A stretch of DNA of 64,000 bases from Candidatus Nitrosotalea bavarica (GTDB lineage Archaea; Thermoproteota; Nitrososphaeria; Nitrososphaerales; Nitrosopumilaceae): positions 1-64,000 of the forward strand of contig NZ_FUYK01000013.1 of the NCBI RefSeq assembly GCF_900167955.1, written 5' to 3'. Below, piece by piece: positions 1 through 64,000 of this stretch (positions are counted from its first letter, which is position 1; every line of letters begins with the position of its first letter). The translations under genes and the position numbers were made by a program. The notes under the pieces are model-generated. The model ran no database searches. It saw only the letters and a list, made by a program, of their open reading frames with translations, and was not told the DNA's origin.

Positions 1-45
1 AATAATTTACCAAACCCTAAAAAATGAGAGTATTGAATTCTTATT

Positions 46-441
46 GTGAACAAAACTGTTGTTGTATTACTTTTTACCATGATTATGGTATTTTCCATTA
101 TTCCGTCTGGATATTCTCAAACTAAATCTGGTGCTACACTTGAAAATGGTATGTGGGACACAAAAGTTGGAAAACAAGTACAGATAACAACCGATGTTGC
201 TAATGGTCTAGACAGGTCTCAACCCTTTGCGTATATAGTCCAAGTGCAAAACCAAGACGGTGTAGTGTATTCTTTATCCTGGATTACCGGAACGCTTGAT
301 GCAGGACAATCACTTAGTCCCTCTCAGTCATGGATGCCTACCACTCCTGGTACATATACTGCACAGATCTATGTGTGGACAAGTGTAAATAATCCAGATG
401 CATTGTCTCCCACACTTACAATGAAGATTGTAGTATCGTAA
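46..441 (+). CDS. small secreted Ig-like protein
   Basis: A GTG start is followed by a signal peptide of about 24 residues (short charged N-terminus, hydrophobic core, cleavage after YSQ). The mature part of about 105 residues looks like one beta-sandwich domain. It is clearly paralogous to the last ~110 residues of the exported protein at 55447-56682: both carry FAY(I/L)VQVQ, SLSWITG, SQSW or GQSW, and GTYTAQI(Y/F)VW. An A/T-rich TATA-like stretch lies about 26 nt upstream, which supports leaderless initiation at the GTG. Function unknown; probably extracellular, with no membrane anchor or PEFG tail. Here the domain stands alone, whereas at 55 kb it caps a multidomain protein. Confidence 0.8.
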   Translation: MNKTVVVLLFTMIMVFSIIPSGYSQTKSGATLENGMWDTKVGKQVQITTDVANGLDRSQPFAYIVQVQNQDGVVYSLSWITGTLDAGQSLSPSQSWMPTTPGTYTAQIYVWTSVNNPDALSPTLTMKIVVS

Positions 442-480
442 ATTAGTATCAGTTATAATTTAGAAATTTTTAAGCATATT

Positions 481-813
481 GTGGACAGGGCAAGAAAGAT
501 CTCAACTTACCTTATAATTGCAGTGGCGTTTGGTTTTAGCATATATTTTTTTATTTCGCCCTTTCTTGGTTCTCAAGATCAAAGTCTAATGCCGGGTTTA
601 AACCAGAGTCCTGATTCTGTTTCTACGCTAACCAGTGACGTAGATACATGTGTAACAAATCCGACTTCTGATTGTGACCAAGAAATGTTGCAGATAGTAA
701 ACTTCTGTAAAGACAATAAAGATCAGCATGTTCCGGTCTGTACTGATGCAAGGGTACCACAATATGTTGACCAGCGTGGTCTTGAACGTCCTACTATTAA
801 CACTGGGAGATAA
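481..813 (+). CDS. N-terminally anchored extracytoplasmic protein, unknown
   Basis: 110 residues starting at GTG with a TATA-like motif about 26 nt upstream (TATAATTT near 452-459). One transmembrane segment spans about residues 8-28 and is followed by a Ser/Thr/Asp-rich region containing four cysteines (CVTNPTSDC, then FC and VC). The Cys pattern suggests two disulfides in a domain outside the membrane. No family recognised. It is codirectional with the preceding secreted protein, with a 39-nt gap, and convergent with the next gene. Confidence 0.65.
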   Translation: MDRARKISTYLIIAVAFGFSIYFFISPFLGSQDQSLMPGLNQSPDSVSTLTSDVDTCVTNPTSDCDQEMLQIVNFCKDNKDQHVPVCTDARVPQYVDQRGLERPTINTGR

Positions 814-819
814 TTTTTT

Positions 820-1230
820 TTATTTTTGAGCTTCTTGCATGAATCTTTCCATGTTCTGCTTTACTAGAGGAATTATTTTCTTTGTAATTATTTGATGGAA
901 ATCATCTGCATCAGGATCAAATGACAACAACAATACGTGTGCAAGTCTTCTGTTTTCATCTGCTATTGGTATTGTAGCTCTAATGATATTTGCATAATGT
1001 GAACTTGCATAGGATATTCTTCCAAGAAGGTATTCCCATCTTAGTCTAGTGTATTGCCTTGTGGCAGCAGTTATTGCGTACTGTGCCCTCTCTTCTGGTT
1101 TCATGATGGGGGTCAGACCAGTTCTCTCTGATACTCCTTCAAGTGTTCCATCTCCATCTGCAATTCCTGCAAATCTTATCTTTTGGTCTAGTGCAACTAC
1201 GCTTTTACAGAAATCTTCAAAAAATGCCAT
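820..1230 (-). CDS. thaumarchaeal small alpha/beta family protein (paralogue 1 of 4)
   Basis: 136 residues. The arrangement is an N-terminal helix, then a strand pair around RFAGIADGDGTLEG, a central helix with LLGRISYA, a strand block IIRATIPI and LLLSFDP, and a C-terminal helix. The same plan appears in the proteins at 33756-34112, 48714-49091 and 53233-53607 ((V/R)FAG(I/V)(A/V)D, then LG, then hydrophobic strands, then IIxxxxPxVK). The topology resembles a roadblock/profilin-like sensor domain. I believe this matches an uncharacterised thaumarchaeal DUF (possibly DUF6659), not verified. Cytoplasmic; function unknown. Confidence 0.7.
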   Translation of the reverse strand: MAFFEDFCKSVVALDQKIRFAGIADGDGTLEGVSERTGLTPIMKPEERAQYAITAATRQYTRLRWEYLLGRISYASSHYANIIRATIPIADENRRLAHVLLLSFDPDADDFHQIITKKIIPLVKQNMERFMQEAQK

Positions 1231-1282
1231 TCATTAGAGGGATATCAGTTAAGCTATATTTGCTTTCTGGGGGGATTTCATT

Positions 1283-1495
1283 TTATACCGTATCTTGTTT
1301 TATGCTTGACGGTCTTGCTTTTTGAAAGATGAAATTACAAAGTAGCATAAATCCAATCCATAATCCAAGCATTAGAACAGGTGTATACTGGCCTATGCAT
1401 TGATGACAGACAAATTTGTTTACAAAAAATACTATGACTCCTCCAACTAGGGCTCCAGTTATGTAATCTAGAAATCTCCACCAGAAATATTTCAT
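1283..1495 (-). CDS. small two-TM membrane protein
   Basis: 70 residues with two hydrophobic helices (about 11-28 and 40-56) joined by a loop containing a CHQC pair. The N-terminus starts MKYFWWRF and the C-terminus is basic. The CxxC in the loop might bind metal or form a disulfide. No family recognised. It lies between two other minus-strand genes and its spacing allows independent transcription. Confidence 0.55.
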   Translation of the reverse strand: MKYFWWRFLDYITGALVGGVIVFFVNKFVCHQCIGQYTPVLMLGLWIGFMLLCNFIFQKARPSSIKQDTV

Positions 1496-1539
1496 TTGTT
1501 ATCTGTAATTTACATAAAATATAAGATTGATTTTTTACG

Positions 1540-1929
1540 TTAGGAAAAGTGTTTTTTGATGTTTTCTACTTCTATCTTTATCCATTCGCAAAATATCTTC
1601 CAAATAGTACTAGATGTAGTAGCATACTGAAAGAAAGTGAACATTACTGCAGTAGAATCATCAGGAAGAGAAATTATTCTAAGATATGCTGGTGTCATAT
1701 TGTCTTCAGTAGAACCGGCATAGATGTCAATAAGGCCTGCTTTTTCGTTTGTGTCTAGTCGTATGAATACTTCACCAATTGGTGTTACTGCCTTGTATTT
1801 ACCATCTGCTAAAATTATCTTTTTAACAAACTTTGTACTCCATTTTGGAAGATTTTCAATGTTTGATAAAAATGCAAATACTTTATTTTTTGATACAGTC
1901 ACTACACAAGTCTCCGTAACAGAGTTCAA
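1540..1929 (-). CDS. SRPBCC/START-like ligand-binding protein
   Basis: 129 residues with the SRPBCC (polyketide cyclase/START-like) layout. It opens with a first strand, then a helix with VFAFLSNIENLPKWS, a curved sheet and a long C-terminal helix (WCEWIKIEVENIKKHF region). The motif in which an N-terminal helix is followed by (N/D)xxxxPxW is typical of this superfamily, which binds hydrophobic ligands in a deep cavity. No catalytic residues can be assigned. Full length for the family's short members. Ligand unknown. Confidence 0.75.
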   Translation of the reverse strand: MNSVTETCVVTVSKNKVFAFLSNIENLPKWSTKFVKKIILADGKYKAVTPIGEVFIRLDTNEKAGLIDIYAGSTEDNMTPAYLRIISLPDDSTAVMFTFFQYATTSSTIWKIFCEWIKIEVENIKKHFS

Positions 1930-2022
1930 TGTTTTTTGTCACGATGTCTATTACTTAAACGGTGTTTTACGGATAACCAAAGAACAAACTCATAAATTAA
2001 TCAGTTGTTTGATTGCAATACT

Positions 2023-2499
2023 ATGTCTTTAAAACCAAAGAGTGTTGAAGAGTCAAAAACTGAGATGACTGTAAGGATGTTTCCTTCTGATGCAAATCCT
2101 GCAGGTAATGTCTTTGGTGGAGAAATTCTAAAACAAATTGACTTGATATCTGGACTTGTCGCTCAAAGACACTGTAAGAAAAATGCAGTAACGGCATCAA
2201 TTGATAGAGTAAACTTTCTCAAACCTGTTATGGTTGGAAACGCAATCATACTCAATGCTAGACTAAACTACGTATCTCATTCCTCAATGGAGATTGAAGT
2301 CAAAGTTGAAGCAGAAAATTTGATGACAGGAAATAGGATCCTAACAAATACTGCTTTTGTTACTTCTGTTGCATTGGACGACTTTGGAAAGCCGACTCTA
2401 GTTCCTTCACTTATACTTGTAACAGAGGATGATAAGAAACGATTTGCAGAAGGAGAACAGAGAATGTTGCAGAGAAAAAGAGAAAGAAAGAAAGACTAA
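2023..2499 (+). CDS. acyl-CoA thioesterase, hotdog fold (YciA/BFIT-like)
   Basis: Hydrolyses acyl-CoA thioesters in the cytoplasm by family inference. The single hotdog domain carries the family signature: SDANPAGNVFGGEILKQID around residues 22-40 (the Asn-Pro-x-G-x-x-F-G-G-x-I block holds the active-site Asp/Asn), then ASIDRVNFLKPV and a strand with VEVKVEAE. The protein is about 158 aa from this ATG. An in-frame start 18 nt upstream is disfavoured because the TATA box (around 1993-2000) sits about 26 nt before 2023, giving a leaderless mRNA. A basic C-terminal tail (residues ~145-158, KRKRERKKD-like) is unusual and may be a disordered extension. Physiological acyl-CoA unknown. Confidence 0.88.
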   Translation: MSLKPKSVEESKTEMTVRMFPSDANPAGNVFGGEILKQIDLISGLVAQRHCKKNAVTASIDRVNFLKPVMVGNAIILNARLNYVSHSSMEIEVKVEAENLMTGNRILTNTAFVTSVALDDFGKPTLVPSLILVTEDDKKRFAEGEQRMLQRKRERKKD

Positions 2500-2690
2500 T
2501 TGGCATTTTTTCTAGTTATTTATAATTTGATGACTAATTCATTTTGAAATGGACGAGTATTTTTAGCGTTTCTTAATAATTTCATATTACTGAGTGTGAT
2601 ATTATGTATGATACCTAAAAACTCACGTCGTTATTTCTAATATCTCATCTAATTTTTAGATTAGGGTATCTTCTGAGTGGTTTATTCAAA

Positions 2691-2789
2691 ATGAAAACAC
2701 ATGCACATATGAAGCACTTTCACGTATGGAGTGTAATCAACTTGAAAGGGGACTCGGATCTTAAATCGGGGTCTGACCGACCCCTTTAA
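2691..2789 (+). CDS. possible 32-aa ORF ending in a hairpin (uncertain)
   Basis: ATG at 2691 opens a His-rich N-terminus (MKTHAHMKHFHVW) and a polar second half (KGDSDLKSGSDRPL), with the stop at 2787-2789. An A/T-rich TATTC element lies just upstream. The second half is encoded by the G/C-rich hairpin at 2745-2787, so the apparent coding sequence could equally be a by-product of an RNA structure. No homology can be judged at this length. Confidence 0.25.
   Translation: MKTHAHMKHFHVWSVINLKGDSDLKSGSDRPL
2745..2787 (+). ncRNA. GC-rich hairpin with two alternative folds (possible sRNA or terminator)
   Basis: In a very A/T-rich intergenic region, AAAGGGG-AC-TCGG (2745-2757) pairs with CCGA-CCCCTTT (2777-2787): 11 bp with a 2-nt bulge. 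A competing hairpin uses GGGGTC (2768-2773) and GACCCC (2779-2784). The folds share the 3' CCCC and so exclude each other. It may be the 3' end of a small RNA or a terminator; only a short T-run follows. Confidence 0.4.
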
Positions 2790-2830
2790 TTTACAGAAAA
2801 TAATATTATGCTGATTCTAAAAAACTGGAA

Positions 2831-2992
2831 TTAGTTTTCGGATTCATTAAATTTCTCATCTTGTTCGTAACCCATTGCTAATTCTGCTTGATGTAGTTCT
2901 TCTTTTGCTTGTTCATGCTCCATCTGTTTTATCTCTTCTTCTGTTTTATCTTCAATTTTTATTTTCTTTTTCTTTGATTTCATCAAAGTCAT
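2831..2992 (-). CDS. 53-aa charged coiled-coil-like protein
   Basis: MTLMKSK then a KKKKIKIE basic run, followed by a Glu/Lys/Gln-rich helix (EEEIKQMEHEQAKEELHQAE). An alternative ATG lies 9 nt downstream at 2983. Composition and heptad-like spacing suggest a short amphipathic helix or coiled coil. No known family. It stands alone in a gene-poor stretch. Confidence 0.5.
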   Translation of the reverse strand: MTLMKSKKKKIKIEDKTEEEIKQMEHEQAKEELHQAELAMGYEQDEKFNESEN

Positions 2993-3173
2993 TATTGTAC
3001 AAGATTAATATTAAAATGATCTAGATTATCAATTTTGAGAAGTGTTTTGAAGTCTTCTTGATTTACATGACTACTAAAATACATGTCTCATACAGTTAAA
3101 ATATGAAAAATCTAACACCTCTATGTTTGAAATTGTTTTCATTGTAAAACTCTGAGATCTTTGGTGTTTTCTA

Positions 3174-3266
3174 ATGAATTTTGAAAAGATTGTAGACAGA
3201 TCTGATTCTCAAAGTGATATTCTCTTGATTGCTGTGGGTGATTGGATATTTTTTACCAAAAAATGA
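3174..3266 (+). CDS. possible 30-aa ORF (uncertain)
   Basis: ATG to TGA reading MNFEKIVDRSDSQSDILLIAV and continuing to FFTKK. The residue pattern is protein-like (acidic N-terminus, hydrophobic strand), but no promoter or homology can be seen. The rest of 2993-3320 shows no other convincing feature. Confidence 0.2.
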   Translation: MNFEKIVDRSDSQSDILLIAVGDWIFFTKK

Positions 3267-3320
3267 TTTTGATGATAATTAGTAATTTATCTGAAAATGT
3301 ATTCTCGAATATCTTTGATT

Positions 3321-4112
3321 CTAATACATGCAGTCAAATGTGCCTGGAGGGGGATTTTTTATTCTATTCTGGAATTCCTGGGCTGGATATTTCTTATCTA
3401 CTGTATATGGTATGAATCCAAAAATTGGTGCATCTATTGAAGTTGTTATTGTAGCTTTGGTTGGATCAAACGTAGCATTTTGATTTCCAATTTTGGTTAC
3501 TGCTTCTTTATTTATTGCAAATATTCCATCCAATATGGCTGCAGATTTTGGTGATAATGTAGATCCTGCAATGGTAGCTTTTTCGATCTCATCTGTATTA
3601 TAAAATGCAGTTATTTCATACTTGGTAAATGTGGCTGGAAAATATGCCGGATTGCATACATCTGATTTTATTGCAAGCTGGGTTTCAGAAATTACTGTCT
3701 GCTGGCCATGATGAGGACGAAATTGTAAGTTATTTACTGCGTATACGTCTAGTCCGATATATGCGACAAGTATTATCGCAACTACTATGCCAACTGATGC
3801 ATATTTTTTGATTGGGGCTCTCTTCACATCTTCTCTCTCAGAGACTTCTGGATTAGGAATTTCTGAATTTAATTCAGGAATGATATTATCAGCAACATTC
3901 ATTGGTTTTACAGTATCACCGCTCATGTTGTCAGAATTTGAAATTGGATTGGATGGAGATTGACTCTGTACAAGACTCTCGATGTATTTATGATCCTCAA
4001 AAGAAATCGATTCACCATTTTTAATTGTAGTCAGAATATCTTGCAGCCTTCCAACATCTCCCCTCTCAGATTTTATTAGTTCTTCAATTGAACGGATTAA
4101 ATCTTCTGACAT
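3321..4112 (-). CDS. membrane-anchored protein with recurrent N-terminal module
   Basis: About 263 aa from ATG at 4112. A TATA-like CTTTAAATT centred near 4138 is 26 nt upstream; longer in-frame extensions to 4289 lack support. Residues ~1-50 form a cytoplasmic module (SEDLIRSIEELI, then RLQDILTTIKNGESI, then DHKYIESLV) shared with the proteins at 35379-36230 and 61279-61824. A low-complexity linker, one TM helix (~106-125, SVGIVVAIILVAYIGLDVYAV) and an extracytoplasmic beta-rich domain of ~135 residues follow, with two Cys (DVCNP and the C-terminal FDCMY) that could form a disulfide. Function unknown. Confidence 0.7.
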   Translation of the reverse strand: MSEDLIRSIEELIKSERGDVGRLQDILTTIKNGESISFEDHKYIESLVQSQSPSNPISNSDNMSGDTVKPMNVADNIIPELNSEIPNPEVSEREDVKRAPIKKYASVGIVVAIILVAYIGLDVYAVNNLQFRPHHGQQTVISETQLAIKSDVCNPAYFPATFTKYEITAFYNTDEIEKATIAGSTLSPKSAAILDGIFAINKEAVTKIGNQNATFDPTKATITTSIDAPIFGFIPYTVDKKYPAQEFQNRIKNPPPGTFDCMY

Positions 4113-4348
4113 TCCTTTGTAGCAAGCTATTCTTAATTTAAAGCAAGTGGATGCTAAATCACTCTTTGCTGATGTGTATGTTTGTACCGGATACATAACA
4201 GCATAATCGTATATTCTAATACATGTGATTTGAATAAAGTTGATACAACTGAATAAAACTAAAAATCTTGATGAGTATAGATCTAACATGACCGAAAAAG
4301 CATTTAGGATGAAAATTATTTTATTCCATAGTCTTAGAATGAGAAATT

Positions 4349-4418
4349 AGCTATAGCTACTGCGAAATAACCCTAGTATTTGTCGCAAATTACTAATTAA
4401 TCAAATTTGACATAATAT
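4349..4418 (+). promoter_or_regulatory. tfb promoter with upstream inverted repeats
   Basis: TATA-like CATAATATAC at about 4410-4419 lies ~26 nt before the ATG at 4437. Upstream are a perfect palindrome AGCTATAGCT (4349-4358) and an interrupted inverted repeat TGCG-AAATA...TATTT-(GT)-CGCA (4361-4387). These could be operator sites controlling the TFB gene. The stretch 4113-4436 otherwise holds only the divergent promoter of the 3321-4112 gene. Confidence 0.5.
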
Positions 4419-4436
4419 ACCCAATTGCAAGATGAG

Positions 4437-5345
4437 ATGTTTGACAAATGCAAATTAGATGTCTGTACTAGGGGACCTCTTATAACGGACAATGATGCGG
4501 GTGAAATTCTCTGTTCAAGCTGCGGTCAAGTTTTGATAGAAAAAATAGATAGTGTAGGACCTGAATTACGCTCGTTTGATCTTGAACAATTTAACGATAA
4601 AAGTAGAACCGGAGCTAAATCAAGTCTTGCTATACATGATATGGGTCTTGCAACCACCATAGGAAGTCAAGACAAAGATGCTTCTGGTAATTCACTATCT
4701 GGGTACATGAAAAATACATTTAACAGACTTAGAATCTGGGATAGTAGAAGTAAATCAAAAGGAAACGATTCCAATCTACGGAAAGCATTTGTGTTACTTG
4801 ATACAATGAAATCACAACTTTCGCTTCCAGATAATGTAATTGAAGAAACTGCATATATCTACAGAAAGGCAGCTGCTCTAAAACTAACTCGCGGAAGGGG
4901 GATTTCTTCAATACTTTATGCGGCGTTATATGCTGCCTGTAGAAAGACTGCAACTCCCAGGACTTTACGAGATATTGCAAAAGCTGGAAATATTAGAAAA
5001 GGTGATCTTGCCACTGCATACCGAACGATGGTAAAAAGTCTGGATCTAAAGTTGGAACCTTATGATCCTGTAGAATTTGTAACTAAAATTTGTAGTATGA
5101 TTAATGTCAGTGAAAGTACACGAAGAAATGCTTTGAATTTATTGTTGAAATCTGAAGATGCTGGATTTTCTATAGGAAAAAATCCGATGTCTTTAGTTGC
5201 AGCAGCGGTTTACTTGGCAACATGCACCACTAATGAGAAAAAAACACAAGTAGAGATTGCAAAGGTTTGCGGTGTAAGTAATGTTTCTGTAAGAAATCTG
5301 ACTAAACTCTTTAAAGTAAAATTGGGTCTTGTAATAGAAGAATAA
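4437..5345 (+). CDS. tfb: transcription initiation factor B (TFB) with atypical zinc ribbon
   Basis: TFB bridges TBP-bound promoter DNA and RNA polymerase. The 302-residue product has an N-terminal zinc ribbon, a B-reader/linker segment (GPELRSFD then RTGAKSSLAIHDMGLATTIG) and two cyclin-fold repeats (from about residues 105 and 205). The first Cys pair is spaced C-x4-C (KCKLDVC) instead of the usual C-x2-C; the second is normal (CSSC). ATG 4437 is preferred to an in-frame TTG at 4425 because of TATA spacing. It is one of two TFBs in 7 kb; the other (10260-11210) has a canonical ribbon, so this one may be a specialised paralogue. Confidence 0.93.
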   Translation: MFDKCKLDVCTRGPLITDNDAGEILCSSCGQVLIEKIDSVGPELRSFDLEQFNDKSRTGAKSSLAIHDMGLATTIGSQDKDASGNSLSGYMKNTFNRLRIWDSRSKSKGNDSNLRKAFVLLDTMKSQLSLPDNVIEETAYIYRKAAALKLTRGRGISSILYAALYAACRKTATPRTLRDIAKAGNIRKGDLATAYRTMVKSLDLKLEPYDPVEFVTKICSMINVSESTRRNALNLLLKSEDAGFSIGKNPMSLVAAAVYLATCTTNEKKTQVEIAKVCGVSNVSVRNLTKLFKVKLGLVIEE

Positions 5346-5358
5346 TCTATTTGCTAAT

Positions 5359-5655
5359 CTAACATCTTATTTTTATTTCCTGAGCAATTTCTAGAAATTT
5401 TTGCATCTGGTGATAGAATTGAATTCCTTTTTCGGTAATTATAAAAGAACGACTTTTCTTATCTATTCTGGATTCCATAAGTCCAAAATCAAGTAATTTT
5501 TGACATTTTTCCATTGCGGTATAATGTGATAGGTTTGCTCTTCTTGCAATTGACGATATTATTGTACCCTGAATGCCACAATCCATTGTTACTTGTAGTA
5601 TCTCTGAGACTATTCCTAACTCTGATCGGTATTGTTGTTTCATACTAATTGCCAT
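5359..5655 (-). CDS. winged-helix regulator (HTH_45/ArnR1-like)
   Basis: 98 residues with a winged-helix domain: SELGIVSEILQVT helix, GTIISSIARRANLSHYTAMEKCQKLLDFGL (helix-turn-helix) and a wing with SRSFIITEKG, then a C-terminal helix. This is the usual archaeal HTH_45/ArnR1-like layout of DNA-binding repressors. It is convergent with the TFB gene (13 nt between stops) and divergent from the MarR gene. A purine-rich GAGAGGAG lies about 9 nt before the ATG. Confidence 0.8.
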   Translation of the reverse strand: MAISMKQQYRSELGIVSEILQVTMDCGIQGTIISSIARRANLSHYTAMEKCQKLLDFGLMESRIDKKSRSFIITEKGIQFYHQMQKFLEIAQEIKIRC

Positions 5656-5704
5656 TTCTTTTTTCTCCTCTCATTGTTTTCATATCTAGTGTATAGGATA
5701 AGGT

Positions 5705-5737
5705 CTATATAATCATTAGCTTCCTAATGATTAGGAG
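5705..5737 (+). promoter_or_regulatory. TATA box, palindromic operator and Shine-Dalgarno of marR
   Basis: CTATATAA (about 5705-5712) overlaps a perfect inverted repeat AATCATTAG-CTTC-CTAATGATT (5711-5732), directly followed by AGGAG (5733-5737) four nt before ATG 5742. A 9-bp-arm palindrome over the TATA/transcription start is the classical position for MarR autorepression. An in-frame ATG at 5727 lies inside the palindrome and is unlikely to be the start. Confidence 0.75.
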
Positions 5738-5741
5738 ACAA

Positions 5742-6206
5742 ATGAAAAAGTTTGATTATGAAAATAGTATAGGCTTTGTAGTTTACTCTGCGTCCAAAAC
5801 TTTTCAAAAGGCATTTGATCTTGAACTGCGTAATAAAATAGGAATAACAATAACCCAATCAAAAGTCATATTTGCTCTCTACCTACATTCTGGTCTTACT
5901 CAAAGAGAACTTGCTGATAAGATAGGAATTGAAAGTCCTACGCTTGTGCCAATAATTGACAAAATGGAAGAGGATGGGTATGTAGAAAGAAAGTTAGACT
6001 CTCAAGATAGGAGAATAAAAAGAGTCTATACTACCTCCAAGACAGATTCACTATGGGATTCTATTATGGAATCTGCTACACAAATTAAGAAAATTTCAAC
6101 AAAAGAGGTTTCAGAACAAGAAATAAAATCAGCGCTTGGGATCATAAAAAAGATAACGGGAAACTTGTCAACATATCTTGGAGATTCTGAAATTACAGAA
6201 CTCTAA
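5742..6206 (+). CDS. MarR-family transcriptional regulator
   Basis: 154 residues with a full MarR layout: N-terminal dimerisation helix (FDYENSIGFVVYSASK), winged helix with SGLTQRELADKIGIE and SPTLVPIIDKMEEDGYVERK, the family DxRxK wing (DSQDRRIKRVY), and C-terminal dimerisation helices. MarR proteins are dimeric repressors often relieved by small phenolics or oxidation; this one has no Cys near the DNA-binding domain, so a ligand mechanism is more likely (inference). The palindrome at 5711-5732 is its probable own operator. The regulon may include the small membrane protein just downstream. Confidence 0.92.
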   Translation: MKKFDYENSIGFVVYSASKTFQKAFDLELRNKIGITITQSKVIFALYLHSGLTQRELADKIGIESPTLVPIIDKMEEDGYVERKLDSQDRRIKRVYTTSKTDSLWDSIMESATQIKKISTKEVSEQEIKSALGIIKKITGNLSTYLGDSEITEL

Positions 6207-6285
6207 AAGATGATGGATTGAAAAAAGAGTACAAGTTAACACTCATGGCTAAACCCTATTTACCTGCAAATGTATCTAGAAAGGG

Positions 6286-6459
6286 ATGGCTGTACTCAAA
6301 TCAATTGGACGAGTTTTGGTATTAATTGTTAGTGGAATTGCAATAGTGGTAGTTGGGGGATTTATGATGGGTGCAGTAGCCAAGTTATATCTACCAGGAC
6401 GTAAAAAGGATGGACATGAACCTCCAGAGAGATTGTATGAGCGTAAAAAAACAGATTAA
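6286..6459 (+). CDS. 57-aa single-TM protein
   Basis: ATG at 6286 gives MAVLKSIGRVLVLIVSG and one strong TM helix (about residues 9-32), then a basic, Pro-containing cytosolic tail (LPGRKKDGHEPPERLYERKK). It is codirectional with and 80 nt downstream of the MarR gene, so co-regulation is possible. No family recognised. Confidence 0.6.
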   Translation: MAVLKSIGRVLVLIVSGIAIVVVGGFMMGAVAKLYLPGRKKDGHEPPERLYERKKTD

Positions 6460-6489
6460 TATAAAACTGATAAGTTTTGAATTCTGAAA

Positions 6490-7149
6490 ATGTCTCAAAC
6501 CAGTTCAAGTAATTCACAAATTTCTAAGTTACAATCTGTGACATATTTCACTCCTGCCCGTTCTATTGCAGAAGCTAACACTATCTTATCAAAGGTAGAA
6601 GAAATTGTTGAAAAATACACTACATCCTTAATGCATTGGAAAAAAGAAAATGATACTATTCAGCATGCATCTGACTCACTTTGGGATTTGGCAAGAGTTG
6701 AGGCAATGAAATCTAACTGTACTAACACTTGGGATTCTGCATGGAATTATGCTTGGAAAGAAGCAAGCCAATCTGCCAGAAATAATTATGGTTGGTATGG
6801 TAGTGAATTTCTCTCTGGTGAAACTGTAAGGGATGTGGCAAGAGATGCTGCAAAATATGCTGCAAGATATGCAGCATTTGAATCAGTCAAAGAAAAACTT
6901 GGCGGAATTAATCCTTTTGAATATGTTATTGAATTGTACTCAATGGGCCTTCGACCAACATATTTTAGAAAAATAGATGAACAAGAAAAATTTGTAGTAG
7001 ATTTTCCACTAAAAGTAGATGGTAAAAATGTAATTGGCTGCTATGTGCATGGTGACAAGGAGATTTCATTTACACATCAATGGATTGATTATTGCGCAAA
7101 TCTTAAACCGACAAATAATCCTGAATCCAATAGATCATTTACATTATAG
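6490..7149 (+). CDS. Trp/Ala-rich helical protein, unknown
   Basis: 219 residues. The middle (about 50-135) is a run of helices with regularly spaced Trp/Ala pairs (SDSLWDLARVEA, TWDSAWNYAWKEA, ARDAAKYAARYAA), reminiscent of helical tandem repeats. The C-terminal ~70 residues form a more globular part (LRPTYFRKIDEQEKFVVDFPL, then HGDKEISFTHQW). No signal peptide or TM helix, so probably cytoplasmic. I do not recognise the family. Confidence 0.65.
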   Translation: MSQTSSSNSQISKLQSVTYFTPARSIAEANTILSKVEEIVEKYTTSLMHWKKENDTIQHASDSLWDLARVEAMKSNCTNTWDSAWNYAWKEASQSARNNYGWYGSEFLSGETVRDVARDAAKYAARYAAFESVKEKLGGINPFEYVIELYSMGLRPTYFRKIDEQEKFVVDFPLKVDGKNVIGCYVHGDKEISFTHQWIDYCANLKPTNNPESNRSFTL

Positions 7150-7191
7150 ATACACATCTCTTAAGTATCATAATTATTTTATAAAATCATC

Positions 7192-7305
7192 ATGTGTGAA
7201 ATGATTGATGACATAGAAATCGAACATCTTAGAATGGTACTAGCTAGGGCAAGAAGAACGATGCAAGAAACAATAAAGGAAGAGCCCTTGGCTTCTATTG
7301 CCTAA
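7192..7305 (+). CDS. 37-aa basic helical protein
   Basis: MCEMIDDIEIEHLRMVLARARR and a tail ending LASIA. A TATA-like TTATTTTATAAA at about 7173-7184 fits leaderless initiation. Predicted amphipathic helix. Its stop overlaps the stop of the convergent gene at 7302-7553 by 4 nt. Confidence 0.45.
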   Translation: MCEMIDDIEIEHLRMVLARARRTMQETIKEEPLASIA

Positions 7306-7553
7306 TGATTCCACTCGTTAGAAATATCATTCCAAAGGAAACGATAAGGCTTGGCGTCTTCTGAAATCTCTTCCCTAACTCTATGTTCTATGGAAAAATA
7401 CATGTTTTCAAGTGCGTCAACTCCACCATCAGCAAATAACTCTCGGCCTATCTCCTTAATTCTATCTTCTTTGATGGAATAATCTGAAGCACTAGAGTTT
7501 TGAATACAATATGTTATGAGATCGTATAATTCTTCTTCAAGATATGCATCCAA
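7302..7553 (-). CDS. small acidic protein, unknown
   Basis: 83 residues, mostly helical and acidic, ending in an aromatic cluster (PYRFLWNDISNEWNH). TTTTATA on the minus strand (7579-7586) lies about 26-30 nt before the ATG, giving a leaderless promoter. No known domain. Divergent from the CDC48 gene. Confidence 0.6.
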   Translation of the reverse strand: MDAYLEEELYDLITYCIQNSSASDYSIKEDRIKEIGRELFADGGVDALENMYFSIEHRVREEISEDAKPYRFLWNDISNEWNH

Positions 7554-7724
7554 TTCGATCTTGAAATTACATTTATGGTATAAAAGTTCTCAATTATTTT
7601 GTATTATGGGATTTTTTACTCCTTTTGTTCCTTGTCAGATCTAGTAAGTAAATGTCATGTGTATCAAAGATTCCAAAGGTATAACAAGACATGCCTTCCA
7701 TGTATATGTATAGCCCAAAATTCT

Positions 7725-9908
7725 ATTCAATTAAAAATATTGGAAGCGTATACTCGTGATGTAGGTCGAGGTGTAACACGTATTGATTATGAATCAATGG
7801 ATGCTCTTGGTGCATCAACTGGTGATATTTTAGAAATTACTGGAAAACGAAGATCTGTTGCGAGATGTCTTCCACTATATCCATCTGATGAAGGGAAAGG
7901 AATTATCCGAGTTGATGGTCTTGGCAGGAACAACACAGGTATTGGAATTGGTGATACTGTAACTGTACGGAAAATAAAAACTGTTCCTGCAGAAAAAGTC
8001 ATAGTTGCACCGCTTGATTCTATACCTCCAATTGACGAAAGATATCTTACTGACTCTCTAGAAAATATTCCGCTTGTAAAAGGTGATAATATAATGGTGC
8101 CATACTTTGGTGGCAGGTTGACATTTCAGGTAATTGGAATTACTCCAGCTACTGACGCAGTACTTGTAACGCCAAAGACAGAATTTCATATTGCTGAAAA
8201 AGGAGAGAGTCTACGTGGAGTACCACAGGTATCATATGAAGACATTGGCGGAATGTCTGATGAAATAAGAAAAGTACGAGAAATGATTGAACTTCCAATG
8301 CGACATCCAGAAATATTTGAGAAACTAGGTGTTGAAGCTCCAAAAGGTGTCTTACTGTATGGAGTGCCAGGAACTGGCAAGACACTGTTAGCAAAAGCAG
8401 TTGCAAATGAGACTAATGCGCACTTTATCAGTATATCAGGTCCTGAGATAATGAGCAAATTCTATGGTGAAAGTGAGGCAAGACTACGTGAGATATTCAA
8501 GGAGGCAAAAGAAAAAGCACCTTCAATTATTTTCATAGATGAAATTGATTCTATTGCACCAAAACGAGAAGAGGTAACAGGAGAAGTTGAGAGAAGAGTA
8601 GTATCACAAATGTTATCCCTCATGGACGGTCTTGAAGGAAGAGGTAAAGTAATTGTTATTGCTGCAACAAATAGGCCAAATGCACTAGATCCAGCTCTAA
8701 GAAGGCCTGGAAGATTTGATAGGGAAATTGAGATCAAAGTGCCTGATAAAAAGGGAAGACTAGAGATTTTATTGATTCATACTAGAAACATGCCTCTAAC
8801 TGAAGATGTAAACTTGGAAAAAATTTCAGGCTCAAGTCATGGATATGTAGGAGCTGATTTGGAGTATTTATGCAAAGAAGCTGCAATGAAATGCCTACGA
8901 CGATTATTGCCCGAAATCAATTTATCTGACGAAAAAATTCCCCCAGAAACTTTGGATAAACTTATTGTAAATGCTGATGACTATCAACTTGCATTCCGGG
9001 ATGTAACTCCTGCTGGAATGCGTGAGGTGTATATTGAAACTCCTGATGTACAGTGGAGCCAAATTGGTGGACTTGAGAATGTAAAACGAGAACTTCAGGA
9101 AGCTGTAGAATGGCCAATGAAATATCCTAATCTTTACTCTCAGCTTGGATATAGAATGCCACGAGGTATTTTGCTACATGGGCCAAGTGGAACTGGCAAA
9201 ACACTTTTGGCAAAAGCCGTAGCAACAGAGAGTGAGGCAAATTTCATCTCAGTAAAAGGTCCTGAATTACTATCTAAATGGATAGGTGAATCAGAGCGTG
9301 GAATTCGAGAAATATTTAGAAGAGCAAGACAGTCTTCACCATGTGTCATATTCTTTGATGAAGTTGATTCTATTGCTCCGATTAGAGGAATGGGAGAGAG
9401 TGCAACTACAGAAAAAGTTGTCAGTCAATTACTAACAGAGATGGACGGAATCACTTCTTTGAATGGTGTAGTGGTAATAGCTGCAACTAATAGAGCTGAC
9501 ATGATTGATCCAGCACTAATCAGACCTGGTAGATTTGATAAAATCATTGTAGTTCCAATTCCAGATAAGGAAGGCAGACTCAAAATATTGGAGATTAGTT
9601 CACGTGATATTCCAATTGAAAAGGAGATGGGAACTCCAACTGGACTAAACCCCGATTATGTTGATTTGACAAAGATTGCAGAGATGACTGATGGTATGAG
9701 CGGAGCAGATGTTGCAGCAATTGCAAATACTGCTGCCTCTATCGTATTACATAACTTTGTTGAAAAATATCCTGATCCAAAAGAGGCAGAAAAACAAGTT
9801 GAAATGGCAAAGGTAAAGATGAAAGACTTTGAGGAAGCGGTAAAGAAGGTCAAGATCCAAAAGGATCTTAAAGTTGGGCAAAAGGTAGCTATATCACACT
9901 TTAGATAA
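7725..9908 (+). CDS. cdc48: CDC48/VAT family AAA+ ATPase
   Basis: Hexameric unfoldase/segregase that feeds proteins to the proteasome or remodels complexes. An N-domain ([15 protein letters not shown] to about FHIAEKGE) is followed by D1 and D2 AAA+ modules. Walker A is GVPGTGKT (near 8362) and GPSGTGKT (near 9178); Walker B is IIFIDEID (near 8525) and VIFFDEVD (near 9347); sensor and arginine-finger segments ([18 protein letters not shown]) are intact. Both P-loops differ from the usual GPPGTGKT in one residue. The frame is open from 7599, but no ATG lies near the domain start. Homologues usually begin close to [10 protein letters not shown] mark an ATT at 7725 only as the domain boundary (TTG 7740 or GTG 7659 are alternatives). 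Confidence 0.93.
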
Positions 9909-9920
9909 TTTTTTTAGAAA

Positions 9921-10214
9921 TTATAATTTCTCAACGTTTATTGTACCTGATGACGTTACCTTGCAATTTATGGTTCCATCCTGATTTCTTACATTGTTCT
10001 TAGAATGAACTGGATACAGATTTGTTATGTCATCTGAATCCAGGTCGCGATTTATTTTGTCTATATGCCATCCAAATGGAGAGTTGACATTTTCATATTC
10101 CGTTCTTTCAATCCATGCACCACAATTATCTTTTCTAAAATTATTAGGAATGTTGTATTCATCAATCTGACCTTTTTGCCACACCTTTAGGATTACATCT
10201 TCAGCATAGGACAT
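9921..10214 (-). CDS. degenerate HNH-nuclease-like protein
   Basis: 97 residues from ATG 10214 (a TTG at 10241 is in frame). The central part follows the HNH layout: CGAWIERTEYEN, SPFGWHIDKINRDLDSDD, then ITNLYPVHSKNNVRNQDG. Active HNH proteins usually read W-x-x-(D/E)-H-I at the catalytic step; here it is HIDK, so the general-base His is missing. No zinc Cys pairs. It probably kept the fold as a nucleic-acid-binding or structural protein. Its 3' end lies just beyond the CDC48 stop (convergent, 12 nt). Confidence 0.55.
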   Translation of the reverse strand: MSYAEDVILKVWQKGQIDEYNIPNNFRKDNCGAWIERTEYENVNSPFGWHIDKINRDLDSDDITNLYPVHSKNNVRNQDGTINCKVTSSGTINVEKL

Positions 10215-10259
10215 CTTGTTAATTTTATGGGTAGCTGACAAATTTTTTAGAGTAATTCT

Positions 10260-11210
10260 TCAAGCCAATTCGGACCTTGTTTTTTTGTCCGGAACTTGAA
10301 TATCCAAGAGTTCTCGTAATCCCTTGTATCTATTTCGTATGGTTACTTCTGTTACCCCTGCTGCAATTGCAATTACCTTTTGAGTTGTACTGTCTCCATG
10401 TATTGCACAAGATAGATACAATGCTGCAGCGGCAAGGCCCATTGGATCCTTTCCTGCCGAAATCTCTTTTTCATTTGCTTGTTCTAAAATCTTAAGTGCC
10501 TCTCGTTTTACTTTCTCACTAAGACCTGATTCACTTGCAATTCTTGACATGCATTTTATTGGATCAAGTACTGGCATAGTCATGTCCAGCTCTTGTAATA
10601 ATAATCTGTAACATCTTGAGACATCTTTCTTTTTCACATTGATTCTTCTTGCAACTTCGTTTAATGTTCTAGGTGTGCCGGTTTCTCTGCATGATAAATA
10701 TAATGCAGCTGCAATTAATCCTGGAATTGATCTACCTTTTGCTAATCCTTTTTCTAATGCCTTTCTATAGATGTATGCAGTCTTTTCAACTACTGCATCT
10801 GATAGAGCAAGTTTGTCTTTTAGTCTACTAAGTTCACTGAATGCTTGTCTACAATTTCTTTCAGTTGCCTCATGTACTTGGCTTCTACTATCCCATGTTC
10901 TAAGACGTGTGATTGTATTTTTCATTGATGCTGACAATGGTTTCCCAGTCGAGTCCTTATTTGCCTGTCCGATTACTGTTGCAAGTCCCATGTCATGCAT
11001 TGCAAGGGATGTTGGAACACCAGTTCTTGCCCTATCTTCGAACTGTTCTTTTGAAAATGATTGTCTCTCTGGACCCAAGTCGTTTACAATTTCATTTACT
11101 ACAAATCCACACCCTCCACAGAATCGCTCACCTGTAGTACCGTCTGTTAACATCTTGGCTTTTCCACATCTACCACAGCGTGCGTCCAATTCAGAGCCTT
11201 GTACTACCAT
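10260..11210 (-). CDS. tfb: transcription initiation factor B (TFB), canonical
   Basis: 316 residues from ATG 11210 (18 nt inside the longest frame; A/T-rich TATA-like TTATTATGGGA about 26 nt upstream). Zinc ribbon CGRC...CGGC, B-reader region GPERQSFSKEQFEDRARTG, and two cyclin folds ending with a helix-turn-helix (TTQKVIAIAAGVTEVTIRN) that reads the BRE. It recruits RNA polymerase to TBP-bound promoters. Compared with the TFB at 4437 its ribbon is intact, so it is the better candidate for the housekeeping copy. Confidence 0.94.
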   Translation of the reverse strand: MVVQGSELDARCGRCGKAKMLTDGTTGERFCGGCGFVVNEIVNDLGPERQSFSKEQFEDRARTGVPTSLAMHDMGLATVIGQANKDSTGKPLSASMKNTITRLRTWDSRSQVHEATERNCRQAFSELSRLKDKLALSDAVVEKTAYIYRKALEKGLAKGRSIPGLIAAALYLSCRETGTPRTLNEVARRINVKKKDVSRCYRLLLQELDMTMPVLDPIKCMSRIASESGLSEKVKREALKILEQANEKEISAGKDPMGLAAAALYLSCAIHGDSTTQKVIAIAAGVTEVTIRNRYKGLRELLDIQVPDKKTRSELA

Positions 11211-11310
11211 AAATAACACACCTGTCAAGCTGTTATCCCATAATAACCCAACTATTTTTCCAATAAATTCTTGGAAATCCTTCTATTTGTCTTGAAAATT
11301 TGAATTGAAA

Positions 11311-11886
11311 CTAGGCATAAAGAAATTCTGATGGGACTAGCCATGTCTCTTGATAGTCTAGATTTTTATCTACTAGAAGTATCCCCAGTTTGTATTTTTT
11401 TGCCATATCTATAATAAAATCTGAAAGTGTACTTTTTTCTAAAATGGAAGGTAATTCCAAAATATCTGTAGCCAAGAGCACTCGAGTACTTGGCATCTCT
11501 TTTTTTACACTAAAGACATCTTTTTGAATTTCTAATATTGATTGTCTGGTAATTTCAGGTTGAATAAGAACAACAATGACTCTTTTTTCTTTTCTTGCCA
11601 CTAGATCAAACCTATACTGAGGATCAAAATCTGAATAGGATGTATCATGTTTTACATGCCATTGCATATCCCTTAGATAATCTGCTACTATGTCTTGTAT
11701 CATGCCAAGTTCAAGTAAATCTCTAGTTAATTCTACACTTTTGTGCGCCCTTAGTAATGATTTAAAATATTTGTCAATTATTTGTTTAGAATACTTTGAT
11801 ATTTTTTCTTTCATGAAAATTGAATTGAGAAGAGTCTTGTTCTCAGAATATTTACTAAATGGATATGGTTCTCTATCTTCCAACAA
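11311..11886 (-). CDS. unknown protein with restriction-nuclease-like core
   Basis: 191 residues. A helical N-terminal half is followed by an alpha/beta core (YRFDLVARKEKRVIVVLIQPE, then STRVLLATDILE, then KLGILLVDK). A D followed by a strand with a polar end resembles PD-(D/E)xK folds, but the expected E/Q-x-K is only partly present (LIQPE), so activity is doubtful. No signal or TM helix. Family not recognised. Confidence 0.55.
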   Translation of the reverse strand: MLEDREPYPFSKYSENKTLLNSIFMKEKISKYSKQIIDKYFKSLLRAHKSVELTRDLLELGMIQDIVADYLRDMQWHVKHDTSYSDFDPQYRFDLVARKEKRVIVVLIQPEITRQSILEIQKDVFSVKKEMPSTRVLLATDILELPSILEKSTLSDFIIDMAKKYKLGILLVDKNLDYQETWLVPSEFLYA

Positions 11887-11940
11887 GATACCTACGAATA
11901 TCTAGTAAATAATCGCTCGCAGCCCATTCTACTTCTATTT

Positions 11941-12723
11941 TTGACAAAAAGACAGAATGAGTCAAGTCTGAGAGATAAGATATTAATCATAAAAGATCAT
12001 ATGATAAGTATGGATTTTATACAAAAGAGTGAGCCTGATGTTTCAAAACCTCTCTTAATTGCAGCCATGCAAGATATGGGCGATGTAGGAAGTATTGTGA
12101 TTGATTTTATCAATTCAAATCTAAATACATCGATATTTCGTGAAGTACAACCATCATACCCTGCATATGTCATTGATAACGGAGGATACATTGACATTCC
12201 AGAAGAAAAATGGGACTATAGATATGCAAAAGATATCATTGTATTTGGAGGAGGTTCTGGTCAACCATCCTCTACGGAAGAGCTCAACGTATTATGTCAA
12301 GATGTCATAAATGTGGCAAAAAAACATTCTACAAGATTCATCTACACATTAGGTGGTTTTCATACTCAAAAACCAATTGATGGCGAACCCAAAACATTTG
12401 TCACTACTACATCTAAAGATCTAACAGAACAAGTACGAAAACTTGGGATACTGACAACTCCTGAATCTTCTATTATTACAGGATTTAATGGATTGATACT
12501 TGGATTTGCAAAGATGAATGGAATACAGGGAATTGGTTTGTATGCTGAATTGAATGAACCAAAACTTCCACAGTATCGTTCTGCAAAGAGTATACTTAAG
12601 ACACTTGAAAAGATGACTTATCGAAAGTTTGGTGATACATCTGATCTTGATTCCATGGCTCAAGATATAGAATCACGCACTCGTGGAAAACGCTTTGATC
12701 CTGATCAAAGTTATTCTACTTGA
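11941..12723 (+). CDS. PAC2-family (proteasome assembly chaperone-like) protein
   Basis: 260 residues with the PAC2 (DUF75) pattern: LLIAAMQDMGDVGSIVIDF, a GGG loop (IIVFGGGSGQPSS), FIYTLGGFHT, GILTTPESSIITGFNGLILG and a helical C-terminus. Archaeal members resemble eukaryotic PAC proteins that help assemble proteasomes; archaeal function is not settled. The TTG start is supported by TAAATAATC at ~11905-11913. Near CDC48 in the genome, a plausible protein-quality-control link (inference). Confidence 0.88.
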   Translation: MTKRQNESSLRDKILIIKDHMISMDFIQKSEPDVSKPLLIAAMQDMGDVGSIVIDFINSNLNTSIFREVQPSYPAYVIDNGGYIDIPEEKWDYRYAKDIIVFGGGSGQPSSTEELNVLCQDVINVAKKHSTRFIYTLGGFHTQKPIDGEPKTFVTTTSKDLTEQVRKLGILTTPESSIITGFNGLILGFAKMNGIQGIGLYAELNEPKLPQYRSAKSILKTLEKMTYRKFGDTSDLDSMAQDIESRTRGKRFDPDQSYST

Positions 12724-12758
12724 TTAAATAAAAGAAACTTTTTCCAATTGATTATATT

Positions 12759-13256
12759 TTATAGGTGAATTGGTCTGAATCTTGTAATGGTCACTATTGC
12801 TATAATTCCTATTGCTAATGCAATGGCAGCTATTGGTCCAAACTCTGGCACCACGGTAGTTCCGACAATGGATATGTTCTCAGTAAGAGGAGTGATTGGT
12901 ATTGATATTGCTGTATCTCCAGTTTCATTTGTTATGGAGTAATTCGTAATTATGTTATTGTCTACAAAGACTCCGATAAATGGACCGCTAATTAGTCCAG
13001 TTGGTAGTTTCAGAATCAAAGTGCTATTTGTATCAGTTTTTCCAACCAAGTTGAAACTTATGGACTTGTCTTTTGTACTAACTGATGGGCTTATGATGTC
13101 CTTTACTGATGAATACTGTATGCTGTATGTTGTCAATCCATCCCCTGCATCTTTTCCAAAAAATGGACTGGTCTTGAAATTTTCAGCAAAGGAGGACGAT
13201 ACTGCCATCGGGGCAAGTAAAATTGTAATTACTGCAACGATGATTATCTTATACAC
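12759..13256 (-). CDS. secreted PEFG-CTERM protein
   Basis: 165 residues: signal peptide (~1-24, cleavage after FAE), a beta-rich domain of ~105 residues (TYSIQYSSVKDIISPSV, TTKLPTGLISGPFIG-like strands) and a C-terminal VVPEFGPIAAIALAIG TM segment with a basic end. The PEFG motif plus TM plus Arg is the thaumarchaeal sorting/anchoring signal. Likely a cell-surface protein. Convergent with the PAC2 gene. Confidence 0.82.
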   Translation of the reverse strand: MYKIIIVAVITILLAPMAVSSSFAENFKTSPFFGKDAGDGLTTYSIQYSSVKDIISPSVSTKDKSISFNLVGKTDTNSTLILKLPTGLISGPFIGVFVDNNIITNYSITNETGDTAISIPITPLTENISIVGTTVVPEFGPIAAIALAIGIIAIVTITRFRPIHL

Positions 13257-13298
13257 AACTGGAATCTCTTTATTTGATTAGTTAATGAGCTTGGCTAA

Positions 13299-14615
13299 TT
13301 ATTTTAACGAAACTGCGAATCTCTTTGAAGCTTCAAGCAGGTCCTTAATGTCTGATTCTGAATGTACGTAGGATATTGCCCCAAGCTTACCTGGAAGGAA
13401 GAATATCTTCTCTTTGGCAATCAATTCGAAATGGTATTTTTTTAGGATATCTATGTTGCACTTTGATGCTTCTTCTGCATTTGTAATCTGTGTTATACCG
13501 TTTGCCAAAAAATGTGGCATAAATAATGATCCCATTCCTGTGATTATTGCCTTGTCTTGTAATATTTTTGATAATCCTTTTCGTGTTTCTTCTCCCAGTC
13601 TCCCAATTTTTTTATAGACTGGAACAGAGTTTTTCTTTAAAAATTTTAACATTGCCTTTCCTGACGTCATAGTCATAGGATTGGCAGAAAATGTTCCTCC
13701 TCCAATATATGATCTATCGATTCTTTTATTTGAGTTAGCATCGGTAATTTTCATCACTTCCTCTTTTCCACAAATCACTCCGATTGGAAATCCGCCGCCA
13801 ACAATTTTTCCTAATGTTACAATATCTGGGTCAAGATTCATTGTTTTGTAAAGACAACCAAATCTGAATCTAAAGCCTGTAACAATCTCATCTAAAATAA
13901 AAAGTGCGTTATTACTATGAGTGAATTCTTGAATTCCTGTAAGATATTCTTTTGTTGCGGGAATGCAACCTGCACCGCCAAGCAATGGTTCTATTATTAT
14001 GCCGGCTAGATTGTTTTTTACAGATTCTAAAATTGAGATTGATTTTTCTAGATTGTTATACGGAATGGAAATTATGTGTTCTTCATCTATTAATCCTGCG
14101 CTCTCTGATTGATCAAATGGATAGTTGACTGATTTTAGTAAATCGGTTGTATATCCATGCCACCCACCTTCAATTTTTGCAATTATTTTTTTTCCAGTTT
14201 TCGCTCTTGCAATTCTTGTTGTATACATTGTAGCTTCAGTTCCAGTAGAAACATATCGAATCTTTTCAGCAACTGGAACTGCTTTTTGTATTATCTCTGA
14301 AAATTCTACCGTATTTTCGTTTACGGTTCCATGCATCCAACAATGTTGAATTTGTTTTCTAACCTTGTCTGCGACCTTTGGTACGGCATGACCTAAAATG
14401 AGGCTCCAATGACCCATCCAATAATCTGTGTATTTGTTACCGTCTACATCTATCAGATACTTGCCTTTTGCAGACTTTGTGACAAACGGATATGGCTCGA
14501 AAAATCTTATGTTGTGACTAACACCGTTGACATGAAGTTTTTTTGATCTCTCAAATATCTTGGCGGATTTCTTGGTATTTTTCTTATATGTATCTAAAGT
14601 AGAAGACAACTGCAT
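13299..14615 (-). CDS. class III aminotransferase, glutamate-1-semialdehyde aminomutase-like
   Basis: About 438 residues from ATG 14615 (TATA-like ATATTAAA ~26 nt upstream; extension to 14681 disfavoured). PLP fold type [20 protein letters not shown] (phosphate-binding), [20 protein letters not shown] and [12 protein letters not shown] holding the Schiff-base Lys. Length and motifs match the GSAM/HemL group of heme/tetrapyrrole synthesis. Without a heme gene neighbourhood it may instead be another GSAM-type transaminase, so I give no symbol. Confidence 0.85.
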
Positions 14616-14682
14616 GCAATTGCCAGTCTGTTTAATATTAGTGATCGGATAATAATTATAAAAAAAGCAGGTTTTGGGCATG

Positions 14683-14691
14683 GTTTATATT
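14683..14691 (+). promoter_or_regulatory. candidate rRNA operon TATA box
   Basis: TTTATATTA precedes a G/C-richer leader of about 230 nt that runs to the 16S 5' end. It is the best TATA match upstream of the processing helix. The leader 14692-14917 shows no gene; it contains the 5' arm of the 16S processing stem. Confidence 0.5.
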
Positions 14692-14832
14692 ATTTCTCTT
14701 TGATCCCCTTTTTGCATACGTAACAGCAAGGCGGCGCTTGTGATGATGTTTGGTAGTATACCAGTTTGTGATTCACAGGCCTCCAGTTACGCATACAATA
14801 TGTGGGTTTGATCAAAAGATCTTATCCGAAGT

Positions 14833-14856
14833 TTGAAGAAAGTGTGTGCAATCCAC
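14833..14856 (+). other. 5' arm of pre-16S processing helix
   Basis: A 24-nt segment starting TTGAAGAAAGTGTG is complementary to 16406-16429 with one mismatch and one G-U pair (14 perfect base pairs first). The two arms bracket the 16S gene, as expected for the bulge-helix-bulge processing stem of archaeal pre-rRNA. Confidence 0.85.
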
Positions 14857-14917
14857 CAATTTCCAATAAATATTACGTCTTACTTCGACGCGTACTGAAA
14901 TATGTACGAACAAAACG

Positions 14918-16388
<1,471 letters not shown>

Positions 16389-16405
16389 AAACATAATTGG
16401 GTTGT

Positions 16406-16429
16406 GTGGGTTGCCCACACTTTCTTCAA
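16406..16429 (+). other. 3' arm of pre-16S processing helix
   Basis: GTGGGTTGCCCACAC... pairs with 14833-14856 (see there). It lies 18 nt after the 16S 3' end. The remaining spacer up to ~16507 shows no tRNA, as is usual in this phylum. Confidence 0.85.
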
Positions 16430-16507
16430 CAAAAAAGATGCAACTGGACAAGAAATTGTTCGGTGAAGGACGTAGCTGGTACCCGTAACCTGGGACTAGC
16501 GATGATC

Positions 16508-16550
16508 GTCGTGTATAGTCGTGTAATATTATGACTGAATATGCTGATGT
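16508..16550 (+). other. 5' arm of pre-23S processing helix
   Basis: Three blocks, GTCGTGTATAGTC (16508-16520), TATTATGACTGA (16527-16538) and CTGATGT (16544-16550), are each perfectly complementary, in reverse order, to 19555-19567, 19537-19548 and 19530-19536. Together they form an interrupted helix of 32 bp enclosing the 23S gene. Confidence 0.85.
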
Positions 16551-19525
<2,975 letters not shown>

Positions 19526-19529
19526 CAAT

Positions 19530-19567
19530 ACATCAGTCAGTCATAATACATAGAGACTATACACGAC
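19530..19567 (+). other. 3' arm of pre-23S processing helix
   Basis: ACATCAG, TCAGTCATAATA and GACTATACACGAC pair with the 5' arm at 16508-16550. A T-rich stretch (TTTCTTTTTTC at ~19581) follows and could end transcription. Confidence 0.82.
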
Positions 19568-19674
19568 ACAATCATACGTCATTTCTTTTTTCAATTTTTC
19601 ATTCTAAAATTGTATTTAGTGTAAACTATAGAGCGATCACTTTTATCTGACGCGGTATGTAATATGTTAGAAAA

Positions 19675-19830
19675 ATGAGCAGTATAGAACGTATCCAGAT
19701 TCACTGTGATTGTGGTATCTGTGGGCATCATACAGAAAAAGAATGCATTGAAAAGGAATGCAAGTGTTGTCTTAACTTTCATGTAAGATCTGGACCAAAA
19801 TCCAGTTCCCATGGAAAACGACTAAATTAG
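19675..19830 (+). CDS. 51-aa Cys/His-rich (zinc-binding) protein
   Basis: Contains HCDCGICGHH and KECIEKECKCC, seven Cys and several His in the first 35 residues, consistent with one or two zinc sites, and a basic tail (GPKSSSHGKRLN). First gene downstream of the rRNA operon. Family unknown; no TM helix. Confidence 0.65.
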   Translation: MSSIERIQIHCDCGICGHHTEKECIEKECKCCLNFHVRSGPKSSSHGKRLN

Positions 19831-19934
19831 AATAAACAAAATTTTTGTATTTTATTTTTGTCTAGTGTATATGCTATATTGCAGATCTTGATAATTGCGA
19901 TCAAGGATGTAATGGAAATTGCTTAAACACTAGT

Positions 19935-20141
19935 ATGACTATCTACCATCTAGTGACACAAGGCAGAAAACACCACTGTTCAGAATGTCATCGTAATTTT
20001 GTATGTGATAGTCAACAATGCCTGCTTGAAATTGTTTATCCGTGCTGTAACTGTGATTATAATAATCAGCACATGGTCTCAGAATACGTTAGTGATCCTA
20101 TTCAAGATACTATACTCTGTAAATGTAAAGAAAAGAAATGA
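19935..20141 (+). CDS. 68-aa Cys-rich zinc-ribbon-like protein
   Basis: HHCSECHRNFVC, then YPCCNCDYNN and a terminal CKCKEKK. Pairs C-x2-C(H) and CC-x-C suggest two zinc knuckles. Its stop overlaps the next start (ATGA), so the following ORF may be translationally coupled. Confidence 0.65.
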   Translation: MTIYHLVTQGRKHHCSECHRNFVCDSQQCLLEIVYPCCNCDYNNQHMVSEYVSDPIQDTILCKCKEKK

Positions 20142-20239
20142 AAAAACTACCTGCCAATAAAACTATTCATCTTGGTGGGTTTGACGGTATTCTTGTTGTA
20201 GACAGGGACAAAAAGAAAAAAACGAATCACTCGTATTGA
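20138..20239 (+). CDS. 33-aa basic peptide, coupled to upstream gene
   Basis: ATG overlaps the stop of the previous gene (ATGA). Sequence MKKLPANKTIHLGGFDGILVV followed by a basic tail (DRDKKKKTNHSY). No Cys. Function unknown; the overlap is the main support. Confidence 0.4.
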   Translation: MKKLPANKTIHLGGFDGILVVDRDKKKKTNHSY

Positions 20240-20248
20240 ATTCCTGAC

Positions 20249-20257
20249 TTATATATG
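20249..20257 (+). promoter_or_regulatory. TATA box for the 34-aa gene
   Basis: TTATATATG centred about 25 nt before ATG 20277, the spacing expected for a leaderless mRNA. Confidence 0.6.
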
Positions 20258-20276
20258 TGCCAAACACTGTCTAATC

Positions 20277-20381
20277 ATGTTAAAAGAAATCATTGCAAAA
20301 ATTAAATCTTGCACTTGTAACAAGTCATCGCATAATGACATAAATGCATTAAAAGAATCTGAAGAATCAAAGAAACAATAG
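20277..20381 (+). CDS. 34-aa peptide with CxC motif
   Basis: MLKEIIAKIKSCTCNKSSHND then an acidic/basic helix. A strong TATA box at the right distance argues it is a real gene. The single CTC pair and a His might bind a metal. Unknown function. Confidence 0.5.
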   Translation: MLKEIIAKIKSCTCNKSSHNDINALKESEESKKQ

Positions 20382-20452
20382 GTTCTGAACTCTTTTTTAT
20401 TTTACTAATATGATACAATTAAATCAAATACTGGGAAATTCAATGTTCTGAT

Positions 20453-20686
20453 ATGGGTATTAGAACTGTATCAGAATATGTGCAATTCTATCTGGGACTG
20501 AATATGCAAAATAGTATTAGCCTTTCAAGTTTTGTATATAATGAAAAACTAGTAATGACAAATAAACTGGAAAATAGTTCATTAAAAAAAGAACAGATTG
20601 TGCAAGGACTTAAAATTCTAGATGATCTCTTGACTGAAATACGAACTGTTGGAGAACGTACAGTTATAGAAAAATATACGAAATGA
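20453..20686 (+). CDS. 77-aa protein, unknown
   Basis: Two predicted segments: an N-terminal hydrophobic/aromatic part (VSEYVQFYLGLNM) and a C-terminal helix (EQIVQGLKILDDLLTEIRTVGERT). ATTAAATC at ~20416-20424 could serve as TATA. No recognised family. The 143-nt gap to the next gene contains a CTACG...CGTAG inverted repeat (about 20760-20785) but nothing stronger. Confidence 0.5.
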   Translation: MGIRTVSEYVQFYLGLNMQNSISLSSFVYNEKLVMTNKLENSSLKKEQIVQGLKILDDLLTEIRTVGERTVIEKYTK

Positions 20687-20829
20687 GTAATGGCTAAAAT
20701 TTATTATGATCAGACCATCTCTGGCTAATTTATTGGGGAATCTTTAAGGTACGCAGGAAATCTACGACTGTATGAAACGTAGAACGCCTATTCTAGTGGT
20801 AGGTTGCTCTGAAAGGAAAAAATGGTAAA

Positions 20830-21102
20830 ATGACTGAAGTTTTTTACGAAAAATGTGTTGAAGGTCATTGGTATGATCCGCGGATTAACAAAACAATCGA
20901 TGTTTATGTTATTACATATGAAATGTCCCAAAAGCCAAGTCGAGAGAAAATACTCATACTGGAACTCTTGTCAGATTACAAAGGCGCTGGAGATTTTGAT
21001 TATTTTGACGAGGAGAAAGTTGAATATGAAGAAGGCTTACCAGTGTATCCTCAGATACAGTTGGGGACAGCACATAGAAAGCAGATTAATGATATGTCAT
21101 AA
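20830..21102 (+). CDS. 90-aa acidic protein, unknown
   Basis: Begins MTEVFYEKCVEGHWYD with a strand-rich first half (IDVYVITYEM) and an acidic middle (DFDYFDEEKVEYEEG). Soluble, probably cytoplasmic. No known domain. Another frame (20855-21157) is also open over most of this gene, but its composition is less protein-like. Confidence 0.5.
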   Translation: MTEVFYEKCVEGHWYDPRINKTIDVYVITYEMSQKPSREKILILELLSDYKGAGDFDYFDEEKVEYEEGLPVYPQIQLGTAHRKQINDMS

Positions 21103-21107
21103 ATCAA

Positions 21108-21126
21108 AAATAGATATTGCTAAATC
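21108..21126 (+). repeat. 19-bp repeat, copy 1, at a promoter
   Basis: AAATAGATATTGCTAAATC occurs exactly here and at 22271-22289. In both places it ends 22-23 nt before the ATG of a paralogous small helical gene, so its TAAATC part sits at the expected TATA position. Confidence 0.75.
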
Positions 21127-21149
21127 TTTGATTGGATATGTGATATATT

Positions 21150-21347
21150 ATGAATGAGAAAGAATTTGCAACTGAATCAATTAAATATTATTCTGAGCGA
21201 CTCAAGAAATTGGATTTAATACTTGAAGATAAAAAACTCAATGAACACAAGAGGGTAGAATATCAAAGTGAAAAAGAATATTGTATAAAAAGAAAAAATT
21301 GGTATAAATTTACAAATTTGGAAAAATCAAATCCAAGATCCGTCTAA
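21150..21347 (+). CDS. 65-aa charged helical protein (paralogue of 22312-22482)
   Basis: Long amphipathic helix: MNEKEFATESIKYYSERLKK then a Lys/Glu-rich segment. Aligns with the 56-aa protein at 22312 (MN-K...T-SI--Y-ER---D--L---L---R----SE). Both share the 19-bp promoter repeat. Probably a coiled-coil partner protein; function unknown. Confidence 0.6.
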   Translation: MNEKEFATESIKYYSERLKKLDLILEDKKLNEHKRVEYQSEKEYCIKRKNWYKFTNLEKSNPRSV

Positions 21348-21440
21348 GATCTTTAATTGATGATTAATCTCTAGTAATCTTCAATTCAATCAATTCCATT
21401 AAATCGATAAGGCCAAAAATGCTCTCTATTGTCTCCCAGA

Positions 21441-21632
21441 ATGATTATCCGTATCAGCGGAAAAGATTATTCTGATTTTTTAGTTGAATATGATTTAGAA
21501 AATCTTACTCCTGAAGAAAAAATCAGAGAGATAATAACTTGTTATGTTATTCTAAGAAGAAATAGGAGAAAACTTCCACAAAAGATCTTGAATCCTTTTC
21601 TAAATGCCTTTGAAAGATATACAGGATCTTAA
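21441..21632 (+). CDS. 63-aa protein, unknown
   Basis: ATG 21441 (an in-frame TTG at 21429 is less likely). MIIRISGKDYSDFLVEYDL begins with a beta strand pair, then helices TPEEKIREIITCYVILRRN and a basic C-terminus. Family not recognised. Confidence 0.5.
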   Translation: MIIRISGKDYSDFLVEYDLENLTPEEKIREIITCYVILRRNRRKLPQKILNPFLNAFERYTGS

Positions 21633-21660
21633 CACGGATTTTTCTGACATGCTAATGTAA

Positions 21661-21927
21661 TCATTTTACTTGGACTTTTTGTATTTTTTGAAGCTTTGAT
21701 GTGAGATGTTCTTTTTCTAATGAGAGTAATCGTATTTCATGTTTATCACGTATTTCTTTTAAAGGGAAATGTACCAGCATAAACTCATTAAAATCTTTTA
21801 GTCCGGAATCTTCTAGTTTTTTAAAAGCAATCTCTAATGCCTCAAGTGTATTATCAGTACCACAGTTGCTACATTCAGTATTTCTTAAAATTATAAATTT
21901 ACAATCTCCGTTATAGCACTGTATCAC
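21661..21927 (-). CDS. 88-aa protein with N-terminal zinc ribbon and coiled coil
   Basis: CYNGDC and CSNC (residues ~4-22) form a four-Cys ribbon, followed by a predominantly helical part (EALEIAFKKLED, IRDKHEIRLLSLEKEHLTSK) with coiled-coil character. Convergent with the preceding gene. Could be a small nucleic-acid or protein adaptor. Confidence 0.6.
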   Translation of the reverse strand: MIQCYNGDCKFIILRNTECSNCGTDNTLEALEIAFKKLEDSGLKDFNEFMLVHFPLKEIRDKHEIRLLSLEKEHLTSKLQKIQKVQVK

Positions 21928-22015
21928 ATACTCATACTGCGTAAGAACTATAAAAATAACATCACCTGAATATCAAAACTGGACCTTTTAAAAGATGGAT
22001 TCCTCAACAACGCTC

Positions 22016-22150
22016 AAATTAAAAAAAAGTGTCTCTATGATTATTTGAAAGTAATAAGCATAGAGTGAGCGATAATATTGTTTAGCCGATTAAGTTGGGC
22101 TAGGGTCTGTAATCGCTCGGGAGTAATCTCTGACACTTGTTTTTTGTGTA
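22016..22150 (+). ncRNA. candidate structured non-coding RNA
   Basis: Between two genes lie a long hairpin, CTCTATG (22033-22039)/CATAGAG (22059-22065) extended by TTATT/AATAA across one A-G mismatch, and a second stem GAGCGAT (22067-22073)/ATCGCTC (22112-22118). The second stem encloses TAGCC (22083-22087)/GGCTA (22098-22102). A T-run (TGTTTTTTG, ~22139-22147) follows and a TATA-like TTTTAAAA at ~21986-21993 sits about 25 nt before the start. The double-hairpin plan recalls archaeal H/ACA guides, but no clear ACA placement was found. Strand inferred from the TATA and T-run. Confidence 0.55.
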
Positions 22151-22270
22151 TAACGTAATCAGTTTTAAAGATTAAATCCAAATTATTCTAGTGATGAATC
22201 AATTATAATTTAACACATTTTGGAGTATACCTCTAACTATGATAACTATGATTACTATGACGACTATGGC

Positions 22271-22289
22271 AAATAGATATTGCTAAATC
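22271..22289 (+). repeat. 19-bp repeat, copy 2, at a promoter
   Basis: Exact second copy of the 21108-21126 element, 22 nt before ATG 22312. Confidence 0.75.
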
Positions 22290-22311
22290 ATCGCTTGATG
22301 CAGAAAAGAAC

Positions 22312-22482
22312 ATGAACAAGAAAGACTCTATCACTAAATCTATTGCGATCTACAAAGAGAGGATCAATCAGGTGGATGAAAAACTAAAAGAACAGTATCT
22401 AAGTGATAGACAAAGAACTATGTTTGAATCTGAAAGAAAAATTGCCAATGAAGAACTAGTAAAAATAGAAACCGCAAAATAA
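22312..22482 (+). CDS. 56-aa charged helical protein (paralogue of 21150-21347)
   Basis: MNKKDSITKSIAIYKERINQ then a Lys/Glu/Gln-rich helix (EKLKEQYLSDRQRTMFESE). Same length class, N-terminus and promoter element as the 21150 gene, so probably a local duplication. Confidence 0.55.
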   Translation: MNKKDSITKSIAIYKERINQVDEKLKEQYLSDRQRTMFESERKIANEELVKIETAK

Positions 22483-22539
22483 ATTTTTAATTTATTTTCT
22501 TATATTTATGAAATATTAGTTCTGAAAACTAGTTGTGAA

Positions 22540-22851
22540 TTATTTTGATTTATTACAGATTGGTAATCTACCATGCTCAAATTGGAACGCCGTTAGTTGT
22601 TTTTCCTCTTCGGCCTCTGGGAATAATGTTTCATGATAACAAAATGAGACCGTGGATTTTATGCAAGGATCGTTCGAACTGAGTTGTTCCTTTAATCTTC
22701 CTTGTATGTTGTTACTTGCCCCAATGTATGTTGTTTCATGTTCTGAGCCCAGAAAATATACGCCTGATTTTACAGTAGATCTATCTACATTTTCTTTGTT
22801 AAATGGCATCCAATCAGAATATGACATGATTTGATATTCTATGTCTGACAT
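22540..22851 (-). CDS. stand-alone GIY-YIG domain protein
   Basis: 103 residues. GVYFLGSEHETTYIGASN gives the GIY (as GVY) and YIG strands; IQGRLKEQL carries the catalytic Arg; a Glu-rich helix (FPEAEEEKQLTAFQFEHG) and the terminal LPICN supply the Glu and Asn typical of the family. All core residues seem present, so it may be an active nuclease, although no DNA-binding domain is attached. Role unknown (repair, restriction or RNA processing possible). Confidence 0.78.
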   Translation of the reverse strand: MSDIEYQIMSYSDWMPFNKENVDRSTVKSGVYFLGSEHETTYIGASNNIQGRLKEQLSSNDPCIKSTVSFCYHETLFPEAEEEKQLTAFQFEHGRLPICNKSK

Positions 22852-22958
22852 TTAACAGATTGGGTCAGATGATTTGCAACAATTAGTTGATGCAAAAACT
22901 ATTTTCATCAATAGAAATCATTAGTGCCCTTATTAGGGGTAAACACTAACTATCTGCC

Positions 22959-23162
22959 ATGAATATTTATGATAAAAAATCAGTTCGTTGTTCACAGTGT
23001 GATAGGTTCATAGGGGAAATTGATGCTGATGCAGTTGTAGTTTTACCAAAATGCGGTAGATGTGCAAATCCAATGCCCGAAGGTGATGACAAGGTACAAT
23101 ACATAGTAAGCAAGTTTAACCCAAATCCTAAAAGTCTAATACCTATTGATTCTGTTACTTGA
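22959..23162 (+). CDS. 67-aa zinc-ribbon protein
   Basis: SVRCSQCDRFIGEID and LPKCGRCANPMPEG form a C-x2-C ... C-x2-C ribbon, followed by a short tail. The layout resembles small Com-like or ribosomal-type ribbons. Function unknown; part of the small-zinc-protein island. Confidence 0.65.
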   Translation: MNIYDKKSVRCSQCDRFIGEIDADAVVVLPKCGRCANPMPEGDDKVQYIVSKFNPNPKSLIPIDSVT

Positions 23163-23306
23163 TTTTTTAAAGAAACTTTGGTTTTTTCGCGTAGTGATTA
23201 ATCAAAAATTTAAAATCTAATTTAGAACTTGCTGAAATGTTGCAAAGAGAATCTAAAACCTATTGTATGCAATAGTGATAATAACTAGAATAAAATAAGA
23301 GATCAA

Positions 23307-23417
23307 ATGCCAATTTACTATTGTTTGGACTGTAAAAAAGTGATATTCAGTAAAGATCGTGATTATGGTCCCATCTGTCCTCCCTGCAAACAAAAAAGAA
23401 AACTAGAATCAAAATAA
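23307..23417 (+). CDS. 36-aa zinc-ribbon micro-protein
   Basis: MPIYYCLDCKKVIFSKDR then ICPPCKQKRK: a complete C-x2-C ... C-x2-C ribbon in 36 residues with a basic tail. TATA-like AATAAAATAA at ~23289-23298. Confidence 0.6.
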   Translation: MPIYYCLDCKKVIFSKDRDYGPICPPCKQKRKLESK

Positions 23418-23435
23418 TTTTTATTTCATTGCGAG

Positions 23436-23515
23436 CTGGTTAGTTACTCCAGTCCTTCTCCGACATAAAACATCAGGGATGTGCAAACTCACACTACTCC
23501 ACGGTATTAGTAGTG
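23436..23515. ncRNA. cluster of three hairpins, possible structured RNA
   Basis: CTGG...CCAG (23436-23452), ACATC-AGG-GATGT (23470-23482) and CACTACT...AGTAGTG (23492-23515) follow one another in a G/C-richer intergenic stretch. The 7-bp stem is the strongest. No T-run directly after on the plus strand; strand unknown. Confidence 0.35.
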
Positions 23516-23555
23516 CAATGTTAGATTAAAAGCCTCGTATGGTGATCTGTAGAAT

Positions 23556-23669
23556 CTATGTTAATGCATTATTACATTTTGGACAAGTGGGAGTATCCGT
23601 ACCAATTGATTGATTCTTTCTAGGTCTTGCCTGATATCCACACTTCATACATGATCCAGTTGTCTGCAT
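23556..23669 (-). CDS. 37-aa zinc-ribbon micro-protein
   Basis: MQTTGSCMKCGYQARPRKN and CPKCNNALT: C-x2-C ... C-x2-C with a basic loop, the typical minimal zinc ribbon of nucleic-acid-binding proteins. Only minus-strand member of this local group. Confidence 0.6.
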   Translation of the reverse strand: MQTTGSCMKCGYQARPRKNQSIGTDTPTCPKCNNALT

Positions 23670-23788
23670 GATGATTGTATTAATGATCTTGCTTAAATGA
23701 GTTCTATGATATAATGTGTATTTGACACATTTTTTGTTAAAACCACTTGTTTGTATCTTCTAAATACGGGATTTGTTTTTGATGTGTC

Positions 23789-23890
23789 ATGGAATGTCCC
23801 AAATGTGGTTCTCCTATGGATAAATCTACAAATGAAACAAAAACTATCTACACCTGTTTTTGTTGTAATAATAAAACTGAATCCGAGTGA
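23789..23890 (+). CDS. 33-aa zinc-ribbon micro-protein
   Basis: MECPKCGSPMDK then YTCFCCNNKTESE. TAAATACGG at 23761-23769 fits a leaderless promoter. The stop overlaps the GTG of the next gene (GTGA), suggesting coupled translation. Confidence 0.62.
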   Translation: MECPKCGSPMDKSTNETKTIYTCFCCNNKTESE

Positions 23891-24225
23891 AACTAGTTAA
23901 ATCAACGATTATGCATTATAGGATGATGAAATTTGATGATTTTTGGAATCTGATGGTGACAGAACTTGCAATGCCTAAACAATTTGCAACCCAGACCAAG
24001 CCATTTTCTGCTAAATATTCAGGAGGGAGAATAATGATTTCCACTAGTGATACGTTGTGGCCTATAGATAGATCAGTAATGAGGCAGATTTGGAACAAGG
24101 CTTTGTCTATGCACGAAAAGATGCGATTTATTCATACAAATTATTCCCATGAGAACATTAGGACGTCCTCGTATATTATTTCATTAATGAAGTATTTCAT
24201 CGTAGATGAAATTAAAATGGAATGA
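23887..24225 (+). CDS. 112-aa protein, unknown, coupled to a zinc-ribbon gene
   Basis: GTG overlaps the previous stop; an ATG at 23911 is the alternative start. A helical first part (FDDFWNLMVTELAMP) leads into a strand pair and turn (FSAKYSGGRIMISTS, then WPIDRSVMRQIWNKAL). This last pattern looks like a small DNA/RNA-binding fold but I cannot name the family. Confidence 0.5.
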   Translation: MKLVKSTIMHYRMMKFDDFWNLMVTELAMPKQFATQTKPFSAKYSGGRIMISTSDTLWPIDRSVMRQIWNKALSMHEKMRFIHTNYSHENIRTSSYIISLMKYFIVDEIKME

Positions 24226-24264
24226 TTGTGATAAATATAATAGAGTAGGAATTCATGTTATTAC

Positions 24265-24405
24265 ATGGAAGAAAAAAAGAAGATGAAATCAAATACTGAA
24301 GAAGATTATAACAAAGCTTTGGTCTCGGATGATCCTACTGTTATTACAGAAGAAGAAAAAGAGCGATTGACAAGAGAAGCAATAAAGAAATTTAAATCAT
24401 TATGA
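24265..24405 (+). CDS. 46-aa charged protein
   Basis: MEEKKKMKSNTEEDYNKAL then ITEEEKERLTREAIKKF. Acidic/basic helix, no Cys. Its stop overlaps the start of the next ORF (ATGA), forming a two-gene unit with a membrane peptide. Confidence 0.5.
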   Translation: MEEKKKMKSNTEEDYNKALVSDDPTVITEEEKERLTREAIKKFKSL

Positions 24406-24515
24406 TGAACATAGGCTGGGTAGTACCTGGTATAATTTTACTTGGAGCAATGACTTTCTGTGCAATCAGCTTGTACATCAAAAGAAGAAGAGAGCAAAAT
24501 GTATCGCTCAATAAA
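24402..24515 (+). CDS. 37-aa single-TM peptide
   Basis: MMNIGWVVPGIILLGAMTFC starts one TM helix (~5-25) and ends in IKKKKRAK, giving a positive-inside cytosolic tail. It overlaps the 46-aa gene by 4 nt. Possibly a small membrane regulator or anchor for its partner. Confidence 0.5.
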
Positions 24516-24536
24516 TCCGATGATCTTAATCTCTAA

Positions 24537-24788
24537 TTATTTAGAATGAATATCACCACCTAGGTATTCTCCATTCTCGTCATAAACATAAAACACAGTT
24601 GCTACACTTGGATGGGCTGCATCTTTTGAAGCATTTTTCGTCATTTCTCTTGCTTTCTTGACTGCCTCTTCACGATTGTCAAGGTCTTCTACTATCCAGT
24701 GTGCTTCTCCAGGAATCTCAAACTTTTCTATTCCAATTATTCGAAATTTTCCTTTTGGAGGTTTAAGCTCAGGAAACTCTCTAAACAT
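24537..24788 (-). CDS. 83-aa protein, unknown
   Basis: Basic/Pro N-terminus (FPELKPPKGKFRIIGIE), a strand EAHWIVEDLDN, a helix EEAVKKAREMTKNASKDA and a final hairpin FYVYDENGEYLGGD. A compact alpha/beta fold, soluble. Family not recognised. Confidence 0.6.
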   Translation of the reverse strand: MFREFPELKPPKGKFRIIGIEKFEIPGEAHWIVEDLDNREEAVKKAREMTKNASKDAAHPSVATVFYVYDENGEYLGGDIHSK

Positions 24789-24948
24789 GAGATCTAATGT
24801 GTACTTATGTGATAAAAAGAAACTCTGATTTTTTATTACACATATTTATGCTTAATAGAATATGCGAATCACGAAAATAAGGGGTGTGCTAGCTCTGATG
24901 ATTGTAGCTAGTTCTTTAATAATCTGACAAGAAAATATCCTCAAGAAT

Positions 24949-25578
24949 ATGATGGTAATTAAAGGCACTCAAACTGAACTAGAGAGAAAAAAGAGTCTCA
25001 TTGATACATTGTATCATCATTCAGACCTATCAGTAGAATCCATATCTTATCAAGCAGACATGAGTATGACGCAGGTTCAGGCCATGATAGACAAGATACG
25101 AAAGAACGAAGCCTTGGAAGTTCTTGTCTCACATAGCAAAACCTCTGTAGAGAAAATAATGACCAGATCTGTTGTTAGTCTTGAATCTAGTAAGACGGTC
25201 TATGATGCATCTAAAATGATGGCAAAAAAAAGAGTAGGTTGTCTAGTTGTTACTTCCAAAGGTAAGCCTCTTGGTATTGTCACTAAAGGAGATATTGTAA
25301 AAGGAGTATCCCAATCCGATATTTCGTTTAAGAATAGAAATCTGGGAGAGTTTGCCACAAGACCTCTGATTTACGCGTCTTCTAGACAGACTATAGAGGA
25401 AGTAGCAGATCTGATGATAAAAAACAAAATTCGGAAACTTCCTGTGTTGCAACAAGGAAAAGTAGTTGGAATTGTAACTGCTACAGATCTTGCAATGTTT
25501 CTTTCACCTACTAGGAGACCTGGCCTGACTGAATCCATACTTCATGTCATTACTAGAGAAAAGTCTAGGAAAAAATAA
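24949..25578 (+). CDS. CBS-domain pair protein with N-terminal helix-turn-helix-like region
   Basis: 209 residues. Residues ~5-55 are helical (LIDTLYHHSDLSVESISYQADMS) and look like a small HTH. Two CBS motifs follow (EKIMTRSVVSLESSKTV..., GCLVVTSKGKPLGIVTKGDI; ATRPLIYASSRQTIEE..., KLPVLQQGKVVGIVTATDL). CBS pairs bind adenine nucleotides, so this is likely a nucleotide-sensing regulator. Confidence 0.85.
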   Translation: MMVIKGTQTELERKKSLIDTLYHHSDLSVESISYQADMSMTQVQAMIDKIRKNEALEVLVSHSKTSVEKIMTRSVVSLESSKTVYDASKMMAKKRVGCLVVTSKGKPLGIVTKGDIVKGVSQSDISFKNRNLGEFATRPLIYASSRQTIEEVADLMIKNKIRKLPVLQQGKVVGIVTATDLAMFLSPTRRPGLTESILHVITREKSRKK

Positions 25579-25608
25579 CATTAAATTCAATATATCTGAT
25601 GAAACTGT

Positions 25609-27135
25609 GTGCAAAAAAGCATTTTTAGTCTTTTACTATCTTTTTTTTTAGTATTTTCTATTGTTCCAGCATTTGCACAAACAACAAATTCTACAGTTCA
25701 GGATTTTGTAACACTACAACAACAAAAAAACGAAAACAGTGGACCATTATCATATGCTGTTTTTTATATCACAGAAAGTGACAAATGCTCAGACGCTGAA
25801 TATGCGAGCCTGAAATTCTATCAAGTAATAACACAAGAATATCTTGCTTTGTATAAAGTACAATCTGACCTTCAAGATTCGTTATGCATTCCAGAAAAGA
25901 GTTATCAACAATATTTTTCAGGATTGTCGACGTATACACTTCCAATAGTTGTATCAGATAATACAGTGGGTCAAAAACTAGTCCAGCAAGGATTCTATGG
26001 TATGTATGAAATAACTGGAACAGGTACACAAGCAATCTATGTGTGCTCATGTGATACGCAGATAGAGAGTTGGGCAGGTGCATGGGTTCTATCACATGAA
26101 TTGTCTCACTTTGCACTACGATATTTTGGAGAGCCTGATACGATAGCAATCAACTGGGTTCATTATATACAAGCACTAGTGAATCAGTGTCAAAATGGAG
26201 ACTTTTCAAAGGTCTGTCCGCAATACTCTACATCAGTTACTGCTCCTTCTGGAAATCTAATCCCTATGATGGTAGTCTATGGGCAAGGACCATCAAGTGA
26301 CCTACCAAAAAATGCCCCACAAAGTGAGGCCTCGATGATTATGTCGAATATAACTCCAGTCTCAAATCCGTCTTGTCAAAATGGTCAGATCTGTGTTTTA
26401 CCAGGTGATTATGTGACATACAAGATAACCACAGATGCTGGAAACCAAACAGTAAGATTTGATTTTGTAAATCCAACTGATAACAAAAACATTGCAGTCA
26501 AAACAACTGTAATACAAAATGGCACAAATGCCAGTGAATCTGATACACTTGATCTATCTAAATCGTTATTTACAAGACCTAGCGGGCAAATATCGAATTT
26601 TATGTACATACTCCCAACCCCTTTAAAATTGAATAATGCATATCATGAGGAGTCTATACAATTCAATATCTATCAAAGAAATGTTATGTCTGGGCAAAAT
26701 AATAATCAGACAAATTCTATTCTAGTACAGGTAGACAAAGATACTGGCATACTCATACAATTGGTAGTATTTAATGCTGTAAACACAAATGGTAAAGTCT
26801 CGATAAGTCAGACATCTTACAAATTACTTGATACTAATAAAATAAATTCTTCAAATGTTGTAAATGCTTCTACATCAATTCCGCCCTGGATAAAACAAAA
26901 TGCCAAGTTGTGGTCAGATGGTTCCATATCTAATAATCAATTTGCCCAAGGTATACAATACATGATGCAACAAGGAATTCTTATCTCTCAAACTAATACT
27001 AGGACAAACAATGTACCTACAATACCAACATGGGTTAAAAATGATGCAAAATACTGGTCAGAAGATTTCTTATCTGATGATGAGTTTGTAAAATCAATCC
27101 AGTACTTGATTACAAATGGAATAATCCATGTATGA
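25609..27135 (+). CDS. secreted HExxH protein with C-terminal IPxW repeats
   Basis: GTG start with an upstream TATA-like TAAATTCAATATA. Signal peptide (~1-24, ending AFAQ). Around residue 163 a HELSH zinc motif in VLSHELSHFALRYFGEPD suggests a metallopeptidase-like domain. A beta-rich middle (~250-415) is followed by two copies of a ~45-residue repeat (IPPWIKQNAKLWSDGSIS; IPTWVKNDAKYWSEDFLS), each ending QYMMQQGI or QYLITNGI. This tail is common on thaumarchaeal exported proteins and may bind the cell surface (inference). Peptidase activity untested. Confidence 0.75.
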   Translation: MQKSIFSLLLSFFLVFSIVPAFAQTTNSTVQDFVTLQQQKNENSGPLSYAVFYITESDKCSDAEYASLKFYQVITQEYLALYKVQSDLQDSLCIPEKSYQQYFSGLSTYTLPIVVSDNTVGQKLVQQGFYGMYEITGTGTQAIYVCSCDTQIESWAGAWVLSHELSHFALRYFGEPDTIAINWVHYIQALVNQCQNGDFSKVCPQYSTSVTAPSGNLIPMMVVYGQGPSSDLPKNAPQSEASMIMSNITPVSNPSCQNGQICVLPGDYVTYKITTDAGNQTVRFDFVNPTDNKNIAVKTTVIQNGTNASESDTLDLSKSLFTRPSGQISNFMYILPTPLKLNNAYHEESIQFNIYQRNVMSGQNNNQTNSILVQVDKDTGILIQLVVFNAVNTNGKVSISQTSYKLLDTNKINSSNVVNASTSIPPWIKQNAKLWSDGSISNNQFAQGIQYMMQQGILISQTNTRTNNVPTIPTWVKNDAKYWSEDFLSDDEFVKSIQYLITNGIIHV

Positions 27136-27231
27136 TCATGAACCATTTTTCTAAAACTTGGCACCTATGTGGAATTTGAAGTTGGTATGATATGGCTATC
27201 TTTTTAAATTACAGACAAATGAATCAAAACA

Positions 27232-27537
27232 ATGCCTAATAAAATTACTCTAAACATTGACAAGGCAATCTATGCTGAAGGCGAATATGTAAAAATAAAA
27301 TTGGATTATGAATCACTTACCCCAAAACTTGCAATGCATCTCGTTGTCTTGGATCCTTCTGAAAAAGAGATGTTTAGTGAAGATCAATACATTAACTCAC
27401 AAAAAGGTTCTTACTCCAATATTTTACGGTTTGATACAAAACAATGGAAAATTTCAGGCAGATACAAAGTTGCAGCATGGGACCAGGAAGGAACACGAAA
27501 AGAAGTTTTTTTCCAGTTCAAGACAAAGAGTCTGTAA
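27232..27537 (+). CDS. 101-aa beta-sandwich protein
   Basis: TATA-like TTTTTAAATTA about 26 nt upstream (leaderless). ITLNIDKAIYAEGEYVKIKLDY and GRYKVAAWDQEGTRKEVFFQF follow the strand pattern of MG2/Ig-like domains (x-x-Y-x-x-G-E-x-v). No signal peptide. Function unknown. Confidence 0.6.
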   Translation: MPNKITLNIDKAIYAEGEYVKIKLDYESLTPKLAMHLVVLDPSEKEMFSEDQYINSQKGSYSNILRFDTKQWKISGRYKVAAWDQEGTRKEVFFQFKTKSL

Positions 27538-27636
27538 ATCATTTCTTTTGTGATTTATGAGGCATGTTTTGTATGTGATATCACGGTTGGAATCTTGAGG
27601 TATTTTTAAATGGGAGAAAGTACTTTGTGGATTCTA

Positions 27637-28155
27637 ATGCAATATGATGGTGGGAAGATAATATTTACTATATCTGTTATGGCAATTTTAATAACATCTG
27701 TCTTGGGGCAAATAATTCCAGCGTCCGCATATGAATTAGTAAAACGCGATTTTTCCATCTTACATGATCAACATATTACTACAAGGACTGGGAATACCAT
27801 GATATGTGGAAATCACATGTGTCTACCTGGAGAATGGAACCGGCTTTCAGAAAATCTGAATAATGCTCAGATTGTTCATGGATCTGCAAAAAATTACATA
27901 AGGACTACATCGGTTCCTGCTCAAAATTATAATCCCACGTATTCTATTCCATCTACTCCCTCTACACCACAAATTCCTACTCCAATTACTATGCCAACTC
28001 CAACTCCTCCATCAACACCACCGATTCCCACTCCAATTCCAACACCGCCCTCAGTACCGTATTCTGTTTGCCAGACGGTGAATGCAACTCTTACCAATTC
28101 AACAATATCGCCTGATATAGTTGCAAAAATAATGGCCCAACTTGGCTGTAGCTGA
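27637..28155 (+). CDS. secreted proline-rich protein with CGxxxC motif
   Basis: ATG 27637 is preferred to 27610 because TATTTTTAAAT is ~27 nt before it. Signal peptide, then MICGNHMCLPGEW, a motif seen on several thaumarchaeal exported proteins, a long Pro/Thr-rich linker (TPTPPSTPPIPTPIPTPPS) and a short C-terminal domain with two Cys. Likely extracellular with an extended stalk. Confidence 0.7.
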   Translation: MQYDGGKIIFTISVMAILITSVLGQIIPASAYELVKRDFSILHDQHITTRTGNTMICGNHMCLPGEWNRLSENLNNAQIVHGSAKNYIRTTSVPAQNYNPTYSIPSTPSTPQIPTPITMPTPTPPSTPPIPTPIPTPPSVPYSVCQTVNATLTNSTISPDIVAKIMAQLGCS

Positions 28156-28268
28156 TAATGTAAATTATTTTTTACAAAAAATTTGTAAAATATATATTTT
28201 AGTTGAAAGATGCGTTCCTATAGCAAATGATGTATTATGAAGTTCTAGTTTGAATGAAGAGCAAACTT

Positions 28269-28829
28269 TTACAATCCTTCTGGGAATTGATAAAATGATG
28301 GCATGTTTTGTGGAACATTTCCGTATACTAGAACAATTTCATCATGAGCACTCATTGCCGTATTGTTTAATTTTGTAGAAACCAAATTTCCATTTATGAA
28401 AATTTCTGGCTCATTATCTGGAATTGATAATGTTTTACTTGTTGACTTCCAAATATCCAAAAACTGTCCTATTGTGAATTCTCTCTCTGCAGGTGATTCT
28501 ATGTGAATTATTCCATCGGGAGTGTGAGTATGTAACCAATACAGGCATGAATTTGTTATGCCTATCTGGGCGGGAATTCCTATGTGCTGATCACTGACAA
28601 AAATATCCATGTGTGCGTGGATGTGAAATGTAGAGTATTCTTGAGTTTCACAAGGTATGCCATCAATTGAAGGAAATCTACTATCGATTGTATTGTCGGT
28701 ACTATAGATTACATATGATACTACAGCTACTATGGCAGCGATAACTCCAAGTGCGATATACTTGTTTTTACCAGATGGTTTTATTTTATCCTGCTTCGAG
28801 TGATTCTTATCCTTTTTTGTTTCTGTCAC
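28269..28829 (-). CDS. membrane-anchored His-rich protein
   Basis: 186 residues: Lys-rich cytosolic N-terminus, one TM helix (~26-45), then an external domain with STFHIHAHMDIFV, CLYWLHTHTPDGIIHIESP and IGQFLDIW. The HxHxH and HTH clusters suggest a metal site (copper or zinc). Similar His motifs occur in uncharacterised proteins of other phyla, but I cannot name the family. Confidence 0.65.
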   Translation of the reverse strand: MTETKKDKNHSKQDKIKPSGKNKYIALGVIAAIVAVVSYVIYSTDNTIDSRFPSIDGIPCETQEYSTFHIHAHMDIFVSDQHIGIPAQIGITNSCLYWLHTHTPDGIIHIESPAEREFTIGQFLDIWKSTSKTLSIPDNEPEIFINGNLVSTKLNNTAMSAHDEIVLVYGNVPQNMPSFYQFPEGL

Positions 28830-28967
28830 ACTATTCTACTGAATATTTTTAAAATCCATTATTAATGCATTCCTAAAGTGATGAAGAGTTTTTTATGTGA
28901 GCCTGTTATACAGTGGACTAACACTTAACAAGATTCTATTATATCATACATATGTTATTTTCATACA

Positions 28968-29345
28968 ATGCATGAACTTGACGATTTGGTAAAAGCAAAG
29001 ATAGTGTCTTTGATTTTAGATAAAAAGACAGAGATTGCATTAGAGAATCTAAGCGAATTGTATAAAGTTGATACTCCTGAAATTGTAGTTGGTACAATCA
29101 AAAAGAAACGAAGAACTGTTTATGCTGTATATGTTGTACAAGAAAAAAAAATTTATGCGTTAAACTCTGACATTTTCTATAATCCCTTTGTTATTTTACA
29201 TGAATATTATCATCATATACGCTCAAAGCGGGGAACTCATAGAGGATCAGAAAAACACGCTAATCTATACGCACAAGACTTTATTGACTCATACATGAGA
29301 GTTGTAGAAAAATTAAATCAAAACAAGACGCAAATAAAAAACTGA
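28968..29345 (+). CDS. ImmA/IrrE-like HExxH metalloprotein
   Basis: 125 residues. VILHEYYHHIRSKRG contains HExxH, and RGSEKHANLYAQDFI supplies the third ligand region (E-x-x-A-N-x-(Y/F)-A) typical of the ImmA/IrrE-type family of small zinc proteases. An N-terminal helical part precedes a strand region (RRTVYAVYVVQEKKIYAL). TTATATCATAC lies ~25 nt upstream (leaderless). Family members often cleave repressors, but no partner is visible. Confidence 0.78.
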   Translation: MHELDDLVKAKIVSLILDKKTEIALENLSELYKVDTPEIVVGTIKKKRRTVYAVYVVQEKKIYALNSDIFYNPFVILHEYYHHIRSKRGTHRGSEKHANLYAQDFIDSYMRVVEKLNQNKTQIKN

Positions 29346-29371
29346 TAATGTAATTTTCTAACATATTTCAG

Positions 29372-29548
29372 ATGAAAATATTCAACAGTCTTATCTACCA
29401 GCATTATAATTTAGGTATCGTGGATATTTTCAAAAAGAAATTCAAGTATGAACAATGTACAACAAAATTAACGTTATATGACGATTTAATAAAACACATG
29501 CATCATGAGCTAGATGCACATGTGATAAAATTTAGCGACAATTTCTGA
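29372..29548 (+). CDS. 58-aa protein with degenerate zinc-finger pattern
   Basis: FKKKFKYEQCTTKLTLYDDL then IKHMHHELDAH: hydrophobic and His spacing is like a C2H2 finger but with only one Cys. Codirectional and 26 nt after the ImmA-like gene. Confidence 0.4.
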   Translation: MKIFNSLIYQHYNLGIVDIFKKKFKYEQCTTKLTLYDDLIKHMHHELDAHVIKFSDNF

Positions 29549-29557
29549 GCGTTATCG

Positions 29558-30178
29558 TTGACTGGATTTACTTTGAATCATAAAATTAATAAACTAAAAA
29601 TTTTGCATTTCTCAATTATAGTTATATTGATTGGAGTGTCTTATTCCATAATTTCAGTTATGGATGTTTATGCATCTTGCACAACAAATGTAAACTGTGG
29701 TACACAATACGTATCTTCAAATAATTCTCCCTTAATTGTAATATCTCCAGATGTTCTTTCCCCTGGTTCTAAGGTTGATATTCTAATTCATGCACCTGAT
29801 TTTAATTCAAATCCTTATGCAATAGATACGATAGGAGAGGATGGAAGTAAAGTGATTATTTCAACTAGGGAGGGTAGTATACAGTACAGGCTTGTTGAGA
29901 CTGGATTTAACACTGGAGATTTTGCAGGATATGTAATATTGTCCTCAACTACCTCTACATGTTCACCAATTTGTGGCCCAACCGATGGATATTTAGCTGC
30001 AAGCGGTGATGATGCAATAACTGTCTCACTTGTTTATCCTGATGGTAATACTATATCCTCCACTTCGTCCAGTTCTACGGCAGTAAATCATAACACAATA
30101 CCTGAATTTCCATTTGCGCCTATTGCATTAATTGTAAGTATGATGTCACTGATATTTTTTTCTAGATTGAAAACTTGA
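29558..30178 (+). CDS. secreted PEFG-CTERM protein, paralogue of 55447-56682
   Basis: 206 residues from TTG (a second TTG at 29573 is possible). Signal/TM segment, then DILIHAPDFNSNPYAIDTIG and YRLVETGFNTGDFAGYVIL, then CSPICGPTDGYL, all matching the first domain of the 55-kb protein. Ends TIPEFPFAPIALIVSM plus basic tail, the PEFG sorting signal. Surface protein; function unknown. Confidence 0.75.
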   Translation: MTGFTLNHKINKLKILHFSIIVILIGVSYSIISVMDVYASCTTNVNCGTQYVSSNNSPLIVISPDVLSPGSKVDILIHAPDFNSNPYAIDTIGEDGSKVIISTREGSIQYRLVETGFNTGDFAGYVILSSTTSTCSPICGPTDGYLAASGDDAITVSLVYPDGNTISSTSSSSTAVNHNTIPEFPFAPIALIVSMMSLIFFSRLKT

Positions 30179-30191
30179 TTTTTAAAATAAA

Positions 30192-31034
30192 CTATTCTTT
30201 GTGTTTTGCTACTATTTGATATCCAACTTTGTAAATTATTGTCTCTAACATCATTCGCAAGTCACTTCCTTTTCTATAATCTCGAGAATACGGACCTACG
30301 GTAGTTCTTTTACCTCGAGCAAGTTCATATCCTTTGATGGCTGAATCTTTTCCAACTATTCCAACACAATTTCCACTATATCCTCGAATTGTAGAAAAAC
30401 ACGGGATGTCACTTGGCCCATCCCCCAAGTATATCATATGTTCAAAAGGAATCCTTCTGTCTACACGCTTGATTGCATTGTTTACAAGATATGGTTTTTT
30501 TCGCAAGTCACTTCCTGATATTCCCTTGTTAATTGCATACAGAAATTTGGTTTTCTCGGTAAACGTAACACTTGATTTTATTCCTATTATCATATCGTGC
30601 ATATCCGTTGCAAACCTTCCAGCAAATATGCCATCAAAATATTTTGTAAGAATACTACCTTTGATTAGATCTTCAATTCCTGATGATATGATATAGCACT
30701 CAAGGCTAATACCGGCCCTAACAAAATCCTTGTTTTGCTTTATCATTGATTTTAATTCTGGTATAAATTCTGGAACTCCTTTATATGGAATAATATGTTC
30801 TCCAAGTCCAGCTAATTTTTCATTGGTATCTTGTTCGATATGCCCAGACTTCATCAACTCTACAATCTCATTCATGTATGCTAAAGGGGGATCCCATCCT
30901 TGAGAAACCATTTTGGATATGTTCTCCCAAAATAATTTCTGGGATAATCCGTTGTAATCGAGTAAAAATCCCGTGGTGTCTGGAGCAAGTGTCTCATCAC
31001 AGTCACAAATTATTGCTATAATGTTCTGTTCCAA
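30192..31034 (-). CDS. HAD-family phosphatase
   Basis: 280 residues. HAD motif I IICDCDETLAPD (D-x-D-x-T/V), a large cap region, motif II in CYIISSGIEDL (Ser), motif III Lys region near SSVTFTEKTKFLY, and motif IV MIYLGDGPSDIPCF. Intact catalytic Asp pair. Length and the GDGPSD motif point to a small-molecule phosphatase, phosphoserine-phosphatase-like; substrate unknown. Confidence 0.85.
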   Translation of the reverse strand: MEQNIIAIICDCDETLAPDTTGFLLDYNGLSQKLFWENISKMVSQGWDPPLAYMNEIVELMKSGHIEQDTNEKLAGLGEHIIPYKGVPEFIPELKSMIKQNKDFVRAGISLECYIISSGIEDLIKGSILTKYFDGIFAGRFATDMHDMIIGIKSSVTFTEKTKFLYAINKGISGSDLRKKPYLVNNAIKRVDRRIPFEHMIYLGDGPSDIPCFSTIRGYSGNCVGIVGKDSAIKGYELARGKRTTVGPYSRDYRKGSDLRMMLETIIYKVGYQIVAKHKE

Positions 31035-31113
31035 CTTGAGTTTATTTTATAGTGTTACTTGATATCTTTATTCATTGCCTGATTTATTACTAAACAAGGA
31101 CAGTTTGAAAAGA

Positions 31114-31332
31114 ATGAAGAATGCTCAATGCAAAAGGTGCCTAAACAAATTCCAGGAAAAAGAGATCTATACAATTCAACAATTTCAGTATAGATCATCT
31201 CCTTCATATGATTGGACAAAAGAATTCTTTGATATGTTAAAGATTGATGAATGGGATTCATTTTGTGAGGACTGTATGCGATATTATGGTGAGATCTCAA
31301 ATAATGCCTGGCTAAAATATGGCGGCAAGTAA
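31114..31332 (+). CDS. 72-aa zinc-finger protein
   Basis: From ATG 31114 (TTG 31075 in frame). CKRCLNKFQEKEIY and FCEDCMRYYGEIS form C-x2-C ... C-x2-C flanking a polar and aromatic loop (SSPSYDWTKEF). Soluble. Function unknown. Confidence 0.6.
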   Translation: MKNAQCKRCLNKFQEKEIYTIQQFQYRSSPSYDWTKEFFDMLKIDEWDSFCEDCMRYYGEISNNAWLKYGGK

Positions 31333-31501
31333 ATATTCTCTAACTCTTCAAATAATTGTCTAAAAAGGAGGTGTCTTACTCCATTCATGCATCAACAGGT
31401 ATTTGGTTTTAAACTCAATCCGTTACGAGTTTTTATGCTATTATTTTGTTTAATTTGACGATGTTAATACCTAATATTCTGGAGATCTTAATTATTTGCA
31501 G

Positions 31502-32689
31502 ATGCGAACCATGAACAAAATCAAGCCTAAAGAAAAGAAGTTGGAAGATAAAATTGATTATAGACAAATTTATGAAAGTTCACCCGTCCTGCAAAGAACT
31601 ATAGATAAAGATGGTTTTATAATATCCTGTAATACCTCATATGCAAAAAAACTGGGTTATACAAAAAAACAAATTATTGGAAAATCCATATTTGATCATA
31701 GTGCAGAAAAAAGTATCAATGTGTTAAAATCTGAATTAAAAAAATGGAAAAAAACTCACGAAATATCACTCAAAGAAATTTGGTTAAAAAGAAAAAATGG
31801 GAAAATATTTCCAACGTTGCTTAGCGGGGCAAGTGTTTATGATGTAAAAGGTAATCTGATTGGAAGAACTATATCTTTGATAGATCTTACTACGATGTAT
31901 CTTGTAAGAAATAAAATGCAAGCAAAAGAAGAATTGGTATCAAAACAACTGGATGAACTTAAAAAACTGAATCTGATTAAAGATGAATTTATGGCCATGA
32001 TAACACATGAACTTAAAACTCCTCTTGCGCCGATCAAAGGTTATGCTGACATACTGCTTTCAGAAGCTTTGGGCCCTCTAAATCCTACTCAAAAAGAGAG
32101 ACTAGAAATTATTCGTTCTAGCTCCAACTCGCTTTTGAAATTAATCTCTGATATATTAGATTCACAAAAGATTGAACTTGGACAGCTGGTACTTCATAAG
32201 GAAATACAAAGTCTATCTCAAATTATTACAGAATCAATAGATAGAATGAAGCCAAGTGCTGAAAGAAAAGAAATTGCAATTACAACTGATCTCATGTCTG
32301 CACTCTTTTGTTATTGTGATAAAATAAGATTACAACAAGTATTGACAAACCTGATTACAAATGCTTTAGACTTTATTCCAAAACAAACGGGAACCATACT
32401 GATTAAATCATATAAAGAAGATGGTATGGCAAAAATTCTAGTAAAAGATAATGGTATAGGAATTGCCAAAAGTGATCTTGAGCAAATCTTTGTTAAATTC
32501 TACCAAGTAGATACCAAAGCAACTCGAGAACATGGGGGAACTGGACTTGGATTGTCAGTCTGTAAGGGAATCATTGATAATCATGGGGGGAAGATTTGGG
32601 CAGAGTCTGAAGGGAAGGGAAAGGGTACATCTGTTCACATTTTGCTTCCAATTGAAGATATATCCATACCAATCCGATCAGTTAGATAG
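31502..32689 (+). CDS. PAS-containing histidine kinase
   Basis: Soluble kinase of about 395 aa. PAS domain (~25-135, GFIISCNTSYAKKLGYTK; IDLTTMYLV), coiled helix, HisKA with phospho-acceptor His in MAMITHELKTPLAPIKGY, and HATPase with N-box LTNLITNALDF, G1 VKDNGIGI and G2 REHGGTGLGLSV. No TM segments, so it senses a cytoplasmic signal. No response regulator adjacent. Start chosen at ATG 31502 over a TTG at 31496. Confidence 0.93.
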   Translation: MRTMNKIKPKEKKLEDKIDYRQIYESSPVLQRTIDKDGFIISCNTSYAKKLGYTKKQIIGKSIFDHSAEKSINVLKSELKKWKKTHEISLKEIWLKRKNGKIFPTLLSGASVYDVKGNLIGRTISLIDLTTMYLVRNKMQAKEELVSKQLDELKKLNLIKDEFMAMITHELKTPLAPIKGYADILLSEALGPLNPTQKERLEIIRSSSNSLLKLISDILDSQKIELGQLVLHKEIQSLSQIITESIDRMKPSAERKEIAITTDLMSALFCYCDKIRLQQVLTNLITNALDFIPKQTGTILIKSYKEDGMAKILVKDNGIGIAKSDLEQIFVKFYQVDTKATREHGGTGLGLSVCKGIIDNHGGKIWAESEGKGKGTSVHILLPIEDISIPIRSVR

Positions 32690-32806
32690 TTTTTTGGATT
32701 TCCAGATTGGAATCGATCTTTGTTACAATATTCCATTTTTGTAAATTATTTTGAATGAAATAACAGTCAGATTCTTATCTAAAATCATTGCATCATATTT
32801 CTATAT

Positions 32807-33082
32807 ATGAATAAGACAAAAAAAGCTCTAGTTTCAGTAGCAATAGAAAGTACTTTGCTTAAAAAAGGTGGGATTCCACTTTTAGATGAAGTAAACTATG
32901 GACTCTACAAGAAATTTAACTCATCTATTGCAGAATGCCATGAACATCCAGAATATCTAAAGGGAATACTACAAGAAATTTTTGGTGTAGATCATCAAGA
33001 AATAACCAATTCAATTGTAAAAGAGTTGACTGCATTTAATTATGATGATAAAGTTATGCAGTTCATAGAAATGGTAAGTTGA
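32807..33082 (+). CDS. 91-aa helical protein, unknown
   Basis: VSVAIESTLLKKGGIPLLDEV and NYGLYKKFNSS, then EHPEYLKGILQEIFG and a C-terminal helix. All-alpha, soluble. 117 nt after the histidine kinase; could be an output or partner protein, but nothing proves it. 33083-33366 shows no gene. Confidence 0.6.
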   Translation: MNKTKKALVSVAIESTLLKKGGIPLLDEVNYGLYKKFNSSIAECHEHPEYLKGILQEIFGVDHQEITNSIVKELTAFNYDDKVMQFIEMVS

Positions 33083-33366
33083 TGTAATTCTACAAAAGAA
33101 TTGCGTTTAAAAACGAATTTTTTTATTGGTGTAAGTAATATTATCAAAAACATGAAAAATGTCTACATGATTTTTTAATCTTTACGAGATGTTGAAATTG
33201 TTCTTCATGTCAAATTAGCGTGAAGGATAAATAATACTCAATAGCGCTTGTAGAAAATGGATGGCATACATTTCTCTAATCTGATATCTTGTTATTTATT
33301 ATGTCTAAAGTGTGGAATTGTCTTGATATCTTGTTCTTAAAATAGGTCAATAAAATAATATTACAT

Positions 33367-33759
33367 ATGACAAGTAATGATTACAATTATTGGTATGGTA
33401 TAGGTAATGAACGAGCAAAAGAGGGAAATAATGATGATGCATTAATTGCATATGATAAGGCGCTTGAACTAGATCCAAACCATATTAGTTCTTGGAATAA
33501 CAAAGGTATTGTCTTATCACGGCTAAATAGATTTGAAGAGGCCATTATGTGCTATGATGCTGCAATTGAGATTGCACCTGAATATGCCAATGCATGGTAT
33601 AACAAAGCCAATGCTCTGAGAAACTTTGGACAGTCTCTAGTTGACAAAGCAAATGATGACCGTAATAATGCTCCAAAAATGATAAACCGATCAATTGCAT
33701 TATTTGATTCGGCTGAAAAATGCTATGAAAAAGGAGATACTCTCTCGGGAAAGAAATGA
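33367..33759 (+). CDS. TPR-repeat protein
   Basis: 130 residues with about 2.5 tetratricopeptide repeats (GNDDDALIAYDKALELDP, NRFEEAIMCYDAAIEIAP), then a helix with Lys/Asp and a final FDSAEKCYEKGDTL. Scaffold for protein contacts. Its stop overlaps the next gene's ATG (ATGA), so the two are co-translated. Confidence 0.88.
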   Translation: MTSNDYNYWYGIGNERAKEGNNDDALIAYDKALELDPNHISSWNNKGIVLSRLNRFEEAIMCYDAAIEIAPEYANAWYNKANALRNFGQSLVDKANDDRNNAPKMINRSIALFDSAEKCYEKGDTLSGKK

Positions 33760-34112
33760 TGAATCTTGAAAAAATATGTGAAGAAATTATACAATCTGAT
33801 GCAGACATTCTCATGGTTGCAATGTCTTATAGGACAGATTTTCATTATAGGGAACGCGCGGGAACTAAAAGTCTACAAACAAAGGAGGCTATAGAAAAAT
33901 CTCTTGCAGATGCCTCACTTAGATGGGTAACTAGAAGATCTCATAGAACTCTTGGTGAGCCGCTATATGCTATGGCAAAATATGAAAAAGTAAAACGAAT
34001 TACCGTTCCACTTGGACGATATGGTATTATTTTATGTACTATATTGCCAGATTCTGATGCTGAAAAAATAGCTTTAAAATTAATAAAAACTGCAAAAAAA
34101 TATTCTGACTAA
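33756..34112 (+). CDS. thaumarchaeal small alpha/beta family protein (paralogue 2 of 4)
   Basis: 118 residues with the shared plan (ADILMVAMSYR, RTLGEPLYAMAKYEKVKRITVPLG, IILCTILPDSDAEKIALKL). Coupled to an upstream TPR gene; the same TPR-family pairing recurs at 53233-54375. Cytoplasmic; unknown role. Confidence 0.72.
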   Translation: MMNLEKICEEIIQSDADILMVAMSYRTDFHYRERAGTKSLQTKEAIEKSLADASLRWVTRRSHRTLGEPLYAMAKYEKVKRITVPLGRYGIILCTILPDSDAEKIALKLIKTAKKYSD

Positions 34113-34187
34113 ATCTTGATTTTATTTTGTCAGTGAAAATAATTCTTAACATTCTACTGAATGTGATATTGAGGTAAACATGCAATG

Positions 34188-34586
34188 TTATCCGCCGTAG
34201 CCGGAGTTTCCAACAAAGCTTACACTAGTAGGAGTTCGGTATACTTTTGTTATATCTATTCCTTCATCTGTAGTTACTTTTACCACCTTTAAGTCGCTAC
34301 CAACTGGTGGTGAGAGTGAAATTTTTTCTCCAGAATCTAATTTGGGAATAACATCTGGTTTTACAGCTTCCCCATAATTTACTACAATGTTAGTCAAGGT
34401 ATCTGTACCGGTATTTTTTATGGTAACATGTGTTTCTGTTCCCATCTCATCTTGAATCATGATTGGATCAACCAAAATGCTGTATTTCTCCGATGTGATA
34501 GTTAAAGGTAGAAAACTTGTTACTAGGAATATGATTATGGCTGAAAAGCCTCCTACTAAGACTAATGTGAAAAGGGATCTTTTCAA
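34188..34586 (-). CDS. single-TM protein with external beta domain
   Basis: 132 residues: N-terminal TM (~6-27), then strands with ETHVTIKNTGTDTLTNIVVNYG, a typical cell-surface Ig-like/CARDB-like fragment, and a Gly-rich end (NSGYGG). Likely envelope protein. Confidence 0.6.
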   Translation of the reverse strand: MKRSLFTLVLVGGFSAIIIFLVTSFLPLTITSEKYSILVDPIMIQDEMGTETHVTIKNTGTDTLTNIVVNYGEAVKPDVIPKLDSGEKISLSPPVGSDLKVVKVTTDEGIDITKVYRTPTSVSFVGNSGYGG

Positions 34587-34730
34587 CTAGTGTAGTTTGG
34601 ATTCTAAATATTTCAATTATGCTGTTTTGGGATATATCTGATGCCTTCTATGTGGTTTGAAAGAATTTTCCGTTATTTGTTATTGATCATATAATTAAAA
34701 ATAACCTATGAATGTAATTAGAAATTATTG

Positions 34731-34856
34731 TTATTTTCGTAATTTGTAGACTATTCCTACAAGCATAAATGGTATTGCGCCCAACACATATGCAAAAATA
34801 TTATTTGTTAATACTGAAGACATGGCTAATTCTATGCCTAAAAATAGAGTGATCAT
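34731..34856 (-). CDS. 41-aa two-TM peptide
   Basis: MITLFLGIELAMSSVLTN, then IFAYVLGAIPFMLVGIVYKLRK. A minus-strand TTTATACT (34876-34885) is ~25 nt upstream. Follows the next gene in the same orientation with an 8-nt gap. Confidence 0.5.
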   Translation of the reverse strand: MITLFLGIELAMSSVLTNNIFAYVLGAIPFMLVGIVYKLRK

Positions 34857-34864
34857 TGCAGGTA

Positions 34865-35071
34865 CTAGTCCATAGAGTATAAACTTGTGACTTCTTTTTT
34901 GAACTTTTCAAAATCGAGGTATGAATATTCTAAATGATGATAAATTACTGGCATAATGAAAAGTGAGATTGATACTGTTATTGATGATATGACAATTAGA
35001 AGAATTGCTTTATTGACAAGTATGAAATTATTAGAAGAATTCACTGCTATGGTCAACAAAAAACCACACAA
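34865..35071 (-). CDS. 68-aa two-TM protein
   Basis: Two hydrophobic segments (about 2-16 and 20-46) and a cytosolic helix FEKFKKEVTSL. Forms a possible two-gene unit with the 41-aa peptide downstream. Unknown. Confidence 0.5.
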   Translation of the reverse strand: MCGFLLTIAVNSSNNFILVNKAILLIVISSITVSISLFIMPVIYHHLEYSYLDFEKFKKEVTSLYSMD

Positions 35072-35113
35072 AAAACCTTCAAAAGATGTTAACAGTGCTC
35101 TCTCTCTAATTAT

Positions 35114-35284
35114 TTATTCATAATCCATGATAATCTTATCATCGGGTTTCTTTTCATCATCATTTGGCAAATCTTTTACAATGAATTCTTAAAGTCTTTC
35201 AACAAATGAGGGTTTCTCTTTGTACTCCTTAACCTGTCTCTGTGAACATTGTAAGATTTTTTGCCTTAATGCCTTTTTTAACAA
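35114..35284 (-). pseudogene. small ORF interrupted by one in-frame stop
   Basis: From a TTG at 35284 the frame reads LKKALRQKILQCSQRQ, then KEYKEKPSFVERL, then TAA (35189-35191), and continues smoothly as EFIVKDLPNDDEKKPDD to a stop at 35114. One AAA-to-TAA change would explain the interruption. Either a recent pseudogene, or readthrough of a short gene. The continuous polar composition on both sides supports one original ORF. Confidence 0.45.
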
Positions 35285-35378
35285 GAAGGAGAATTAAGAA
35301 AAAATGAGGGCTAAAAGAATAACAAATAAAATGAAAATAATCTAAATGATATCTGAAATATGAATATTTTATTCTGTA

Positions 35379-36230
35379 TCATGAATTTTGGTCTATCGAC
35401 GAAGATTTTTTCTTACGATATAGCATGTGTTGAACAACACCAATTCCAACAATGGTAGAAATAGTTATCAGAATTGATTTTGCAGTGACAAGTTTTGCGA
35501 CATATCCAATCTGTGGTATTATGTATACTAACTTACCAATGTACTCTTGTTTTGTAATTGGATAATCCAATCCATCTATGGACTCTAAGCTCTTATCTCC
35601 CTTTGTTTTGATAGTGAATGGATCTTTGGAAAGTATCTGCACAACTCTATGAATTAGTACTTCCTGATGTGTTCCTGGATTGTAGAAAATTATGACATCG
35701 CCAACTTTTACGTTCTCAATATGTATGTTAGAGTCTATTATGGCCACATCGTAGATTCTTAGGTTTTGTTCACCTGCTGCTTTTTTTACCATATATGCAG
35801 AATATTGCATGCCTGGAACAAGATTAAGTACAACAAATATAGTAATTGGAATCAGAAATAATATTAGACCGAAAATAAAGCACTTTTTCGCTTTTTGCAA
35901 ATCGGTCTTTCTTAATATGACATAAGAGATTGTACCTCCCACTATATTGAAAAAAAGAGGCAAGTAATACCACAAGGGACTTGTTTTAATATGTAATGTT
36001 TTTTCAACTTCTTTTTCAACAGACTTGCTCAAACTTTTTACTTCTTCAATTAATCTTGGAACAAATTCATTTGTTATATTTTTAGAAATTACTGCCTCGA
36101 GATATCTCTGATCAGATGAATAGATCTTTTTTCCTGTTTTGATAGAAGTCAGGATATGATCTAGTCTTTGCGAATCCACTGTACCAGAATTCATTAGCTG
36201 TTCGATTACTTCTAATAGGTTATCAGACAT
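35379..36230 (-). CDS. signal-peptidase-I-like membrane protein with N-terminal module
   Basis: 283 residues. Residues ~1-50 carry the recurrent module (LEVIEQLM, RLDHILTSIKTGKKI, QRYLEAVI). Then TM helices (~85-104, ~112-135), a peptidase-S26-like domain with VKVGDVIIFYNP, LIHRVVQIL and a TKGD turn, and a C-terminal TM. Archaeal SPase I uses Ser and His; the His (IHRVV) is present, and a Ser exists near IDSNIH, but the usual S-x-M-x-P is not conserved. It may process a special substrate or be inactive. Confidence 0.75.
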   Translation of the reverse strand: MSDNLLEVIEQLMNSGTVDSQRLDHILTSIKTGKKIYSSDQRYLEAVISKNITNEFVPRLIEEVKSLSKSVEKEVEKTLHIKTSPLWYYLPLFFNIVGGTISYVILRKTDLQKAKKCFIFGLILFLIPITIFVVLNLVPGMQYSAYMVKKAAGEQNLRIYDVAIIDSNIHIENVKVGDVIIFYNPGTHQEVLIHRVVQILSKDPFTIKTKGDKSLESIDGLDYPITKQEYIGKLVYIIPQIGYVAKLVTAKSILITISTIVGIGVVQHMLYRKKKSSSIDQNS

Positions 36231-36354
36231 TTATTGTCAAAAATCCATCAGGTTTTATGGGTATATTGTCCTTCATCAATCGATTTTGATTCTATGATTA
36301 ACAATGATACTAATCAAAATAATGTATAATAAATGGTGAAAAAATAGTTGACTC

Positions 36355-36618
36355 GTGTCTGTAGATATATCGCTACCTAATTTTCTGGAATGTAAGGTTA
36401 TTTTACCAAACGCCTGCTGGGTTGAAGTTCAAAATGATCAAAAGGATTCTATTATCTTAGTATCTGTACCATGTGATGATGTCTCATCAATTGTAATAAT
36501 AGATTCTAGTGGAAAAAGAAGCGAATTGTGTTTTATGATTGGCTCTATTATAAAAATAGGAGATAACAAGTTACTCTACAACCAAAATAGACTTGAAGAT
36601 TGTGATTCTGAAGAATAG
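36355..36618 (+). CDS. 87-aa protein, unknown
   Basis: GTG start with TATAATAAAT about 26 nt upstream (leaderless). Strands SVDISLPNFLECKVIL, then IILVSVPCDD, SSIVIIDSSGKR, KIGDNKLLY: a small beta-barrel-like protein. Convergent with the GT39-like gene. Confidence 0.55.
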   Translation: MSVDISLPNFLECKVILPNACWVEVQNDQKDSIILVSVPCDDVSSIVIIDSSGKRSELCFMIGSIIKIGDNKLLYNQNRLEDCDSEE

Positions 36619-36635
36619 TGTTTTAAAATTTAAAA

Positions 36636-38171
36636 TCAGACTGCTACTTTAACACGAAATCTAACTAGAATGATGTATATGAAAAAGACAATAAATGTCA
36701 AATTTACAAATAAGGTAAATGGATTGACTAGTGATTCTTGTAATGTTCCATACGGTAAAGGATTAGTCCAGAGTGTACCTGGTGATTGGTAGATTTTTTG
36801 CCAATATGACATGGACGTAACAGCATGTACAAATAGAAAATATGCTGCAAAAGATATTTTTATTTTTCTACTTGGTATGTTTTTTATAAAATTCCAAAAT
36901 CCATACGACGCAATAAAAATAATGGCAAGTAAAAATGGCAAAAGATATCTTTCTAATGAAAAGTCTCTTGCAATCATGAGTGTTAAAATGAAAGTACTTA
37001 CAAACCATGAGAGGATCAGTATTTCTGATTTGCAATCTCTAGATCTTCTTATCTTCTGAATCAAATACGCGAATCCTATGAAGAAAAAAATCGTAATTGG
37101 TATGCTAGAATTGGTAGGAGGATTATTCCATCCTAAATTAAACGTGGAATTTGGATAAGCTCCTGGGATCTGATGTTGTATGGGGCTTGGAAATAATGTA
37201 TAATGAAAGAGTGAGATCATTCGGGTAGGTTGAATGCCTTGAATGGTTGGATATGCAATGAACCAAACATCTCTGTTGTAATTATCCATATCTGACTTTA
37301 TTGTTTTAATTTGAAGAAGTGGATCTTTATAAAATCCTGGCTGTGTTAGTAAAAATGAAAATATTGATAATAAGAAAAATACCGAAATAATGGATATTAT
37401 TTTTACAAGTTTTTTTGTATAGCTATTAGTTTTAGATGAATTGAAAAAATAATTTGTTATTATAATTGTAGCAAACAAGGGTAAAAATTCTACCGATAAT
37501 AGCTTTGAAGTTATTGCACAACCAAATGAAATTGTACTTAAAATGAAATATTTTATCTTCAAATGCCCAGTTCTGAAAGAGTAAAGCAAAAGCAATAATG
37601 AGAGCATACTAAAGAAAATGTAATGCACTTCGGTCATTATTGTTCTACTGTACCATACCCAAAGATTGTAAAACAGGAAAAGAAGTGAGAATGCAAATCC
37701 CACATATCTGTTAAAGAGAATCTTTCCAACTAGAAACGCAACAACTATGGTTAATGCGCCAAAGACTGGTGAGAGCAAGCGTCCTGCTGCCATCTGTTCA
37801 ACTGTGGGTGCATAGTGAAAATTATAGCAAGTAAACCAATAACACGACCAATCATAAAAATTTCCAGAATCTTGATGTTCAAAACTTAGAGGCAGTCCGA
37901 TCAAAATCATGCGCAGTGGACTGTATGTTGCTCCATGTGCAGGTATGTGATACAAAGAATTGCAGTTATCAATTGATATCAAACATGAATTTGCAAAATC
38001 CCCATTATTTATCAGCTTGATATAATTTCCGGCCCATCCAAGATAATTGATTTCATCTCCATGTCTTGGTTGTCCTTCTAAATCATATCCGTAAATCAAA
38101 AGAGCTCCTAAGAATAATGCTAGTGGTATAATGTAATTTGATTTTGTAGATACAAAATATATGAAATTCAT
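36636..38171 (-). CDS. GT39/ArnT-like membrane glycosyltransferase
   Basis: 511 residues with about 11-12 TM helices and a luminal motif near the N-terminus (LEGQPRHGDEINYLGWA) typical of GT-C enzymes (PMT/ArnT: the conserved acidic residue is the catalytic base). Transfers a sugar from a lipid-linked donor to a protein or lipid on the outer face of the membrane. No other glycosylation gene is adjacent. Substrate unknown. Confidence 0.82.
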   Translation of the reverse strand: MNFIYFVSTKSNYIIPLALFLGALLIYGYDLEGQPRHGDEINYLGWAGNYIKLINNGDFANSCLISIDNCNSLYHIPAHGATYSPLRMILIGLPLSFEHQDSGNFYDWSCYWFTCYNFHYAPTVEQMAAGRLLSPVFGALTIVVAFLVGKILFNRYVGFAFSLLFLFYNLWVWYSRTIMTEVHYIFFSMLSLLLLLYSFRTGHLKIKYFILSTISFGCAITSKLLSVEFLPLFATIIITNYFFNSSKTNSYTKKLVKIISIISVFFLLSIFSFLLTQPGFYKDPLLQIKTIKSDMDNYNRDVWFIAYPTIQGIQPTRMISLFHYTLFPSPIQHQIPGAYPNSTFNLGWNNPPTNSSIPITIFFFIGFAYLIQKIRRSRDCKSEILILSWFVSTFILTLMIARDFSLERYLLPFLLAIIFIASYGFWNFIKNIPSRKIKISFAAYFLFVHAVTSMSYWQKIYQSPGTLWTNPLPYGTLQESLVNPFTLFVNLTFIVFFIYIILVRFRVKVAV

Positions 38172-38460
38172 TAATTATTCTCCATGTCTTTAGATTATTT
38201 TTTCTGTTAGATTGATATCTCTATCTGTTAGTCGTAACCGTATCTGGCTTGACAAAAAATACTATCTTATTCAACTTTTTTTCAATTGAGCTCTATATGA
38301 TCTTAAACCCTGTCTGCATGACTCTGTTGAGAAACTAGATATGATAAAAATGGATTTAGCACTAAAACATGGTCGTGAAATCTAAAATTATGTTAATAAA
38401 AACTTCGTTAATATTTTTTCAAATGATTTTGCTTCTTTAATCTTTATGTGTAATGATTAA

Positions 38461-38496
38461 TTCCAAACTTTGGAATTTATGGACTTGTTTATATGA
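38461..38496 (+). promoter_or_regulatory. inverted repeat and TATA upstream of the RHH gene
   Basis: TTCCAAA-C-TTTGGAA (38461-38475) is a perfect 7-1-7 palindrome. GTTTATATGA (38487-38496) acts as TATA for the ATG at 38520. Candidate autoregulatory operator of the RHH regulator; otherwise nothing seen in 38172-38460. Confidence 0.6.
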
Positions 38497-38519
38497 CAAA
38501 TTGCATATATCACAAAAAG

Positions 38520-39077
38520 ATGATGCACGAAAATTTGGAAAATAGAGTTGGCTCTCATAGAGTTACACTCAGACTACCAAATTCTGTTTCATCAATATTG
38601 AAAAAAGAGGCTGACAAGCGAGATCTTCCATTAAATGCACTTATTACGAAAATCCTTTTCAAAAATGTCTCTTTTGATATGCAAATTAATGCGTTACCTG
38701 CAGTAACAATGTTCGATTTTCTTTTCTCTAGAATGATTGATAAGATATCTGATATAGATCTTGAGGAGATTGCAAAAGAAGGACCTGATGCAGTGAGAAA
38801 GCTTTTTGCGATACAGGGTATTGAATACAAATTAGATGAGATAACCGAGAATCATTTTGTTGTGATGAGTAAATATTGTGGATGGTTTAGTTTTACCAAC
38901 ACTGTAAAAAATGACCAATATAGATTAATTTTTGAAACTCAGTTGGGATCTAAATGGCTGCAGTTTATTGTATTATATGTGACAAATATTTTGGAATCGC
39001 TCCATATTCGTATTGACTCTAAAACTGTACATGAAAACGTTGTAATTTTCAGTTTTAGCAAAAAAATCATTATCTAA
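38520..39077 (+). CDS. ribbon-helix-helix regulator
   Basis: 185 residues from ATG 38520 (38493 is only a few nt from the TATA). N-terminus HRVTLRLPNSVSSILKKEAD then RDLPLNALITKIL is an RHH fold (strand-helix-helix). The C-terminal ~130 residues include LEEIAKEG and a strand-rich sensory part. Likely an autoregulated repressor using the palindrome at 38461-38475. Confidence 0.75.
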   Translation: MMHENLENRVGSHRVTLRLPNSVSSILKKEADKRDLPLNALITKILFKNVSFDMQINALPAVTMFDFLFSRMIDKISDIDLEEIAKEGPDAVRKLFAIQGIEYKLDEITENHFVVMSKYCGWFSFTNTVKNDQYRLIFETQLGSKWLQFIVLYVTNILESLHIRIDSKTVHENVVIFSFSKKIII

Positions 39078-39169
39078 TATTACGTTCTATTCTGTTTGTT
39101 CATAATGTGAAAATGACATCTTAAATCAAAATAATTCTTTATCCTTTCATGATGAAAAAAGGTGATTCT

Positions 39170-39574
39170 ATGACAGTTGATAGTGTAACGTTCTATAACG
39201 CAATACTGCATTCTTTGTCGGACGAACAATCTATGAGCATAATTAATTGTACACGTGATACTGCAAAATCCATGAATGATATTATACAAGAAACTCAAAT
39301 TTCGCGTACAACTGTTCACAGAAAAATTAATTTTATGGTAAAAAATGGACTGTTAGTCGTAGAAAAATTTATGGTGGCATCTGACGGAAAGAAAAGTAAG
39401 CTATTCAGGAGCAAACTATCTAGCATCAAAATCAAACATGAACGAAATAACATGTTTGTTATAATAGAAGAAAATCCAAAAGTAATGCCTATCGCGAGCA
39501 CACGAAATGACATGGAAAATATTTTGGCTTTGGATAAATTAAGAAATGATAGTGACTATTTATTTGTAAAATAA
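39170..39574 (+). CDS. winged-helix regulator
   Basis: 134 residues from ATG 39170, preceded by GGTGAT, complementary to the 16S 3' end. Helix-turn-helix at SMNDIIQETQISRTTVHRK and a wing (NGLLVVEKFMVASDGKKSKL). C-terminal strand-helix region includes KVMPIASTRND. Alternative ATG at 39149. A DNA-binding regulator; target unknown. Confidence 0.75.
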   Translation: MTVDSVTFYNAILHSLSDEQSMSIINCTRDTAKSMNDIIQETQISRTTVHRKINFMVKNGLLVVEKFMVASDGKKSKLFRSKLSSIKIKHERNNMFVIIEENPKVMPIASTRNDMENILALDKLRNDSDYLFVK

Positions 39575-39678
39575 TATCATATTTTTGATTCTATGGACCA
39601 AGCATAGTTCTAATTTTATCATACATTTCTTAAACTAGAACAATTTCTTAATATTGATGGAATTATTTCAAAGATGCT

Positions 39679-40749
39679 ATGAAAGCATTAGTGTATGAAG
39701 AATATGCACCTGATGATAATTTTTCAAAGATATTGAAAATTGAAGAGATTCCTATTCCTATACCAAAATCACATGAAGTAGTCTTCAAAGTCAAAATGGC
39801 TGGACTAAATCATGATGATATATGGGGTATGAGGGGAAAACCGATTCAAATTCCAATGCCACATATTTCGGGAACTGATGCTGCAGGAGAAGTAGTTGCA
39901 ATAGGTGATGATGTTACAACAATAAAGATTAGAGATAGAGTTGTTTCGCATGGGAATCTTTCATGTAGAGTTTGTATTGCATGTACCGAGGGCCGTGAAT
40001 ATGATTGTCGTAATAGGAAAATATGGGGATTTCAAACAGGACCTCTGTGGGGAGGTTTTTGTGAATATGCTCATCTTCCAGAAGTAAACGTTTTGAAAAT
40101 TCCTGATAATATTAGTTTTGAAAATGCAGCAGCGGCGTCAATGACAATGACCACTTCTTGGCACATGTTAGTTGGTCGTGCAAAGATAAGGCCGGGACAA
40201 ACTGTTTTGATAATGGGCGGGGGATCAGGAATGGGAACATTTGGTATCCAAATAGCTAAACTATATGATTGTGATGTCATTACAACTGCAAGTCAAAGCA
40301 AATTGGAAGATTGCTTAAAACTTGGCGCGGACTTTGCTGTAGATCATAGGCAAGATGACTGGCACAAACAAGTCTATGCTATATCAAAAGATCTTGCAAA
40401 AAAGAAACAAACTGGTCCTGGCATAGATGTAATCTTTGAACATATTGGTGGTTCACATTGGAACAAGGAACTTGCCTTGCTAAAATACGGCTCTACTCTA
40501 GTTACAACTGGAGCAACTACGGGATATGATGTAAATACAGATCTGAGACATATTTTCTTCAAAGGTGTTAGCATCTTGGGCTCTACTCAAGGTACTCGTG
40601 CTGAACTTGAATCCGGGATGTTTTGGGTATCCAAAGGTAAGTTGAGACCTATTATTGACTCGATCTATGCATTTGAAAATGCTGTAGAGGCTCATTGTAA
40701 GATGCTCAAAGGAAATTTGTTTGGAAAAATCTTGATGAAACCTAGCTAA
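39679..40749 (+). CDS. MDR-superfamily zinc-type alcohol/enoyl reductase
   Basis: 356 residues; catalytic GroES-like and Rossmann domains. The four-Cys structural zinc loop is intact (CRVCIACTEGREYDC). The catalytic-zinc Cys and His are replaced (GLNHDD, then GTDAAG where GHE is usual), so it is probably not a classical zinc alcohol dehydrogenase. NADPH-binding MGGGSGMGTFGIQ is present. Alternatives: quinone or enoyl-CoA reductase; acryloyl-CoA reductase of the 3-hydroxypropionate/4-hydroxybutyrate cycle is a hypothesis. Confidence 0.85.
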   Translation: MKALVYEEYAPDDNFSKILKIEEIPIPIPKSHEVVFKVKMAGLNHDDIWGMRGKPIQIPMPHISGTDAAGEVVAIGDDVTTIKIRDRVVSHGNLSCRVCIACTEGREYDCRNRKIWGFQTGPLWGGFCEYAHLPEVNVLKIPDNISFENAAAASMTMTTSWHMLVGRAKIRPGQTVLIMGGGSGMGTFGIQIAKLYDCDVITTASQSKLEDCLKLGADFAVDHRQDDWHKQVYAISKDLAKKKQTGPGIDVIFEHIGGSHWNKELALLKYGSTLVTTGATTGYDVNTDLRHIFFKGVSILGSTQGTRAELESGMFWVSKGKLRPIIDSIYAFENAVEAHCKMLKGNLFGKILMKPS

Positions 40750-40800
40750 TTTCTTCATATTTTTTCACCATTGTGAATTTCTAGGCTATCTGATTCAAGT

Positions 40801-41430
40801 ATGGCAATGAAGTCCAAATTAATAGCAAGTTTCATGATAATTCTGGTACTAGGTATTGCATCTTTACCTCTTGACCATGCTGTATATGGGCAAACTACGA
40901 CAAATACTATGAAATTGTCCACAAAAGGACCTATTGCTGAAAGCAGTAATTTTCATGGTGCAATCATGTGGACTGTCATTAATGGAAATAATGGTATAAT
41001 TATAATCCAGTCTCCGGCGGGAAGAGGACTGGCACACATTTCTATATCTCAGAGCACTAATTGTTCTTCTTCTACTGCTACTTGTCTGATGTCTACGGTA
41101 ACAGACCCAGGACAAATTGGCGCCTTTAAAGCGGGTGACACTGCAAGATTTGCGATAGATGTAAACTCAAACCAAGAAACTGCATCGATACTTACTGGCA
41201 CCTTGGCTGGATTTGATGTTACTGTTAACCTCACTAAAACTTGGAGTAATAATATTGCACCTGCAACCCCTGTAACTCCAACAAACCATGCAACAACTAA
41301 TCCTGTAACCCCAACTACAACTCCTGCTGTAAACTCAACTAGTACAAACTCTACGACAACTCAAACTAGTGGAAGACATCTCACAATAAATCTAACAGAA
41401 AATATGGGCCTTGCTGCTGTAGGACATTAG
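40801..41430 (+). CDS. secreted Thr/Pro-rich protein
   Basis: 209 residues. Signal peptide ending HAVYGQ, a beta domain (~35-150, AIMWTVINGNNGIIIIQ, AFKAGDTARFAIDV) and a low-complexity Thr/Pro/Asn tail (TPVTPTNHATTNPVTPT). Possibly glycosylated, extracellular. No known family. Confidence 0.65.
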   Translation: MAMKSKLIASFMIILVLGIASLPLDHAVYGQTTTNTMKLSTKGPIAESSNFHGAIMWTVINGNNGIIIIQSPAGRGLAHISISQSTNCSSSTATCLMSTVTDPGQIGAFKAGDTARFAIDVNSNQETASILTGTLAGFDVTVNLTKTWSNNIAPATPVTPTNHATTNPVTPTTTPAVNSTSTNSTTTQTSGRHLTINLTENMGLAAVGH

Positions 41431-41575
41431 TTTAAAAAATTAAAACTGTTCTTAAACATTGAAAAAGAAAATTACATCTACCATCTTTGGTAATCAATTT
41501 TTTTTATGTTATTAGTCTTCTCTGAATAAATCGTTATTCAGAAATACGTCGTATTTGTTGTATGTTTGATGGTTA

Positions 41576-42217
41576 TTGGTAATTAAGGCTTCAAAGCGGG
41601 TTGCTGAAATGTTACTTGACATAAAAGCAGTAACTTTTAGTTTTACAAAACCATACTTGTACACTTTTGTATCTGGTATCAAAGGGCCTATGTATTGCGA
41701 CAATAGGCGATTGATAAGCTATCCAAATAAGAGACGAACCGTTGTTGATGAAGTAGTCAAGATTGCAAAAAGATTGGATTTTGATATTGTTGGAGGTGTG
41801 TCCACTGCAGGAATTCCATGGGCTGCACTAATTGCTGAGAGACTTAACAAGCCTATGATATACATAAGACCTGAAGCTAAAGGCTACGGTAAAAAGAGAC
41901 AGATAGAAGGTGATATGAAAAAAGGTGATAGAATTTTAGTGATTGAAGATCTTGTAAGTACAGGCAGAAGTGCAATATCTGCAATCACGGCTGTGAGAAG
42001 AAATGGAGGAAAGGTAAGTGACTGCGTCTTTATCTTTACTTATGATCTCGATATTGCAAAGAAGAACTTTGAGAAAACGAAATGCAAAATGCATCCACTG
42101 CTTATATTCTCAGATCTAATTGAAGCTGCAGTTTCAAGAAATTATGTCAGCGAAGAAGAAAAAAAAGAATTACTTAAATGGCATAAAAATCCTAAAAAAT
42201 ATTGGATATCTCTTTGA
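41576..42217 (+). CDS. pyrE: orotate phosphoribosyltransferase
   Basis: 213 residues. TFVSGIKGPMYCDNR, AGIPWAALIAERLN, and the PRPP-binding motif ILVIEDLVSTGRSA identify OPRTase, which adds phosphoribose to orotate in pyrimidine synthesis. A TTG start is read; the fold needs the residues before MLLDIK, so the ATG at 41606 is less likely. C-terminal tail is rather basic. Confidence 0.9.
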   Translation: MVIKASKRVAEMLLDIKAVTFSFTKPYLYTFVSGIKGPMYCDNRRLISYPNKRRTVVDEVVKIAKRLDFDIVGGVSTAGIPWAALIAERLNKPMIYIRPEAKGYGKKRQIEGDMKKGDRILVIEDLVSTGRSAISAITAVRRNGGKVSDCVFIFTYDLDIAKKNFEKTKCKMHPLLIFSDLIEAAVSRNYVSEEEKKELLKWHKNPKKYWISL

Positions 42218-42386
42218 GATGGATGCGGTATATTTTTCATACAGCGTAATTCCGTAAAATACTTAGATGTCCTAAACCTTTTAGTCAAATCCATAAACAA
42301 CCAACTTTATTTTAAATGGATTCTATTCGTAAATTACGGAAAAATATTGCACGTTTGATGGGACAAAAATCGATGGAACTTTGAGC

Positions 42387-43058
42387 ATGCCTTGTAAATT
42401 ATGCGGATATGTCTATTGTAAAGACCATCTATCACCTCAGAGACACAAATGCACGATGCTTGAGAATGTAGAGTATGTTAAAGCAGACGCTTTTTCAAAT
42501 TCTATTGTATCTCAATCTCCAAACGAATTGCATATGCCCTCTTCAATAGATACTGTAAACATCAATGTGGAACCTAGTGTGAAAAATGTATCTTCGATGA
42601 CCTCTATCACGGATAGTCCGTATTGGCTATCTGATTGTCTAGAAGATGCAAAAAATTTGATCGTGGAATATCATGATGAAAAACCTGATGATAAAAGCTT
42701 TGTAGACTGTGCAAATTTCTTTGCACACAAGACCTTTGATGTGAAGATACAAAATAATGGTAATGCATCAGGTGATATCAATCTGATTAGAGGGTTACTA
42801 AGTCAACCCTTGTACAAAATATGTATTCATGATATGCTCAGGGAAGATACTAGAGATAACAGAAGGATGATAACTGTTGTATTGGTACATCAATTACTGC
42901 ACGCCATTCACCCATCCAGAATGCATGATTTTACTAATGGACAAAAAGGTATCAATAAACTAGAACATGAACTTGCAAATAGGGCAAGTTATCATGATGC
43001 ACTTTTAAATCTGGAAAGTCTGAATCAGAGTGGAAAAATTCATCTTTGTAATATGTGA
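42387..43058 (+). CDS. half-AN1 zinc finger plus inactivated HExxH-like domain
   Basis: About 223 residues. MPCKLCGYVYCKDHLSPQRHKC is the second half of an AN1 finger (the first Cys pair is missing), then a low-complexity linker, and VLVHQLLHAIHPSRMHD with ELANRASYHDA. The zinc-site Glu of HExxH is Gln here (CAA). Other features of the metallopeptidase core are kept, so the domain may be structural. Start is ATG 42387; a TTG at 42381 is in frame. Confidence 0.7.
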   Translation: MPCKLCGYVYCKDHLSPQRHKCTMLENVEYVKADAFSNSIVSQSPNELHMPSSIDTVNINVEPSVKNVSSMTSITDSPYWLSDCLEDAKNLIVEYHDEKPDDKSFVDCANFFAHKTFDVKIQNNGNASGDINLIRGLLSQPLYKICIHDMLREDTRDNRRMITVVLVHQLLHAIHPSRMHDFTNGQKGINKLEHELANRASYHDALLNLESLNQSGKIHLCNM

Positions 43059-43065
43059 ACCGTTT

Positions 43066-43371
43066 TCAATATTTTTTTCTTAATTCTTTCAGTTCATCGT
43101 ATTCTTTTTGAGGTGTTTTTTTACTATGTTTAGTTCCAGGTTTGTTTCTAGGTCTAGATCTTACCATGCAATTGCAACAATTACAATACAAATCTACAGT
43201 TTCATCAGTTACAGGCCTATCTTCTCTGTCATGACATGCCTCTCTTGACATGAATACCCCACAGATCTGACAACGTACTTGGCCTGATGAATATCTACTA
43301 GTTCCATCTCTTGGTTTTCTAACTTTGTATTCTTTACACGTGCCTTTGCAAATGCCCTTGTCTTCATGCAT
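43066..43371 (-). CDS. 101-aa multi-Cys zinc protein
   Basis: CKGTCKEYKVRKP, then VRCQICGVFMSREACHD and LYCNCCNCMVRSRPR: several C-x2-C pairs, a basic tail (KKTPQKEYDELKELRKKY). Suggests two zinc knuckles binding nucleic acid. Frequently seen in thaumarchaea, function unknown. Confidence 0.65.
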   Translation of the reverse strand: MHEDKGICKGTCKEYKVRKPRDGTSRYSSGQVRCQICGVFMSREACHDREDRPVTDETVDLYCNCCNCMVRSRPRNKPGTKHSKKTPQKEYDELKELRKKY

Positions 43372-43484
43372 GATTGATTCATGTTGTAGAAGAATAAATT
43401 TCCATGCATTATGGATTCTTCAAAAGTAACTAGATCGTTATTTTCTAATAGGAATGGATTTTTTCTTATGTCTGATTCTGTTGA

Positions 43485-43568
43485 TTAATTGAACGCAGTT
43501 CCACAGTCTGAACATACGAGTGCAGATTCTGATATGTGAACAGTTTCACAGTTTGTACATGTAATCAT
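43485..43568 (-). CDS. 27-aa zinc-ribbon micro-protein
   Basis: MITCTNCETVHISESALVCS and DCGTAFN: complete C-x2-C ... C-x2-C ribbon. Smallest member of the window's zinc-ribbon set. Confidence 0.5.
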   Translation of the reverse strand: MITCTNCETVHISESALVCSDCGTAFN

Positions 43569-43946
43569 TTTGTATAGTACTGTATTTTACCTTCAATTAC
43601 CCTCTATGTCTAAAGAATTTCATTAATAGTTAAAATTAATTTCGGAAATCTGAGAAAGTTAGCCGCTTGAGCAAATCTGGTTTTAACAAATCTGTCCTGA
43701 TATGTCTTCTTCTACTCTGACTATGAAAATCATGTTGTCTCTATATAGGCATAGAGTTAGAATTGAGACAAACCATATTGAAATGGAACGAACTACTAAT
43801 CTTCTAATGTATAATACACAAATATTTTCTACGGGTTTGTTCATCTCAAATAAGCTACTAGTTTATTGATGTACTAACAGTTGACTATGCATGTATAATA
43901 CGCATTCCTTTTATCTTCTTGCTGGATATGATGGTAGGTACGAAAA

Positions 43947-45332
43947 ATGATAAGAAAATTTAGTACAAAAAATCCTGCCAAGACTAGGATTCTTATACTT
44001 GGAGGTGGCTTTGCTGGAAGCAATGTGTTACGAGAGATACAAAATAAATTCAAAGGACGTGATACGGAAATTACTTTGGTTAGTCAAGACAACTTTTTCC
44101 TTTTCACGCCGATGCTTCCTGAAATCTCGTCAGGTATGCTTCATGCAAGTGATATCACAACACCGATCAGAACTTTTTGTAAGACAGCAAACTTTTGTCA
44201 TGCAAGAATTCTGTCAATTGACGTAGAAAACAAAAGTGTTTCTGTAATTAGAATATTTGATCAAAAAGAAACCGTATTAGAATATGATTATCTTGTTCTT
44301 GCTCTTGGCAGTAAGGATAATTTCTTTGGAAATAATAATATCGAAGAATTTGCATTTACTATAAAGACTCTTGAGGATGCAATAGCTATTAGAAATCATA
44401 TCATAAGCGTACTGGAATGTGCTGATCAGGAAAGAGATCAAATTCTCCAAGAACAACTTCTTAGATTCGTCGTAGTAGGTGGAGGGTTTGCAGGAGTGGA
44501 GATTGCAACCGAGATAAATCATTTCCTGCAAAATGCGGCAAAAAGCTATTACAAAAATATTGATTTTAAAAAAATCCATGTCATTATTGTATCCGCAAGG
44601 GATGGAATACTGCCAGAGGTTGGGGATGAACTTGGTAAATTTGCACTTGATTATGTTAGAAAATCTGGAATTGAGGTAATTGCAAATACTAAGGCAGTAG
44701 ATGCAGGAGAAGATCATGTGCTTTTAAGTGATAATACTATAGTTCCATGCGCTACCTTGATCTGGGCAGGGGGAGTTACAGTAGATCCACTGATAGCTTC
44801 ACTCAAATGTGAACATGGTCAATCAGGTCGCTTGGTTGTTGACTCGTATATGAGACTAAAAGACTATCCTAGTATCTTTGCGTTAGGTGATTGTGCTAAT
44901 CTGGTTGATGATAAAAATAAAGTTGTATATCCAACAACTGCACAGATAGCAATAAGACAGGCCAAATTGGTCTCAGAAAACCTGGTTGCAGAAATTACTG
45001 GCAATGTAAGTTCAATGAAGCCATTTACTTATCATAACAAAGGAGTAATGGCCACAATTGGAAAACGAACAGGTGTTGCATTGTTAAATGGGCGAAAAAT
45101 CCGTGGATTTCCAGCATGGGTTTTATGGAGATCATTTTATTGGGCACACTTGCCAACACGTGAAAAGAAAATTAAAGTTGGATTTGATTGGTTACTTAGC
45201 TTAATCTTTCCTGCCGATATAATGACGGTAGGGTTCATCAGGAAAAAGACTCTTAGTAGATTAGAGACTCCGATTTATTCTGCAATAGAGAGAAGCATAG
45301 ATCAAACTCCAAATGTATCATCATATCTGTAA
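43947..45332 (+). CDS. ndh: type II NADH:quinone oxidoreductase (NDH-2)
   Basis: 461 residues. FAD-binding ILILGGGFAGSNVLRE, NADH-binding RFVVVGGGFAGVEIATE, LALGSKDNFFG, and IFALGDCANLVD near the C-terminus. Oxidises NADH and reduces membrane quinone without pumping protons. A C-terminal amphipathic/hydrophobic part (WRSFYWAHLP...) anchors it to the membrane. TTTTATCTT is ~30 nt upstream. 43569-43946 holds no convincing gene. Confidence 0.9.
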   Translation: MIRKFSTKNPAKTRILILGGGFAGSNVLREIQNKFKGRDTEITLVSQDNFFLFTPMLPEISSGMLHASDITTPIRTFCKTANFCHARILSIDVENKSVSVIRIFDQKETVLEYDYLVLALGSKDNFFGNNNIEEFAFTIKTLEDAIAIRNHIISVLECADQERDQILQEQLLRFVVVGGGFAGVEIATEINHFLQNAAKSYYKNIDFKKIHVIIVSARDGILPEVGDELGKFALDYVRKSGIEVIANTKAVDAGEDHVLLSDNTIVPCATLIWAGGVTVDPLIASLKCEHGQSGRLVVDSYMRLKDYPSIFALGDCANLVDDKNKVVYPTTAQIAIRQAKLVSENLVAEITGNVSSMKPFTYHNKGVMATIGKRTGVALLNGRKIRGFPAWVLWRSFYWAHLPTREKKIKVGFDWLLSLIFPADIMTVGFIRKKTLSRLETPIYSAIERSIDQTPNVSSYL

Positions 45333-45389
45333 AATTAAATAAATTTTTTGTAGTATATGTTATATACATTAAATTCTAAAAAATAGATC

Positions 45390-46010
45390 TTGAAGACACT
45401 GCTTGTAAAATATACTCCAAGAGAAGAGAGGTCTAGCAGTAAGAAATTATTGGATATATTTAGAAATGAAATAAAAAATTCTGAGATTGAAATTTTAGAT
45501 CTTTGTGTAGATGTTCCAGATATGTTCAATGTTGAAAGCATAAATGCTTACATTAGAAGAAATTATCTACAAGAAGAACTTTTACTTGAACAAAAAGTGA
45601 CTCTAGCAAAAATGGATCGTATGACACAACAAATGAAATCTGCTGATATCGTTGTAGTGGCTTTTCCAATGCATAACTTTTCAATGCCTGCTTCTGTAAA
45701 AGCATGGTTTGATTCTGTCATGCTAAAAGGTCAGACATGGAACAATGTAGGTGGAAAATATTTTGGTTTGATGGAGGGGAAGAAGGCTCTGATAATTATA
45801 TCGTCTGGGGGGTTTTACACGAAAGAACCTATGATGTACTGGGAGCACGCAATGTCGCTTGCCAAAATAGAGTTTCAGTTTATGGGATTTTCAGATGTAC
45901 GTGGAATTTTGGCAGAAGGTATGAATGCTGATGATGAAATAAAAACTACAAATATGCAAAAATCTATGGATGAAATTAAAATAATCACACAGGACTGGTT
46001 CAGAAAATAA
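45390..46010 (+). CDS. flavodoxin-fold NAD(P)H reductase (azoreductase-like)
   Basis: 206 residues. Phosphate-binding loop (PREERSSSKKLLD), VVVAFPMHNFSMPASVKAWFD and IIISSGGFYT follow AzoR/NQO-type FMN enzymes. TTG start with GTTATATACATT ~26 nt upstream. Likely two-electron quinone reductase, consistent with the NDH-2 gene upstream. Confidence 0.82.
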   Translation: MKTLLVKYTPREERSSSKKLLDIFRNEIKNSEIEILDLCVDVPDMFNVESINAYIRRNYLQEELLLEQKVTLAKMDRMTQQMKSADIVVVAFPMHNFSMPASVKAWFDSVMLKGQTWNNVGGKYFGLMEGKKALIIISSGGFYTKEPMMYWEHAMSLAKIEFQFMGFSDVRGILAEGMNADDEIKTTNMQKSMDEIKIITQDWFRK

Positions 46011-46031
46011 GATTTGATATGAAAATATGTC

Positions 46032-46235
46032 TTATCTAAACCAAGGAAAGTTATCCTTATCTGATTCTTTTGGAAATTCTTCGATTATTGCTTGAACTAC
46101 TTCGGTATGATTATACGTTATGTGCCGTAAAAATTTCTTGGATCCATCGTCAGTTTGTATATGAATATCATCTTTTAATTCCTTAATTATGTCCCTACAT
46201 TCTTTACATGGATTGAATTCTATATAGAATTTCAA
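46032..46235 (-). CDS. 67-aa protein with CxxC
   Basis: KFYIEFNPCKECRDIIKEL and HTEVVQAIIEEFP. A thioredoxin-like fragment is possible (C-x2-C after a strand and before a helix), but it is too short for a full domain. Unknown. Confidence 0.45.
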   Translation of the reverse strand: MKFYIEFNPCKECRDIIKELKDDIHIQTDDGSKKFLRHITYNHTEVVQAIIEEFPKESDKDNFPWFR

Positions 46236-46373
46236 ATTACACTATGCTCCTAAGACATATTGAAATTTCTTATATTAGTTGACTGTGGATTGTAAAACTT
46301 GGTCACACCTTTTTTATTCCCAAGTTAGAAAAATTCAAGAAAACGAGATTATTTATTCCCATCAAGCAACAAG

Positions 46374-46964
46374 ATGATTATGACGTTAAAAGTTCTAGGA
46401 GTTGGATCTAGTCTTCGTGAAGGTGCGTCCAGTACAACTGCCTTGTCAACTGCATTAGATTTTGCAAAAAAACAGGGTGCGGAAACGAGACTACTTGATC
46501 TAAAACAAACTAAATTACCATTGTATGATCCAACTGAAAATCAATTCGTTTTTGAGATAAAAAAAGTCCAAGATGATGTTAACTGGTCTGACGCATTGAT
46601 TCTTTCTACACCTGATTATCATGGTTCTATGTCAGGGGCTATGAAAAACTTTCTTGATTACTTTTGGGCGGAATTTGCGGGAAAGACATTTGGATATATT
46701 TGTGCATCTCATGAGAAGGGCCTCACAGCAATGGATCAGATGAGAACAGCAGTTAGACAGTGCTATGGATGGAGTATCCCATATGGAGTATCTGTAAGTG
46801 ATAGTGAAGATTTTGTAAATGGAAAAATTACATCAAAACTAGAATCACGGTTAGATATGTTAGCAAGGGATCTAGTTGTCTATGGCAATCTCATAAGACA
46901 ACAATTTGTAATAGATTTGAATGGTAATTCTACTAACACATTTGTATCACGATATAGAAAATAA
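46374..46964 (+). CDS. NADPH-dependent FMN reductase
   Basis: 196 residues, flavodoxin-like: VLGVGSSLREGASSTTALST (phosphate loop), LILSTPDYHGSMSGAMKNFLD and ISVSDSEDFVNG-like end. Typical SsuE/ArsH group. Leaderless TATA TTATTTATT ~26 nt upstream. Together with the previous reductase and NDH-2 it forms a redox cluster. Confidence 0.85.
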   Translation: MIMTLKVLGVGSSLREGASSTTALSTALDFAKKQGAETRLLDLKQTKLPLYDPTENQFVFEIKKVQDDVNWSDALILSTPDYHGSMSGAMKNFLDYFWAEFAGKTFGYICASHEKGLTAMDQMRTAVRQCYGWSIPYGVSVSDSEDFVNGKITSKLESRLDMLARDLVVYGNLIRQQFVIDLNGNSTNTFVSRYRK

Positions 46965-47005
46965 TCTAAAAACCTGCTTTACTTATATTCTTATTTGTAA
47001 CTGTT

Positions 47006-47188
47006 ATGATTGATATCGTAGAGTTTTTTGGAAAGAAGTTTGAATGTGATCAGTGCAAAATGAAATTCTCAAAAGATCAAAGATCTAATAGATCATACAC
47101 TACAGTTCATCATCATATAACAAAATGTGCTGATTGTAGAAAACAGTTTATCCATAAAGGAGATCAACTTTATCATTCAAGAAAATAA
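47006..47188 (+). CDS. 60-aa zinc-finger protein
   Basis: FECDQCKMKFSKDQRS and TKCADCRKQFIHKGD: paired C-x2-C knuckles with His-rich linker (VHHHIT). Soluble. Unknown target. Confidence 0.6.
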   Translation: MIDIVEFFGKKFECDQCKMKFSKDQRSNRSYTTVHHHITKCADCRKQFIHKGDQLYHSRK

Positions 47189-47273
47189 CATGAGAAAAAA
47201 ATGTAACGTCGTCAGAAAAATTTGAATTAAAACATATTTTATTCTTTGTTATGATACCTATGAGCAGTTGTTA

Positions 47274-47726
47274 TTATTTTACGATCAACACTGGACACTT
47301 TGAATGCTGAGATACTCCGCTTGCTACGCTTCCGAGCAGTAATTTCTTAAAACCTCCTAATCCACGAGAGCCAATTATTATTAAATCGACGTTATGCAAC
47401 TCTGAATATGATATCAAAGATTCTGTAATTGATATGACTTCTAACACTTCTGTCTTAAATGGTATGTTTGATTCTCTTAACCTTGGTTCTAGCTTTGATA
47501 TTGAACTAAGTGCATCCTCTCGTAATAACTTTGTAGTTTCCATGTATGCTGTTCCAAAATAAGGATCTGTAGGAACTTGAATGACCACACATGATACTAT
47601 GCTTATCGTAGAATTGTATTTTTTTGCAAGATCTACTGCATATTCAAAAGCACGATTGGCAGGTTCTGATTTGTCATATGGTATCATGATGTGCTTTATC
47701 ATGTGGTTGCTTGAGTATTCATTCAT
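47274..47726 (-). CDS. universal stress protein (UspA family)
   Basis: 150 residues. IMIPYDKSEPANRAFEYAVD, LIIIGSRGLGGFKKLLLGSVASGVS and CPVLIVK: the ATP-binding G-x2-G-x9-G(S/T) motif is present. Paralogous to the adjacent gene. Binds ATP and helps stress survival by family knowledge. Confidence 0.9.
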   Translation of the reverse strand: MNEYSSNHMIKHIMIPYDKSEPANRAFEYAVDLAKKYNSTISIVSCVVIQVPTDPYFGTAYMETTKLLREDALSSISKLEPRLRESNIPFKTEVLEVISITESLISYSELHNVDLIIIGSRGLGGFKKLLLGSVASGVSQHSKCPVLIVK

Positions 47727-47763
47727 TTAAACGATTTTTTCAGTTCTAACTTTTACATTATGA

Positions 47764-48189
47764 TTATTTTACAACAAGTACTGGAACTTTGGATTTGTGA
47801 ACTATGTTATTTGCCACACTGCCAAGGAATACTTCTTTTGTTCTACTCATCCCACGAGAACCTATTACAATCAGATCGAATTTTTTGTATGCAGCAAACT
47901 CTGTTATCTCCCAAGATTGGTTTCCATAGATTATTTTTTCGCTGAATACGATACCATTTTGTGCACATTGCTTTTTTGCTTCTGCTAAGAATTTCTTTGC
48001 CTCTTTTTGAGATTGATTCTTTAATGAAGTTAGTAATTTTCCCAAATTGATGGTATAGATGGGAATGATGCACAATCCCGTAATTGTACTGTGACACTGT
48101 CTTGCCAAATAAATTGCTTCATTGAGAGCCTTGAATGATTTGTCCGAACCATCCATCGGAACAAGAATTTTACCAATTTTTTGTTTCAA
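47764..48189 (-). CDS. universal stress protein (UspA family)
   Basis: 141 residues. ILVPMDGSDKSFKALNEAIY, LIVIGSRGMSRTKEVFLGSVANNIV and VPVLVVK. The glycine motif of the ATP loop is partly altered (GMSRTKEVFLGS). Tandem paralogue of the 47274 gene, 37 nt apart. Confidence 0.9.
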   Translation of the reverse strand: MKQKIGKILVPMDGSDKSFKALNEAIYLARQCHSTITGLCIIPIYTINLGKLLTSLKNQSQKEAKKFLAEAKKQCAQNGIVFSEKIIYGNQSWEITEFAAYKKFDLIVIGSRGMSRTKEVFLGSVANNIVHKSKVPVLVVK

Positions 48190-48369
48190 TTATTTGACCT
48201 CCTAATATTGAAAATCATGATAAATAATAAGTTCATCTGTTGATGCCTTGATCCTATTTTCATATAAAGGCAATTTTGGATTCCATAACTGAGAATCATC
48301 TATTATGTCACTTATATCAAAAATCTCCTTACTTGCCTTAAGCTTTATTAGAAATCACTTTGAATTGAG

Positions 48370-48678
48370 ATGATGCTCTTTGGAGTTTTTGCTGTACATA
48401 GTCCAGAATTATGTCCGCTAAACAATAAAAACAGTAAAAAAATATTTCTGGAAATCCAAGGTAAACTTAAAGTAAATAAAAAAAAATTTCATATCCAAAA
48501 AATATTGGGCTTTTATATGTCAGTTCTTGAGCATGAATGGATAATAATTATGGATGCGACAAGTGCACATGATATTGAGCAGTTATGTATAACCGTGGGA
48601 ATATCAGCAATAAGTACGGTGAAAATTGTTCCAATGAATGATTTCAAAAAGGCTGTAGATAGATTGAAAACTACATGA
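48370..48678 (+). CDS. 102-aa protein, unknown
   Basis: FGVFAVHSPELCPLNNKNSKK, then LGFYMSVLEHEWIIIMDATSAHDIEQL and VKIVPMNDFKKAVDRL: alpha/beta fold like DUF3303/ferredoxin-like proteins (uncertain). Soluble. Confidence 0.6.
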   Translation: MMLFGVFAVHSPELCPLNNKNSKKIFLEIQGKLKVNKKKFHIQKILGFYMSVLEHEWIIIMDATSAHDIEQLCITVGISAISTVKIVPMNDFKKAVDRLKTT

Positions 48679-48713
48679 TCTAGAAAAAATCATGTTGATT
48701 ATGACTTTGATGA

Positions 48714-49091
48714 TTATTGTTTGAAATTAATTATGATGTTGGATATCTTTGTTGCAAATGCAATAGGACTAATCTTTTTTGTACTTGTAATAATTGTGAC
48801 ATATTTATTGTATGGAAAACTAAACATCATGAAATTATCTTTGTCTGAATGATGATATCTGATAGGTCCGTACAGATTGTCAAACTTTGCTCCCATGGAT
48901 ATGTCAAACATGCATTCCATGTAATGGATGTCATTCCATTTCTCTATACTCGGTTGCACAAATTTTTTATGCGATATGTTATGAACCGCTCTTCCTTTTT
49001 TGTCTATTATTGTAACAGAACGTACATTTCTATCTGCGGTCATTATGGACTTGCAAAACTGATCAAATTCTATAGTCTTTGTTATACTCAT
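48714..49091 (-). CDS. thaumarchaeal small alpha/beta family protein (paralogue 3 of 4)
   Basis: 125 residues: FDQFCKSIMTADRNVRSVTI, then MGAKFDNLYGPIRYHH, FMMFSFPYNKYVTIIT and a final helix. Same plan as 820, 33756 and 53233. No TPR gene adjacent here. Confidence 0.68.
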   Translation of the reverse strand: MSITKTIEFDQFCKSIMTADRNVRSVTIIDKKGRAVHNISHKKFVQPSIEKWNDIHYMECMFDISMGAKFDNLYGPIRYHHSDKDNFMMFSFPYNKYVTIITSTKKISPIAFATKISNIIINFKQ

Positions 49092-49218
49092 ATCGTATTA
49101 CACTTGTAAAAATTAAAAATCAATGATCCATTTAAAAGATTTTATTGCAAGTGCTAATTTTTATAAAATATCATACTCTGATTGTAGAATAATTTGAACG
49201 TAAATTGGGAATCTCAAC

Positions 49219-49318
49219 CACGAAACTCTCATCGCGTGGTGTGAGAAATTGTTAGATATAACAAAATCTAAGAATCTTAGAAAAAGGATAAGACCTTTTA
49301 CAGGTCAGATTTTTTATT
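49219..49318. terminator. hairpin-rich region with terminator-like end
   Basis: CCACG...CGTGG (~49219-49240), CTAAG-AAT-CTTAG (49268-49280), and GACCT-TTTAC-AGGTC (49292-49306) followed by ATTTTTTATT. The last hairpin plus T-run reads as a terminator on the plus strand; the whole could also be a short sRNA. Strand ambiguous. Confidence 0.4.
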
Positions 49319-49367
49319 TCTTCTTTGCTTTTGCTTTTGCTTTTGGTTTTGCTTTGGCTTTTGCCAT
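49314..49367 (-). CDS. 17-aa Lys/Ala repeat peptide
   Basis: ATG then MAKAKAKPKAKAKAKKK. Reminiscent of the basic tails of DNA-binding proteins. Too short to be sure; the alternating Lys-Ala pattern is striking and unlikely as random sequence. Confidence 0.35.
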   Translation of the reverse strand: MAKAKAKPKAKAKAKKK

Positions 49368-49496
49368 AAATATTGACGCTCTCTATCCGTATTAAGCATA
49401 ATGAAATGAGTCAATGATCGAAAAAGAGTCAAAATTTTGACATCAAAAACTAATTTCGAGCATTTTTATTGAGTGTCATCTATTTCGCAATTAGAA

Positions 49497-49503
49497 GGAG
49501 GTG
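49497..49503 (+). promoter_or_regulatory. perfect Shine-Dalgarno deciding the TRAM start
   Basis: GGAGGTG, complementary to the CACCTCC of the 16S 3' end, five nt before ATG 49509. An in-frame earlier start (49473) lacks it. Confidence 0.85.
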
Positions 49504-49508
49504 CGACG

Positions 49509-49814
49509 ATGAGTTACAACGATAGAGGAAGTTCCTATGGTGGACGTTCAAACGGCGGATATGGCGGCGGCGGTCGAAGATTCGGCGGCGGTGGCGGCGG
49601 TAGAAGTTTTGATAACGGTCCAAAACCAGTAGAAACCGGAAAAGAATACGACGTTTCCATTACTGAAATCAGTAGAAAAGGCGACGGTATTGCAAGAGTA
49701 GAAGGCTTTGTGATATTTGTTAAAGACGGCAAAGCTGGCCAGAATGCAAAGGTAAGAATTACCCAAGTAGGCCAGAGATTTGCTTCTGCTGAACTAGTAG
49801 AAGGTTCCCAATAA
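49509..49814 (+). CDS. TRAM-domain RNA-binding protein with Gly/Arg-rich N-terminus
   Basis: 101 residues from ATG 49509. A Gly/Arg/Ser-rich N-terminal ~40 residues (RGG-like) and a TRAM domain (EYDVSITEISRKGDGIARVE, GFVIFVKDGKAGQNAKVRITQVG). TRAM proteins in archaea act as RNA chaperones, notably in the cold. Higher GC and a full Shine-Dalgarno set it apart from its mostly leaderless neighbours, suggesting high expression. Confidence 0.9.
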   Translation: MSYNDRGSSYGGRSNGGYGGGGRRFGGGGGGRSFDNGPKPVETGKEYDVSITEISRKGDGIARVEGFVIFVKDGKAGQNAKVRITQVGQRFASAELVEGSQ

Positions 49815-49982
49815 AATAAGGTGTTCAGAATAATATCTGATTCCTCATTTTTCTCAATTTTTATCTAATATTTTCATTTATGGTCATTTTTTGTAATAAT
49901 TTGAGTATTTTCTAATCTGTTTTTTGTTTGTTCAAAGTATCTTGACTGTTTCTTATATTGTTTTTTAGGCAAATGTTTTGTT

Positions 49983-50741
49983 ATGGTGATGACAAGAGAC
50001 ATTCCATTTGAATCAAATTTGCAGCCAAATGAACAAGAACGAGTAATTGCATTACATGCTTTAGATGTGTCTATAATTAATCATGATCTCAAGTCTGCGC
50101 TTTCTCCAATTAAAATATGTGTAGAAATGTTAGAGTCTCATATCTCAGGTCCGTTAAACGAAAAACAGGAAAGAATGATTACAACCGTTCACAGATGTGC
50201 TGATAAATTAGAAGAATTGGTAAAAGATATTGTATATACATACAAACTCGAATTAAAATCATTAGAGTTTTCAAAAACAAAAGTCAACATACAAAATCTT
50301 ATGGATGATTGCATGAATCTCTTAAAACCAATTATTGCTGAAAAACAAATTGAATTAAAAATAGTAGTAGGCATATGTGGGGAAATTCATGCTGATGAAA
50401 ATATGCTTAAACAGGTTATTGTAAACCTTGTAAAAAACTCAGTAGATTTTGTTCCTAAAATTGATGGTAAAATTATAATAAAAGTTGAAAAAGATGGAAC
50501 TTCCGATTTGTTGTTTATTGTTGAAGATAATGGTGAGGGCGTAAAATCTGAGGATTTGGACAAAATATTTGACAAGTTTTACAAGGGTAATTCTAGGCAA
50601 TTTAGAAAATATGGAGGTTCAGGTCTTGGGTTGACAATCTGTAAGGGTATTGTTGAAGAACACGGTGGTAGAATGTGGGTTGACCCAAATCTGAAAAATG
50701 GCGCATCTTTTAAATTCACTATTCCATTAATGTTGTCCTGA
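49983..50741 (+). CDS. short histidine kinase without sensor domain
   Basis: 252 residues: HisKA with INHDLKSALSPIKICVEML, N-box VIVNLVKNSVDFV, G1 VEDNGEGV and G2 YGGSGLGLTICKG. Closely similar in its catalytic core to the kinase at 31502-32689 but lacking PAS or TM domains. Probably receives its signal from a partner. Starts at ATG 49983 (or 49989). Confidence 0.88.
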   Translation: MVMTRDIPFESNLQPNEQERVIALHALDVSIINHDLKSALSPIKICVEMLESHISGPLNEKQERMITTVHRCADKLEELVKDIVYTYKLELKSLEFSKTKVNIQNLMDDCMNLLKPIIAEKQIELKIVVGICGEIHADENMLKQVIVNLVKNSVDFVPKIDGKIIIKVEKDGTSDLLFIVEDNGEGVKSEDLDKIFDKFYKGNSRQFRKYGGSGLGLTICKGIVEEHGGRMWVDPNLKNGASFKFTIPLMLS

Positions 50742-50770
50742 TTCTTTGATCTTCTTATTTTACTGTAGTG

Positions 50771-51073
50771 CTATTCACTACTTTTAGATATGGCGTTTCT
50801 TATTTCACTTGATTTTTCAAATATTGTTTTTCCAATTTCTTCAACTTCAATACCATTTGGTTTTTTCCCAGAATGGACCACAAAATAATAGGTTTCAAAC
50901 TTGCCAATTATGGAACCATGGGTATATCCGTATACGTACTCTGGCTCATTTTTAATTTGAAATGCATCTTGAAATTGAGGTAGCCTAAGATTTCTCACAA
51001 GTCCGGGAATCTTGGATATTTCCTCTTCTATCATTGTATCAAGCATTTTTTTATCCTTTTTTTCTAATGCCAT
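50771..51073 (-). CDS. 100-aa protein, tandem paralogue A
   Basis: KKDKKMLDTMIEEEISK, then EYVYGYTHGSIIGKFETYYF and EEIGKTIFEKSSEIRNAIS. Aligns with 51132-51455 (YVYGY-hydrophobic-G, then EI-K-----SEIR--I). Soluble alpha/beta, unknown. Confidence 0.65.
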   Translation of the reverse strand: MALEKKDKKMLDTMIEEEISKIPGLVRNLRLPQFQDAFQIKNEPEYVYGYTHGSIIGKFETYYFVVHSGKKPNGIEVEEIGKTIFEKSSEIRNAISKSSE

Positions 51074-51131
51074 GTTTGTGAAATAATGCTGTCTAATAAA
51101 AATATGATTACCTAGTAAAGAATTTTCTAAT

Positions 51132-51455
51132 CTATCTTTCTTTCTTCTCGTGGTTAGACATTACTTGTCTAATTTCTTCAGCGCGTATTTCTACCATTTT
51201 TCTAATCTCTTTGGTTTCACCTGCATCTGGTATCTTACCATGTCTTCCTACAATCATGCCTGCAATGTATCCTTCCATCTGACCAACTAGATAGCCATAT
51301 ATGAAATCTGAACCACTTTTGAATTTCCAAACTTTCTGTGAACGTGATTCTTCTTTCTTTAGAAGTGTCACATTGGGACACCAATTTTTAATGGCACTGT
51401 CAATTTCTTTTCGAATTAATGGATCTAGTACCATTGAATCTCTTTTTTTATTCAA
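51132..51455 (-). CDS. 107-aa protein, tandem paralogue B
   Basis: DPLIRKEIDSAIKNW, DFIYGYLVGQMEGYIAGMI and ETKEIRKMVEIRAEEIRQV. Paralogue of 50771-51073, 58 nt upstream in the same orientation. An ATG at 51434 is an alternative start. Confidence 0.65.
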   Translation of the reverse strand: MNKKRDSMVLDPLIRKEIDSAIKNWCPNVTLLKKEESRSQKVWKFKSGSDFIYGYLVGQMEGYIAGMIVGRHGKIPDAGETKEIRKMVEIRAEEIRQVMSNHEKKER

Positions 51456-51504
51456 CTCTAAAATGCTATTGAATTTTTAATCATAATTGTACTTTTCATG
51501 AACA

Positions 51505-52059
51505 CTATTGAAGGACGATGGGCCTTTGACCATATGCAGAAATCATATCATTAATACCATTAATCAAACTAACAATTCCTGGAAATTGGGATTTATTTTT
51601 GATTAAATCTGATTTTATTATACTCAGATGGAATGCCATCTTTTTTACTTCTTTTGTTTTCTTTGTCTTTGAAAATGACGAATTCTTCAAATCTCTGAGA
51701 CTTGCTGATATGTCACATAGTTTGATTAGTTTTGCTTCAAAAGACATTCCCTTTAGCTGTTTGACATATTGTTCTTCTTGTTTGGCTCTAGGCAAACTCT
51801 TGTCTCTTGATACTGACAAAACTAGAACTGCTACTTTGGATCCAAATCTTTGATCTAGCTCATCAAAACTTGTTTCCGTATGATCGATTATATCATGTAA
51901 CCATGAAGATGATATTACATCTTCATCGGCTATTCCGAGATTTTTAAGTCTAGCTACCACAGACGCTAAATGTTCATGATATGGAGTTATTCCATCCTTT
52001 CCTGTCATTCCAGAATGTCTTTCTTTTGCAAAGTTTTCAGATGCGTGTAACTTGGACAA
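51505..52059 (-). CDS. MESH1/SpoT-type HD-domain hydrolase
   Basis: 184 residues. YHEHLASVVARL, WLHDIIDHTETSFDEL (HD), LIKLCDISASLRDL: the layout of Mesh1/RelA-SpoT-type phosphohydrolases that bind a metal and cleave (p)ppGpp or NADPH. No synthetase domain is attached, so a hydrolase-only role is likely. Physiological substrate in archaea is unsettled. Confidence 0.82.
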   Translation of the reverse strand: MSKLHASENFAKERHSGMTGKDGITPYHEHLASVVARLKNLGIADEDVISSSWLHDIIDHTETSFDELDQRFGSKVAVLVLSVSRDKSLPRAKQEEQYVKQLKGMSFEAKLIKLCDISASLRDLKNSSFSKTKKTKEVKKMAFHLSIIKSDLIKNKSQFPGIVSLINGINDMISAYGQRPIVLQ

Positions 52060-52149
52060 CTATTATGTTATGTTTTGAAAATGACTTAATCTTTCTGATT
52101 TTACAATGTGGTATGAGTTCAAAAAAATTTTTTTTAAGCGTTTTTCAGC

Positions 52150-52293
52150 CTAAAATCTTCGTGCTGGACGATGTTTTGGTAAACATTCTTTGCAATATAC
52201 TGGTCTTCCTTCTGCTGGTTTGAAGGGAACCTGTGTTTCTTTTTTACAGTCTGCGCATGTGGCAGGAAACATTTGTCTGTCTTCTGTTGACAT
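52150..52293 (-). CDS. 47-aa zinc-ribbon protein
   Basis: ATCADCKKETQVPFKPAEGR and VYCKECLPKHRPARR: C-x2-C ... C-x2-C with the xTxVPFxP linker known from a widespread small zinc-ribbon family in archaea and bacteria. Likely binds RNA or a partner protein. Basic C-terminus. Confidence 0.7.
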   Translation of the reverse strand: MSTEDRQMFPATCADCKKETQVPFKPAEGRPVYCKECLPKHRPARRF

Positions 52294-52481
52294 GGTTTTC
52301 GTTGCTAAATACTACATAATAACTGTTCACTCAGAGTTTTTAGACCTATGTTGATGTTTTCCTATATATTCAGTATTCAGGTACTTTTGTAGTTAGGCTC
52401 TTGTTATACTTGATCTGCTTGGCACTCTGACATTTACTTCCCTCATAAATCTGTCATCTAATGTAGTCCTCTTGTTGCCTA

Positions 52482-53180
52482 TTAGTTTTTTATTCTAGAA
52501 ATAAAGATGACTGAGAACATTCCAACTATCAGTATGACAAGAGAGGTGGGGAATTCTGGAACTGGACTAGTCTGACTTACTAGAAATGTATTTGCTGAAT
52601 CTTCAAACAATTGTGAATTTTTATCAATGTTATCCTGATTGCTTGTAAGTTCTAAGGTAAACTGGTTTCCGCTGTTAAGAAAATAAAATATACTTTCACT
52701 TAATGATGTGGAATTATCTGCGGTATACTGCGTGGCCCAACTAACTGCAACCCGCATCCCGTCGTTATACCTGTCAACAATTCCGTTGTATACTATGGTC
52801 TTGGAATCTGGGCTTGGAACGGACATCTCTTGAGATATTGTAGCAAGAACATCATTGTCGGTATGATTGTTTATGGCATCTATTACATTTTGACCTATAT
52901 GTCTATGAGAAATTCCAAACGTGGCTAACTGACTTTTATCATTATTTGAAAATGTCACTATTGTGTGGTTTGATAAACTGGGTGGCAAGTTGGTCAAAAC
53001 GCCCCAATTGAGAGGAGGTTGTATTGAAAAACTATAATTATCATTTTTATAAGCATTCGAATCTGCAAATCTTTGCGCATCTGAAAATATGGAAGTATCA
53101 TGTTTTGTAGCATATGCCAAATTAGTAGAACCAAGAATTAGCACAACCACAACTATGCTTGCTAGAAATTTTTTACTCAC
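52482..53180 (-). CDS. secreted PEFG-CTERM protein
   Basis: About 232 residues from GTG 53180 (a minus-strand AATAAATA lies ~26 nt upstream; GTG 53198 is only ~8 nt from it). Signal peptide (KKFLASIVVVVLILGSTNLA), a domain with NYSFSIQPPLNWGVLT (PsbP/LpqN-like strand pattern), then VPEFPTSLVILIVGM TM and basic tail. Surface protein. Confidence 0.72.
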   Translation of the reverse strand: MSKKFLASIVVVVLILGSTNLAYATKHDTSIFSDAQRFADSNAYKNDNYSFSIQPPLNWGVLTNLPPSLSNHTIVTFSNNDKSQLATFGISHRHIGQNVIDAINNHTDNDVLATISQEMSVPSPDSKTIVYNGIVDRYNDGMRVAVSWATQYTADNSTSLSESIFYFLNSGNQFTLELTSNQDNIDKNSQLFEDSANTFLVSQTSPVPEFPTSLVILIVGMFSVIFISRIKN

Positions 53181-53232
53181 AATGCCCCTTGACTGCACCA
53201 GTATTTATTGTTCCAGATTTTCTTTTATGTTT

Positions 53233-53607
53233 CTATGAAAAATGCTTTACAATGGGCAGACAATTGTCTATTATTCTGAGTACCTCAGATCGAATTACTT
53301 TTTTATCAATTGATGCCCACACTGTATTCTTACCTAGTGCAAAAGAAATAATCTGAACTTTCTCTCTCTCCTCCCACATGAATTGCACATCTCCTAATTG
53401 TCTATTAAATTGTGATCCCATTCGTGTCTTGATAGCAAAATGGGAAAACTGGTCTGACGTATTTTTTATATTTAGTAGAGGTTCATGTCCTGGCCTTCTG
53501 GCATATGCTACAACTTTGCCTTTGCTGTCTACCACACCTGCAAATCTGACATACTGACTAATTGCCCGGATTTCTTTTACTATTTCTTGAGCATCTTTTT
53601 TATTCAA
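53233..53607 (-). CDS. thaumarchaeal small alpha/beta family protein (paralogue 4 of 4)
   Basis: 124 residues: ISQYVRFAGVVDSKGKVVAY, RQLGDVQFMWEEREKVQIIS and FALGKNTVWASIDKKVI. Same orientation and 147 nt downstream of a TPR gene, repeating the arrangement at 33367-34112. Confidence 0.72.
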   Translation of the reverse strand: MNKKDAQEIVKEIRAISQYVRFAGVVDSKGKVVAYARRPGHEPLLNIKNTSDQFSHFAIKTRMGSQFNRQLGDVQFMWEEREKVQIISFALGKNTVWASIDKKVIRSEVLRIIDNCLPIVKHFS

Positions 53608-53754
53608 TTAATCAAGTTCTAGTTTTTTGCTATTTAACCATTGATGTAGTTAGATCTAATTAGTTAATTTACTCACGTTTCACCGCTATAATTGTTATAT
53701 GAAAAAATTCAATCTAATATGATTACACATTTGATACATCGGGTATTGTTGTGA

Positions 53755-54375
53755 CTAACGCAAAAAATCTCTTTTCATACTATCGGAAGCTTCTTGTTTT
53801 AATTGCATTGCAAAAAAGTTATCTGGTTCATAATCGAGTACCGTGTCAAAATACGCTATTGCCTCATCATATTTGCTAAGGTGTGATAGCGCCAGACCTT
53901 TGTTTATCAGAATATTGATTTCTCTTGGTTGGATTTCAAGAACTTTATCAAAACAATCTATTGCTTCACGATATCTGCCTATGCTATCTAGCGCATATCC
54001 TCTAAGTGATAGGGCGCCAAGATCATTTGGTACTAGTACAAGAGCTTGGTCAAAACAAAAAAGAGCATCTTCTTGCTTATTCATATTTGGACTTGAAAGA
54101 CATAGTCCTTTGTTGATAAATGCCCCAAAGTTACTTGGATCTATTCTCAATGACTTGTTGTAATATTCTACTGCATCATCAAATCTTAACAGCATCTGAA
54201 ATGATATTGCCTTGTCATATAATAATTCTGAATTGTTTGGTTCAAACTCCAACGCCTTGTCAAAATGCTTTATTGCTTCTTCCTGGTTTCCATCTTTTTG
54301 TAATCTAAGTGCTTTTTTATGCAAATCCTTCGTATCATTTTTAGGTGTAGGATCCGAGGATCTATTCAATGTCAT
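53755..54375 (-). CDS. TPR-repeat protein
   Basis: 206 residues with about five TPR units (GNQEEAIKHFDKALEFEPNN, RFDDAVEYYNKSLRIDP, GRYREAIDCFDKVLEIQP, KYDEAIAYFDTVLDYEPDN). Protein-contact scaffold. Upstream of a small-family protein in the same direction. Confidence 0.92.
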   Translation of the reverse strand: MTLNRSSDPTPKNDTKDLHKKALRLQKDGNQEEAIKHFDKALEFEPNNSELLYDKAISFQMLLRFDDAVEYYNKSLRIDPSNFGAFINKGLCLSSPNMNKQEDALFCFDQALVLVPNDLGALSLRGYALDSIGRYREAIDCFDKVLEIQPREINILINKGLALSHLSKYDEAIAYFDTVLDYEPDNFFAMQLKQEASDSMKRDFLR

Positions 54376-54497
54376 TGTTAGGTGTTCTCACTGATAAATG
54401 TTCAAAAAATTAGATATTTTGGACAATTAAAAATTCTGAATTGCTGATATTGATAATAATCATGACAGTTATAATAATCTAAAATAACCTGAACGCA

Positions 54498-54776
54498 TTG
54501 AGTTCAAATCGTAAAAAAACAATCAATCTATTTGCTATTGGAATAATATTATTGGTTGCTGTACCTGAAATTGTTGGTCACTCTCTTTTTGAAAAGCCTC
54601 ATCCTGAAAACTCTTCAGTTGTTGCAGCAATGGCTCTTGCAAGTAAGATTGGAACTGGCAAACATTCTGGTCCCACATGTAATCTTATAATTCAAGAAGA
54701 TCCTTCAGGGGCAAAGATTGCAAGAGTCGCAGGTCTATATGGGAAGTATGGGAATTTTACTTGTAACAACCCCTAA
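54498..54776 (+). CDS. small secreted protein, unknown
   Basis: TTG start with TTATAATAATCT about 26 nt upstream (leaderless). Signal peptide (INLFAIGIILLVAVPEIVGH), then a 65-residue mature part with two Cys (GPTCNLII, NFTCNNP) that could pair. Unknown function. Confidence 0.6.
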   Translation: MSSNRKKTINLFAIGIILLVAVPEIVGHSLFEKPHPENSSVVAAMALASKIGTGKHSGPTCNLIIQEDPSGAKIARVAGLYGKYGNFTCNNP

Positions 54777-54883
54777 TTATGCGCTGTATGTGCTTACCGA
54801 GATTATTAGACGTCCTGAGATTTGTATATTTTTACAACAAAATAAAATTAAAATCTATGTCAGTAATCCTGTAATACCTGACT

Positions 54884-55390
54884 CTATTTGACAATCTTAC
54901 ACTGATTCGTTATGCTTTTGACTGATGTATAATACGTATAACACAATATTGCAATTGATATCAATCTCAACGGTGTTTCATAATTTGTAAAAAAAGATGT
55001 GGCAATTCCTCCAACAGATCCAAATGTTGATACTACTGCAAAACCCAACGGTCCACAACTACAGGCTCCTGCACTTGTGCCAATAATAGAGCCAAATAAT
55101 CCTGTTCCAGACTTTCTTACATTGTTGTTTAATATGTGAATGCGGTAAATCCCTAAACTTATAACAATTCCAGATAATGCACTAATTATTACGATTAGTA
55201 TGAAATCAAAAATTGCATATGCTGGAACATAAAAAATAAAGATAGGTGAGAAGAAAATGAATTCTGAAACTATGGAAAGAGCAACCAGCAATACAATAAA
55301 TATTGAAATGGATAAAACTAGGTATTTCTTATGAGAATATACTCTTTTTAGTACTTCCTTGTGCAATCTATGATGAAATATGCTGGACAA
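54884..55390 (-). CDS. four-TM membrane protein with CSCGP motif
   Basis: 168 residues. Helices at about 23-50, 52-84 and two more after. GTSAGACSCGPLGFAVVST lies at the start of a helix; conserved Cys-x-Cys in a membrane loop suggests a redox or metal-linked function. No family name given. Confidence 0.65.
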   Translation of the reverse strand: MSSIFHHRLHKEVLKRVYSHKKYLVLSISIFIVLLVALSIVSEFIFFSPIFIFYVPAYAIFDFILIVIISALSGIVISLGIYRIHILNNNVRKSGTGLFGSIIGTSAGACSCGPLGFAVVSTFGSVGGIATSFFTNYETPLRLISIAILCYTYYTSVKSITNQCKIVK

Positions 55391-55446
55391 TTATTTAATG
55401 ATATTTCTAAGTTCAAATTCGATATGGAAAACTCTGAGAGTTCTAT

Positions 55447-56682
55447 CTATGTAACTTGAATTTGTAGTGCCAGTGGCGGAGATATTGCATTTGGATTGTT
55501 AATGCTTTCCCAAACAAAGATTTGTGCTGTATATGTTCCAGCAGAAGTTGGTATCCACGATTGGCCTAAATTTAGAGTCTGTTTTGGTATCATTGCACCT
55601 GTTATCCATGATAGAGATACAGTTATTCCGCTGTTGTCTTGTACTTGTACTAAATATGCAAATGACTGATCTTTATTTTCTTGATTTGTCACATCTGAAA
55701 CAATCTGTATCTGTTGACCTATGCTGACTTTGTCTACTGATTTTCCTGAAGAGTCTAAAATCCTTGCATTATCTGCAGGTGCCTGCTCAAGTGGCGGAAG
55801 GGATGTCCCTACAATTGTTGTTGCAGTGAGGCGCAATTGATCAGACGGTGAATGTGGGAATGGAAGAGTTGTATCTGTATATTCTGCAGTTACCGTATCT
55901 CCAGATGTAACATGTAATCTGTTTCCAGATGATCTCAGATCTGTGGTAAAGTATACTGTTCCCTGAAAGATTCCCGTGTCTGGACCTGTTTCCGTCATTG
56001 TTAACTTGATGCCTCCAGAATCAGAATCCGACCAAACATTTGTGTCAAACTTGTTAATTGCGTTTGGATTGAGACTCATGTCTGGGTCTATTATCTGCAC
56101 TACTCCTTGGCCATTTACAGGATAGTTTGATTGTAGCCATTCTACATTGCCTACATTCCAGCTAATTGGAGCAGAACCGGTAACAACCTGATCACGATTG
56201 TATTCAAATGAGACTGTAATTCCATCATTTTCTTCACTTGGGAGAAATCCATCTGTTGGACCGCACGTTGGATTACACGTTGATTGAATGCCTGAGGGGT
56301 TTGTCCCCTGACCATCCACTCCTGCTGAACCTTTCAGTGTTGGATCCCCCGTAAGTGTCACATAGCCGCTAAATATTCCTGTATTTGGACCTGTTTCAAC
56401 CAAGTGATATGGTATGCTGTAACCATGTGTAGAAACAGTAATTTTATCATCTGTTGTAACTCCAATTTCATCAATCCTGTTAGGATCTGAGTTGAAATCT
56501 GGCGCAAAAATTGTAATATACACCCGGTCAGTCCAGCTGAATATTTTTTTGTTAAAATGAATGAGTGATGAAGAATAACTTTCAGAGGGAGTGGATATTG
56601 TTTGAGATGATGCTATCGGAAATATATTTTGAGGAACCGCAATACAAATAATGATCATTGTAATTATGAGATTTTTTTTCAA
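55447..56682 (-). CDS. multidomain exported protein with two internal repeats and Ig-like C-terminus
   Basis: 411 residues. Signal peptide; two repeats of a ~120-residue domain (FAPDFNSDPNRIDEIG...ETGPNTGIFSGYVTL; VVQIIDPDMSLNPNAINKFD...TETGPDTGIFQGTVYF), and a C-terminal Ig-like domain (YLVQVQDNSGITVSLSWITG). The repeat occurs once at 29558-30178 and the last domain once at 46-441. No PEFG tail. Likely a surface-layer-associated protein. Confidence 0.78.
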   Translation of the reverse strand: MKKNLIITMIIICIAVPQNIFPIASSQTISTPSESYSSSLIHFNKKIFSWTDRVYITIFAPDFNSDPNRIDEIGVTTDDKITVSTHGYSIPYHLVETGPNTGIFSGYVTLTGDPTLKGSAGVDGQGTNPSGIQSTCNPTCGPTDGFLPSEENDGITVSFEYNRDQVVTGSAPISWNVGNVEWLQSNYPVNGQGVVQIIDPDMSLNPNAINKFDTNVWSDSDSGGIKLTMTETGPDTGIFQGTVYFTTDLRSSGNRLHVTSGDTVTAEYTDTTLPFPHSPSDQLRLTATTIVGTSLPPLEQAPADNARILDSSGKSVDKVSIGQQIQIVSDVTNQENKDQSFAYLVQVQDNSGITVSLSWITGAMIPKQTLNLGQSWIPTSAGTYTAQIFVWESINNPNAISPPLALQIQVT

Positions 56683-56866
56683 ACTGTATCTCTACTAATG
56701 TAAATAGGCCATCATAAACATTATCTGTATGTTACCTATGAATTAATTTGTCATTTGCCATAGTTTCTATAATTTTACACGTACACATTAGAGTTCTTTG
56801 GAAATAACAGATTGTATATACAACATATAGACAATTCTTAGATACAAAAATTCTCAAGTAATTTTT

Positions 56867-57160
56867 ATGTATGAAGAATTTGATACACAATCTTCTCATG
56901 ATATGGCAACTGCACATATTGTGATAAAATGCAAGTCTGATTATCAAAAAGATGTAATGGAACAACTCCGCTCAATTGAGGGTATTGTAGAGATATTGGA
57001 AGTTATTGGTGAATATGACATATTAGCTAAAATTGAAACCACGTCTTCTGAATCCCTAAAAAGGATCATAAAATGGAAGATACTTCATCATAATGAGAAG
57101 ATCACGTCTGTTATTACATTACTTTGTATGAGGAAGCCTCTTTGCATAATTGTGAAATAA
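56867..57160 (+). CDS. stand-alone Lrp/AsnC-type RAM domain protein
   Basis: 97 residues: ATAHIVIKCKSDYQKDVMEQL and LEVIGEYDILAKIETTSSE follow the RAM (amino-acid-binding, dimerising) domain of Lrp regulators without a DNA-binding part. A start at 56903 is possible. Stand-alone RAM proteins may modulate Lrp paralogues. Confidence 0.8.
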   Translation: MYEEFDTQSSHDMATAHIVIKCKSDYQKDVMEQLRSIEGIVEILEVIGEYDILAKIETTSSESLKRIIKWKILHHNEKITSVITLLCMRKPLCIIVK

Positions 57161-57180
57161 TGGGGTTTAATCCATGAAGA

Positions 57181-57816
57181 TTGAAAATGTTCCCAGCCCT
57201 GAATTGTTGCAAGTTTCTTATTAGGCACTTTGAAAATTGTACATACTTGACAAAATTGTTCCTAGCCCGTGGTCCCATAATTGCATCAATTGGTCTAATT
57301 GTAGTAGTGATTGGCGCTAACCTTTTTGATTTGTCATATCAATCTGTCGAGTCTATTCTTAAAACTAAATCTACTTTGATAACAAATAAAGAAATTCTGC
57401 CAAATCAATTTGTTAATTTTACAATTCATCCTGAACAACTCAGTGAACATAATGTCATTATAGTTCATACGACTCCCTCCTCCGGTTTTGTCAAGCTGGA
57501 GGGAATGGAACCAAATGGTATGATGTTTGAAAAAGAAAGTAAGGATGGATTTTTGTATCATATCATACAGAGAAACAATCAAGGAGGATTATACGCAATT
57601 AAAATCTCTGATACTGGGAGTCAACCTGTAACACTTAACGTAATTATGGGCGAAGATCCCTTCTTGAGTAAAAACTGTAATGCGTCATATGGAATACAAT
57701 GTAATGTGGTTCAGGTGTCTATGGGCATGGTGGCAATTGGTATTATCGCGTTTATTGTAGGAATATTGATTGGGATATCTGATTTTAAAAAAGAAAAAAA
57801 ACTCCAGAAAAAATAA
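57181..57816 (+). CDS. two-TM protein with external domain
   Basis: 211 residues from TTG. Two hydrophobic helices (~32-50 and ~180-200) flank a beta-rich loop (NFTIHPEQLSEHNVIIVHT, GFLYHIIQRNNQGGLYAI). Short Cys-containing N-terminus, basic C-terminus (DFKKEKKLQKK). Possibly a membrane sensor or adaptor; unknown. Confidence 0.6.
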   Translation: MKMFPALNCCKFLIRHFENCTYLTKLFLARGPIIASIGLIVVVIGANLFDLSYQSVESILKTKSTLITNKEILPNQFVNFTIHPEQLSEHNVIIVHTTPSSGFVKLEGMEPNGMMFEKESKDGFLYHIIQRNNQGGLYAIKISDTGSQPVTLNVIMGEDPFLSKNCNASYGIQCNVVQVSMGMVAIGIIAFIVGILIGISDFKKEKKLQKK

Positions 57817-57828
57817 TTTCTTTATAAT

Positions 57829-58266
57829 TTACCTTCTAGAATATTTTCCCATAAGTACTGCTTCTGCAATAATGTGTCCTGATATTGCACTTTGTAGTTC
57901 CTTTACCCCTGATCCTTGTTTAAGATCTAGGTCTGTATCTAACGCATAAATTTTAAAAAAATATATATGAGTGCCAGATGGCGGACACGGCCCTCCATAT
58001 TCCGTTGTGCCAAAACTAGTACGTCCTTGAGCAAAATCAAACTTTTCTCCTCTTGTGAACTGTACCTTATGAGACGGAATGTTCCAAACAATCCAATGTG
58101 TAAAAGTTCCCATCGGGGCATCCGGATCATCCATTATAATTGATAGGGTCTTTGCATTTTTTGGTACGTTTGTTATACTTAGAGGTGGGGAAAGGTCTTG
58201 ACCATCACATGTAAACTCTGATGGAATACTACCTTCATTCTCAAAGGCAGAACTTGACACATTCAA
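57829..58266 (-). CDS. PEBP family protein (YbhB/YbcL-like)
   Basis: 145 residues. Phosphate/anion-binding signatures DDPDAPMGTFTHWIVWNIP and YGGPCPPSGTHIYFFKIYALD, and a final helix. Full-length bacterial-type PEBP. Binds small phosphorylated or anionic ligands by family knowledge. Confidence 0.93.
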   Translation of the reverse strand: MNVSSSAFENEGSIPSEFTCDGQDLSPPLSITNVPKNAKTLSIIMDDPDAPMGTFTHWIVWNIPSHKVQFTRGEKFDFAQGRTSFGTTEYGGPCPPSGTHIYFFKIYALDTDLDLKQGSGVKELQSAISGHIIAEAVLMGKYSRR

Positions 58267-58380
58267 TACTTGTTCTATATTTGAATTGATTTTATCTATT
58301 GCGGTAAATCTTTACTTTGGTTTGAACTGGAAAATATGCTAGGGAATAATCAATAGTTTTATCAAGTAATACGACAATAC

Positions 58381-58737
58381 ATGACTATGTCAAAAGAACT
58401 TCCACCTAAAGATTGGGACAAATTGTGGATTGAATATAATAAATCACTCAAGGCTTGGATGGATGCCTTTGAATCTCTTCAAGAGGCAACTAAGAATGTT
58501 CAATCAAAGTACAACGATGTTATGGCAAAGGCAGTGAAAGATTCAAGTGATAAAACCATGAATCAATTTACAGAGAATTGGCAAAAATCCATGAGTGAGG
58601 CAGGAATTAAAACATTCAAACAATTTGGTGATAACTGGCAGAAGGTATTCAATCAGTCTGGTATGGAACAAGTGAAAACCTATGGAGACATGATGAATAA
58701 ATTCGCAGAAACTTGGCAAAAGATGTGGAACAAGTAA
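58381..58737 (+). CDS. amphipathic helical repeat protein (phasin-like)
   Basis: 118 residues, all-alpha. Repeats of ENWQKSMSEAG, DNWQKVFNQSG and ETWQKMWNK suggest an amphipathic helical bundle. Phasins that coat polyester granules have this look, and thaumarchaea can carry polyester synthases, but no granule gene is seen here. ATG 58381. Confidence 0.55.
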   Translation: MTMSKELPPKDWDKLWIEYNKSLKAWMDAFESLQEATKNVQSKYNDVMAKAVKDSSDKTMNQFTENWQKSMSEAGIKTFKQFGDNWQKVFNQSGMEQVKTYGDMMNKFAETWQKMWNK

Positions 58738-58959
58738 ACATCTACTGTCATTTTTTTATTTCATGTTCAAATCATTTCTGTGATAACTTTATCAAATATG
58801 ATTTTAACCCACTGGAAAATTGCTAAAGACTTTTCCAAAAACGATGACTTTCTTACCATTGAATTAAATCACATATGTTAGAAAATCAATTCAAATGATG
58901 AATTGTAATTTCAAATGTAAGAACTGTGATTCTGCTGTAACGCTGCTGACAAGCAGACC

Positions 58960-59420
58960 TGTTTGGATGATGCCTAATCTGAATAGACCTTAAAGCAAAA
59001 ATTGCAAATGCGCCTCTACTTGTAGTGGGTCCAGTAACTTACTATGTTGTAAATACTGATCTAATGAACACTGGAGATGTGTGGAGTTTTCATAAACGTT
59101 CATACCGTTCTTGAAAACACCGGTAGTCCATCATCTAATCATGACTTGTTCTATACGGGACCATATGCTTGCAACTATCACCTAAACGATGGACAACTGA
59201 TTATCCTCCTTCCGTATTCTCTTTGACATCTGATCACTTGGAGTTGAGGTATCAAAAACCAGTTGCAATTGATTGGAATTTCTACAGTAAAGAGAACATT
59301 TGGTAGTTTTACCTACTACTCTCTTCAAAGACATAACTCATTCAAGGTGTTCAGTCCTTGGAACAGAACCATGCTGCTGAAACTAGTTTCTCAATGACTC
59401 CCATTTGTTTTCTAATCTAG
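58960..59420 (+). pseudogene. decayed gene, frame-shifted
   Basis: Protein-like stretches occur in changing frames: ANAPLLVVGPVTYYVVNTDL to MNTGDVWSF, then from about 59091 in another frame GVFINVHTVLENTGSPSSNH and LFYTGPYACNYHLNDGQLII, then a third stretch (TVKRTFGSFTYYSLQ). A secreted or surface protein with NTG motifs may have been lost through frameshifts. The rest of 58738-59851 shows nothing convincing. Confidence 0.4.
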
Positions 59421-59851
59421 TTTTAAAGTGATTTTCTAGACTAAAATTTTGCAAGTCCTAATCATGGAATTTGTTGAGTATGGCTGATCTTACATGATCT
59501 GTCAAGGTTTCATCTTTTAGGTGTAAATCTGCCAAAGTCTACTAGAGATCTAAATTTGGCCTGGTATTGTATCAATCCTTGACTGGAAAGGATATTTCAT
59601 GTGTAAAAACAAGGATGTGGAAAGGAAATGCCACACATGTCAAAACACTGAAACTCTTCATAATGTGTCGATAAAGTCATCACTAGTAAAGATCTAAAAA
59701 ATAAATTACTTGTTTTTTGTCTAAAAAAGGATCATTTCGAGCTCCAAAATCCATTTTAAAATAAAATCTCTTGCCAACTTTTTTAGCGATCCTAGCTAAC
59801 AAATCATTTAAGAGAAAGGTTTTTAATATTCGGAAAATTAGAACACACAAG

Positions 59852-61111
59852 TTGAATTCAAAAGCAATTTTTGCAGTTTTGGCAGTTACATTATTCTCAC
59901 TCGGACTATCTTCAGTTTCCGCATATGGTGCAACTGGAATGATGGCTTCAAATACTGAAACTGTAAACGAGCAAACTGTTATCACACTATCTGGTGAACA
60001 ATCAACTGATCCTCACAACCAAAATGTTTCCTACAATTGGGAACAAGTATCTGGTGAGCCCGTAACTTTATCATCTAACTCTGATGTTGATGTTAGTTTT
60101 ACAACTCCTGCTGTTGCAGCTGGTGATTCAAAAGACCTTGAATTTGCACTGACAGTAGTTAATCCTCAAGGGCTTTCAAGTATCACATCATTTACTCTTC
60201 ATGTTATTCACTTTAATCATCCTCCGGTAGTAACAACTGATCATGAACTAACCGTGATGGAAGGAAATCCGATTACTCTTATGGCCACCGCTACTGATCC
60301 AGATGGTGATGCCATGACTTATGCATGGACTCAAGATTCAGGACCAATGGTGACTTTGACTAATCCAACTGATCTAAATACGATGTTTACTGCACCATCT
60401 GTTGATTCTAGCGGTACTGCAACTTTACACTTTACTATATCTGCAAATGATGGGAATGGCGGTATTGGTTCAGATTCTGTAACTGTAAATGTTATTAGCG
60501 CTTCTCCTTACAAGATTGCTACATTAAGTTGTGGACCTATAATCAGATCCCATGCAGGTGGTTCGGCAACGATAACAGAAACTATAGACAATCCATCTAC
60601 TTCTCCACTTACATATCAGTGGGCTCAAATCTCTGGTAGTCCAATTCAACTCTCTTCTGCAACTGATTTTGCTCCAACAGTAACTCTTCCAACTGGTTCT
60701 GGTGGCAGTGTATATGATTTCCAATTAACAGTTAGTCAAAGTGGTACAGTTGTAGGAACTTGTGAACAATATGTTTATGCTGCATATCCTGAACCAGGTC
60801 CAGCACCACAAGCTGATGCAGGTCCAGATCAAGTAGTTAATACTGGAGATATAGTTACACTTGATGGTACAAAGAGTATAGGTGGATACTTGACATTCTC
60901 ATGGACACAAGTTTCTGGTGACCCAGTACAACTGCTAAATGCAAATACTGCCCAACCAACATTCACTGCACCAACTGTCCCTCTTGGCGGATCTGAGACC
61001 CTAGTGTTCACAAATATTGTCAAGAATTCATTTGGAAAAGATGGGGCTATGGTAACCATTACAGTGGTACATCCATCATTACCCCCAACTGCTGTAATCA
61101 CTCTAAAGTAA
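59852..61111 (+). CDS. secreted four-repeat Ig/PKD-like protein
   Basis: About 420 residues from a TTG (TTTTTAATATT ~26 nt upstream). Signal peptide (AIFAVLAVTLFSLGLSSVSA), then four ~90-residue beta-sandwich units, each with YxWxQxSGxPVxL followed by a strand (FTxP) and ...LxFxxxV.... Typical of cell-surface or adhesion proteins. No C-terminal anchor. Confidence 0.8.
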   Translation: MNSKAIFAVLAVTLFSLGLSSVSAYGATGMMASNTETVNEQTVITLSGEQSTDPHNQNVSYNWEQVSGEPVTLSSNSDVDVSFTTPAVAAGDSKDLEFALTVVNPQGLSSITSFTLHVIHFNHPPVVTTDHELTVMEGNPITLMATATDPDGDAMTYAWTQDSGPMVTLTNPTDLNTMFTAPSVDSSGTATLHFTISANDGNGGIGSDSVTVNVISASPYKIATLSCGPIIRSHAGGSATITETIDNPSTSPLTYQWAQISGSPIQLSSATDFAPTVTLPTGSGGSVYDFQLTVSQSGTVVGTCEQYVYAAYPEPGPAPQADAGPDQVVNTGDIVTLDGTKSIGGYLTFSWTQVSGDPVQLLNANTAQPTFTAPTVPLGGSETLVFTNIVKNSFGKDGAMVTITVVHPSLPPTAVITLK

Positions 61112-61278
61112 ATTAGTAGAATTTTTTCTACAACTTGATTTCTATTTGTATCTGATTCTTGTTTAATTGGGACTTCATATGAAACTATGACACCATTTTA
61201 AGAGGTGGGAATGTTTGAAAACCTAATTACCTTCATAGTAATAGTTAATCGCTTTTATCTGGGTAAATTCTGATTCAT

Positions 61279-61824
61279 ATGTTGTCAGAAGATCTAATGG
61301 GAGCAATCCAACAAATTCTGATTCTTGGCAAAGGTGATCAAGGAAGACTGGAATATCTTCTTGAACTTTTACAAAAAGGAAGGCCACTTCCAGATTCAGA
61401 TAAAAAATACTTGCAAATCATGGTGCCTCTCTATCTAGGTCCACAAGACCCTGAATCTTATCAGAAAAATGTAGAATTTGCAATAACAAAATTATATGGC
61501 GAGATAAGAGAACTTGGCGAAAAAATGACTGGAATTCAAAGAAAAGGATTTGAAAAATATGTTGGCCGAAAGGCAATTTTATTTTTTATTACAGTCTTTG
61601 TACTCTGGAATGCCTTGCAATCTTATGTTCTGCCAATTCTGTCTAATTTTGTTCCAAATAGTATGATACAGTATGTATTTCCACTGAACTTGATAGCAAA
61701 TTATCTTAATTATGGTCAAGTTGTTTGGTTTGCGTTTTTGATAATTTCTATATCGTGGCCATTTATTGGTTTGATACATCTAGTAAAATTCATCAGATCC
61801 AGAAAAATTTCAAATAATGTCTAA
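61279..61824 (+). CDS. two-TM protein with recurrent N-terminal module
   Basis: 181 residues. Module at 1-50 (LMGAIQQILILGKGDQGRLEYLL, then LLQKGRPLPDSDKKYLQIM), a helix LYGEIRELGEKMTGIQRKG and two TM helices (~98-120, ~145-170) with a basic end. Shares only the module with 3321-4112 and 35379-36230. Confidence 0.72.
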   Translation: MLSEDLMGAIQQILILGKGDQGRLEYLLELLQKGRPLPDSDKKYLQIMVPLYLGPQDPESYQKNVEFAITKLYGEIRELGEKMTGIQRKGFEKYVGRKAILFFITVFVLWNALQSYVLPILSNFVPNSMIQYVFPLNLIANYLNYGQVVWFAFLIISISWPFIGLIHLVKFIRSRKISNNV

Positions 61825-61838
61825 TGAGAACATTCTAT

Positions 61839-63170
61839 CTATTGTAATTCTCTACGGTAGTAATCCCAGCGTTCTGGATCGAATTGTTTTACAAATTCAA
61901 TCTCCTCTCCCCTCTTGACACGACTTGATATTACGTCTCGTAACGCAAAACTTGTAAGATACTTGTATCCTTTTGCTAGAGATTGCATGTTGAACAACAA
62001 CCTCATCTCTCTTCCACCGCTTTGTCCCCAATATCCCATCCTTATTGCAAGTGGTTCCATGAATGCAGTATTATTTAATCCATAGTTTACATCCTTGATC
62101 TCAGAACGTAATTTGTATGTCTCAAGAGGTCCGCCTTTTGTAAACCCTATTACCGGACCATTATCGCTTCCTAATCTTAATGTGTTAAGTATGGTATCTT
62201 TGGCCATAACTGATTCTGTAAATTCATCATTTTTGAATCGGAGTGGTTTTGGCAATTGATGATAAATTTCAGATAACGTATTTATAAAATCTGGATCCTG
62301 ACGTCTTGATGTGGGCTCAATTACTGCAAAAAATTTTGCGTTGTCATAAACAAGCGATCCCTCAATCTGAATTTCTTGCTCTCTTAATCTCATAAAAGCT
62401 AAGACATTGTCCGTAAAATTTTTTCTCATGTCTCTTGGAAGTGCACGTAAAACCCTTTGATACATCTCTGCATCATTATTGAGAAGATCCTCAAAATATG
62501 CAACTGATCTTCTAACAATATAATATGGGTGCCAAGCTAAAGCATGAGCGTTTTTCTGTGCCATCTCTAATGCTTTTGTAAAATCACCAAGAGTATATCC
62601 TGCAATTCTATCTGTAACTGAAAGAAACCATCCTAACTTCTTATAATGCTCCTTCTTAGTTTCGTCTTCCTTTGTAACTTCAATTAGGTTAAGACAATCT
62701 TCAATTTTCTTTTCTGTATTATCTTTGATCTCTCCACTCCAAGGGTATGTGGTTCGGTGAATTAATGCGGCTATCAAATTTTTATCAATATTTGCATCTT
62801 TTAGTAATGAATTTAGTTTTTCATCTGTCATGACAAATTTAATGGCGTCTTCTTCATGTGGCTTGTCTACTTCTTTAAGAGGATCATAATCATGAAAGAG
62901 GGCTGCAACAAAAAGGTATGGGAAATCTTCGGGCTTTAGAATACCATGCATGCATTCCCATTGGGCAGCAAGTAAAGTGACATAGGTCACTTCTAATTCA
63001 TGAATGATATTATGATAGCCATAATAATCGACACCTAAACCCTTTGACTCGAATAAATCTATTGTATAATCTAAAATCTTAGAAAAGCATTCTCTTTTAA
63101 AACCATTAGTAACCATAATGCTTTGAATTTCTTCACGTAGAGATACAGGATCCTGGTTTTGCAACAACAT
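61839..63170 (-). CDS. HD-domain and GNAT-like fusion protein
   Basis: 443 residues. HD-type phosphohydrolase part (YHNIIHELEVTYVTLL, ALFHDYDPLKEVDKPHEED, LIHRTTYPWSG), a linker, and a C-terminal part with GPVIGFTKGGPLETYKL, FMEPLAIRMGYWGQSGG and a final helix, which resembles a GNAT acetyltransferase core. A fusion in which a hydrolase and an acyltransferase may act on linked substrates. Specific substrate unknown. Confidence 0.72.
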   Translation of the reverse strand: MLLQNQDPVSLREEIQSIMVTNGFKRECFSKILDYTIDLFESKGLGVDYYGYHNIIHELEVTYVTLLAAQWECMHGILKPEDFPYLFVAALFHDYDPLKEVDKPHEEDAIKFVMTDEKLNSLLKDANIDKNLIAALIHRTTYPWSGEIKDNTEKKIEDCLNLIEVTKEDETKKEHYKKLGWFLSVTDRIAGYTLGDFTKALEMAQKNAHALAWHPYYIVRRSVAYFEDLLNNDAEMYQRVLRALPRDMRKNFTDNVLAFMRLREQEIQIEGSLVYDNAKFFAVIEPTSRRQDPDFINTLSEIYHQLPKPLRFKNDEFTESVMAKDTILNTLRLGSDNGPVIGFTKGGPLETYKLRSEIKDVNYGLNNTAFMEPLAIRMGYWGQSGGREMRLLFNMQSLAKGYKYLTSFALRDVISSRVKRGEEIEFVKQFDPERWDYYRRELQ

Positions 63171-63220
63171 GAGTGTAATTGAATATGATGGCTTTAAGTT
63201 CTCGCTCGAATTTCCAACAA

Positions 63221-64000
63221 TTATGCCTTTGAGGAGACTCTCCTTTTTTGGTAAATTGATAATAAAACTACAACTGCTATGACAGATATTCCAATAATGC
63301 TTACATTGGAATAATCAACAAACCAATTGGCTACAATAGTCTTTGGTGAATTGACAAATACTCCAACTGATTCCTGATTTCCACTTCCTATGACCTGACC
63401 TTGCCATCCTGTAAAGATGTGTTTGACAAGAATGTCATCACTGGGCATTATGGACACGTATGCAATAGTCCCGGAATCATACCATCCTGTTCCAAGTGCT
63501 CGTCCAAAATTAGAAATTACCTTGACATAATATTGTGCTGTATATTCTAGTTCAATTTTGTGCATGTTTGACATGTGAATGATATGGGATTTGAAAGTCC
63601 CTGATTCTTGTCTTGAAATTACATCAATATCTGAACTATCCAATGACCATCCGCTAAGCTGTTGTCGTGTGTCTTCTTGATCTGATTGTATCATATACGG
63701 TACAATGATCTGTTCATCTGAACCTTCATCAAACCAGTTATCATTTGTGGGAGATGGCGGAGAGAAATTTATATTGCTTATTTCAGATGTAATGATTTCA
63801 AATTGAGGTTTTGCCAGAAAAAATATAGTGTGATTAGAATCTGTCAAAATATCTAATGTGAAATTTCCATCAGATGCTCTTTGGATGGGAACAAATGGAC
63901 CATTATCGATATAATATCCTTGCAGGTTGAATCTGGTAAAATTCTCATTTGTCCAAGAATATTGCTGTGAAATTGTATATTTTTGGTTGCTATTTACAAG
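63221..64000 (-). CDS. partial surface protein, 5' end outside window
   Basis: Open frame from the window edge to a stop at 63221 (259 residues). Visible part: an Ig-like/YkwD-like beta domain (TISQQYSWTNENF, GFALGTGWYDSG-like turns), TGWQGQVIGSG and a C-terminal TM (SIIGISVIAVVVLLS) with a basic tail. Probably surface-anchored. The N-terminus is not in the window; an internal ATG would be wrong as start. Confidence 0.68.
   Translation of the reverse strand, partial: LVNSNQKYTISQQYSWTNENFTRFNLQGYYIDNGPFVPIQRASDGNFTLDILTDSNHTIFFLAKPQFEIITSEISNINFSPPSPTNDNWFDEGSDEQIIVPYMIQSDQEDTRQQLSGWSLDSSDIDVISRQESGTFKSHIIHMSNMHKIELEYTAQYYVKVISNFGRALGTGWYDSGTIAYVSIMPSDDILVKHIFTGWQGQVIGSGNQESVGVFVNSPKTIVANWFVDYSNVSIIGISVIAVVVLLSIYQKRRVSSKA

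Follow-up and report, generated by a model that had tools for sequence, protein, structure and literature searches.

The interval 19675-24788 of a Candidatus Nitrosotalea bavarica contig (NZ_FUYK01000013.1), within a window of 64,000 nucleotides that comprises the whole stretch analyzed, holds ~18 real short genes by orthologue comparison, together with two conserved RNA-like segments, RNA1 (22018-22215) and RNA2 (23432-23500). We consider it rather probable that this island is the compact form of a gene neighborhood kept colinear in Nitrosotalea, with RNA2 embedded in it as a mobile, trans-acting small RNA. The island adds ~18 conserved small-protein families. RNA2, which shows covariation and is common to hosts and tailed viruses, in the latter beside the portal gene, offers a testable lead into host-virus interaction in archaea; the ammonia-oxidizing archaea are very abundant, and their RNA biology is little known.

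Coding potential of the short ORFs

Orthologues of 18 of the ~20 ORFs were found in other Nitrosotalea genomes with gene order conserved, and dN/dS values, mostly 0.02-0.3, indicate purifying selection. Selection and synteny, both read from sequence comparison, support the short ORFs as real genes rather than noise. A preliminary description of this DNA had taken the same view, naming synteny and dN/dS in relatives as the check and a lack of conservation as grounds for abandoning it; conservation was found. Its picture of a short-ORF island with at least seven Cys-pair ORFs behind the rRNA operon was likewise borne out: the short ORFs and their Cys pairs are present, and the 23S rRNA ends at 19539, directly before the island. 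The two structured segments that it mentioned without coordinates are matched by RNA1 and RNA2. Apart from a borderline GIY-YIG domain, none of the island families could be named with confidence from curated profile libraries, and NCBIfam and PADLOC searches returned weak matches only.

Genes are designated here by their first coordinate and lie on the plus strand unless noted. The first, 135 nt past the 23S rRNA, encodes a 51-aa Cys-rich protein (19675-19830; dN/dS, 0.04-0.05) with invariant Cys residues and relatives in 42 of the 151 genomes of the order. It is followed by a 68-aa Cys-pair protein (19935-20141; 0.10-0.27), whose start codon is lost in two relatives; a 28- to 33-aa ORF (20138-20239; 0.06-0.16), joined to 19935 by an ATGA overlap present in four relatives; and a 34-aa ORF (20277-20381; 0.15-0.28, from few changes) with the TATA box CTTATATA at -29, whose homologues in other Nitrosotalea are separate loci with a promoter. 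The 77-aa all-helical protein 20453 (20453-20686; 0.16-0.31), found mostly upstream of RNA1, occurs in 25 of the 151 genomes of the order, every one within the family, and its structure model (pLDDT 85) had no significant match in the PDB. A 90-aa protein (20830-21102; 0.05-0.17) is matched by a paralogue in the same genome, on contig 13, and is interrupted by an in-frame stop in one relative. The 65-aa and 56-aa proteins 21150 (21150-21347; 0.03-0.06) and 22312 (22312-22482; 0.12-0.24) are paralogues by cross-matches. Between them lie the weakest coding case, a 63-aa ORF (21441-21632; 0.16-0.48) with homologues at five further loci and a frame broken in genome G001, and an 88-aa Cys-pair protein on the minus strand (21661-21927; 0.16-0.18).

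Farther along, a 67-aa zinc-ribbon-like protein (22959-23162) with four invariant Cys residues is multicopy in the genus, with paralogues on contigs 13 and 15 and 30 named loci, one of them in Nitrosopumilus. Three smaller Cys-pair proteins follow, of 36 aa (23307-23417; dN/dS, 0.00-0.06 where computable), 37 aa (23556-23669, minus strand; 0.07-0.16 in the window's clade), and 33 aa (23789-23890; 0.03-0.05 in close relatives), the last at about ten loci. The start of the next gene was moved from 23887 to 23926, giving a 99-aa protein (23926-24225) with relatives in Nitrosotalea and its sister genus only and a poor structure model that had no significant match in the PDB. A 112-aa version starting at 23887 was rejected, as sequence conservation starts only at M14 and stop codons lie upstream of it in many relatives. 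The island closes with a 46-aa charged protein (24265-24405; 0.02-0.08), a 44-aa protein with one membrane span predicted from its sequence (24402-24536; 0.13-0.20), and an 83-aa protein on the minus strand (24537-24788; 0.05-0.11). Among the start-stop overlaps noted previously, the ATGA pairs at 20138 and at 24402, where 24265 and 24402 meet, are kept in relatives, but the GTGA overlap at 23887 is spurious because the gene begins at 23926.

We also scored the starts for promoters. For 11 of the 17 starts, the best TATA-like 8-mer lay between -28 and -30, against ~4 by chance in a bin picked post hoc, and the mean score was 5.63 compared to 5.37 in control windows, a slight excess. Since the mean barely exceeds the control, the earlier mention of real TATA boxes is justified for only some of the genes. 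The island genes would be separate short genes, mostly single or paired, with no one operon common to them.

Conservation of the neighborhood and relation to the rRNA operon

The colinear series occupies 5 kb in the window genome and is kept by other Nitrosotalea; in N. devanaterra, it extends across ~73 kb with long genes interspersed. Eleven genes recur in other Nitrosotalea (19675, 20453, 22312, the GIY-YIG gene, 22959, 23307, 23789, 23926, 24265, 24402, and 24537), with relatives of 19675 and 20453 across the whole family, whereas five (19935, 20138, 21150, 21661, and 23556) were detected solely within the clade of the window. The earlier suggestion of an accessory region is on this count half right. 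We note that the clade-specific share of the island genes is half, which counts against the explanation we favor.

A ribosome- or stress-linked system of small proteins, held together by function and expressed with the rRNA operon, could account for the colinear core and for the fact that, in the window and its close relatives, the island directly follows the 23S rRNA. In the closed genome G006, however, the block lies at 140-148 kb and the 23S rRNA at 990 kb, so that ~840 kb separate them, and this distance leaves the previously proposed ribosome link unsupported; adjacency is not constant, as the ~73-kb spread in N. devanaterra also illustrates. The mixed strands of the island genes, the TATA-like elements of several genes, and distributions that vary widely from gene to gene argue further against such a system, which we regard as quite improbable.

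Cys-pair proteins

Each of the seven Cys-pair proteins carries at least two pairs, and Cys invariance was established by alignment in two families, 22959 and 19675. The one-domain zinc finger micro-proteins of Haloferax volcanii are described as shorter than ~70 aa, with two Cys pairs and many members per genome (PMC6562870, PMC10716476, PMC11241148). By length and two conserved Cys pairs, 22959 and 19675 fall within this description, and 21661, at 88 aa, is too long. The likeness is one of length and Cys pairs rather than of demonstrated sequence homology; unlike the Haloferax proteins, the seven are clustered, and their zinc binding is predicted. Several of the small island proteins probably bind zinc and would likely serve as regulators or adaptors.

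The GIY-YIG protein and mobile elements

The lone GIY-YIG domain reported earlier is real, but its start required correction: stop codons upstream in relatives place it at M9 (22827), not 22851, giving a 95-aa protein on the minus strand (22540-22827; dN/dS, 0.04-0.11). The match to PF01541 scored 22.8 bits against a cut-off of 22.6, barely above the curated threshold, and the protein shares with this domain (also DUF7508) the GVY and YIG motifs and the single-domain size. The Tyr is invariant; the Arg of NIxxRL in the first helix, taken to be catalytic, is replaced in two genomes (L015 and L016), and catalysis by this protein is therefore uncertain. A search of plasmids with 22540-23162 gave no matches.

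A GIY-YIG domain, RNA2 copies in viral contigs, and gene content that varies between the core genes, with long accessory genes in relatives that are missing here, would all suit a mobile element integrated at this place, or what is left of one. Against this origin stand the genus-wide colinearity under purifying selection, a base composition equal to that of the surroundings, phage-family matches that are weak at best, and the lack of 22959 relatives in viral contigs, and we judge it improbable. A compact colinear neighborhood into which a mobile RNA is set remains our preferred reading. Tailed-virus genes do occur in Thaumarchaeota, as noted for their integrated mobile elements (PMC6563490), and the parts of that report used here describe neither an RNA2-like RNA nor the rRNA region.

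A tRNA-like cloverleaf RNA

RNA2 is a 69-nt cloverleaf on the minus strand (23432-23500, with its 5′ end at 23500), identified by covariance model matches and covariation. Its TATA box, CTTTTAAT (23525-23532, minus strand), begins at -32, and 20 of the 22 Nitrosotalea copies have a TATA box starting between -30 and -34. Over 43 copies, 97.8% of pair cells were paired. Two-sided changes fell in 9 pairs and 58 cells, compared to 22.1 ± 4.6 in shuffled alignments, none of 500 shuffles reaching 58, with counts taken from an alignment fitted to the model; the consensus fold itself emerged without an input structure. The folding energy was unremarkable (mean z, -0.4), and the minimum-energy folds of individual copies held one third of the consensus pairs.

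The resemblance to tRNA (RF00005) extends to the cloverleaf, linkers of 2 nt and 1 nt, a 4-nt variable stretch, a closing strand directly after the T-like arm, and complementary D-like and T-like loops. RNA2 differs from tRNA in its missing T-loop motif, its variable central arm, and its closing stem of 3 to 5 pairs. We rejected a tRNA, as ARAGORN and Rfam were negative and the acceptor stem of a tRNA has seven pairs, and also a known Rfam family, no curated covariance model having matched. A riboswitch or mRNA leader was dismissed since the downstream gene differs between genomes. RNA1 and RNA2 are probably separate RNA genes, a point that the preliminary description did not make; RNA2 would have its own promoter and yield a tRNA-like cloverleaf product that probably acts in trans.

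RNA2 in hosts and viruses

Covariance model searches located RNA2 in 69 of 250 genomes of the family, in 8 of 22 genera, with as many as five copies in a single host genome and with neighbors that differ among genomes. It was also present in four tailed-virus contigs, whose host is inferred, always 215-240 nt upstream of the portal gene in divergent orientation. BLAST searches of named phage records did not find it, and no comparable small RNA turned up in our literature search. The patchy distribution and changing host contexts suggest that RNA2 moves between virus and host, and we infer a mobile, trans-acting small RNA common to both.

The packaging RNA of phage phi29 is a structured small RNA encoded close to head and packaging genes. 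RNA2 is similar in its portal-side location but differs in size and fold, and it also resides in host genomes without viral neighbors. Were RNA2 a viral RNA, for example one related to packaging, its host copies would be remains of past infections; the constant location next to the portal gene in the four viral contigs, the patchy distribution, and the multiple host copies fit such an origin. Host copies nevertheless retain conserved pairing and a promoter at fixed distance, and no portal relative lay near those examined, which makes this origin unlikely. As for the role of the shared mobile RNA, we tentatively raise the possibility of a new class of tRNA-mimicking RNAs exchanged by ammonia-oxidizing archaea and tailed viruses, which might target a tRNA-related process (translation, tRNA processing, or tRNA-targeting defense) or virion packaging.

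RNA1

RNA1 was detected as a single copy in each of 25 of 37 Nitrosotalea genomes and in one sister-genus genome, and it matched none of the curated Rfam covariance models. In its alignment, 98.9% of cells were paired with only one two-sided change, so covariation is too thin to serve as proof, and the outer helix of the window's fold is missing in relatives. G-U pairs, the paired fraction (98.9% compared to ~87% on the opposite strand, by our own count), and the consensus energy (-28.0 compared to -20.8) favor the plus strand; the minus strand is favored by a T-run and an element resembling a TATA box. An ORF within RNA1, 22041 on the minus strand, was rejected as a gene because it behaves as noncoding sequence (dN/dS, ~0.4-1.15, with few synonymous changes). 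This ORF is also missing from the gene list of the preliminary description.

Short genes downstream of the 23S rRNA

In the 1.55-Mb genome carrying the window, which belongs to the genus Candidatus Nitrosotalea, the 23S rRNA ends at 19539 and an island of short ORFs occupies 19675-24788, the longest listed one encoding 112 aa. All 24 same-genus genomes in a first sample showed DNA similarity to the island, as against 0 of 16 drawn from other families in the order. As orthologue comparisons at up to twelve loci gave dN/dS values mostly of 0.02-0.3, the micro-gene island reported in the preliminary description was confirmed; the closest relatives mostly retained 84-100% amino-acid identity, with synonymous sites changing freely. 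Judged from these sequence comparisons, the island ORFs are genes, ORF 22041(-) excepted. The latter was rejected as non-coding, with a dN/dS of about 0.4-1.15 and almost no synonymous change, and the weakest coding case among the others is 21441 (dN/dS 0.16-0.48, frame disrupted in one relative). As a set of archaeal small proteins the island is ordinary in kind and unusual in density.

Because stop codons lie upstream of M9 in several relatives, we place the GIY-YIG start at 22827. Gene 23887 is conserved only from M14 and therefore encodes a 99-aa protein from 23926, which removes its GTGA overlap; those of the ATGA type, at 20138 and 24402, are retained.

The Cys-pair micro-proteins also held up: seven island proteins have at least two Cys pairs, and the Cys residues are invariant in 22959 and 19675, both of which were aligned. 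Among the named relatives of 22959, a zinc-ribbon protein, is one from Ca. N. devanaterra (LN890280.1, 1,805,304 bp). The GIY-YIG protein scored narrowly above the Pfam cut-off, the structure model of 20453 has four helices and no significant PDB match, and profile libraries gave no confident family for the remaining proteins. The small proteins may have regulatory or adaptor roles, an analogy drawn from the zinc finger micro-proteins of haloarchaea (PMC6562870, PMC10716476, PMC11241148); no homology is claimed.

The genome has paralogues of 20830 and of 22959 (the latter up to 92% identical) on further contigs (C13, L041; C15, L059). In several Nitrosotalea genomes the 34-aa ORF 20277 turns up together with its promoter (20239-20381) at unrelated positions, resembling a mobile micro-gene.

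A colinear neighbourhood

The island is a colinear neighbourhood. In two relatives, G003 and G006, the order is 20453, RNA1, 22312, GIY-YIG (opposite strand), 22959, 23307, 23789, 23887, and 24265, and most of this series occurs in the same order in a third, G014. In N. devanaterra the series spans about 73 kb: 23S, 19675 (137 nt on), 20453, RNA1, GIY-YIG, 22959, and 23307 are followed, after a gap of about 53 kb, by 23789, 23887, 24265, 24402, and 24537, and long genes occupy the intervals between members. Those of G006 contain, among others, a fluoride riboswitch, then a secreted protein and a small membrane protein that we read from its sequence as CrcB-like. In relatives, the genes inserted into the island are accompanied by fluoride riboswitches (RF01734) at L028:6253-6331, L029:8112-8190, and L032:13119-13197.

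Linkage to rRNA is not essential, because the G006 block lies about 840 kb from the 23S. The ribosome link that had been suggested is thus not supported, and the earlier interpretation, of a stress- or ribosome-linked or accessory system, was partly supported overall. Across 151 genomes of the order, relatives were found for 19675 in 42, GIY-YIG in 39, 20453 in 25, and 23887 in 5. Three genomes belonging to other genera have GIY-YIG relatives, antisense and some 8-12 kb downstream from the 23S, so some of the neighbourhood may predate the genus Nitrosotalea.

RNA1

RNA1, a conserved RNA-like element (22018-22215), is present as a single copy in 25 of 37 Nitrosotalea genomes and, outside the genus, in one sister-genus genome of the 151-genome order sample. 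With 98.9% of cells paired and a single two-sided change, its helices hardly vary, so that covariation support is thin; the mean folding z-score is -2.2 on the plus strand and -3.1 on the minus strand. G-U pairs and consensus energy point to the plus strand, whereas two features point to the minus: the low-coordinate end has a T-run, and the high-coordinate end a TATA-like element that is conserved. As the plus-side neighbour gene differs from genome to genome, a stand-alone RNA appears likelier than a leader. Small, helical-looking proteins flank RNA1 as a paralogous pair (21150-21347 and 22312-22482).

RNA2 in host genomes and viral contigs

The surprising part of the region is RNA2, a putative small RNA running from 23500 to 23432 on the minus strand, for which RNAalifold by itself predicts a cloverleaf. 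It has no Rfam match, and its folding energy is unremarkable. Nitrosotalea has 22 copies of 67-73 nt in 19 of 37 genomes, at a constant distance from a TATA box (8-mer start at -30 to -34 for 20 of the 22) and with a variable spacer. Relatives in other genera, found with a covariance model, measure 55-57 nt and mostly lie about 31 nt downstream of a CTWTAAG-type box (read by eye). The model matched 69 of 250 family genomes in 8 of 22 genera, with up to five copies per genome; the 22 matching genomes in a 201-genome order sample all belong to the family.

An alignment of 43 copies has 97.8% of its cells paired; two-sided changes occur at nine pairs, in 58 cells, compared to 22.1 ± 4.6 in shuffles (0/500 reached 58) and at most 9 in slid controls (note that the copies were aligned by fitting them to the model and that cells count sequences, not events). 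Changes in the closing pair (G-C/U-A/A-U), the adjoining pair (A-U to G-C), and the T-like arm (G-C, A-U, or C-G) look independent. This covariation supports RNA2 as a structured RNA. An AGUU-AACU loop-loop contact is consistent with the alignment but unproven, because the only change in the complement is from U-A to U-G.

RNA2 was also detected in four tailed-virus contigs (L225:2756-2811, L226:844-903, L227:3023-3079, and L228:3369-3426), in all four lying 215-240 nt upstream of, and divergent from, the portal gene. Phage portal models matched the L225 portal; the remaining three share 63-73% identity with it or among themselves, and that of L227 is distant kin (22-24%) of Haloarcula tailed-virus portals. 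From the shared RNA we infer that these viruses infect ammonia oxidisers. The host copies examined have differing neighbours, and the flanks fetched around them contain no relative of the portal.

We hypothesize that RNA2 would be a trans-acting, tRNA-like RNA exchanged with viruses. A tRNA-related or packaging role is a tentative suggestion that we consider rather unlikely, and the anatomy as a whole is proposed with moderate confidence. The highest number of RNA2 copies seen, five at separate loci, was in G356, a genome of another genus.

Follow-up and report, generated by a model that had tools for sequence, protein, structure and literature searches.

The window, as we call the whole 64,000-nucleotide stretch of DNA that was analysed, carries on its minus strand a free-standing gene with its own promoter and terminator sequences, conserved in Nitrosotalea and in a sister genus. 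The reading that we favour, and consider rather probable, is that this gene encodes a non-coding RNA of about 115-119 nt, which would fold into a four-helix junction and act in trans, probably bound by a protein. It is found 2.5 kb beyond the 23S gene (16541-19539), on contig C5 of a 1.55 Mb genome (G000) assembled in 19 contigs. The features are as follows, P1 to P4 being the helices of the fold:

22198-22214, minus strand: promoter element A, GTTAAATTATAATTGAT, conserved upstream block
22164-22186, minus strand: promoter element B, ATAATTTGGATTTAATC-TTTAAA; TTTAAA 25-28 nt before GTGTC in 28/28 copies
22022-22140, minus strand: non-coding RNA, predicted transcript of about 115-119 nt (28-copy alignment A3, model R1, fold z -6.71)
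22132-22136, minus strand: P1 5' strand, GUGUC, invariant in 27/27 distinct copies
22121-22130, minus strand: P2, 3-bp hairpin GAG-AUUA-CUC (helix 2 of the alignment; fold)
22067-22118, minus strand: P3, the most conserved arm, with lower stem, 9/9 internal loop, upper stem and 10-nt apical loop
22098-22102 with 22083-22087, minus strand: P3 upper stem, 5 bp
22034-22064, minus strand: P4, hairpin of 6 bp, one mismatch and 4-5 bp (helix 5)
22029-22033, minus strand: P1 3' strand, GACAC (helix 1, 96.3% of cells paired)
22021-22028, minus strand: T8 tract of the terminator, immediately behind P1, with six or more consecutive T in 28/28 copies
22041-22136, minus strand: 31-codon open frame within the RNA, with its GTG start inside P1, judged non-coding

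Nitrosotalea are ammonia-oxidizing archaea and include species of acid soils; to our knowledge, little is known of small RNAs in archaea with this metabolism. The gene described here is single-copy, its strand, promoter and terminator are clear, and it occurs in the sequenced species Candidatus Nitrosotalea devanaterra (LN890280.1), which makes it a concrete and testable candidate. Its 28-copy alignment could enter RNA databases, and its patchy absence within Nitrosotalea offers a natural comparison for the role of the RNA.

Strand, promoter and terminator

The covariance model of the RNA (R1) matches positions 22015-22152 of the minus strand with 168 bits. The initial annotation had proposed a structured RNA on the plus strand, followed by a terminator-like T-run and preceded by a “correctly placed” TATA box. 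Neither signal is conserved in that orientation. Among the 28 copies of alignment A3 (27 distinct sequences), at least five T are kept at the plus-strand T-run (22140-22145) in just 10, whereas a run of at least five T follows P1 on the minus strand in 28/28. Likewise a TATA-like word stands 18-50 nt upstream of the plus-strand RNA in 3/28 copies, against 28/28 for CTTTAAA located 25-28 nt before the invariant GTGTC on the minus strand. We therefore reject a plus-strand RNA. In addition, about 75 bases still align upstream of the minus-sense RNA, while on the other side conservation stops at the T-run.

The changes at paired positions point the same way. Standard pairs fill 799/834 pair cells in the minus sense versus 781/834 in the complement; G-U occupies 43 cells at 11 pairs and A-C 25 cells. 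Eighteen of these A-C cells belong to a single pair of columns, 89-98, which thereby favours the plus strand but which most copies do not form; outside it the count is 43 G-U versus 7 A-C cells. The pair changes lean towards the minus strand and are no proof of it. Taken together, the conservation of promoter and terminator, the extent of upstream conservation and the pair changes place the gene on the minus strand as judged from sequence. A structured non-coding RNA, as in the initial annotation, is supported by its single-copy conservation, its stable fold and its dedicated promoter and terminator, but its orientation, promoter and terminator had been read on the wrong strand.

The 5' end of the transcript is predicted near 22140, the putative start being close to the CAAGUGUC block, and the 3' end near 22022, within the T-run. 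Upstream, the TTTAAA of element B is the probable TATA box, and the likelier one because its distance to the RNA is near-fixed. Element A (GTTAAAYTATAATTGAT), recognisable in 28/28 copies upstream of this probable TATA box, could be either an activator site or an alternative TATA box; in the latter case a second start would lengthen the RNA by a leader of some 38 nt. An exact search for A+B has a single match in the genome. A promoter matrix derived from the upstream regions of 30 of the 40 tRNA genes gave modest scores for B, for A and for an intermediate site, and singled out no site; element B was top-scoring only in several divergent copies. The assignment of element B as the TATA box is hence not settled. 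By these signals the gene appears to have its own promoter and terminator in 28/28 copies.

Two minor observations concern promoters. By eye, a possible dyad around TTTAAA can be seen in a few copies. Separately, about 20 bases (ATTTGAAATGTATTATAACGGG) are identical upstream of two tRNA genes from different genera (L088, about 1486-1506; L093, minus strand, about 18964-18944), so that long stretches of conservation are possible in tRNA promoters as well.

Predicted fold of the RNA

On both strands the region has a better fold than 200/200 dinucleotide shuffles, with z -8.16 on the minus and -5.29 on the plus strand. Two helices described in the initial annotation are present in the sequence: the hairpin at 22033-22065, with 6+5 pairs and a single mismatch between them, and the stem 22067/22118 that encloses a third hairpin. 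They are part of a closed four-helix junction (P1-P4), of which the closing stem P1 and the small hairpin P2 had been missed. Folded singly, 10/10 copies (out of the 28) gave z values of -2.1 to -7.0; in four of the ten (L047, L053, L055 and L056) the minimum-energy fold lacks P1 or has it altered.

In the 28-copy alignment 95.8% of cells are paired, against at most 48.5% when the partners are slid. Compensatory changes, named in the initial annotation as the check on the structure, are few. Double changes occur at 2/31 pairs, a number reached by 13/500 shuffles, and one of these two pairs is not formed by most copies; the covariation term of alifold is -0.51. The high conservation of the sequence explains why covariation is weak. 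The modelled structure is likely, and is not proven by covariation.

Disparities appear between the helices. P4 contains both of the pairs changed on both sides together with many single-sided G-U changes. P1 pairs are mostly retained through G-U and broken in a few copies. P3 hardly varies, and the few departures in its upper stem are uncompensated. In P1 the 3' strand drifts but the 5' strand is invariant, which indicates a constraint other than P1 pairing on the latter. The loops are nearly as conserved as the stems: the apical loop has a mean identity of 0.95, with 7/10 positions invariant, and constraint is tightest for P3 with its loops and for the 5' strand.

Distribution and genomic context

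A DNA search of 101 relatives found 27 positive, with one copy each, 26 of them over most of the RNA and one as a 28-nt fragment. With the covariance model the RNA was detected in 28/250 genomes and 2/22 genera of the family, and in 26/400 genomes and 2/82 genera of the class; among the genera so searched, no other was positive. It is found in single copy in 25/37 Nitrosotalea genomes and in three genomes of the sister genus (g6). The copies are 83-99% identical and their flanks are not alignable. Twenty-four named records contain a conserved piece of the RNA, among them the N. devanaterra record cited above.

One of the three sister-genus copies calls for caution. That of G279 (contig C12, L040) is about 97% like the copy of the window. 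A record, L067, equals the G279 copy in model score and in the letters of the RNA, and it also has the neighbouring genes of the window. Since L067 comes with a 23S gene 98% identical to that of the window, we suspect mis-binning, and the G279 copy probably lies on a mis-binned contig. The sister-genus evidence then rests on the two genomes that remain, G041 and G280.

A CDC48 gene tree of 35 genomes is consistent with the RNA having already been present in the common ancestor of both genera. On this tree the absences correspond to the clades G012/G024 and G026/G010/G030 plus scattered genomes, several being incomplete assemblies. Four of the Nitrosotalea genomes without the RNA (G010, G012, G026 and G030), which fall in these two clades, are nevertheless 95-99% complete. 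Thus the RNA is not essential to the genus. As a side observation, a CDC48 paralogue in G014, G041 and G279 has one TAA in frame within the matched stretch, probably close to an end.

We also looked for distant homologues with a second model (R2) and laxer filters in 35 genomes: the only strong matches were the already known G279 and G280. The best of the remaining matches, in G026 (E 0.04), lies across the end of a 319-aa frame and is unconvincing, and one in G111 (E 0.7) is within chance. As for viral carriage, no phage record was matched, one IMG/VR pattern was found in 0 contigs, and a second one occurred in a single contig (L081), which the covariance model does not support.

The genes around the RNA differ in family and orientation among the 21 loci compared. 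With neighbours changing in this way, a leader of any one gene is disfavoured and a free-standing gene fits.

Proposed mode of action and relation to known RNAs

We propose that RNA polymerase would be recruited by the conserved promoter (the TATA-like TTTAAA and the upstream element), and that transcription would stop in the T-tract after the closing stem. The RNA would then fold into the closed junction P1-P4, be held by a protein and act in trans, either as an RNP or as a small RNA that sequesters a protein; short base-pairing to targets may exist beside protein binding. A trans-acting, protein-held RNA is suggested because the loops and one strand of P1 are conserved about as strictly as paired bases and because the apical loop has no long complement: in 8/8 genomes searched, a perfect 12-nt complement was found only at the gene itself.

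The main rival is a regulatory RNA acting by base-pairing, in which the unpaired segments would be seeds on mRNAs and the helices would only protect the RNA. We rate it as unlikely, though worth retaining. The conservation of the loops, close to that of the stems, and a stand-alone gene with a U-tail are what such a regulator would have; in that case the seeds could lie, just as tentatively, in the internal and apical loops of P3, the 5' strand and the UUACUCCC segment. The single occurrence of the 12-nt complement speaks against it, as does complementarity to rRNA, which does not exceed that of shuffles: with the 16S and 23S of the window itself the longest stretches were 8 and 9 nt, reached by 26/30 and 18/30 shuffles respectively.

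A bolder proposal is a new class of RNA, an RNP of Nitrosotalea and its sister genus that would be controlled by an activator through element A and would regulate some process shared across the lineage, growth in acid for instance; a peptide might even be read from this RNA as well. We consider this improbable.

Could the conserved entity be a DNA site, bound by a protein or serving replication or recombination, that happens to fold? Such a site would account for a sequence conservation that exceeds covariation and for an element A conserved without a clear role. But the changes on one side of a pair tend to give G-U in a single strand sense, by the counts given above, and promoter and terminator flank the RNA precisely, which makes this explanation very doubtful.

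A small protein gene or a dual-function RNA, with the GTG frame 22136-22041 giving a 31-residue peptide, has hardly more than a slim chance. That no coding alternative fits, as initially stated, is inexact insofar as this sense-strand frame is open, and holds insofar as the frame fails selection tests. It is open in 22/22 distinct frame-intact sequences (23 genomes), and in G016 and G017 a double change in alignment A3 converts CGG into AGA, both Arg. Its pN/pS is however 0.73 versus 0.04 in CDC48 of related genomes, which is not lower than in other frames (0.61 and 0.48); the full range of these frames is 0.48 to 1.36. Its pS is 0.108 versus 0.544 in CDC48, i.e. synonymous sites are five-fold less variable. 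Indels alter the frame or its end in 5/28 copies, one of them replacing the middle of the peptide, and a small-ORF test of the frame found no purifying selection on amino acids. We take the open frame to be a side effect of the RNA being conserved.

The least credible reading, a cis-acting leader or riboswitch, agrees with the window, L091 and L067, in which the start of a same-strand frame (family F31) lies some 150-230 nt downstream of the RNA start, but the nearest downstream frame in most of the other loci listed is on the opposite strand or of a different family, no constant position upstream of one same-strand family was found across the 21 loci, and the T-tract follows the RNA in all copies.

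For the favoured structured RNA, comparison with catalogued families gave no assignment. At the gathering cut-off Rfam 15 matched nothing but rRNA in the window; with E up to 10 in 21900-22250 nothing was found on the RNA sense within the RNA, and the same holds for three divergent copies. RNase P RNA and SRP RNA resemble it as stand-alone structured RNA genes, and RNase P RNA of this genome is also followed by a T-run; each has a single match in the genome, away from the present locus, and these matches span 276 and 313 bases. Tested for tRNA with ARAGORN or RF00005, the window gave 0 tRNAs, and none of the 40 tRNA matches of the genome is on contig C5.

C/D box sRNAs carry a C box (RUGAUGA) and a D box (CUGA). 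They are small with a terminal closing stem, as is this RNA, but neither box is present in the sense RNA of the window. H/ACA guides have a pseudouridylation pocket in a hairpin followed by ACA, with complementarity to the target. The likeness here is a hairpin with an internal loop (P3) and, in most copies, an ACA close to the 3' end. The difference is that several copies (G003, G006, G005 and G018) have lost the ACA; since it is not conserved, does not follow P3, and the hairpin preceding it has no pocket, and since complementarity to rRNA stays at the level of shuffles, we rejected this class. On sequence grounds the gene appears to represent a new RNA family of a familiar kind, real but modest, that matches no catalogued family.

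Going by their listings, none of the papers turned up in the open-access literature describes this RNA in Nitrosotalea. Seven small RNA genes are reported for N. devanaterra (PMC4836417), and the gene may already be annotated there as a small RNA. An excerpt on N. limnia mentions one unnamed conserved noncoding RNA common with N. maritimus (PMC3043068). The nearest parallel in kind is Tan1 of marine Thalassoarchaea, a 229-nt euryarchaeal sRNA seen as a transcript (PMC5069720). Going by an excerpt of that report, Tan1 shares with the present RNA a complex secondary structure, restriction to one archaeal lineage and a function without assignment; in contrast to Tan1, the RNA described here is about 117 nt long, thaumarchaeal, and known from its sequence alone.
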